Shown one piece after another: positions 1 to 38,340 of a DNA stretch of 38,340 nucleotides. The first letter of the stretch is position 1; every line of letters starts with the position of its first letter. The stretch spans positions 1-38,340 of the forward strand of contig JAGWLP010000006.1 in the NCBI GenBank assembly GCA_028864905.1, in the 5' to 3' direction. The position numbers and the translations under genes were made by a program. Source of the stretch: Gammaproteobacteria bacterium. GTDB lineage: Bacteria; Pseudomonadota; Gammaproteobacteria; Natronospirales; REEB76. The notes beneath the pieces were generated by a model, which was not told the origin of the DNA, ran no database searches, and was given only the letters and a program-made list of their open reading frames with translations.

Positions 1-284
1 GCGGCCTACCCGGAAGCCGTGCGGACCGCACGCGCGGGTTGCCCCGCTGCTTCCCTATTTGGCCTTGCTCCGGATGGGGTTTTCCGTGCCGCGAACGGTT
101 GCCCGTCGCGCGGTGCGCTCTTACCGCACCTTTTCACCCTTGCCTGTGCCTTGCGGCCATCGGCGGTGTGTTTTCTGTGGCACTGTCCGTGGGCTCGCGC
201 CCCCCAGGCGTTACCTGGCATCCTGTCCTGTGGAGCCCGGACTTTCCTCTGCGCGTAAGCACAGCGGCTGCCCGGCCGGCTCCG
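1..284 (-). ncRNA. rnpB: RNase P RNA (bacterial type A), 3' part truncated by the window edge
   Basis: Reverse complement contains the conserved GAGGAAAGTCCGGGCTCCACAGG, the GGTAACGCCTGGGGGG-like segment, AAGGGTGAAAAGGTGCGGTAAGAGCGCACCGCGCG and GGAGCAAGGCCAAATAGGG...GGGTAGGC. It lies next to rsmI, as in Pseudomonas-type gene order. 5' end is approximate. Confidence 0.95.
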
Positions 285-289
285 CACTT

Positions 290-295
290 ATTATA
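290..295 (-). promoter_or_regulatory. -10 hexamer TATAAT of the rnpB promoter
   Basis: Reverse complement 'ccagTATAATaagtgcgg' lies about 7 nt upstream of the inferred rnpB 5' end. The -35 is weak. Confidence 0.6.
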
Positions 296-337
296 CTGGA
301 GCGACGCAGGCGCATTGATTCTTTGGAAATACCGGGA

Positions 338-1192
338 TTACTTGCGTGCGGCGATTTCCAGGGCCTTGGCGTACAGCGGGTTTTTCCTCGCGCCGCTGAT
401 GCGTGCCGCCAGTTCTGCCGCCTGCTTGGTGGGCAATTCTCCCAACAGAATGCGCAGCACCCGTTCCGCCTCGATGTCCGCCGCCCGGGATTGCGCCTGC
501 GCGGTACCGGCGACCAGGATCACCGCTTCACCTTTGGGCGCTGCGGCATCGGCAGCCAGTTGCGTGACGAGTTCCGACAGTGTTCCGCCACTCACCGTCT
601 CATGCACTTTCGTCAGCTCGCGCGCTATCACCGCGGCGCGCTCCGCACCCAAGGTCTGAGCCATATCCGCGAGTGCTTCCTGCAGCCGATGCACCGCTTC
701 ATAAAATAACAAGGTACGGGTCTCGGTCGCCAGCTCCGCGAGCCGGGTGCGACGCGCGGCCGGTCTGGCAGGCAAAAAGCCCTCGAACACGAAGCGGTCG
801 GTGGGCAGGCCGCTCACCGACAGCGCGGCAATCAGGGCGCTCGGCCCGGGGACGGGGCTCACGATCACGCCCGCTCCGCGTGCCGCGCGCACCAGATTGA
901 ATCCCGGGTCGCTGATGAGCGGCGTGCCGGCATCAGATACGAGCGCCACGGACTCGCCTGCCAGCAGCCTTGCCAGCACGCGCGGTGTGCACTCAGCCTC
1001 ATTATGATCGTGCAGCGCCAGCAGCGACGTACGCAGGCCAAAATGCGCGAGCAGCGCGCGCGTATGGCGCGTGTCTTCGGCGGCAATCAACTGCACCTCG
1101 GCCATGACCCGTTGCGCGCGCGGCGACAGGTCTTCGAGATTGCCGATGGGCGTGGCTACAACGTACAGCACGCCGGCGCCGTGTTTTGTCAT
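338..1192 (-). CDS. rsmI: 16S rRNA (cytidine(1402)-2'-O)-methyltransferase RsmI
   Basis: Protein MTKHGAGVLYVVATPIGNLEDLSPRA...AEDTRHTRALL...SDAGTPLISDPG...PVPGPSALIAALSVSGLP, characteristic of RsmI; divergent from lpoA. Confidence 0.96.
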   Translation of the reverse strand: MTKHGAGVLYVVATPIGNLEDLSPRAQRVMAEVQLIAAEDTRHTRALLAHFGLRTSLLALHDHNEAECTPRVLARLLAGESVALVSDAGTPLISDPGFNLVRAARGAGVIVSPVPGPSALIAALSVSGLPTDRFVFEGFLPARPAARRTRLAELATETRTLLFYEAVHRLQEALADMAQTLGAERAAVIARELTKVHETVSGGTLSELVTQLAADAAAPKGEAVILVAGTAQAQSRAADIEAERVLRILLGELPTKQAAELAARISGARKNPLYAKALEIAARK

Positions 1193-1272
1193 ATCCGTTC
1201 CCCGGTTTTCCCGCCAGCCGTCGCTGCAGGTATCATTAGCGCGGGTCCATCCTGCACTGGAAACCGAAATTC

Positions 1273-3183
1273 ATGCAAGGCGATTTCCCTCGCGCCCGCG
1301 TCCGGCGTTACGGCCTGATAGTCGTGTTGCTTGGCCTGCTGGCGGGCTGCGCGGTCACGCCGCCACAGCCCGCACCCCAGGGTCGCGCCGCACAGGCGCA
1401 GCAGTTGCTCCAACAGGGAAACTACCCGGCCGCCGCTCAGCTTTATGAGGCGCTGGCCGCGGGTGCGCAAGCACAGTCGCGTGACGAGTATTTGATCAGC
1501 GCGGCCGAAGCCTGGTGGCAGGCGGCACAGGGACAGCGCGCCTGGAAGCTTCTGGGCGAGGTGCAACCGGCCTCGCTCAACCCGAGCTTGAACGCGCGCG
1601 CCGAGATGCTCAAGGCGCAAATGGATTTTGCCGCACGCCAGCCACAAGTGGCGCTCAAGCATCTGCAGTTTCCGTTGACACCACTCCCCGACGAGTTCAA
1701 GGCGCGTACCCTGTTGCTGCGCGCCCAAGTCGAAGCCGCGCTCGGCAACATGCTGGGCGCCGTTGAGGACCTGAGCGCACGGGAAAATTATCTGGCCGGC
1801 AATCCTGCCGCCATCCATGACAATCATCAGCGCATCTGGCAGCTCATCTCCCAGAGCCATGCCGCGTTCAATATGCAGGCACTGCCACCCAGTGTTTTGC
1901 AGACGGCGCGCGGCTGGCTGGTGCTCGGCAACCTCACGCGCAATATCTGGCAGCAGCCACGCAATATGTTGCAGCAGCTTCAGGCCTGGCAGTCGCAGTT
2001 CCCCGATCATCCCGCGGAACAGGATATCGTCCCCGAGCTGATCGCCAAGCAGCAGGCATTGGTGACTTACCCCGCACGCATTGCGCTGTTGCTGCCGCTG
2101 TCCGGACCATACCAGGCGGTTGGCGATGCGGTGCGCGATGGCCTGTTTACCGCCTACTTCCAGCTTGCCGGCAACGACAGCGCGCCGACGGTCACGCTGT
2201 ATGACGCCGGCGGAACCGCGGCCAGCGCCCAGGCCGCTTACCGTCAGGCCGTGACCGCGGGCACGGACATGGTGGTTGGACCACTCATCAAAAACGGGGT
2301 GAGCGGCATTGCGGCGCTGGGTTCGCTGCCGGTGCCGGTGCTGGCGCTTAACACACTCGACACCACCCAGTCGCCGCCCGCGGGACTCTTCCAGTTCGGC
2401 TTGCCGCCGGAAGACGAGGCCACGCAAGTCGCCAACCGCGTGATCGCCGAAAACCTGAAGCGCGGCGTGGCGCTGGTGCCACAGGGTGACTGGGGCACGC
2501 GCGTGTTGAATGCATTTGCCGCGCGCTTCGCCCAGCTGGGCGGTAACTTGCTGGGCACACAGACCTACACGCCGGGCGCGAACGATTTTTCCGTGCCGAT
2601 CACGCGCCTGCTCAATCTGAACGACAGCCAGTACCGCGAAGAACAGCTGGCGGCATTTCTTGGCACCAGTCTGCAATTCGAGCCGCGGCGGCGCCAGGAC
2701 ATCCAGTTCATCTTTCTGGCGGCCAACGCCAGTGACGCCAAACTCATCCGGCCGCAATTGCGGTTTTTCCACGCCATCAACGTGCCGGTGTACGCCACCT
2801 CACAGGTGTACCAGCCGGGCACGCCGGCCGACGATGACTTTGACGGCATTACCTTCGATGACATGCCCTGGACGCTGGAGAGCAGCGGCGCCGCGGCCAG
2901 TACCCGCGCTACCGTGACCGGCTTGTGGCCAAACAATTTTTCCGACAATAGCCGCCTGTACGCGCTGGGCTTTGATGCCTGGCGGCTGATTCCGCTGCTC
3001 TACAAGGGCCATGCGTTCAACATATCGGTACAAGGCATGACCGGTCTGCTGAGCATGACCGCCGACGGCCGGATTCACCGCCAGCTGGATTGGGCCGCTT
3101 TCAGCAACGGCACACCGCAACTGCTCGCCCCGGTCGCACCGCCGCCTCCGGTGCTGGCAGGCGCACCCGGTGCTCCGCCGTGA
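1273..3183 (+). CDS. lpoA: LppC/LpoA-family lipoprotein, penicillin-binding protein activator
   Basis: Lipobox LLAGC near the N-terminus, TPR-like N-terminal part and periplasmic-binding-like C-terminal part (RIALLLPLSGPYQAVGDAVRDGLFTAYF); synteny rsmI-lpoA-yraN-diaA. Confidence 0.93.
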   Translation: MQGDFPRARVRRYGLIVVLLGLLAGCAVTPPQPAPQGRAAQAQQLLQQGNYPAAAQLYEALAAGAQAQSRDEYLISAAEAWWQAAQGQRAWKLLGEVQPASLNPSLNARAEMLKAQMDFAARQPQVALKHLQFPLTPLPDEFKARTLLLRAQVEAALGNMLGAVEDLSARENYLAGNPAAIHDNHQRIWQLISQSHAAFNMQALPPSVLQTARGWLVLGNLTRNIWQQPRNMLQQLQAWQSQFPDHPAEQDIVPELIAKQQALVTYPARIALLLPLSGPYQAVGDAVRDGLFTAYFQLAGNDSAPTVTLYDAGGTAASAQAAYRQAVTAGTDMVVGPLIKNGVSGIAALGSLPVPVLALNTLDTTQSPPAGLFQFGLPPEDEATQVANRVIAENLKRGVALVPQGDWGTRVLNAFAARFAQLGGNLLGTQTYTPGANDFSVPITRLLNLNDSQYREEQLAAFLGTSLQFEPRRRQDIQFIFLAANASDAKLIRPQLRFFHAINVPVYATSQVYQPGTPADDDFDGITFDDMPWTLESSGAAASTRATVTGLWPNNFSDNSRLYALGFDAWRLIPLLYKGHAFNISVQGMTGLLSMTADGRIHRQLDWAAFSNGTPQLLAPVAPPPPVLAGAPGAPP

Positions 3184-3557
3184 GCCTGGCGCCGCATCTC
3201 GCCGCCGGCCGGCGCGCCGAAGACCAGGCCTTGGAATTGCTGCGCGGTGCCGGCCTCAAACTGCGGGCGCGCAATTACCGTTGTCCGCAGGGCGAACTGG
3301 ATTTGGTCATGGACGAGGCTGAAACGCTGGTCGTCGTGGAGGTGCGTTACCGCCGTGATCGCGGATTCGGCAGCGTTGCGGAGACCGTCACCACGCGCAA
3401 ACAGGACAAACTATTGCGTGCCACACAGCATTTCTTGCAGCAGGATGTGCACTATCGCCGCCGGCCGCTGCGTTTCGACGTGATTGCCGCAACCGAAAAT
3501 CCCGATGGCTCGCTGCATACTGAGTGGATCAAGGACGCTTTCCGTGCCGATTTTTGA
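3180..3557 (+). CDS. yraN: UPF0102 family protein YraN (endonuclease-like)
   Basis: GTG start at 3180 overlaps the lpoA stop (GTGA). Protein MSLAPHLAAGRRAEDQALELLRGAGLKLRARNYRCPQGELDLVMDEAETLVVVEVRYR. The ORF track starts earlier at 3090, inside lpoA. Confidence 0.9.
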   Translation: MSLAPHLAAGRRAEDQALELLRGAGLKLRARNYRCPQGELDLVMDEAETLVVVEVRYRRDRGFGSVAETVTTRKQDKLLRATQHFLQQDVHYRRRPLRFDVIAATENPDGSLHTEWIKDAFRADF

Positions 3558-3618
3558 TTTAAGGTCACTGTCAAAATGATGCATCTGCGCACCAAGCAGC
3601 ATTTGAAATCCCACCTTA

Positions 3619-3654
3619 CCCCCTTTACCAAAGGGGGGAGCGCGCTTCGCGCGC
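3619..3654. repeat. Composite hairpin repeat (CCCCCTTT-acc-AAAGGGGG followed by GCGCGC-ttc-GCGCGC)
   Basis: Two adjacent perfect inverted repeats in the yraN-gmhA intergenic region; the same two-module architecture occurs at 36927-36962. Confidence 0.7.
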
Positions 3655-3666
3655 GGAAGGATCTAG

Positions 3667-4314
<648 letters not shown>

Positions 4315-4428
4315 CTCCCGCTGCCGCAACCGGCGATTGAAGCGCCGGGACCCCCGATCATCCACTGCGGCCAAGCCGGCCACGGCAATTCCCAGCTCAG
4401 CCCGCCTGAAAACGCACGCGGCTGTGCA

Positions 4429-4442
4429 TTGATTTGTATCAA
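4429..4442 (+). promoter_or_regulatory. FNR/Anr-type binding site TTGAT-TTGT-ATCAA, with -10 TAGAGT at 4465-4470
   Basis: Perfect match to the FNR consensus TTGAT-N4-ATCAA. Its centre is 41.5 bp from the TSS predicted by the TAGAGT -10 (class II geometry), 5' of the SDR gene. Confidence 0.75.
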
Positions 4443-4511
4443 TTTCTTTGAAGCCGTGCTTCGCTAGAGTGCCGCGCTGATCAACACGCAGGCGAGAGCG
4501 GCAAAAATTCC

Positions 4512-5276
4512 ATGGAACTGCGACAGCAAATCGTGCTGGTCACCGGAGGCGGCCGCGGCTTGGGCATGGCCATTGCCAGGGCGTTCGCCGCTGAGGGCAC
4601 GCGCATCGTGGTGAACTATCGGCACAGCCGCGAGCCTGCGGAGGCGCTCGCGGCCAAATTCGGTCCGAAACAGGCACTGGCTTTGGCCGCAGACGTCACC
4701 CGGCCCGACCAGGTCCAGGCGATGTTCGATGCCGCCACGCGATATTTCGGTCAGCCCGTTACCACGGTGGTCAACAGCGCGCTGCCCGATTATTCGTTCA
4801 ATGGCGAAGCGCGCGCCAAGGCGCTCGAGATCAAATGGGATGCCTTCACCGTCCAGCTGCAGGGTGCGGTCGGCGGCGCGCTCAATGTCGTTCAGGCTGC
4901 GGCGCCGGCGATGCGTGCGCGGCATTACGGACGCATCATCAACATCGGCAGCAACCTGTTCCAGAATCCGGTGGTGCCTTATCACGATTACACCGCCGCC
5001 AAGGCCGCGTTGCTGTCACTGACGCGTACGCTCTCGGCGGATCTCGGTCCGGACGGCATCACGGTGAACATGGTTTCGGGCGGCCTGCTGCGCACCGCCG
5101 ATGCCAGCCAGGCCACGCCGCAAGCGGTGTTTGACAGCATCGCCGCCAGCACGCCGCTGCGGCGCGTCACCACGCCGGAGGAATTCGCCGATGCCGTGCT
5201 GTTCTTTGCCTCGCCATGGGCACGCGCGGTTACCGGCCAGAACCTGATCGTGGACGGCGGGCTGGTCAAGCACTAA
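4512..5276 (+). CDS. Short-chain dehydrogenase/reductase (FabG-like SDR)
   Basis: TGGGRGLG cofactor-binding motif, YHDYTAAKAALLSLTRTLSADLGPDGITVN active site, C-terminal VTGQNLIVDGG. Confidence 0.93.
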   Translation: MELRQQIVLVTGGGRGLGMAIARAFAAEGTRIVVNYRHSREPAEALAAKFGPKQALALAADVTRPDQVQAMFDAATRYFGQPVTTVVNSALPDYSFNGEARAKALEIKWDAFTVQLQGAVGGALNVVQAAAPAMRARHYGRIINIGSNLFQNPVVPYHDYTAAKAALLSLTRTLSADLGPDGITVNMVSGGLLRTADASQATPQAVFDSIAASTPLRRVTTPEEFADAVLFFASPWARAVTGQNLIVDGGLVKH

Positions 5277-5500
5277 ACCGCCGGAATCCGCGACTGCTGA
5301 TCGTGGCGTCAATTGTCCGTGCCGCGCGCGCACTACTGAAAAAGTCCAGTCGCGGAGCAGCGTTTCGTTCTTCCACTTCTGTGGTCAGGGTATCGTGCCA
5401 GTCGTGGCTGTGCCCTGCGGGCAGCGGCGCGCAAGCATCCAGAAAATGCTTGATTTGCTCGATAGTTGCCCCCAGATATAAAAGGTGCGGAGGGGGTGCC
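5266..5500 (-). pseudogene. Start-less ORF remnant, possibly the C-terminal part of a MerR-like regulator
   Basis: Reverse-strand frame reads ...HLLYLGATIEQIKHFLDACAPLPAGHSHDWHDTLTTEVEERNAAPRLDFFSSARAARTIDATISSRGFRRFSA*. The upstream in-frame TAG leaves no ATG start. Resembles the MerR 'G.S..EI..FL' plus coiled-coil region; by eye only. Confidence 0.35.
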
Positions 5501-5520
5501 TATGACATCCATGGCCCGTT

Positions 5521-6927
5521 ATGACTGAAGTACAAAAACTCGCCGAATTTGTGCACGCGGCCGATTTCCACAAAATCAGCCGCGCGGCGGTTGCGCAGCT
5601 CAAGATCCGCGTTTTGGACACATTGGGTGTCGCGATCGCCGCCCTGGACGCGGCCCCGATGGTCGCGATCCGCTGGCTGACCGAGGCGCTGGGCGGAAAC
5701 CCGGAGGCCACGCTTATCGGCGGCGGACGCACGGCGGTGGATCGCGCGGCGTTCCACAACATCGCCTTGAGCCGCTATCTCGATTACATGGACAGCTATT
5801 TCGCGCCGGGAGAGACCTGCCATCCGTCAGACAACATCGGTGCGGTGTTGGCGGCTGCCGAAAGCGCGGACGCGAGTGGCAAGGATTTTCTTGCGGCGGT
5901 GGCAGTCGCCTATCAGGTGCAAACGCGATTGTCCGATGTAGCCCCGGTCCGCGCACGCGGATTCGATCACACCGTCCAGGGCGCATACGCAGTGGCCGCC
6001 GCCACCGCCAAAGCGCTGCACTTGCCGCCAGCGCAGATCGCGAATGCGATTGCCATTTCCGGCACCGCGAACAACGCGCTGCGGGTCACGCGTACCGGTG
6101 ATCTGTCGAACTGGAAAGGCCTCGCCTATCCGGAGGTCGGCAAGGAAGGCGTGTTTGCCGCGCTGCTTGCGCGCGCCGGCATTACCGGTCCGGCCCAGGT
6201 CTTCGAAGGCAACAAGGGCTTCAAGCAAACCATCGCCGGGAATTTCTCCATGGACTGGACGCATGAGGATCTGGAAAGCGTGTTGCGCACCATCATCAAG
6301 AAGCACAACGCCGAAATCCATTCGCAATCCTCCCTGGATGCCGCCCTTGCGGTCCGGCAGCAGGCCGGCTTCCGCGCCGAGCGGATTCGCACCGTGCGCG
6401 TTCGAACCTTCCAGGTCGCCTACGACATCATTGGCGGCGGCGAAGAAGGCGACAAGCACGCAATCCGCACCAAAGAGGAAGCGGATCACTCGCTGCCCTA
6501 TATGGTGGCCGCAGCCTTGCTGGACGGCGAAGTGCAACCCGCCCAATACACAGCACAACGTATCGTGCGGAACGACATCCAGACACTGCTGAAGAAGGTG
6601 ACGGTGTCGCCGGATGCGGATTACTCGAAACGCCTCCCCTCCGAAATGCCAAGTTCCGTCGAGGTGGTGTTCGACGACGGCACCAAACTGTCGGCCACCG
6701 CCGCAAGCTATCACGGGTTCCACACCAATCCGTTCGATTGGAATGCAGCCGTGGAAAAATTCACGAAGCTCGCGACGCCTTTCACCGGCAAGCGCCTGGG
6801 TGACCGCATTACCGACACCGTGGAGCGGATGGACCGCCACAGCGTGCGGGATCTTACCGTGTTGCTGGCGCAGGTGCCGAGGAAGCAGCTGAATTCAACG
6901 ACGCAGGCCAATCCACTGCTTGCCTGA
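5521..6927 (+). CDS. MmgE/PrpD family protein (2-methylcitrate dehydratase-like)
   Basis: VLDTLGVAIAALDAAPM..., YLDYMDSYFAPGETCHPSDNIGAVLAAAE, GFDHTVQGAYAVAAATAKAL; typical MmgE/PrpD fold sequence. Confidence 0.9.
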   Translation: MTEVQKLAEFVHAADFHKISRAAVAQLKIRVLDTLGVAIAALDAAPMVAIRWLTEALGGNPEATLIGGGRTAVDRAAFHNIALSRYLDYMDSYFAPGETCHPSDNIGAVLAAAESADASGKDFLAAVAVAYQVQTRLSDVAPVRARGFDHTVQGAYAVAAATAKALHLPPAQIANAIAISGTANNALRVTRTGDLSNWKGLAYPEVGKEGVFAALLARAGITGPAQVFEGNKGFKQTIAGNFSMDWTHEDLESVLRTIIKKHNAEIHSQSSLDAALAVRQQAGFRAERIRTVRVRTFQVAYDIIGGGEEGDKHAIRTKEEADHSLPYMVAAALLDGEVQPAQYTAQRIVRNDIQTLLKKVTVSPDADYSKRLPSEMPSSVEVVFDDGTKLSATAASYHGFHTNPFDWNAAVEKFTKLATPFTGKRLGDRITDTVERMDRHSVRDLTVLLAQVPRKQLNSTTQANPLLA

Positions 6928-6943
6928 CATAAGGAGAGCACCC

Positions 6944-7780
6944 ATGTTCAACACCAGTTTTGATTTCATTCCACGCGCGTATCGACCCGCGAAACCGCGC
7001 AAGATCGGCCTCACCGAGATTCGTGCGCCCTACTATTCGACTTTCGGCACGCGTCACCTCGCGGATGTGCTGGAAGTGGCCGGACAATGGGTGGACGGCA
7101 TCAAGTGGGCGGGTGGCTCCTTCTCGCTGGTGCCGCGCGAGCAGGTGCGCGCGTTCAGCGACCTCGCTCACAAGTACGATGCGTACGTATCATCCGGCGG
7201 CTGGATCGAAACGGTCCTGCGCTATGGCCCCGAAGCGGTCGAAAAATATCTCAAGGAGGCCAAAGAAGTCGGCTTCGACGTCATCGAAATCTCCGCGGGG
7301 TTTCTCACCATGCCCACCAGCGGCATGCTGCGCCTGATTGAGCAGGTCAAGAAGGCGGGATTCAAGGCCAAACCCGAATTAGGCATCCAGTTCGGCTCGG
7401 GCGGTGATTCCAGCGAGGCCGAGCTCGCAGCCGAAGACAAGAAAGACACTGGCGACCTCGTCAACCGTGTGAAACGCGTGCTCGAAGCCGGTGCCGACAT
7501 CGTCATGATTGAATCCGAAGGCATTACCGAGAATGTCGTGAAGTGGAATACCGCGCCCGCCGCTGCGGTCATCAACGGCGTCGGCACGGAGCATGTGATG
7601 TTCGAGGCGGCCGATCCGCCGGTGTTCGAGTGGTACATCAAGAATTACGGCAACGAGGTCAACCTGTTCTGCGATCATTCGCAGATCCTGCAGCTTGAAG
7701 GACTGCGCCAGAATATCTGGGGCAACAAGTCCACCTGGGGCCGGATCGCGAATCCCGCACCGCGCACGAGCCACAAGTAA
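6944..7780 (+). CDS. ComA/phosphosulfolactate synthase-family protein (HSA32-like family)
   Basis: ATG at 6944 after AAGGAGAG. DGIKWAGGS, YVSSGGWIE, GFDVIEISAG, ADIVMIESEG, HVMFEAADPPVFEWYIKNYGNEVNL match ComA-family segments. 16 nt downstream of the MmgE/PrpD gene. Confidence 0.85.
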   Translation: MFNTSFDFIPRAYRPAKPRKIGLTEIRAPYYSTFGTRHLADVLEVAGQWVDGIKWAGGSFSLVPREQVRAFSDLAHKYDAYVSSGGWIETVLRYGPEAVEKYLKEAKEVGFDVIEISAGFLTMPTSGMLRLIEQVKKAGFKAKPELGIQFGSGGDSSEAELAAEDKKDTGDLVNRVKRVLEAGADIVMIESEGITENVVKWNTAPAAAVINGVGTEHVMFEAADPPVFEWYIKNYGNEVNLFCDHSQILQLEGLRQNIWGNKSTWGRIANPAPRTSHK

Positions 7781-7852
7781 ACCCGGCAGGCACGTGCCTG
7801 CGGCATCGGGTCGCCGACGACCGCAGTCGCATGCCTACAATCCGGCTAAACT

Positions 7853-9283
7853 TCAGGCCAGCAGCTTTCCGGGATTCATGATTCCCTGCGGATCCAGTGC
7901 CGCCTTGATGCGGTGCATGAGCGCCATTTCCACCGCATCCTTGTAGTGCGGCAGCACATCGCGCTTGAGCTGACCAATGCCGTGTTCCGCACTGATCGAG
8001 CCACCCACTTTGTGCACCCGGTCGTGCACCAGTGCCGAGATTTCCTCCTGCCGCGCGAGCAGCCGCCCCTCGGTCCAATCCGTGCCACGCGCCACGTTGT
8101 AGTGCAGATTGCCGTCGCCCAGATGTCCGAAGATCACCTGCTGAATGCCGGGAAACGCTTCGTCCAGCGCGGCATTCGTGGTGCGCACGAAATCCGCCAT
8201 GCGCGACACCGGAACCGATATATCGTGCTTGATGCTCTTGCCCGATTCCTTCTCCGCCAACGGGATGCTTTCGCGCAGATGCCAGAGCGCATGGCTTTGC
8301 GCGATCGATTCCGCGATGACGGCGTCTTGCACGCAGCCGGCCTCAATCGCCTCGCCCACCACGGCTTCAAAGCGCGCGCGCGCATGAGCCTCGGACTCGC
8401 TATCGGACAATTCCAAAAGCGCGTACCAGGGAAGGCTGGCCGAGGGTCCGTTGAAGGGCAGAGGCTGCTGCGGAAAGCAGCGCACTACTTGCTGCAGGCA
8501 ATACCCCGCCATCAGCTCGAAGCCGGTGAGCGCAGCGCCCAGACCGACACGCGCGCGCCCCAGCAGGGTCACCGCGTGCTCGATGGAATCGAGCGCCAGC
8601 AGCGCCGTGCACTGCGCCACCGGCAGCGGATACAGCTTGAGCGTGGCCGCGGTAATCACACCCAGCGTGCCCTCGCTGCCAATGAACAGATCGCGCACAT
8701 CGTAGCCGGTGTTGTCTTTGCGCAGCGCGCGCAGACCGTGCCAGACATCGCCTTGCGCCGTCACCACCTCCAGCCCCAAGGTCAGTTCACGCATGTTGCC
8801 GTAGCGCAATACCTGCGTACCGCCGGCATTGGTCGCCAGGTTGCCGCCGATCGTGCAACTGCCCTCGGCTGCGAGACTCAGCGGAAACAGGCGCCCGGCG
8901 TCGCGCGCGGCCTGTTGCACCGATTGCAGAATGCACCCCGCCTCGACTTGCATGGTTTCATTGTCGGCGTCGATGCCGCGAATCCGGTTGAGGCGTTGCA
9001 GCGAGAGAATTACCGCGCGACCCGAATCGTCCGGCGTGGCGCCGCCGCACAGACCTGTATTTCCGCCTTGCGGAACCACGGGGATACGCGCCTGTGCGCA
9101 CTGGCGCACGACCGCGGCGACTTCCCCGGTCGTGGCGGGCCGCACCACGGCCAGCGGTATCCCGCGATAGCGCTCGCGCCAATCCACCGCATAGGCTTGT
9201 GCATCCGCACCCGTCAGCACCTGCGCGGCACCCACCGTGGCCCGCAGCGCATCCAGATGGTTCATGACCCGGGAATCTCGCAT
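7853..9283 (-). CDS. FAD-binding oxidase, GlcD / D-2-hydroxyacid dehydrogenase-like
   Basis: VVPQGGNTGLCGGATPD, LSLAAEGSCTIGGNLATNAGGTQVLRYGN, FIGSEGTLGVITAATLKLYP, HLGDGNLHYN, AEHGIGQLKRD. Start may be the internal ATG at 9265. Confidence 0.92.
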   Translation of the reverse strand: MRDSRVMNHLDALRATVGAAQVLTGADAQAYAVDWRERYRGIPLAVVRPATTGEVAAVVRQCAQARIPVVPQGGNTGLCGGATPDDSGRAVILSLQRLNRIRGIDADNETMQVEAGCILQSVQQAARDAGRLFPLSLAAEGSCTIGGNLATNAGGTQVLRYGNMRELTLGLEVVTAQGDVWHGLRALRKDNTGYDVRDLFIGSEGTLGVITAATLKLYPLPVAQCTALLALDSIEHAVTLLGRARVGLGAALTGFELMAGYCLQQVVRCFPQQPLPFNGPSASLPWYALLELSDSESEAHARARFEAVVGEAIEAGCVQDAVIAESIAQSHALWHLRESIPLAEKESGKSIKHDISVPVSRMADFVRTTNAALDEAFPGIQQVIFGHLGDGNLHYNVARGTDWTEGRLLARQEEISALVHDRVHKVGGSISAEHGIGQLKRDVLPHYKDAVEMALMHRIKAALDPQGIMNPGKLLA

Positions 9284-9316
9284 TCGACAACCAGAAACTG
9301 AATCAGGCGCCGGCCA

Positions 9317-10525
9317 TCAGACTGCGGAGAACACCAGACTGGCATTGGTGCCACCGAAGCCGAAACTGTTCGACATCACGGTGGCCAGTTTTGCGACGCG
9401 ACTCTCACGCAGAATCGGAAAGCCCTCGGCACGCGGATCGAGAGTTTCGATGTTCGCCGAACCGGCCATGAAACCGTCGCGCAGCATCAATAGGCTGTAA
9501 ATCGCCTCATGCACACTGGCCGCGCCGAGCGAGTGACCGGTAAGCGCCTTGGTCGAAGACAGCGGCGGCACCTCCGCGCCGAACACCTCGCGAACCGCGT
9601 CGAGTTCGGCTATATCCCCCACCGGGGTGCCGGTACCGTGGGTGTTGAGGTAATCCACCGGACGCTCGGTATCGGCGAGCGCCATCTGCATGCAGCGCAC
9701 CGCGCCATCGCCGCTCGGCACCACCATGTCGGTGCCGTCGGACGTGGCGCCGTAGCCGACGAGTTCCGCCTGAATGTCCGCACCGCGCGCACGCGCATGA
9801 TCATAAGCCTCCAATACCAACATGCCGCCGCCCGCGGCGATGACGAAGCCATCGCGCTGGGCGTCATACGGACGCGAGGCCGCGGCCGGCCGGTCGTTGT
9901 AGCGAGTGGAGAGCGCACCCATGGCGTCGAACTGGGCGGTCATGCTCCAGTGCTCTTCCTCTCCGCCGCCGGCAAACATCAAATCCTGGGCGCCGCTGCG
10001 AATCAGATTGGCGGCCGCACCAATGCAGTGCGCCGAAGTCGCGCACGCCGCGGAAATCGAATAGCTCAGGCCGAGAATGCCGAACGCGGTGGCCAGCGTC
10101 GCGGATACGGTCGAACACATGGTGCGCGGCACCATGAACGGCCCGACCTTGCGCAGTCCCTTGGTGCGCAGCAGATCGGCAGTCTCGATCTGCCACTGCG
10201 ACGAGCCGCCGCCGGAACCGGCGATCACGCCCACGCGCGGATGGCGGATGTGCTCCATCGCCAGACCGGCATCGGCAATCGCCGCGCGCATCGCGACATA
10301 CGCGTAGGCCGCTGCATTCCCCATGAAGCGTTTCCACTTGCGTTCGATGGCCGCATCCAGATCGATGTCGGGAACCCCCGCCACCTGGCTGCGCAGGCCA
10401 CGTACGGCGTAATCGGGCATGGCGCGAATGCCGCTGCGCAACTCGCGCAGCGCACGCGAGACGGTGTCGGCTGCGTTGCCCAGGCAGGAAACGATGCCCA
10501 TGCCGGTCACCACCACGCGGTTCAT
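9317..10525 (-). CDS. fabB: 3-oxoacyl-ACP synthase I (beta-ketoacyl-ACP synthase)
   Basis: [16 protein letters not shown]..., [20 protein letters not shown] catalytic Cys, [23 protein letters not shown]. Starts 1 nt after the fabA stop. Confidence 0.96.
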
Positions 10526-10526
10526 T

Positions 10527-11117
10527 TCACAGGCCCTCGACAGACTGGAACAAGCCCACGCGCATGTCCTTGGCAACGTAGATCAGGCGATCGTCAACCG
10601 AGGTGTTGCCGTCCGCGATCACCATGGGCAATTTCCCGCGCATCACCCGCCGCACGTCAATCTGGTAGCGCACGAGCTTGGCACTGGGTAGCACCTGTCC
10701 GGTGAACTTGACCTCGCCTACGCCGAGCGCGCGGCCGCGGCCGGGTTCACCCAGCCATGGGAGATAGAACCCACTGAGCTGCCACATGGCATCCAGGCCG
10801 AGACAGCCCGGCATCACCGGGTCACCGGCAAAATGGCACTCGAAAAACCACAGGTCCGGATGAATGTCCAGTTCCGCCCGGATCTCGCCTTTGTTGTAGG
10901 CACCACCGGTACTGGCGATGTGTGTGATCCTGTCAAACATCAGCAGCGGTGGCGCCGGCAGGCGCGCATTGCCCGCGCCGAAAAGCTCGCCGCGTCCGCA
11001 CGCCAATAATTGCTCGCGGCTGAACGCATGCAGCCGGGATTTACCGCTCTGTGCGAGGGAATTGGATGGAGCAAGGTCCGGCGGATTGGGCTTCCGCTCG
11101 ATCGTCGGCATCTGCAT
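10527..11117 (-). CDS. fabA: 3-hydroxydecanoyl-ACP dehydratase/isomerase
   Basis: [43 protein letters not shown]. Trimmed to the ATG at 11117 (MQMPTIERK...); the track start at 11213 gives an atypical N-terminal extension. Confidence 0.93.
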
Positions 11118-11352
11118 TAGGCTCGCCTGCGTAATGTGAGGTTGGCCACGCGGCACCGGGTTTACACGCGCTTTGCCGGTCAGCCGCCGGAGGCCGGGCA
11201 CATCCATGGCCATGGATACATCATGCGCGAAGGAGCCGGGCGTGTCGAGTCACCGGACAGTTCCGCTGCCGGCGCCCTGTCGAGTGCGGGCCTTCTCCGA
11301 GCGCAACAGCTGTAGCGTGCGTGTGCACTCTTTCTGCCGTGACACTGCATGC

Positions 11353-12611
<1,259 letters not shown>

Positions 12612-12635
12612 ATCAGTACCAAAATTTCCAACAGT

Positions 12636-12667
12636 GACAAAAAACCCCGGGCCAGCCGGGGTTTCTG
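12636..12667 (-). terminator. Rho-independent terminator downstream of rpmA
   Basis: Minus-strand AGAAACCCCGGCTGGCCCGGGGTTTTTTGTCA: GC-rich stem followed by a T-tract. Confidence 0.9.
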
Positions 12668-12690
12668 CGTCGCTGGGCAATGCGCGAAGC

Positions 12691-12948
12691 TCAATCCGCC
12701 ACCACGCTCACGACGCGCTGTTGCGGCCTGCCCTTGAGTGAGAATTTCACCTTGCCATTGGCTTTGGCAAACAGCGTGTGGTCACGCCCCATGCCCACGT
12801 TCGCGCCCGCGTGGAACTGCGTGCCGCGCTGGCGCACGATGATGCTGCCGGCGTTCACCGCCTGGCCGCCATAGAGCTTGAGGCCGAGGCGTTTCGACTC
12901 GGAATCGCGGCCGTTACGGGTGCTGCCGCCAGCTTTCTTGTGTGCCAT
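12691..12948 (-). CDS. rpmA: 50S ribosomal protein L27
   Basis: [61 protein letters not shown]. Confidence 0.98.
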
Positions 12949-12966
12949 GTGTATGTGCCTCGATGC

Positions 12967-13284
12967 TCAACCGGCGTGGATGCCGGTGATCTGGACTTCG
13001 GTGTAGTGCTGCCGGTGGCCGGCGCGGCGCCGGTAATTCTTGCGGCGGCGCATCTTGAAAATGAATATCTTGTCGCCGCGTCCCAGGGATTTGACGGTCC
13101 CGGTAACCTTGCCGCCGGCCACGAACGGCGTGCCCAGTAGCGGCGCCTGCTGGTCGCGCCCGACCATGAGCACGCGGTCGAAAGTCACCGCAGCGCCGGT
13201 GTCGGCCGCGAGCTGCTCGCAACGAATCAGATCGCCCTCGCTCACCCGGTATTGCTTGCCGCCGGTCTCGATTACCGCGTACAT
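12967..13284 (-). CDS. rplU: 50S ribosomal protein L21
   Basis: MYAVIETGGKQYRVSEGDLIRCEQL...HRQHYTEVQITGI; start trimmed to 13284. Confidence 0.97.
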   Translation of the reverse strand: MYAVIETGGKQYRVSEGDLIRCEQLAADTGAAVTFDRVLMVGRDQQAPLLGTPFVAGGKVTGTVKSLGRGDKIFIFKMRRRKNYRRRAGHRQHYTEVQITGIHAG

Positions 13285-13436
13285 GGGAACTCCAAAGGAC
13301 AAAATGCCGTCAAAGGGCGCGAATTTTACGGCCTTGGGCGATGGCGGTCAAACCTGGCGTGCGCGCCTTGACACCCCCCCATGGCACCCCTAGCATCGCC
13401 TTCACGTGCCAATTCGGCCGTAATCCGACGCCGCTC

Positions 13437-14447
13437 ATGGTTCTAGCCCCCGATTCAGTCACCTCCGCCGGTCAGGCGCCGGAATTGGCTGCGCTGCGCG
13501 CCATGGTGGACGCGGATTTCCACGCTACCGACAGCCTGATCCGCAAGGCGCTGCACTCGGACGTGGTGCTCATCAGTCAGCTCGGCGAATATATCATCAA
13601 CGGCGGCGGCAAGCGTCTGCGGCCGCTGCTGGTGCTGCTCGCCGCGCGCGCCTGCGAAGTCGCCGACCAGCGCCACGTGCAGCTCGCCGCCATCATCGAA
13701 TTCATCCACACCGCCACGCTGCTGCACGACGACGTGGTGGATGCCTCCGGGCTACGACGCGGGCGCGAGACCGCCAACGCCATCTGGGGCAACGAGGCCA
13801 GTGTGCTGGTGGGGGATTTCCTGTACTCGCGCGCCTTCCAGATGATGGTGGCGCTCGATGACATGCGCGTGATGCGCATCCTCGCCGATGCCACCAACCT
13901 GATCGCCGAAGGCGAAGTCATGCAGTTGCTCAACTGCCACGATCCCGAAACCACCGAGGCGCGCTACCTGCAGGTGATCTGCCGCAAGACCGCGACGCTG
14001 TTCCAGGCCGGCGCGCATCTGGCCGCGATCATCGCGGGACAACCGGAGGCGCAGGCCGCGGCCCTCGGCCGCTACGGCTTGCACCTCGGCAGCGCCTTCC
14101 AGTTGATTGATGACGCATTGGATTACAGCGCGAGCGTCGCCGAGATGGGCAAGAACAGCGGCGATGATCTCGCCGAAGGCAAGCCCACGCTGCCGCTGAT
14201 TTACGCCATGCAACACGGCACACCGGCGGAACGCGAACGGATCAGCGTGGCCATCGAATCCGGCGAACACACGGACATGGGCGGCATCCTGGCGATCCTC
14301 AGGCGCACCTCCGCACTTGAATACACCCTGAGCCGCGCACGACAGGAGCGCGAGCATGCAATCGCGGCGCTGGAGCAGGTGCCTGAATCCGTGTACAAAA
14401 CCGCGCTGGTGGAGCTGGCGGATTTTTCGGTGGAACGGCGTACTTGA
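13437..14447 (+). CDS. ispB: Polyprenyl (octaprenyl) diphosphate synthase
   Basis: GGGKRLRPLLVLLAARA, IEFIHTATLLHDDVVD, GDFLYSRAFQMM, FQLIDDALDY; divergent from rplU-rpmA as in E. coli. Confidence 0.95.
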   Translation: MVLAPDSVTSAGQAPELAALRAMVDADFHATDSLIRKALHSDVVLISQLGEYIINGGGKRLRPLLVLLAARACEVADQRHVQLAAIIEFIHTATLLHDDVVDASGLRRGRETANAIWGNEASVLVGDFLYSRAFQMMVALDDMRVMRILADATNLIAEGEVMQLLNCHDPETTEARYLQVICRKTATLFQAGAHLAAIIAGQPEAQAAALGRYGLHLGSAFQLIDDALDYSASVAEMGKNSGDDLAEGKPTLPLIYAMQHGTPAERERISVAIESGEHTDMGGILAILRRTSALEYTLSRARQEREHAIAALEQVPESVYKTALVELADFSVERRT

Positions 14448-14487
14448 ACAGTCTCGCCGGCTGGACGCGTACCAGAACCCGCTGGCG

Positions 14488-17400
14488 TTAGTGCTGCGGC
14501 ACAAGCACACCGGCGCGCAACAGGCTGGTGCAGCGCTCCGCCGACACCGGCCGACTGTAATAGTTTCCCTGCGCCAGGTTGCAGCCGATGGAGCGCAGGT
14601 TTTCCACCTGCTGCGATTCCTCCACGCCCTCCGCCACCACCGTCAGCCCCAGCGTGCGACTCATGGCCACCAGCGCCGCAACGATGGCTTTGTGCTTGGC
14701 ATCCACCGACATACCCACCACAAAACTCCGATCAATCTTGAGAATGGTAATGGGCAAACGGCTCAAATAACTCAGCGATGAGTAGCCGGTGCCGAAATCA
14801 TCCAGCGAGAAACTGATTCCCAAGGCCTTGAGTTTCTCCATCTGCTCGCCCACCACCAGGTTGTCGGTCATGATCGCGGTTTCAGTCAATTCCAGATGCA
14901 GCCAGTGCGAATCCAAGCCGGTGCGCTGGAGCACATCGTTCACCATCTCCACCAGATCACCGTGCAAGAACTGGCGCGCGGAAACATTCACACTGATGGG
15001 CAAGGGCACGATCCCGAGCTTTTTCCACACCATGCCTTGCCGGCAGGCGGCTTCCAATGCCCAGCGCCCCAGCGCAATGATGTCGCCGCTTTGTTCGGCG
15101 ATGGGAATGAACTTCGCGGGTGGTATCAGGCTGCCGTCATCGGTACGCCAGCGCAGCAGCGCCTCGACTCCGGTAATACGGCCGGAATCGAGCTGTACCT
15201 GTGGCTGGTATTCAAGAAAAAATTCCCGCTCAATGCTGGCGCTGCGCAGATGGCTGCGCAGCTTCAACAGTTCCTCGACCAAGGTCTTCATGGCCGCACT
15301 GTAGAAGCGCAACTCGCCGCCAGCGTTACTCTTGGCATCCAGCAAAGCGCTATCGGCATTGCGCAGCAGCTCCTCGGCTTCTTCCCCGTGGTCCGGCGCC
15401 ATGGCTACACCCACGCTCAAGCGCAGATCCACGCGGTTACCGCTGATATTCAGCGGTGCCTCCAGAGCGCGCTTGAGGTCTGCGACGGTCTTCTGCAGGC
15501 TCTCGTGGTCAAACTCCCCACACAGGACTACGCCAAATTCATCGGCGCTCAGGCGCGCCACCCCGTCGCGCGTGCCACATTGCGCCGCGAGACGCGTGCC
15601 AAATTCGCGCAACACGGCATCCCCCACGGCATGCCCAAGGACATCGTTGATCATCTTGAAACTGTCAATGTTCAACAGCACCACCGCGACTCGCAGGTTG
15701 CCGTTGCGGCGGGCGAGTTGCTCGCGCAGGTGCTCATGCAGCAGGGTGCGGTTGCCAAGTTTGGTGAGCGCGTCGTAAAACGCCAGATAACGAAGGCGCT
15801 GTTCGCTTTGCACACGTTCGGTGATGTCGGTGGTAACCAGCGTGGTGCCGTTGATACTGCCGGTATCATCGCGGCTCACCACGGCATCAATCTGCACATC
15901 CAGCAACTGACCGCTCACGGTCTGACATTGAGTCATGAAGCTCTGGGTCAATACCTCGCCGGTGATCATGAGCTTGAGGCGCCTCTCGCATTCGGCCCGC
16001 TGCACCGCATTACTGACATGTTCGAAAAGGGATTTGCCTATGAGGTCGCCGCGCGCGTAGCCCAACATGATATGGATCGCCTGGTTGGCATAGCGGATCA
16101 CGCCGTCACTGGACAGCTCGGCGATGCCATGCGGCACAGATTCCATCAGGCGCCGGTAGCGGCGTTCACTGCGCCGCAACACGGCTTCCTGCTGTTTCTG
16201 GCTGGTAATGTCCTGAAAAACGCCGAACACCGCCTCCCCGGCCTCGGCTGTAGCCGGGCTGTATTTGGCGATGATGCGCACGTTACGCACTTCGCCATCC
16301 GATCGCAGGATGCGGGCCTCCACTTCCACGCCCTGATGATTCACGGCCACGCCGCTTATGGCGCCGCCCACCATCTCGCAATCCTCCGCCAGGAAAGTCT
16401 GCAGCGTGCCGCGGAAATCCAACGGTGCGCTCTCCGGTGTCATGCCGCGGATACGGTAGTTCTCCTGTGAGCGCCACATCCTGTCCGCTTGGATGTCCCA
16501 GCGCCAGTGCCCGAGTTGGGCGAGACGCTCGGCTTCGTCAAGCATCCGGGCATTTTCTTCCAGGGCTGCCGTGATGCGCCTGCGCTCGCTGATGTCGGCA
16601 AGAATTGCTACGTAAAAACGCAACCCACCCTGTTCGTCAAATACCGGGCTGACGGACAGCGAAATCCAGTATCGTCCGCCAACATTGCGCCGGCTCACGG
16701 TTTCCAGCGATAACGCTTCCTGTTTTCGGAACGCGTTGCGGATCTGTTCACGCACCTCCGGCGTGATGCCAGCCCGTTCTGCAAATACGCGCCAATCGCC
16801 GTTGTGGACTTCCTGGTATGAAAATCCGGTGACGTGCTCAAAAGCCGGGTTCACATAAACCACCGGATAGTGATCTTGTTGCGAAGCGACATCAATTACC
16901 AGCACGCCGTTGACAGATTGGCGGGTGGCGGCGGCCAGCATGGCGTGTTCCGACACCAGTTTTTCCAGCTGCTGTTCACGCAGCTTGAGCGCGGTGATAT
17001 CCGTATAGAGGTTGATGCAACCGCCGTCGTGGCTGCGACGCTCCTTGATCAGCACCCAACGGCCATCATCCAGCCGCTGCTCCTGGTTGCCGGAAGCCCG
17101 GTGGTGAGCAGCCAGGCGCTCGCGCAACCATGCGGAATCGCCTGATCCCGTTTGCGCGTTGGTCCCGCCCTCGATGCCGACGCTCAGCAGCTCCTCGAAT
17201 TTCCGTCCTGGGGTCAGAAATTCCGCCAGTTGCGGATACATGCGCTTGATCTGTTCATTGCACAAGATCAGCCGGTCCTCAGAATCAAACAGGACGAAGC
17301 CGTCTTCCATGGACTGCAGCGCATCGCTCAATGCAGCTTCTGCGCGCTGACGCGCGCGCAGCTCATTGGACCGGGCCAGAGCGACATGCACGGCACGCCG

Positions 17401-17778
17401 CAGGCGCGGCATATGACGTGGATTCTTGACCACATAATCCGTCAGGCCCAGGCGCATGGCCTCAACGGCAACGTCTTCCGTACCCGTGCCGGTGAACATG
17501 ATCACCGGCAGGTTCGGATGCCGGGCCCCGACCTGCTTCAGGATTTCCAGGCCCGTGGTCCAGCGCAGCTGAAAATCCGTAATCACCAGATCAAAATCCC
17601 CGCTCTCGAGGGCACGCTCGAATGCTGTCTGATCCGAAATTTCAGTGGCCGCCACCACCGCAGCCTCTTTGCGCAACTCGCGTATCACCAGTGCGCGGTC
17701 GTCCGGGTTATCGTCCGCCAACAGCACTTTCAGCCTGGCGCCCGGCTTGGCACTGGAATTTGTGGATTTGACGCTCAT
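14488..17778 (-). CDS. Response regulator receiver + multiple PAS + degenerate GGDEF + EAL protein (probable c-di-GMP phosphodiesterase)
   Basis: REC: VLLADDNPDDRALVIREL...LVITDFQLRWTTGLEIL...PVIMFTGTG. PAS/PAC repeats. GGDEF site reads ARLSADEFGVVL. EAL: EYQPQVQLDSGRITGVEALLRWR, ELTETAIM, LDDFGTGYSSLSYLSRLPITILKIDRSFV. Start set to MSVKSTNSS at 17778. Confidence 0.93.
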   Translation of the reverse strand: MSVKSTNSSAKPGARLKVLLADDNPDDRALVIRELRKEAAVVAATEISDQTAFERALESGDFDLVITDFQLRWTTGLEILKQVGARHPNLPVIMFTGTGTEDVAVEAMRLGLTDYVVKNPRHMPRLRRAVHVALARSNELRARQRAEAALSDALQSMEDGFVLFDSEDRLILCNEQIKRMYPQLAEFLTPGRKFEELLSVGIEGGTNAQTGSGDSAWLRERLAAHHRASGNQEQRLDDGRWVLIKERRSHDGGCINLYTDITALKLREQQLEKLVSEHAMLAAATRQSVNGVLVIDVASQQDHYPVVYVNPAFEHVTGFSYQEVHNGDWRVFAERAGITPEVREQIRNAFRKQEALSLETVSRRNVGGRYWISLSVSPVFDEQGGLRFYVAILADISERRRITAALEENARMLDEAERLAQLGHWRWDIQADRMWRSQENYRIRGMTPESAPLDFRGTLQTFLAEDCEMVGGAISGVAVNHQGVEVEARILRSDGEVRNVRIIAKYSPATAEAGEAVFGVFQDITSQKQQEAVLRRSERRYRRLMESVPHGIAELSSDGVIRYANQAIHIMLGYARGDLIGKSLFEHVSNAVQRAECERRLKLMITGEVLTQSFMTQCQTVSGQLLDVQIDAVVSRDDTGSINGTTLVTTDITERVQSEQRLRYLAFYDALTKLGNRTLLHEHLREQLARRNGNLRVAVVLLNIDSFKMINDVLGHAVGDAVLREFGTRLAAQCGTRDGVARLSADEFGVVLCGEFDHESLQKTVADLKRALEAPLNISGNRVDLRLSVGVAMAPDHGEEAEELLRNADSALLDAKSNAGGELRFYSAAMKTLVEELLKLRSHLRSASIEREFFLEYQPQVQLDSGRITGVEALLRWRTDDGSLIPPAKFIPIAEQSGDIIALGRWALEAACRQGMVWKKLGIVPLPISVNVSARQFLHGDLVEMVNDVLQRTGLDSHWLHLELTETAIMTDNLVVGEQMEKLKALGISFSLDDFGTGYSSLSYLSRLPITILKIDRSFVVGMSVDAKHKAIVAALVAMSRTLGLTVVAEGVEESQQVENLRSIGCNLAQGNYYSRPVSAERCTSLLRAGVLVPQH

Positions 17779-18030
17779 ATGAATATCGTCCGTGAAGTTC
17801 CTGCCTAGCCTCAAACGATGTCCGGATGCCCGCTCAGCATCGGATCACGTCGTTCTGATCATCTTCCGCCAGCAGGACGGGGGTCTGGTTGTGGTCAATC
17901 ACGCTCAAATTCCTTCAGGGTTGACGTGGATAGTGTGACGGTCCCATGGAGGCACAACGGGGAAACCCATTGCTGTGGGCCCACCACAGTATCCGGGTCA
18001 GCTTTTTTCTCCGGGCAAGCCGGGGGGCAA

Positions 18031-18059
18031 TTGCCGGACCCCTGACCTTGCTTTATAGT
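18031..18059 (+). promoter_or_regulatory. tRNA-Pro promoter (-35 TTGCCG, 17-bp spacer, -10 TATAGT)
   Basis: TTGCCG at 18031-18036, TATAGT at 18054-18059, followed by a GC-rich discriminator and the tRNA at 18071. Confidence 0.6.
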
Positions 18060-18070
18060 ACGCGGCCTCG

Positions 18071-18147
18071 CGGGGTGTAGCTCAGCCTGGTAGAGCACTT
18101 GGTTCGGGACCAAGGGGCCGCAGGTTCAAATCCTGTCACCCCGACCA
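18071..18147 (+). tRNA. tRNA-Pro (anticodon CGG), CCA encoded
   Basis: CGGGGTG...CACCCCG acceptor stem, CTTGG-TTCGGGA-CCAAG anticodon arm, GGTTCAAATCC T-loop, ACCA end. Confidence 0.97.
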
Positions 18148-18420
18148 ACCGCTGCCGCTTCTCGCTCACTGAATCATCCCTGATGAGTTATCCGGCCGGT
18201 ACATCCCTGTACCGGCGTTCGGGCCAACCGGAATGCCACCGGCATTCCGGAAAATCCACGGCCCTCACCCTGTCACCCCGACCAGTCGACTGAGCATCAC
18301 GCTCACAGAACCATCCCTGGTAACCCACCGGCCTTGCCATCCATGGCAAGGCGCACGGCGTGATTGAACAGCCACTGGCTGTTCAATGAAATCACCCGCC
18401 GCGCCCTGTCACCCCGACCA
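18132..18420 (+). repeat. tRNA-Pro 3'-end tandem repeat array (136-137-bp period; two complete units and the start of a third)
   Basis: CCTGTCACCCCGACCA occurs exactly at 18132-18147 (within the tRNA), 18269-18284 and 18405-18420. The two complete spacers carry three collinear hairpins: 18173-18184/18310-18321, 18195-18216/18331-18352 and 18228-18250/18363-18387. Confidence 0.93.
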
Positions 18421-18439
18421 GTCCGTTGGGTACCGCGCT

Positions 18440-19171
18440 TTACGCAGCGGCGGCGCGCGCCATGCCCCAGCCGGTGATCGCGTAGCGGCCCTGTGATGCA
18501 AACGGGCTCACATAGCTGACGTGATGCCACATCGGCACCTCGAACAGCGTCAGGGAATTGAACGTCGGCATGAACGTGGCGATCACATGCTCATGCCCGT
18601 CGGTAAACTGCAGCAATCCGCCCCAATCCGCACGCCAGCCTTTAGTGAGGTTCAACACGTAGGCCACACGCCGGTTTTCCTTGTCGATGATGTCGTTGTG
18701 TGAGGTCAGAAAGTGGCCGGGCAGATAGCGCGTCGCCTGGGCCATGGCCATATGGATGTCCGCGATGCCCGTGACCCCGCGCATCAACCCCAGAAACGCA
18801 TCGGAATTGATGAACTCCAGCACATGATGCAGGACCAGCCCCGGATCGCGGTGCTGCTTGTAGGCCTCCACCATCTTGTAGCTGTTGTAGATGAACCGGA
18901 ACTGGCGTTCCCCGATGGCGCGTGCCTGCGCCTTGTTTACCAGGGCCAGCCAATCCTGCTGGCGGAATCCGGCAATCTCCTGTGCGCCGAGGAAATTAGG
19001 TCGCTCGCCATCGGTAAACGCGATGCCCCACGGCACCTCATGGGCAAGACATGCGTACAGGCGTTCCGCCGCTTCCGGGAGCAATACGTCATGTATCTGC
19101 ACACGGCGCGACCCTGCAAAATTCTTTGCCCAATGTCCCACATCCAGTCTGGGATTCAGCATCGCCCGCAC
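18440..19171 (-). CDS. 2-oxoglutarate/Fe(II)-dependent oxygenase (prolyl 4-hydroxylase-like)
   Basis: HND...D (HNDIIDKENRRVAYVLNLTKGWRADWGGLLQF), distal His in WHHVSYVSP and Arg in GRYAITGW form the 2OG-oxygenase HxD...H...R pattern. Confidence 0.85.
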   Translation of the reverse strand: MRAMLNPRLDVGHWAKNFAGSRRVQIHDVLLPEAAERLYACLAHEVPWGIAFTDGERPNFLGAQEIAGFRQQDWLALVNKAQARAIGERQFRFIYNSYKMVEAYKQHRDPGLVLHHVLEFINSDAFLGLMRGVTGIADIHMAMAQATRYLPGHFLTSHNDIIDKENRRVAYVLNLTKGWRADWGGLLQFTDGHEHVIATFMPTFNSLTLFEVPMWHHVSYVSPFASQGRYAITGWGMARAAAA

Positions 19172-19317
19172 CCGAGTCTGCGCCGGTATCCAGATGATAA
19201 CTGATGGGAATCGTCACGCTACCGCAGTATTGCCGATTGGCCGTGGGTAAGGCATGCCAGCCGGTCGGCATTGAATTCCAACATGGCCGGCAAGCCTTGC
19301 ACTCCCCCATTGGGGTT

Positions 19318-19743
19318 TTAGCGCGTCAATTCCGTCAACAGACGCGAAATTTCCCCGCCGATACGCCGCAATTCGATGCGATGACCTTGCGTCAACCTGT
19401 CGAGCATGGCTGCACCCCGAGCGGTCAACACCACATGCACCTGGCGGTGATCCACCTGCGAGTTCCGGCGCTTCACCAAACGCTGGCGCGCGAGACGGTT
19501 CACCAAGCCCACGGCGCTGTTGTGGTGTACGTGCAGGCGCGCCGCCAACTGGCTGATGGTGGGCGGCGTTCCGCCCGGAAACCCCCGGACTGCCAACAGC
19601 ACCTGATGTTGCTGCGGGGTCAGGCCCAGGCTGCGGGCGATTTCCTCACTGGTGCGCAGGAATTTGCGCAACGCCGAGCGGAAATCCGCCAACGTGGCGA
19701 AATCGGCATCGCTGACCCTGCGCGGGTCCGGGCTCTCGTGCAT
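19318..19743 (-). CDS. MarR family transcriptional regulator
   Basis: LGLTPQQHQVLLAVRGFPGGTPPTISQLAARLHVHHNSAVGLVNRLARQRLVKRRNSQVDHRQVHVVLTARG. Confidence 0.93.
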   Translation of the reverse strand: MHESPDPRRVSDADFATLADFRSALRKFLRTSEEIARSLGLTPQQHQVLLAVRGFPGGTPPTISQLAARLHVHHNSAVGLVNRLARQRLVKRRNSQVDHRQVHVVLTARGAAMLDRLTQGHRIELRRIGGEISRLLTELTR

Positions 19744-19777
19744 GCGGATATCGGTACAGCAATAAATGTCGTTGTTT

Positions 19778-19796
19778 TATATCGTAATACGATATA
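19778..19796. promoter_or_regulatory. Perfect 9-1-9 palindrome, candidate MarR operator
   Basis: TATATCGTA-A-TACGATATA in the intergenic region between the divergent marR and ClC genes. Confidence 0.7.
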
Positions 19797-19850
19797 TCAT
19801 ACCGCGCCTTTTGGCACCCCCGCAATTCATTTTTACGACTCGGAGTCAGC

Positions 19851-21692
19851 ATGTCGCAGGGCACGCCTGTTGCCGTACGCGCACGGCAGTTTGTACCTCA
19901 TTTCAGCGGCATACGCCTGTTGCTCATGTCGGTGCTGGCGGCACTCATCGGCCTGGCCGCCGGGGTTACCGCGTACATCCTGTTCGTGGTCATCGCGCTC
20001 ATCACCAATATCACCTACTTTCACCGCTTCTCGACCGAGCTGCCGAACATCACCGTCAACACGCTCGGCCTATGGGTGCTGGTGATTCCCGCCATCGCCG
20101 GATTGATCGTCGGCATCATGGCGAAGTACGGCAGCAGCAAGATCCGCGGCCACGGTATTCCGGAAGCCATGGAAGCGGTGCTCACCAACAAGAGCCGCAT
20201 CGCGCCGCGCGTCGCCATCCTCAAACCGATGTCCGCCGCACTGGTAATCGGCACCGGCGGCCCCTTCGGCGCCGAAGGCCCGATCATCCAGACGGGCGGC
20301 GCATTGGGTTCGCTGGTCGGCCAGATGCTGCGCATGACTGCGGCGGAACGCAAAGTGCTGCTCGCCTGCGGCGCCGGTGCCGGCATGGCCGCCACTTTTT
20401 CGACGCCGATCGCGGGCGTGATTTTCGCCATCGAGCTGCTGCTGTTCGAATTCCGCGCGCGCTCCTTCATTCCGCTGGTGATCGCCACCACGCTGGCCAC
20501 CACCGTGCACATTGTGCTCATCGGCCCCGGCCCGATGTTCCGGGTGGGCCCCGCGCATTTCGACATGATCGCTGGTTTGCCTTTCTATATCGTGCTCGCG
20601 GTACTGTGCGGCTACATGGCGGTGGCCATGTGCCGCGGCCTGTACTGGGTCGAGGATTTGTACGAAAAGCTGCCAATCGACGAGATGTGGTGGCCGGCCA
20701 TCGGCGCGGTCGGTCTCGGCATCATCGGCTTTTTTGTGCCGCGCGTGCTGGGCGTCGGCTACGGCACGATCACCGACATCCTCAACAATCACCTCGCGCT
20801 GTCCATGCTGTTACTGCTGCTGGTATTCAAAAGCCTGGCGTTGCTGGTTTCTCTGGGTTCCGGCACCTCCGGCGGCCTGCTGGCGCCGATGTTTACCGGC
20901 GGCGCGGCGCTCGGCGGAGCCTTTGCCATCATTGCCAACCACGTCATTCCGGGCGCGCATCTCGATCCGGCGGCCTACGCCATCGTCGCCATGGCCGCGG
21001 TATTCGCCGCCGCTTCCCGCGCCACCTTCGCGCTCATCATTTTCGCCTTCGAAATCACCCGCAACTACGAATCCGTACTGCCCCTGATGCTGGTATGCGT
21101 GGTAGCCAGCGGCATCGCGCATATTCACCTCAAGGAATCCATCATGACCGAGCGCTTGTCGCGCCGCGGGCTGAAAATCCACCTTGAGTACGAGGTGGAC
21201 CCGTTGCGCGAAGTCGCGGTTGAAAGCGTCATGGATCGCCAGCCGCCTTCGCTGAGTGCCGACATGCTGGTCGCCGAGCTTGCGCGGCGTATCGGCACGC
21301 ATGATCCGAGCGTGATCGGACACAGCGGTTATCCACTGCTCGATGCCCAGGGCCGGCTTGCGGGCATCATCACGCGCACCGACGTTTTCCGTGCCATCGA
21401 AAAACATGCCGACCAGAGCCTGACACTGCTGCAGGCGGGCAGCGCGCATCCGATCGTCGCCTATCCGGACGAGACGCTGCACACCGCGGTCAACAAGATG
21501 CTGCGCAACGGCGTCGGGCGGCTGTTGGTCGTGGACCGCGACACCCCGGACCAGCTTGTGGGTTATGTGGGGCGCACGCTGATCCTGAACGCCCGGGAAC
21601 GGCGCCTGCAGGAGGAATCCGAGACCGAAGACGGCTGGTTCAGCCGCGGCGCCGGCGCTTCCGGCAAAGCCGAATCCCCGTCGGGCCGCTGA
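19851..21692 (+). CDS. ClC family chloride channel/antiporter with C-terminal CBS domains
   Basis: GHGIPEAMEAV, GTGGPFGAEGPIIQTGGALGS (gating Glu region), GSGTSGGLLAPMFTGGAALGGAF, then two CBS-like segments. Confidence 0.93.
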   Translation: MSQGTPVAVRARQFVPHFSGIRLLLMSVLAALIGLAAGVTAYILFVVIALITNITYFHRFSTELPNITVNTLGLWVLVIPAIAGLIVGIMAKYGSSKIRGHGIPEAMEAVLTNKSRIAPRVAILKPMSAALVIGTGGPFGAEGPIIQTGGALGSLVGQMLRMTAAERKVLLACGAGAGMAATFSTPIAGVIFAIELLLFEFRARSFIPLVIATTLATTVHIVLIGPGPMFRVGPAHFDMIAGLPFYIVLAVLCGYMAVAMCRGLYWVEDLYEKLPIDEMWWPAIGAVGLGIIGFFVPRVLGVGYGTITDILNNHLALSMLLLLLVFKSLALLVSLGSGTSGGLLAPMFTGGAALGGAFAIIANHVIPGAHLDPAAYAIVAMAAVFAAASRATFALIIFAFEITRNYESVLPLMLVCVVASGIAHIHLKESIMTERLSRRGLKIHLEYEVDPLREVAVESVMDRQPPSLSADMLVAELARRIGTHDPSVIGHSGYPLLDAQGRLAGIITRTDVFRAIEKHADQSLTLLQAGSAHPIVAYPDETLHTAVNKMLRNGVGRLLVVDRDTPDQLVGYVGRTLILNARERRLQEESETEDGWFSRGAGASGKAESPSGR

Positions 21693-21922
21693 TCCAAGTC
21701 ACCGCGTGCGGCCCCGCGCCGCCACCGTAACTGTAAGTACCAGTATCGGACTTGTACGTGATGTTGCCCAGAGCGCCGTAGATAGGTCACCGCCGGCCGC
21801 ACGCCGCCTCCATCGGTCACCTGCGCGGAGGTCAGGCGGTTCAAAATATCGTAGCCAAAACTCTCGCTCACGTTGCCGCTGCTCAGATTGTCGGAACGGG
21901 AAATGAGATTCCCCATCATCAC
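21693..21922 (-). pseudogene. RHS/YD-repeat gene fragment with frameshift
   Basis: GNLISRSDNLSSGNVSESFGYDILNRLTSAQVTDGG, then a frameshift into YGALGNITYKSDTGTYSYGGGAGPHAVT; abuts the ClC gene end. Confidence 0.8.
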
Positions 21923-22242
21923 TGTTGTTGGATATTTTCCCGCTTCGGCGGCCAGTCTTGTTTGCTATGCAATACGCGAATGATTTGCACGGTGTTGTTA
22001 GCGTGCGCATAAACAATGAAATAGGGCGTGTTCATCACCACCCATTCACGGGTACCGGGGTGGCGCCCGGGTCTGCCGATCTGAGGATGATCGAGGAGCC
22101 GGCGTGATGCTTTGGCAATGCGCGCGACAACCTGTTCAGCCGCGCCTGGATTCTCCCGGGCGATGTATTCCTGCGCCTCAAGGAGCTGGCGCAGCGCCCG
22201 GCGAGTCCACTTCAGTTTCAATCTGCACACCCCATTTGGCAA
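21919..22242 (-). CDS. RelE/ParE-type toxin
   Basis: LKLKWTRRALRQLLEAQEYIARENPGAAEQVVARIAKASRRLLDHPQIGRPGRHPGTREWVVMNTPYFIVYAHANNTVQIIRVLHSKQDWP. Confidence 0.9.
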   Translation of the reverse strand: MPNGVCRLKLKWTRRALRQLLEAQEYIARENPGAAEQVVARIAKASRRLLDHPQIGRPGRHPGTREWVVMNTPYFIVYAHANNTVQIIRVLHSKQDWPPKRENIQQQ

Positions 22243-22411
22243 AGGCGGATTTCACTTCCGCGTCGCTGGCGAATTCGCCGCGCCGCGCTTCCTCCAGACC
22301 CGCTTCGATCTCTTGGCGCACATAGGCTTCGTAGAGCACGTCCTTCCACGTGGCACCATCGGGCAGATGATCCGCCAGCCGGTGCAGTTCTTCTTTCAGA
22401 TTTGCAGCCAT
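22178..22411 (-). CDS. ParD-like antitoxin
   Basis: MAANLKEELHRLADHLPDGATWKDVLYEAYVRQEIEAGLEEARRGEFASDAEVKSAFAKWGV; immediately upstream of and overlapping the toxin gene. Confidence 0.8.
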   Translation of the reverse strand: MAANLKEELHRLADHLPDGATWKDVLYEAYVRQEIEAGLEEARRGEFASDAEVKSAFAKWGVQIETEVDSPGAAPAP

Positions 22412-22437
22412 CGCCGCCTCCAACTGTAAGTGAGATT

Positions 22438-22872
22438 CTATGCCGGCTTGTGCCTTTCTTCCAGAGGCACATCGCGGTCGTTCATTCGGCGGGATTTCAG
22501 GGCTGACCACTTTCCGGCGGTAACGTGAACTTCAATATGCGAACATGTGGGCGTAAAGGTCTTTTCCGCGCTATCCCCCGGTTTCATGGTGCTCGATGCG
22601 GGACAACTTGTTTTGTCCGTTCCGCAACTGTCGACCACATACCCCGTCGGATCGGTCATGGACAGCGGATTGTTCAGGACATAGGAGTACGGATTGAGGC
22701 TCTGGGTGTTGGTCGGGAACTCGAACACCGGGTCCACGGACAAGAACCGGCCCAAGTTCGGGTCGTGGATTCTCCCGTTCATGTGGACGATGCCGACGTT
22801 GTCCAGCATCTCTTGGTGCGTGAATCCGTAGCGGTCGGCAGCGTGGTCCGCCTGGGCTTCGGTTGAACTCAC
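22438..22872 (-). pseudogene. RHS repeat-associated core domain fragment with C-terminal tip
   Basis: YGFTHQEMLDNVGIVHMNGRIHDPNLGRFLSVDPVFEFPTNTQSLNPYSYVLNNPLSMTDPTGY is the RHS core hallmark; lacks the rest of the RHS protein. Confidence 0.85.
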
Positions 22873-22902
22873 CGGTAGCAGCCAGGTGCCGGGTTCGCGC
22901 GA

Positions 22903-24810
22903 CTATTTCAACGGCCCGATGATCTGGTCGAGATAGTCCCTGGTGCCCGCCACGCGTTCCAGATGCGGATAGCGCAGGCCGCCGTGGTAATCCACGGCAT
23001 AGGTCTGGTAATACGTCAGGTCCTTGACGAGCAGCTTGATGGGTTGCGCCGAATCCTTGGCCTCGCGGATGGCTTCCCGGAATACATCGGGCGTGAACGC
23101 CCGGCCATTCACCGCGACCAGCGTCATGCCCGGAGCCAGGCCGGCTTTGTACGCCGGACCGTCCCACAGCACGTCCCTGATTTCACCGCTCTTGCTGTCC
23201 GCCGTGAGCCCGATCGAATACATGGCATTCAGCGAGTCATAGACTTTCTCGGTGGCCTCGAAATACTTTGACGGTACATCGGTGTACACGAGTTTGTAAC
23301 CGCCGCGCGTGATGCCAGCCAGCGGCGCGTGATATTGCTTGCGGTCAAGCATGCGGCGCAGGAATCCGCCCCAGTCATACGGCTGGACCTGGTTCAAGGC
23401 CTTGACCACGTCATCAAAGGTATAGGTCCGGGTCACGTAGCTGCCGTTGTCCATGCCGTAGAACAGGCGCGCGAAATCGTTGAGTGAACGGCGTCCGTGG
23501 CTGAGTTCGAGGATCTGCGTATCCACATCCAGCCACAGCAACACGCCTTCGCTGTAAAAATCTCCGGCACTGCGCCGCCAGTTGTGCCAGGCGCCGGGCA
23601 CGTAATACAGGATGGAAGCCTCGTCGGCGGTGTCCTGCAGCGGCCGCCAGGTGCGTCCCGGCATGTGATCCATGTTGGCGGCGGTCAGTGCCAGCGCCGC
23701 GCGGTAATCGGCGGGCGTCCACAGCCCGCTGCGCGCCGTCATGACTTCGCCCCAGTACTGCGTCAGGCCTTCATACACCCACAGCAGGTCGTCCTTCATG
23801 GGTACGGAATTGAAATCCGGCGTCCAGAGATCATACGGACGGCGGAACTTGCCGTTCCAGGAATGGGTGTATTCGTGCGGGACCAGCCCGGACCCGAGCA
23901 GATAGGAATCCGCGTCGGTGAAGTAATTGGCGCGCGTGCGGTCGTCGGAGGACTGATGATGCTCCAGGCCGAAATGCCCGGTGTTGTCGGAGAGCGTGAG
24001 CAGCGCATGGTAACTGGCGTAGTGATGTGCGCCGAACATGCGGTTTTCCTGCTGGACCAGATTGCGGTACGCGCTGATCTGTTCGGGCGTGATGGCGAGA
24101 TTTTCGGGACCATCAGCCACCAGATCCAGATATACCGGCACGTCCGCGCCCGGAGCCAGATCCACCTGTTTGAAGTACTGGCCGGCAATCAGCGGTGAAT
24201 CCACCAGATTGTTGAGTGTCACGGTATTGAAATGTATCTCGCCGCCCGCACCGCTGTGCGGTTCGAGTGCCGTGGCGTACTGCCAGCCCTGGGGCAGTTT
24301 CACGCTGGGCGCGACCGTGATCGCGCGCGACGCATAGCCCGCGGGATACAGCAGCACCTGATTCCATTCGAGGTCCACGATCGCAGGCGTGGCTGACACG
24401 CTCGCGCCGAAGCGGCCGCCACTGGTGGGCGAGAGGAACTGGAATGCCGCATTCAGGCTGTGCACGCCCTGGGGAACATCGAGATGCACGGCATACATGT
24501 CCACCAGATCACGGCGCCAGGCCAGCGTCTGGCCGTTGGCGGTGAACGCCATGCCCGCAAGATTTTCCAGCGGTCCGCTTGGCGAGTGTTCGCCGGGTAT
24601 CCACTTGGGGTAGTAAAGCGTCAGCGGTCCGGGGTGTACCGGGATGGTCTCGGATACGCGGAAAATCTTGCGCGGGGCATCGGTCAAGTCCACTTGCAAG
24701 GTGAGGGCACCGGGGTAGGCGGAAGTGAGATCTGCGGCCCTGACCGGGGCGGACAGTGCCGCCACAACAAGCAGGGTTACAGAGACCATGCAGGGAATGC
24801 CGAGTTTCAT
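22903..24810 (-). CDS. M61 family metallopeptidase with PDZ domain, secreted
   Basis: Signal peptide, HEYTHSWNGKFRRP zinc motif, WVYEGLTQYWGEV, PDZ-like AGLAPGMTLVAVNGRAF. Confidence 0.93.
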   Translation of the reverse strand: MKLGIPCMVSVTLLVVAALSAPVRAADLTSAYPGALTLQVDLTDAPRKIFRVSETIPVHPGPLTLYYPKWIPGEHSPSGPLENLAGMAFTANGQTLAWRRDLVDMYAVHLDVPQGVHSLNAAFQFLSPTSGGRFGASVSATPAIVDLEWNQVLLYPAGYASRAITVAPSVKLPQGWQYATALEPHSGAGGEIHFNTVTLNNLVDSPLIAGQYFKQVDLAPGADVPVYLDLVADGPENLAITPEQISAYRNLVQQENRMFGAHHYASYHALLTLSDNTGHFGLEHHQSSDDRTRANYFTDADSYLLGSGLVPHEYTHSWNGKFRRPYDLWTPDFNSVPMKDDLLWVYEGLTQYWGEVMTARSGLWTPADYRAALALTAANMDHMPGRTWRPLQDTADEASILYYVPGAWHNWRRSAGDFYSEGVLLWLDVDTQILELSHGRRSLNDFARLFYGMDNGSYVTRTYTFDDVVKALNQVQPYDWGGFLRRMLDRKQYHAPLAGITRGGYKLVYTDVPSKYFEATEKVYDSLNAMYSIGLTADSKSGEIRDVLWDGPAYKAGLAPGMTLVAVNGRAFTPDVFREAIREAKDSAQPIKLLVKDLTYYQTYAVDYHGGLRYPHLERVAGTRDYLDQIIGPLK

Positions 24811-25028
24811 GGAACCACTCCTATTAATAGTGTGCCGCCGCGTGCTGAACCCATGAATCCGGCCGGGGACTTCGGGTCCCAGAACAGGCCGTGGCGGGAA
24901 CGGCCTATGTTAGTATTTCTGCCCCGCCATCGCCTACCCTGGCTGGCCAACATCTGCACGCTGCCGGCGTGCCCTTGCGCACCGGAATTCCCATGGCCCC
25001 GCCGGGCCGGACTTTCAACGGAGGCTTT

Positions 25029-27074
25029 ATGCGACTGTCTTGTTACCTGCTCCTGGCCGCGCTGTGTGCGGTCCCGCTCACCGGCTTCGGCGCGGATGCG
25101 CCCGCCGCCGGGACCACAGCGGCTGCGGCTCAGGGATTGCATCTGAACTGGCTCGACCGCAGCGCCAGTCCTGCCAGTAACTTTTACCAGTATGCCAACG
25201 GCGACTGGATGAAGAACAACCCGATTCCGGCGGCGTTCGCGCAATGGGGCCAGTTCGGCATCGTTTCACAGCACAACAAGGAAGTGATCCACACGCTGCT
25301 GGAGGATGCCGCCAAGAATACCCAGGCGCAACCGGGCAGCGATGCGCAGAAAATCGGCGACTTCTACGCCAGCGGCATGGACGAAACCGCGATCAACAAG
25401 GCCGGCATTACGCCGCTGCAACCGGAGCTGGAGCGTATTGACGCCATCCAGAACCAGAAACAGTTGCAGGCGGAAATCGCGCACCTGCAAATGATCGGCG
25501 TGAACGCCCTGTTCGGTTTCGGCCAGATGCAGGACCTCAAGAATTCGAGCAAGGTGATCGGCGTGGCCGGCCAAGGCGGCCTCGGCCTCCCCGACCGTGA
25601 CTATTACCTCAGCCAGAATCCGAACTTCGTGAAGATCCGCCAGGCTTACGTGAGCCACGTCGCCAACATGTTTCTGTTGCTGGGCGAACCGATGTACACC
25701 GCCTCGCGCGATGCCGGCACCGTGATGGACATCGAAACGCGCCTGGCCCAGGCCTCCATGTCGCAGGTACAGCAGCGCGATCCACGCGCGGTTTACCACG
25801 TCATGACGCTGAAGAAGCTCGACAAGGAGACACCCGGCTTCAACTGGCAGGACTATTTCGCCGACGTCGGACATCCCGAGTTGAAGAGCATCAACCTGGC
25901 CATGCCGTTGTTCTTCAAGGCCATGGGCCGGGACCTGCAAGGTACTCCGATCGATGATTGGAAGGTTTACCTGCGCTGGCAGCTGGTGGACGCGTTCGCG
26001 CCCTACCTGTCCCAGCCTTTCGTGGACGAGAACTTCAAGATGCACTCCACGCTCACCGGCGCCAAGGAACTGCTGCCGCGCTGGCAGCGCGTGGTGAATG
26101 CCGAGGACGACGCCCTGGGCTTCGCCGTTGGCAAGGAATACGTGGCCAAGGTGTTCCCGCCCTCCTCCAAAGCCGAGGCGCTTGAGATCCTGCACGGCGT
26201 GCGTGCGGCGCTCAAGGACGATCTCCAGACCATTCCCTGGATGGGCAAGAAAACCCGGCTCGCGGCCATCAAGAAACTCGATATGATGGGCGAGCGCATC
26301 GGCTATCCCGACAAATGGCGCGATTACTCGGCACTCAAGATCGACCGCGGCCCGTACGTGCTGAACGTGCTGCGTGCCAATCTGTTCGAGAATGAGCGCG
26401 AACTCAACAAGATCGGCAAGCCCGTGGACCGCAACGAGTGGTACATGACCCCGCAGACGGTCAACGCCTACTACGATCCGTCCATGAACAACATCAACTT
26501 CCCGGCGGGCATCCTGCAGCCGCCGTTCTTTGACCCGAGCGCACCCATGGCGGTGAACTACGGCGCCATCGGCGCGGTCATGGGTCACGAGATGACCCAC
26601 GGCTTCGACGACCAGGGCAGCAAGTTCGACGGCCGCGGCAACCTCAAAAACTGGTGGAGCCTCGAGGATCGGCACCGCTTCAACGAGAACGTGAAGTGTA
26701 TCGCCACCCAGTATTCACGTTACACCGTGGACGGAGACGTGCACGTGCAGGGCAAACTGGTGACCGGCGAGGCCATCGCCGATCTCGGCGGCCTGAAGCT
26801 CACGTGGATTGCATTCCACAATTCGCCGTACTACAAGGACGCGCCCACCGTTGACGGCTACACGCCGGACCAGCAGTTCTTCCTGGGTTTTGCGCACTTC
26901 TGGGCGAGCAACACCCGGCCCGAAGAAGCGCGGCGGCGCATCACCATCGATCCGCACGCGCCCGCGCTCTACCGCGTGAACGGCACGCTGGCCAACCTGC
27001 CGCAGTTCCAGCAGACCTTCGACGTGCCGGCCGGCAGCCCGATGGTGAACAAGAAGCGTTGCGTGATCTGGTAA
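25029..27074 (+). CDS. M13 family (neprilysin/PepO-like) metallopeptidase, secreted
   Basis: Signal peptide from MRLSCYLLLAALCAVPLTGFG, GHEMTHGFDDQGSKFDGRGNLKNWW, GEAIADLGGL, terminal KKRCVIW. Start trimmed to 25029. Confidence 0.95.
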   Translation: MRLSCYLLLAALCAVPLTGFGADAPAAGTTAAAAQGLHLNWLDRSASPASNFYQYANGDWMKNNPIPAAFAQWGQFGIVSQHNKEVIHTLLEDAAKNTQAQPGSDAQKIGDFYASGMDETAINKAGITPLQPELERIDAIQNQKQLQAEIAHLQMIGVNALFGFGQMQDLKNSSKVIGVAGQGGLGLPDRDYYLSQNPNFVKIRQAYVSHVANMFLLLGEPMYTASRDAGTVMDIETRLAQASMSQVQQRDPRAVYHVMTLKKLDKETPGFNWQDYFADVGHPELKSINLAMPLFFKAMGRDLQGTPIDDWKVYLRWQLVDAFAPYLSQPFVDENFKMHSTLTGAKELLPRWQRVVNAEDDALGFAVGKEYVAKVFPPSSKAEALEILHGVRAALKDDLQTIPWMGKKTRLAAIKKLDMMGERIGYPDKWRDYSALKIDRGPYVLNVLRANLFENERELNKIGKPVDRNEWYMTPQTVNAYYDPSMNNINFPAGILQPPFFDPSAPMAVNYGAIGAVMGHEMTHGFDDQGSKFDGRGNLKNWWSLEDRHRFNENVKCIATQYSRYTVDGDVHVQGKLVTGEAIADLGGLKLTWIAFHNSPYYKDAPTVDGYTPDQQFFLGFAHFWASNTRPEEARRRITIDPHAPALYRVNGTLANLPQFQQTFDVPAGSPMVNKKRCVIW

Positions 27075-27099
27075 TTCAGCGCGCTGATGCACCAAACGA

Positions 27100-27130
27100 T
27101 ACGGCGGGCTTGGGCCCGCCGTATTTTTTT
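27100..27130 (+). terminator. Rho-independent terminator after the M13 peptidase gene
   Basis: ATACGGCGGGC-ttgg-GCCCGCCGTATTTTTTT. Confidence 0.9.
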
Positions 27131-27392
27131 CGCCTCACCTCATAGCACGCATGCCGGGAGCCGGTAGCCGCGCCACCCAGGTCGCAGTACACGTTACTGG
27201 ATTTTCAGCTTTGTCGATGTGTCCATGTATCCTCCGTTGTCAATGCGTCGCATTCCCGCCCGGCACCCAAGATCAGAGCGATCCCTGCGCCGCTATAATT
27301 GATAATCTAGTCAGGCGCGCCGACTTGTGCCTTGACCTGGATTAACATCCGCGGCCGTCCGCCGGCGGACCACTGCTCGCGGCAACAATTGC

Positions 27393-29684
27393 ATGAAAAT
27401 CCGCTGGCACATTGACTTGTACATCTTTGCCGCCTGCACCGGCGGCCTGATCGTGGGCATCGCACTCTGGCTCACGGCGAGTCGTCAGGCGGCCGGCTGG
27501 GCCTGGAGCGCCGCGGCTGTCGTGGCCGGGGTGGCGCTGTTGGTCCGCGTGAGCGTGGCGCTGTGGCGACGCGAAGTCGGCGTGGACTTGCTTGCGCTGG
27601 TGGCCATTGCCGGCGCGCTCGCCTTGCAACAGTCGCTCACTGCCGCGGTGATCGCCGCGATGCTGGCCAGCGGCCGGCTGCTGGAGAGTTATGCGGAGCG
27701 GCGCGCCGGGCGCGAGATGTCGGCACTGCTCGCCCGGGTACCACGCACCGTCAACCGCTACGAGAACGGCGAACTGAAAACCGTAGTGCTCGCGGAAGTG
27801 CGCGTCGGCGACCGCCTGCTGGTGCGGCATGGCGAAGTGGTGCCGGTGGACGGCGCCCTCGGCGCGGAGCACGCGGCTTTCGACGAATCCGCGCTCACCG
27901 GCGAGTCGCTGCCGGTGTCCTTTGGCAAAGGCGACTTGCTGCGCAGCGGCATGGTGAATGCCGCGGATTCCTTCGACATGTTGGCTTCGTCCACGGCGGC
28001 GGACAGTACTTTTGCCGGCATTGTGAAGCTGGTCGGGGATGCCCAGCGCTCGCGGGCGCCGGCCATGCGCCTTGCGGATCGTTACGCCCTGTGGTTCATC
28101 CCCGCGTCGCTGGGTCTCGCGGCCATTGCCTGGTTCATCAGCGGTGACGCCATGCGCGCACTCGCGGTGGTGGTGGTCGCCACACCCTGCCCGCTGATTC
28201 TGGCGGTGCCGGTTGCGATGGTCTCGGGCATCTCGCGCTGCGCGGGGCGCGGCATTCTCGTCAAGGGCGGAGCGGCGCTGGAAGCGCTGGCCGGCGCGCG
28301 CCTGCTGTTTTTCGACAAGACCGGCACGCTTACCGGCGGCGAAGCGCGCCTCGTGGCCATCGAGAGCGTCGCGCCGGGCGGCGAGAACGCGCTGCTCGCG
28401 ACGGTCGCCTCGCTGGAGCAGATATCCAGCCACGTGACCGCGGCTGCTGTGGTGCGCGCGGCGCGCGCGCGTGGACTCGCGCTGAGCTTGCCGACCGACG
28501 TCCAGGAAACCGCGGGCGCCGGCATCAGCGGCACGGTTGACGGCCGACGCGTGGCCGCGGGCTCGCGCGCCTATATCACTGGCTTCGCGCCGCTGCCGGA
28601 AAGCGCCGAACAACTGCTGGAACGCGTCGCCGCCGAGGGCCGCTTGACGGTGTGCGTGGCCATCAACGGCGAATTTGCCGGTGCGCTGCTGCTTGCCGAC
28701 CAGCTACGCATGGAAACGCCGCGCGCACTGCGCCTGCTGCGGCGCACGGGTTTCCGCCGCATCGTGATGCTCACCGGCGATCGTCGCGATGTGGCCGAGG
28801 CCATCGGCACCGGCCTCGGCGTGGACGAGGTGCTGGCGGAGCAGACACCGGAACAAAAGCTTGCGGTCATCTCCGCGGCCGGCGCGTCGGAGCCTACCGT
28901 CATGGTCGGCGACGGAGTCAACGACGCGCCCGCGCTGGCGGCGGCCAGTGTGGGTGTGGCCATGGGCGCGCGCGGCGCCGCCGCCTCCGCGGCTGCCGCC
29001 GATATCGTGCTGCTGGTTGACCGTCTCGACCGGCTCGCCGAGGCGCGCTCCATCGCACGCCAGACACGTGCCATCGCCTTGCAGAGCGTGATCGCAGGCA
29101 TGGGGCTGTCGGTCGCCGCGATGCTGGTGGCCGCGGCCGGCTATCTGCCGCCGCTCGCGGGCGCGCTGCTGCAGGAAATCATCGACGTCGCGGTGATTCT
29201 CAACGCACTGCGCGCCTTGCGCATCCATCCGCTGCGCGCCAGCCGCTCCAGCCTGAGCGCGGATGAATCGGCACGCCTGCGCGCCGAACACGAGCAGCTT
29301 GCGCCGGTGCTCGATCGGCTCACCGAGGTCGCCGACCGCCTGCCCACGCTGCCCAGTGCCGAGCGCGTGTCCATGCTCACCGAGCTCGATTCCATGCTGC
29401 AGCGACAACTGCTGCCGCATGAACGCGCGGACGACCGCCAGGTTTATCCGGCGGTCGCGGCCTTGCTGGGCGGCGACGATCCGCTGGCCGCGATGAGCCG
29501 TACGCACCGTGAAATCTTCGTGCTTTACCAGCGGCTCCACCGGCTGATTTCGGGACTGCCGCCGCGGGGTCCCGATCCCGGCACCTTGCGCGAGCTGCAA
29601 CGCGTGCTATATGCGCTGGATGCAATCTTGCGCCTGCATTTTGCTCAGGAAGAGGAGATTTACCAGAGCCTGGCGCAGGCCTGA
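27393..29684 (+). CDS. P1B-type metal ATPase (P1B-5/Nia-like) with C-terminal hemerythrin-like domain
   Basis: DKTGTLTGG, ATPCPLIL (TPC transmembrane motif), MVGDGVNDAPAL. C-terminal ~130 aa carry hemerythrin-like His/Glu spacing: EHEQL, LLPHERADDRQVYP, THREIFVLYQRL, LHFAQEEEIYQSL. Confidence 0.88.
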   Translation: MKIRWHIDLYIFAACTGGLIVGIALWLTASRQAAGWAWSAAAVVAGVALLVRVSVALWRREVGVDLLALVAIAGALALQQSLTAAVIAAMLASGRLLESYAERRAGREMSALLARVPRTVNRYENGELKTVVLAEVRVGDRLLVRHGEVVPVDGALGAEHAAFDESALTGESLPVSFGKGDLLRSGMVNAADSFDMLASSTAADSTFAGIVKLVGDAQRSRAPAMRLADRYALWFIPASLGLAAIAWFISGDAMRALAVVVVATPCPLILAVPVAMVSGISRCAGRGILVKGGAALEALAGARLLFFDKTGTLTGGEARLVAIESVAPGGENALLATVASLEQISSHVTAAAVVRAARARGLALSLPTDVQETAGAGISGTVDGRRVAAGSRAYITGFAPLPESAEQLLERVAAEGRLTVCVAINGEFAGALLLADQLRMETPRALRLLRRTGFRRIVMLTGDRRDVAEAIGTGLGVDEVLAEQTPEQKLAVISAAGASEPTVMVGDGVNDAPALAAASVGVAMGARGAAASAAAADIVLLVDRLDRLAEARSIARQTRAIALQSVIAGMGLSVAAMLVAAAGYLPPLAGALLQEIIDVAVILNALRALRIHPLRASRSSLSADESARLRAEHEQLAPVLDRLTEVADRLPTLPSAERVSMLTELDSMLQRQLLPHERADDRQVYPAVAALLGGDDPLAAMSRTHREIFVLYQRLHRLISGLPPRGPDPGTLRELQRVLYALDAILRLHFAQEEEIYQSLAQA

Positions 29685-29818
29685 CTGCCGAGGGACCGGC
29701 ACCGCACCGCTGCTTCGGATACTTCTTCTTCCATCCGCGCGTGGCCGGGCTGATTGGCGATCGGCTGTGTGCCCGCGCGCAACGCATCGGCACTAGCCGC
29801 GGCCGACAGCCCGGTTCC

Positions 29819-29832
29819 TTGATCTAAATCAT
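29819..29832 (+). promoter_or_regulatory. FNR-type site TTGAT-CTAA-ATCAT with -10 TAGGCT at 29855-29860
   Basis: 9/10 match to the FNR consensus; 22 nt to the -10 (class II geometry); upstream of the hemerythrin-hemN operon. Confidence 0.75.
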
Positions 29833-29951
29833 GTCTTGGCCGGTTCCGCCGGACTAGGCTGGCTGCCAATCCGAATCGCGGGGGAATACCGCGCCTGCCC
29901 TGCACCCCGTCGCCTAAACCATCGCCGCCCCGGCCCGAGAGAAAAACCGTC

Positions 29952-30584
29952 ATGCGCCTGCACCCGATCACCAAATTGCAGCATGAGCACGGCAACATGT
30001 GGCGCGTGCAGGTGGCAATCCGCAATCAGCTGGACCTGCTGGAACACGGCGGCGTCCCGGATGCCGTGCTGCTCGCCAACGCGTTCTACTACATGCGCAA
30101 ATTCCCGAGCGCGGTGCATCATCCCAAGGAGGATCTGGTTTTCGACCGGCTGGTCAAGATTGGCGCCCCGGTGCAGGACCTCGTGAAGCGGCTGCACGCG
30201 CAGCACGTCGAACTCTACGTGCTGGAGGAAATGCTCATCGAGCTGGCGCTGCAGTTGCCCGCCGGCCGCTCAGAGAGCAGAAACCGCATGCTGTTGCTCG
30301 GCCGGCAGTACCTGGCGACTCAGGCCGAACACATGCAAACCGAGGAACAAACGGTGTTTCCGCAGGCCCGCAAGCGTCTCCGGTCCCGGGACTGGAAAGC
30401 GATCCGCGAACAAGCGCGGGAGATCGAGGATCCGATGTTCGACGGAAAGGCCTCCGAGCGCTTTCAGTATCTGTACGACTACATGATGCGCGAAGTGGGC
30501 GATGAAGAGCTGGCTGCGGCGCACGCGGCGGCGGTCCCGGGCCGCAAGCCCAAAAGTGCACCGGCTGCACAAGCGCGCAAATAG
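29952..30584 (+). CDS. Hemerythrin HHE-domain protein
   Basis: QHEHGNMWRVQ, YMRKFPSAVHHPKEDLVFDRL, LHAQHVELYVLEEML, YLATQAEHMQTEEQTVFPQA. Confidence 0.9.
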   Translation: MRLHPITKLQHEHGNMWRVQVAIRNQLDLLEHGGVPDAVLLANAFYYMRKFPSAVHHPKEDLVFDRLVKIGAPVQDLVKRLHAQHVELYVLEEMLIELALQLPAGRSESRNRMLLLGRQYLATQAEHMQTEEQTVFPQARKRLRSRDWKAIREQAREIEDPMFDGKASERFQYLYDYMMREVGDEELAAAHAAAVPGRKPKSAPAAQARK

Positions 30585-30602
30585 CGACGCGCGCATTGCC
30601 GT

Positions 30603-31991
30603 ATGGACATCGAAGGCTTTGATCCCGAACTGGTGCGCCGCTACGACGTCTCCGGGCCGCGTTACACCTCCTATCCCACTGCACGCCAGTTCACAACAGC
30701 GATAGACGCGGCTGCCTACCGCAGCGCGGTGACACGCAGCAACGAGGATTTCATCCCGAGCGCTCTGTCGCTGTACCTGCACCTGCCGTTCTGCAGCAGT
30801 CCGTGTTTCTATTGCGGTTGCAGCCGCCTGATTACGCGCCGGCCCGAAGTCATCGCGGCCTATCTCGAGCGCCTGCACCGCGAGGTCGCGCTGCAGGGCC
30901 AGTGTTTCGACCGCGACCGGCCGGTACGCCAACTGCATTTCGGCGGCGGCACCCCGACGTATTTGAGCGACACTCAGCTGGCTGAGCTGTTTGCGGCACT
31001 GCACGACGCCTTCAACTTCGCGAAGAGCGGGCCGGTGGAGTTCGCCATGGAAGTGGATCCGCGCAGCGTGAACGCAACGCGCGTTGCACGGCTCGCGGCG
31101 CTCGGTTTCAACCGCGTGAGCTACGGATTCCAGGATTTTGATCCTGCCGTGCAGCAGGCGGTGAACCGGATTCAGGATCCCGGGCATTGCCTGGGGCTGA
31201 TCGGAGCGGCGCGCGCGGCCGGATTCCGCTCGGTCTCCGTGGACCTCATCTACGGCTTGCCTTGCCAGACCGAGGCGGGATTCACCAAGACGCTGAGATC
31301 GGTGGCAGCTGCACGCCCCGATCGTGTGGCGGTTTACGGCTATGCGCACATGCCGGGCCAGTTCAAGGCCCAGCGCCGGATTCGCAGCGAGGACCTGCCG
31401 GATGCGAATCTGCGCCTGCGGCTTCTGACCCTGGCGGTCCGGGAGCTGACCGCAGCCGGCTATCTATATATAGGTATGGATCATTTCGCTTTGCCGGACG
31501 ATGATCTGGTGCAGGCGCGGAACGCTGGCACCCTGCAGCGGAATTTTCAGGGCTATTCCACGCTCGCTGGTCTGGACCTCGTGGGCATCGGCCTGACCGC
31601 GATCGGTCACGTGGGCGATCTGTACGCCCAGAACGCCAAGGCGCTGAACGATTACTTCGCCGCACTCGATGCCGGGCGGCTGGCCGTGCAGCGGGGTTAC
31701 CGCCTGACCGCGGATGATCGCGCGCGCGCCGACATCATCGGCCGGCTGATGTGCTACGACGAGCTGCGCTTTGCCGACATTGAACGCGCTCACGCTCTGG
31801 AGTTCACGCGCTATTTCGCACCGGAGCTGGAGCGCCTCGCGCCGCTCGCGGCTGACGGGTTGCTGCGCGTGGGCGAGGACGGCATCGCAGTGCTGCCGCG
31901 CGGACGTTTTCTACGCCGCGCTCTGGCCATGGTGTTTGACGCCTACCGGCCGCGGGAGGCTGCCGCCAACAGTTACTCGCGGGTTATCTGA
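30603..31991 (+). CDS. hemN: Oxygen-independent coproporphyrinogen III oxidase (radical SAM)
   Basis: VSGPRYTSYPTA, LYLHLPFCSSPCFYCGCSR, LHFGGGTPTYLS, YGFQDFDPAVQQAVNRIQ. Confidence 0.96.
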   Translation: MDIEGFDPELVRRYDVSGPRYTSYPTARQFTTAIDAAAYRSAVTRSNEDFIPSALSLYLHLPFCSSPCFYCGCSRLITRRPEVIAAYLERLHREVALQGQCFDRDRPVRQLHFGGGTPTYLSDTQLAELFAALHDAFNFAKSGPVEFAMEVDPRSVNATRVARLAALGFNRVSYGFQDFDPAVQQAVNRIQDPGHCLGLIGAARAAGFRSVSVDLIYGLPCQTEAGFTKTLRSVAAARPDRVAVYGYAHMPGQFKAQRRIRSEDLPDANLRLRLLTLAVRELTAAGYLYIGMDHFALPDDDLVQARNAGTLQRNFQGYSTLAGLDLVGIGLTAIGHVGDLYAQNAKALNDYFAALDAGRLAVQRGYRLTADDRARADIIGRLMCYDELRFADIERAHALEFTRYFAPELERLAPLAADGLLRVGEDGIAVLPRGRFLRRALAMVFDAYRPREAAANSYSRVI

Positions 31992-32003
31992 GATATGAAA
32001 AAA

Positions 32004-32025
32004 GCCGTGCGCGGCTGCGCACGGC
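32004..32025 (-). terminator. Hairpin between hemN and fnr; T-tract only on the minus strand
   Basis: GCCGTGCGC-ggct-GCGCACGGC preceded on + by AAAAAA, so the minus strand reads stem-TTTTTT. No minus-strand gene is nearby. Confidence 0.55.
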
Positions 32026-32100
32026 CGCAACTTTCAGAATCGCCTGCGGTATGCTTATCGTGGCCGGATTTGCACGGCTGAAAGTCCCGAGGACGAATGC

Positions 32101-32835
32101 ATGAGCACGCCACAGGCGGAATTGCCCCAACGCCTGCGCGAAGCCTGTGCGGCGTGTTCGCTGAAGGAACTCTGTCTGCCGCGCGGCCTCGACGGTCCGG
32201 ACCTGATGCGCCTCGACACGCTCGTCGAGCGTCGCGGGCCTTTGCATGAAGGCGATCACCTGTTTCGGGTGGGCGACAGTTTTCAGGCCCTGTATGCGGT
32301 GCGTGCCGGCTCATGCAAGACCTACACCGTGGACAGCGAAGGGCGCGAGCACGTGCTCGGTTTTCATCTGCCCGGGGAACTGCTGGGCCTGGATGCCATC
32401 TACCCGGGGCGGCACCTGTGCAACGCACAGGCCCTGGACACCGCCGTCGTCTGCGTGCTGCCGTACGAACAGGTGAGCGACCTGGCCGGCCAGATCGGCG
32501 GTCTGCGCGCGCAACTCATGCGACTGATGAGCAAGGACATCGCCGATACCGCCGCGCTCGCCGGCGACTTTACCGCCGAGGAACGCCTGGCCGCGTTTCT
32601 GAACGGTCTCTCGGAGCGCTTCCGGCAGCGTGGCTATTCACCCGTTGAATTTCAACTGGCGATGTCGCGGCGCGACATCGCCAACTACCTGCGGCTCGCC
32701 ACCGAGACCGTGAGCCGGGTGTTCGCACGCTTCGAGAATGACGGACTGATTGCGGTGAATCGTCGCAGCGTACGCCTGCTGGATCTGCCGCGACTGCGCC
32801 GGCTGTGCGCCGCCATGACCGGAATGCAGGGCTGA
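32101..32835 (+). CDS. fnr: FNR/Anr-family oxygen-responsive transcriptional regulator
   Basis: N-terminal CAACSLKELC, a fourth Cys in HLCNAQALD, HTH RRDIANYLRLATETVSRVFARF. Confidence 0.95.
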   Translation: MSTPQAELPQRLREACAACSLKELCLPRGLDGPDLMRLDTLVERRGPLHEGDHLFRVGDSFQALYAVRAGSCKTYTVDSEGREHVLGFHLPGELLGLDAIYPGRHLCNAQALDTAVVCVLPYEQVSDLAGQIGGLRAQLMRLMSKDIADTAALAGDFTAEERLAAFLNGLSERFRQRGYSPVEFQLAMSRRDIANYLRLATETVSRVFARFENDGLIAVNRRSVRLLDLPRLRRLCAAMTGMQG

Positions 32836-32857
32836 CACCCAAAAATCCGCCGCCGAG

Positions 32858-32871
32858 TTGATATAGATCAG
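32858..32871 (+). promoter_or_regulatory. FNR-type site TTGAT-ATAG-ATCAG with -10 TAGCCT at 32894-32899
   Basis: 9/10 consensus match; 22 nt to the -10; upstream of the cytochrome-porin gene. Confidence 0.75.
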
Positions 32872-32954
32872 GAGCGATAGATTGCGCGCGCGCTAGCCTG
32901 TCGGCGTTCGCAAGGCGCACTAAGGCCAGGGACGGCCCGTAGGGAGTCCTGGTC

Positions 32955-34304
32955 ATGAAAAATCGTATCCGTTTCTATCCCCTCTTCGCGCTCGGCCTTG
33001 TCGGCGCATTACTACTGGCGATTGTCCCCCCGGCCGGCGCGGTGCCGAGCTTCGCCCGCCAGACCGGGCTCGCCTGCAACGCCTGCCACACCGTAGCGCC
33101 GCAACTGAATGCCTTTGGACGTTACTTCAAGCTGCACGGATACGTACTGGGACCGAACAAACTGACCGGCGGCAGTTCCAAACTGAGTATCAGCGAGTTG
33201 CCCCCGCTCTCGGCGATGGCGATCGCATCCGACAGCCTTACGCGCCAGGCGCAGCCGGACTCGCAGAACGGCACGGTACAGTTTCCGCAGCAGTTGAGCG
33301 TGTTCTACGCCGGCGCCATTTCCGAGCACATGGGGGCATTCGCCCAGCTTACCTATGAGCAACCGGACGCTCATTTCAGCATGGACAATACCGATATCCG
33401 CTACGCGCGGGATGTCAATTGGGGTGATCAGACGCTGGTTTGGGGCCTGACGCTCAATAACAACCCCACGGTGCAGGACGTGTGGAACAGCACGCCGGCC
33501 TGGGGCTTCCCGTTCATATCCTCCGCGGTCGCGCCCATGCCGGGCGCCAGCCCGCTGATCGCCGGACCGCTCGCCCAGAACGTGGCCGGCGTGGGCGCCT
33601 ACGCATGGCTCAACAACACCTGGTATGGCGAGTTGACCGTGTACCGCTCGAGCCAGACAGGCGTCACGTTACCGTACACCAGCAGCAGTACGGCAGTGAT
33701 TGCCGGCGTTGCGCCTTACTGGCGTCTCGCCTGGGAGCACCCCTGGGTTACGGGCAACGGTCAGAGCGACCTCGAAGTCGGCACCCTCGGTCTCAATACC
33801 CGTCTCTATCCGGGCGGTGGCCACCCGCTGTCCGGTCCCACCGACAATTATCTGGATGTCGGCGCCGACGCCCAATATCAGTACATCAATGGCAACGACT
33901 CCCTGGCGCTGCACGCGATTTACATTCACGAGCGTCAGGAGCTGAACGCCAGCAGCGCCTACGGCTTGGCGGCCAATCCCAACGGCCATTTGAATTCCTG
34001 GAACGTGAATGCCAGCTATTACTGGAACGAGGCCTACGGTCCCACGCTCAGCTATTTCAGCATCAGCGGCAGCGCCGACCCCCTGCTGTATGCACCGGCC
34101 CCGGTCAGCGGCAGTGTTGCGGACTTTCCCGACAGCCGCGGCTGGATCCTGCAATGGACCTGGGTGCCGACGCTCAACGTGCAGGCGAGCGTGCAATACG
34201 TACTGTACAACAAGTTCAACGGTGCTTCGGCCAACTACGACGGCTCGGGGCGCAGCGCCTCCGACAACGACACGCTTTATCTCGCCGTGTGGTTGCTGTG
34301 GTGA
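32955..34304 (+). CDS. Outer-membrane monoheme cytochrome c-beta-barrel fusion (cytochrome-porin, Cyc2-like architecture)
   Basis: Signal peptide, FARQTGLACNACHTVAPQLNAFGRYFKLHGY (single CXXCH), then a ~370-aa alternating-hydrophobicity beta-barrel-like sequence ending LYLAVWLLW. Confidence 0.75.
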   Translation: MKNRIRFYPLFALGLVGALLLAIVPPAGAVPSFARQTGLACNACHTVAPQLNAFGRYFKLHGYVLGPNKLTGGSSKLSISELPPLSAMAIASDSLTRQAQPDSQNGTVQFPQQLSVFYAGAISEHMGAFAQLTYEQPDAHFSMDNTDIRYARDVNWGDQTLVWGLTLNNNPTVQDVWNSTPAWGFPFISSAVAPMPGASPLIAGPLAQNVAGVGAYAWLNNTWYGELTVYRSSQTGVTLPYTSSSTAVIAGVAPYWRLAWEHPWVTGNGQSDLEVGTLGLNTRLYPGGGHPLSGPTDNYLDVGADAQYQYINGNDSLALHAIYIHERQELNASSAYGLAANPNGHLNSWNVNASYYWNEAYGPTLSYFSISGSADPLLYAPAPVSGSVADFPDSRGWILQWTWVPTLNVQASVQYVLYNKFNGASANYDGSGRSASDNDTLYLAVWLLW

Positions 34305-34597
34305 CGAGCAGCCAATGGCCCTCTGATTTCAAGTGAGCGGTTCACAGACAAGCTGTTTCTCTGTCCACGCAGAGTCTCAGCATGCAGGCGCTCAGCAGTG
34401 CGCGACTGCAGAATATGCTGCAGGTGCGGCATGCCACATTAGGGGATGCAATCCAGGCCGGACTGCTGATTTTCGAAGGACAAGAATTATCTGCGGCGGC
34501 GAGCCGCATGGCTGCGGTTCCAGTCACGGACCACCGTGATGGATCAGCCTCTACGCCGGGTTCGGACAGGCGCTTGACGGCGTTACGTGCCTGGAAA

Positions 34598-34616
34598 TGG
34601 CGGAGAGAGTGGGATT
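34598..34616 (-). repeat. Exact 19-nt copy of the tRNA-Ser(GCT) 3' end, 184 bp downstream of the tRNA
   Basis: TGGCGGAGAGAGTGGGATT at 34598-34616 equals 34782-34800 inside the tRNA gene (minus strand AATCCCACTCTCTCCGCCA). Confidence 0.93.
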
Positions 34617-34781
34617 ACTCCGGGCGTCCTGCCCTTCGCCCTGCGGGCCAGCGTCGCTACGCGCCGCTGTTCAAAATCGTTCCAGACAATTTTGTCGAAC
34701 CTGCCCGATTGTCATTCGTGGGTTCGAATCCGCCCTTGAGTATGAACGAATCGGGGATGGCAAAGCTCCCTCACTGATAAT

Positions 34782-34875
34782 TGGCGGAGAGAGTGGGATT
34801 CGAACCCACGATACGCGTTTTGCGCGTATACGCCCTTAGCAGGGGCGCGCCTTCGACCAGCTCGGCCATCTCTCC
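34782..34875 (-). tRNA. tRNA-Ser (anticodon GCT), long variable arm, CCA encoded
   Basis: GGAGAGATGGCCGAGCTGGTCGAAGGCGCGCCCCTGCTAAGGGCGTATACGCGCAAAACGCGTATCGTGGGTTCGAATCCCACTCTCTCCGCCA. Confidence 0.97.
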
Positions 34876-35058
34876 GTACGCAATTTCCTGTCGCCGGCCA
34901 GTGCCGGATGCCATCCCCGCTGCCCGCAAGGAAATACCACCGGCATTCCGCTCGCATCAACAGCTGAGATCGGCTACACCGTTTCGCTGCAAGCGCAGGC
35001 TCGCGGCCGGGATGATACCGACCTGACCGGGACCGGTCAAAATCGAGTAGCGGAACGC

Positions 35059-35259
35059 TCAGCTATCCGCGGGCGGAGCCTGCGCGGCATTTTCATGCTC
35101 GTGCTTGATGCGCTCGTAGATTTCTTCGCGGTGCACGGCGATGTCCTTCGGCGCATTGACGCCGATGCGCACCTGATTGCCCTTGACTCCGAGCACCGTG
35201 ATGGTGACGTTGTCGCCGATCATGATGGTTTCACCCACCCGACGTGTGAGAATCAGCAT
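35059..35259 (-). CDS. csrA: Carbon storage regulator CsrA/RsmA
   Basis: [51 protein letters not shown]. Confidence 0.98.
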
Positions 35260-35404
35260 GGTTTAACTCCTGCAAAGTCGCACTCAATCACCTGGTGAAG
35301 CGTAGGCCGCCTTATACTTGTTCTAACGGCCACCCGGCCCGGAGCGCGGGGCGGTGCGTATTCTGCGGCCTTCCGTCGGGATTCTCAATCCGGCAAAGCC
35401 TGAT

Positions 35405-36664
35405 TCAGGCCTGCTTGAGCGCGCTCTGTGGCAGATAGTCTTGCTGCGGCGCCGCGTGCAGCTTGAAAGCCTCATGCAGCGCGCGCACCCCGGCCTCCAG
35501 GTGCTTTTCGTCCACCACCACGGAAATCTTGATCTCCGAGGTCGCCACCAACCGGATGCCGATGCCCTCGCGCGCCAGCGTCTGGAACATGCGGGTGGCG
35601 ACGCCCGAATGCGAGCGCATGCCCACCCCCACCAGCGAAATCTTCACCACCCGCTCGTTGCCCACCACGTTTCCGGCCCCGATGCGCGCCCGATGGGCCT
35701 CGAGGATTTCCATGGCCTGGGCACAGTCGTTGCGGTGCAGTGTGAAGGTAAAATCCAGCCGTCCGTCGCGCGCCACGTTCTGCACGATCATGTCCACCAC
35801 GATGTTGGCCTCGGACACCGGCCCCAGAATACGCGCCGCAGTGCCCGGTTCATCCGGCACGCCGAGCAGGGTGATTTCCGCCTCGTCGCGGTTGAAAGCA
35901 ATGCCCGAAACGATGGGAGCTTCCACGGTCGTATCCTCGTAGGTAATGAGCGTGCCCGCCCCTTCCTTGAAGGTGGAGAGCACGCGCAGCGGCACATTGT
36001 ACTTGCCGGCGAATTCCACCGCGCGGATCTGCAGCACTTTGCTGCCCAGGCTCGCAAGCTCCAGCATTTCCTCGAAGGTGATGCGCTCGAGTCGCCGCGC
36101 TTCCGGCACCATGCGCGGATCGGTGGTGTACACGCCGTCCACGTCGGTGTAGATCTGGCATTCGTCGGCCTTGAGCGCCGCGGCCAGCGCCACCGCGGTG
36201 GTATCCGAGCCGCCGCGGCCGAGCGTGGTGATGTCGCCCGCATCATCCACGCCCTGAAAACCGGCCACCACCGGGATGCAGTCGGCGGCCAGGGCCGCGC
36301 GCAACTGCTGCTCGTCAATCGCTTCAATGCGTGCCTTGCCGTGCGCGCTGTCGGTCAGGATTTTCACCTGCGCGCCGGTGAAGGAGCGCGCCTTGAGGCC
36401 ACGCTGCTCGATGGCGATGGCGGTAAGTGCGATCGTCACCTGTTCGCCGGTCGAGAGCAGCACGTCCATCTCGCGCGCGCTGGGCCTCGGTGCAAGGTTC
36501 TTGCCCAGTCCCAGCAGCCGGTCGGTTTCACCCGCCATGGCCGAAACTACGACCACCAGGTCACCACCGGCGCGGCGTGCGGCACATACTTTGTCAGCCA
36601 CGTGCTCGATGCGCGCGCAATCGGCCACCGAGGTGCCGCCGTACTTCTGCACGATCAGCGACAT
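35405..36664 (-). CDS. lysC: Aspartate kinase (with ACT domains)
   Basis: MSLIVQKYGGTSVADCARIEHVADKV, GRGGSDTTAVALAAAL, ACT-type C-terminus; synteny alaS-lysC-csrA. Confidence 0.96.
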   Translation of the reverse strand: MSLIVQKYGGTSVADCARIEHVADKVCAARRAGGDLVVVVSAMAGETDRLLGLGKNLAPRPSAREMDVLLSTGEQVTIALTAIAIEQRGLKARSFTGAQVKILTDSAHGKARIEAIDEQQLRAALAADCIPVVAGFQGVDDAGDITTLGRGGSDTTAVALAAALKADECQIYTDVDGVYTTDPRMVPEARRLERITFEEMLELASLGSKVLQIRAVEFAGKYNVPLRVLSTFKEGAGTLITYEDTTVEAPIVSGIAFNRDEAEITLLGVPDEPGTAARILGPVSEANIVVDMIVQNVARDGRLDFTFTLHRNDCAQAMEILEAHRARIGAGNVVGNERVVKISLVGVGMRSHSGVATRMFQTLAREGIGIRLVATSEIKISVVVDEKHLEAGVRALHEAFKLHAAPQQDYLPQSALKQA

Positions 36665-36734
36665 GGAGATACACCGCGATCACTCACAGGAAATGAGCTG
36701 TGCAACTGCCAATACCTGCGCAAACCAGTGCGTC

Positions 36735-36962
36735 CCCTCCTTTGCAAAAGGAGGGCTCGCTGTTTTACGGTGAGCGGGCTGCCAAGGACGGCAGCCCTGG
36801 ACTTGCGGGCGAAGCAGAAATGCGCAGCCCGCAAGGGGGAGGATTTTTTCAAAATCCCCCTTCTTTCGCACTTCGCAATCCTGCTCCGTTTGAAAGTCCA
36901 GGGCAGCCATCCATGGCTGCCCGCTCGGCACTTCGTGCCTTGCCCCCCTTTTTCAAAGGGGG
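36735..36962. repeat. Dense cluster of seven intergenic hairpins between alaS and lysC
   Basis: Inverted repeats at 36735-36755, 36776-36797, 36802-36835, ~36841-36857, 36901-36922, 36927-36939 and 36943-36962. Confidence 0.85.
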
Positions 36963-37014
36963 AAAAAGCTGTTGAGGAGAAGCCAGTGAGCATTCCTTGT
37001 TTGCTGTTTACGAC

Positions 37015-38340
37015 TCAGAGACGCGCCCGCACCCATCCGGGTACGGACTTGAGGGCGGCATCCAGGTTCCCGGGATCGGTGCCACCCGCCTGCGCCATGT
37101 CGGCGCGCCCGCCGCCCTTGCCGCCCACCTGCTCCGCCACGTGGTTCACCAGCTCACCGGCCTTGATTTTTGTGGTGTGGCCGGCGGTCACGCCCGCGAC
37201 CAACCGCACTTTTCCGTCCTCGACTGCGGCGAGTACTACAGCGGCCGAACCAAGTTTGTTCTTTAACTGGTCCACTGTGTCGCGTAAGGTTTTGGCGTCG
37301 GCGCCGTCTAGGCGCGAAGCCAGCACCTTGAGGCCGTTCACTTCCACCGCCTGTGAAGCCAGATCGCCTCCCTCGCGGCTCGCGAGCCGGCCCTTCAACT
37401 GCTCCAGTTCCTTTTCCAATCTGCGGTTGTGCTCTACAAGGTGTTCCACCTTCTTGCTTACCGTATCAACACCGGATTTGGTGAGGTCAGCCAGTTCATG
37501 CAACATGCGTTCGACCTGTTGCACCCATTGCACTGCGCCTTCGCCGGTGAGCGCCTCGACGCGGCGGATGCCGGCCGCCACGCCGGTCTCGGACACAATC
37601 TTGAAGAAACCGATGTCACCTACGCGCTGCACGTGCGTGCCGCCACAGAGTTCGGTGGAAAAATCGCCGAATTTCATTACGCGCACGGTGTCACCGTATT
37701 TCTCGCCGAACAGCGCCATGGCGCCGGATTTGATGGCGTCGTCGTAAGGCATCTGGCGCACGTCAGCTTCAGCATTCTTGCGGATTTCCTCGTTCACCAA
37801 ATCCTCAATGCGCCGCAATTCTTCCGGTGTCACTGGCTGATTGTGGGAAAAATCGAAGCGCAAGCGGTCCGGCGCCACCAGCGAACCCTTCTGGGTGACA
37901 TGCGTGCCCAACACCTTGCGCAGCGCCGCGTGCAGCAGATGCGTAGCGGAATGATTGAGCACGGTCGCTGCGCGCAGTTTCTCATCCACCTGTGCTTCCA
38001 CCGTCTCGCCCAGCTTGAATTCGCCCTTGACCACGGTGCCGAGATGGGCATAAGCGCCGCCGCCGCGCTTCTGGGTGTCTGCCACTTTGAATTCCGCACC
38101 GCCCGCCCGCAATACACCCTGGTCGCCTACCTGGCCGCCGGACTCCGCATAAAACGGCGTGCGGTCGAGCACGATCATGCCTTGCTCGCCCGCCTTGAGT
38201 GCTTTCACCGCATCTTTGCCGCGGAACAGCGCGACGACTTTGCCCTTGTCTTTCAGGGTGTCGTAGCCAGTAAATTTCGTTTGGCCCTCAATCTCCACGT
38301 CCTGTGCATACTCCGCGCCAAACTGGCTTGCCGCGCGGCC
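37015..38340 (-). CDS. alaS: Alanyl-tRNA synthetase, C-terminal part (5' end beyond the window)
   Basis: [92 protein letters not shown]-Ala domain [15 protein letters not shown]. Frame is open to the window edge. Confidence 0.98.

Follow-up and report, generated by a model that had tools for sequence, protein, structure and literature searches.

In the window, that is, the whole stretch of 38,340 nucleotides of gammaproteobacterial DNA analysed in this study, the tRNA-Pro(CGG) gene is followed by tandem units, and at the end of each unit the tRNA 3' end is repeated. What these units are, and why the tail of a tRNA gene is repeated between them, is the question raised by this locus. The array units are two copies of a hairpin-rich DNA element of roughly 100 bases, which is dispersed in many gammaproteobacterial genomes. 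The element has apparently not been described previously; nothing relevant on such a repeat was found in the literature. Very probably it is one of a family of small, non-autonomous mobile DNA elements that lack terminal inverted repeats, are scattered through genomes and make long target duplications on insertion. What looked like a local oddity thus turns out to be a widespread mobile repeat.

The array behind tRNA-Pro(CGG)

The tail repeat CCTGTCACCCCGACCA, the last 16 nt of the tRNA-Pro gene, occurs exactly at 18132, 18269 and 18405, in steps of 137 and 136, just as first claimed, and no further exact copy of it exists anywhere in the genome. It consists of the 3' strand of the T-stem, the acceptor strand and CCA, and begins with CC right after the T-loop. 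In element copy E1, the hairpins are H1 (ATCA-tccc-TGAT), H2 (GCCGGTACA-tccc-TGTACCGGC) and H3 (CCGGAATGCC-acc-GGCATTCCGG), the last being enclosed by an outer helix, and the 3' end is CTCACC. Copy E2 has an equal architecture and the 3' end CGCGCC; its stems differ from those of E1 yet are fully paired. The two target copies T1 and T2 align over 43 columns with a score of 42.

The initial annotation had described three hairpins at similar offsets in each unit, and both units indeed have them at those offsets, with complete pairing. The two units are much more stably folded than dinucleotide shuffles: as RNA they gave z = -3.1 and -6.3, and as DNA z of about -5 and -7 on either strand. Repeats, pairing and folding therefore uphold the view that this is a real array with a conserved structured unit. 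The 16-nt tRNA tails in the array are the gene part of target duplications. The third and weaker copy in the window (Table 1) is a 69-nt short variant without H3, located between alaS and lysC. The stretch around this variant holds further inverted repeats.

Table 1. Positions of the array, of the further element copy and of neighbouring features in the window
Feature	Position	Strand	Remarks
RNase P RNA (class A)	1-283	-	cut by the window edge
tRNA-Pro(CGG)	18071-18147	+	ARAGORN; Rfam tRNA 68.4 bits; gene beside which the element inserted
Target copy 1 (T1, 38 nt)	18132-18169	+	16 nt of tRNA tail and 22 nt of flank
Element copy 1 (E1)	18170-18269	+	model R1 100.2 bits, E 6.7e-22 in the window
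Target copy 2 (T2)	18269-18306	+	exact 16-nt copy of the tRNA tail; flank diverged
Element copy 2 (E2)	18307-18405	+	model R1 99.3 bits, E 1e-21
Target copy 3	18405-18420	+	exact 16-nt tRNA tail copy; no element after it
Distant RtT relative	34598-34749	-	full-length match to Rfam RtT, 30.8 bits
tRNA tail copy in the RtT relative	34598-34613		exact, 16 nt
Decayed hairpin sequence	34880-35000	-	between csrA and tRNA-Ser
csrA	35059-35259
Third element copy, weaker	36876-36944	+	model R1 30.1 bits, E 2.2e-5

A dispersed element and its target

A BLAST search with the tRNA and the array against the genomes of the same family returned the orthologous tRNA-Pro loci and, elsewhere, pieces of the spacer that adjoin other tRNAs and protein genes. 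The core is not peculiar to tRNA-Pro(CGG), because R1, a covariance model derived from an alignment of 22 cores, finds it dispersed. The recurring core contains H1 around CCATCCnTGG, H2 around CATCCnTG, H3 and, in the family consensus, a fourth, outer helix around H3, and it terminates in CTC[A/G]CC. The 22-core alignment has 32 pairs in four helices, with 92.5% paired cells versus 27-40% when the partners are slid, and 119 cells with double changes versus 38 in shuffles. Covariation, which had been claimed from the two units, is thus strong across 22 copies, whereas two units alone cannot show it.

Element sizes are about 70, 93 or 100 nt. The boundary profiles are CAnGAACCATCC at the 5' end and CTC[A/G]CC at the 3' end, and they contain no terminal inverted repeats. 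C occupies the last two positions of the element and the base after them in 103-107 of 108 copies. The short variants retain both ends, and none of the copies was recognised as 5'-truncated.

Matches to R1 were found in all 12 genomes of the family, in 14 of the 19 genomes of the order and in 15 of the 369 genomes of a class sample. There are 28 copies in this 75%-complete MAG and 46 in its relative G011. In a phylum sample of 397 genomes, searched with strict filters that lose weak copies, this genome alone matched. The carriers obtained by a pattern scan with R1 confirmation include MAGs of Dokdonella, Rudaea, Acidiferrobacteraceae and Natronospirales. Several pattern matches outside Gammaproteobacteria, such as those in Mycobacterium and Roseococcus, scored below 24 bits and are probably due to chance. 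A search of plasmids with one unit gave no match, and among 2.9 million viral contigs there were two pattern matches, neither of which had the context of the element when inspected by eye.

A tRNA gene lies on the 5' side of the element in 87 of 135 distinct copies (51 beside the 5' end of the tRNA and 36 beside its 3' end) and on the other side alone in one copy, a proportion that could be biased since the loci behind R1 had been collected with a tRNA query. Among class-sample loci, which were found by the model and not by a tRNA query, a tRNA is beside the element in 10 of the 18 fetched. The distances between tRNA and element are mostly 18-31 nt, the long ones stemming largely from arrays, and the neighbouring tRNAs span many isoacceptors. 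Many of the remaining copies are at starts of protein genes such as murG, sucD and sufC (the last assigned by eye from start codons). The 5' end of the element usually faces the gene end. In tRNA genes, the CC at the insertion point is right after the T-loop, in the D-loop (as GG, on the other strand) or adjoining the anticodon loop. Folded targets beyond the tRNA arms were considered but are not supported: the perfect stem around the insertion point (3.8 at tRNA and 3.0 at non-tRNA sites) is not longer than at nearby CC sites (3.6).

The sequence preceding the element, which comprises the end of the gene and some flank, is found again immediately behind the 3' end of the element. The flank-versus-flank score was at or above the 99th percentile of mismatched-locus alignments (41) in 39 copies. 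In most cases, the CC at the 3' end of the element is where the duplicate begins, and the distance from this CC to the start of the model, which is the target length, clusters at 37-41 and 43-49 nt. Because the 43-49 nt class was seen mainly with shorter variants, this suggests that the 5' boundary of the element differs between subfamilies. The best single duplications, with no further element after them, are 36-44 nt long with 86-95% identity (L196, L099, L038 and L086); in some copies, for example L107, L112 and L125, a duplication was not recognisable.

Orthologous sites were compared at two genes. The murG start is single in G009 and G004 and doubled around an element in G007 (about 37 bp), G003 and G002. 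The sucD start is single in G000, G011, G007, G009 and G004 and doubled around an element in G003 and G010. Occupied sites with a doubled target thus contrast with empty orthologous sites holding one copy. The insertion points at murG differ between G003 and G007, so these are probably independent insertions. Duplicated flanks together with empty orthologous sites are an insertion signature, and mobility of the element by insertion is therefore well supported. Among the copies compared, which come mostly from MAGs of different species, neither excision nor a fresh insertion inside one strain was seen.

Beside tRNA genes, in copies without a following element, identity is 95-98% over the gene part of the distal copy and averages 43-48% over the next 18 nt, compared with 36% for unrelated pairs. 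The gene part is perfect (15/15) in 41 of 65. A perfect gene part with a diverged flank counts against simple neutral target duplication, because a neutral copy should decay. This preservation could be due to gene conversion from the tRNA gene, to selection on the copy or to a 5' end of the element that, in some subfamilies, is longer than in the model.

Arrays occur in other genomes also. The one-contig genome G035 has seven near-identical units of 144-146 bp beside tRNA-Met, and because they are near-identical they are best read as products of unequal exchange. The stems of the window units are quite different, so renewed insertion or an old duplication is the better reading there. In Dokdonella, the order is target-element-target-element-target. 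At the G035 locus (L182, 895-2226), tRNA-Met is flanked by the element on both sides in opposite orientations, with the seven tandem units at its 5' end and two at its 3' end, and an rpoD-like gene is close by. Behind tRNA-Pro(GGG) in G001 (L029, 1501-2000), a different unit was observed, which carries an inverted copy of the tRNA T-arm and has a tail copy after it; a second partial unit comes next.

Hairpin stems, enzymes and competing explanations

Stems selected as RNA tolerate G.U but not A.C, and this is the premise of the wobble test. In the H2-H4 stems, there are 85 G.T and 63 A.C mismatches, versus 59 and 1 in the tRNA stems of the same loci. Since G.T and A.C are nearly equal in number, the palindromes are kept at the DNA level, without clear strand preference. 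Either recognition of DNA hairpins or correction of palindromes in the course of replication would have this effect. The earlier suggestion of selection on RNA structure is consequently not supported, the mismatches lacking an RNA-type wobble bias.

The same counts bear on the idea that the unit is an rtT-like RNA gene, in which the tail copies would act as tRNA-type processing signals and stable RNAs of about 120 nt would be released or processing enzymes titrated. The tail copies in the window are exact, and the gene part of copies is unusually preserved, as given above. The layout is also like that at E. coli tyrV, where tail copies occur at +163, +341 and +519. However, the core also flanks tRNA 5' ends and protein gene starts, and what is copied there is something other than a tRNA 3' end; besides, the stems have no RNA-type wobble excess, and the unit has no match in Rfam. 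Hence the processing or titration role proposed in the initial annotation finds no support, and we consider an rtT-like RNA gene improbable.

A different RNA role is suggested by the loops. On the reverse strand, the hairpin loops of H1 and H2 carry CANGGANG, a predicted site that agrees with the published CsrA/RsmE consensus, (A/U)CANGGANG(U/A) (PMC6692469). The element might then be a mobile or domesticated CsrA/RsmA-binding module, the reverse-strand transcripts of which would bind CsrA; such a role would be compatible with mobility. At least one reverse-strand CANGGANG is present in all 135 copies and two, usually 27 nt apart, in 91, whereas shuffles give at least one in 7% and two in 0.3%. 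Most of the classifiable copies near protein genes are at gene starts with the reverse strand in sense, and CsrA was found in 14 of the 19 genomes of the order. On the other hand, neither strand has an excess of wobble among its stem mismatches, the reverse strand is antisense to the tRNA at tRNA 3' ends, including that in the window, and the loop motif would be conserved equally well if a transposase read it. Judged from sequence, such a module is unlikely to be what the element is, and the reverse-strand loops keep open a putative RNA role. Because the loops fit the CsrA site exactly, a regulatory side effect is directly testable. The window itself holds csrA, the binding motif of whose product matches the reverse strand of the element. 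Between csrA and tRNA-Ser in the window lies decayed hairpin sequence (Table 1); in this place, the relatives G002 and G011 have a good element copy at the 5' end of the tRNA (L103 and L117).

Two further explanations concern the way in which the copies arose. In a SINE-type retroelement, reverse transcription of an RNA copy would take place at a nick in the target and yield a fixed 3' end with microhomology at CC as well as a duplication between staggered nicks; a fixed 3' end at CC with a long duplication is a possible outcome of target-primed reverse transcription. The absence of recognised 5'-truncated copies, the retention of both ends in short variants and the lack of RNA-type wobble in the stems argue against it. 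In addition, the reverse transcriptase domain RVT_1 was not found in G006 (99% complete, 19 copies), G011 (97%, 46 copies) or G007, and there is little probability left for this explanation. Serial integrase att scars from larger islands were the alternative raised in the initial annotation, which already doubted that unrelated scars would look like this. tRNA 3' ends are classical integrase targets, and the tail copies resemble att cores. However, a core of 70-100 nt stands at many genes, flank and protein starts included, and each copy repeats the end of its own gene, often with flank, rather than a common element-borne att core. One attP cannot carry all those gene ends; the doubt was well founded, and we regard att scars as highly improbable.

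For insertion of a mobile element, we infer the following course. An enzyme supplied in trans would recognise the hairpins as single-stranded or extruded DNA. The 3' end of the element would be joined at CC (GG on the other strand) in the T-, D- or anticodon arm of a tRNA gene, or alternatively at CC just inside the start of a protein gene, and the 5' end would be joined about 36-44 bp further out. Gap repair would then duplicate this 36-44 bp stretch and leave the gene intact. Tandem arrays such as that in the window would then build up when a further element enters the duplicated target, or when the copies recombine unequally.

As to the enzyme, Cas1 (PF01867) was found in none of the 12 family genomes and in one of the 19 genomes of the order, with 9 of 14 control genomes being positive. 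Y1_Tnp (PF01797) was not found in G001 (100% complete, 21 copies), G002 or G003, all of which are rich in copies; it is present in G012 and G017, where there was no element at E up to 1e-6, and no element was near the searched Y1 loci. Cas1, reverse transcriptase and Y1 transposase were accordingly rejected as movers, as none of them co-occurs with the element. We tentatively propose, as a possibility somewhat short of even, an integrase other than Cas1 with casposase-like action on tRNA arms, which in Gammaproteobacteria would yield duplications of about 37 bp and CRISPR-like element-target arrays; its sites would be those in the T-, D- and anticodon arms and at gene starts. The target rule is well enough defined for a test: CC in a tRNA arm or just inside a gene start, about 36-44 bp duplicated and the gene left whole. 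It indicates an integration activity for which no enzyme has yet been named.

Comparison with known systems

The casposase of A. boonei inserts at the 3' end of tRNA-Pro; its target comprises the T-loop segment upstream as well as the stretch that is duplicated, and casposons can stand in tandem with copies of the target between them (PMC9939771). Similarly, our element has its junction right behind the T-loop, duplicates what lies beyond it and forms arrays that run element-target-element; this is a likeness in architecture only, not membership. Casposase target duplications are 15 bp and terminal inverted repeats are required (PMC9939771), whereas our element makes duplications of about 36-44 bp, has no inverted repeats and also uses D-arms and protein gene starts. 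It differs from casposons and from CRISPR spacer integration by Cas1 also in that its family genomes have no Cas1 gene (0/12).

Like MITEs, the element is small, non-coding, dispersed, palindrome-rich and presumably moved in trans. It differs from them in having no terminal inverted repeats, a much longer duplication and a strict polarity towards gene ends, and an autonomous partner element was not found. Target duplications of MITEs are usually a few base pairs. REP/BIME sequences are extragenic palindromes with conserved loops that are moved in trans by RAYT transposases. The element shares the extragenic palindromes and conserved loops; it differs in its target duplications, and Y1 transposase does not track it. 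To our knowledge, REP insertion does not leave target duplications. The tRNA-targeting retrotransposons of Dictyostelium and yeast likewise use the neighbourhood of tRNA genes as a safe site (PMC5006619). Those are eukaryotic retroelements, and no reverse transcriptase tracks the gammaproteobacterial element.

There is a likeness in arrangement to RtT (RF00391), the 178-bp repeats of E. coli tyrT, in which tandem units stand behind a tRNA and the 3' end of that tRNA is repeated at the end of each. As the initial annotation pointed out, units with tail copies stand behind the tRNA in both cases, and the window array indeed has units behind a tRNA that carry a copy of its 3' end. The two nevertheless differ: the E. 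coli tyrT locus scores at most 9.2 bits with R1, and our element is dispersed and also found at tRNA 5' ends and gene starts. The RtT model had no match in 18000-18500 at E up to 5, whereas the E. coli units reach 133-138 bits with it. Elsewhere in the window there is a distant relative of RtT, directly behind tRNA-Ser(GCT), which ends with an exact copy of that tRNA's tail (Table 1). Its score is below the 45-bit cut-off, with E 2.3e-4 for 261 bases searched. An alignment of this relative, E. coli rttR and similar tRNA units has blocks in common, including GTTCGAC and AAT before the tail copy. Similar-looking RtT-type units were observed behind tRNA-Arg(ACG) and tRNA-Ser(CGA) in relatives (L017, L051 and L054). 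The element family and RtT thus share an arrangement, and the rtT comparison fits the tRNA-Ser locus better than the tRNA-Pro array for which it was made. The element offers a concrete model of how repeats of a tRNA tail, the tyrT/rtT array of E. coli among them, could originate.
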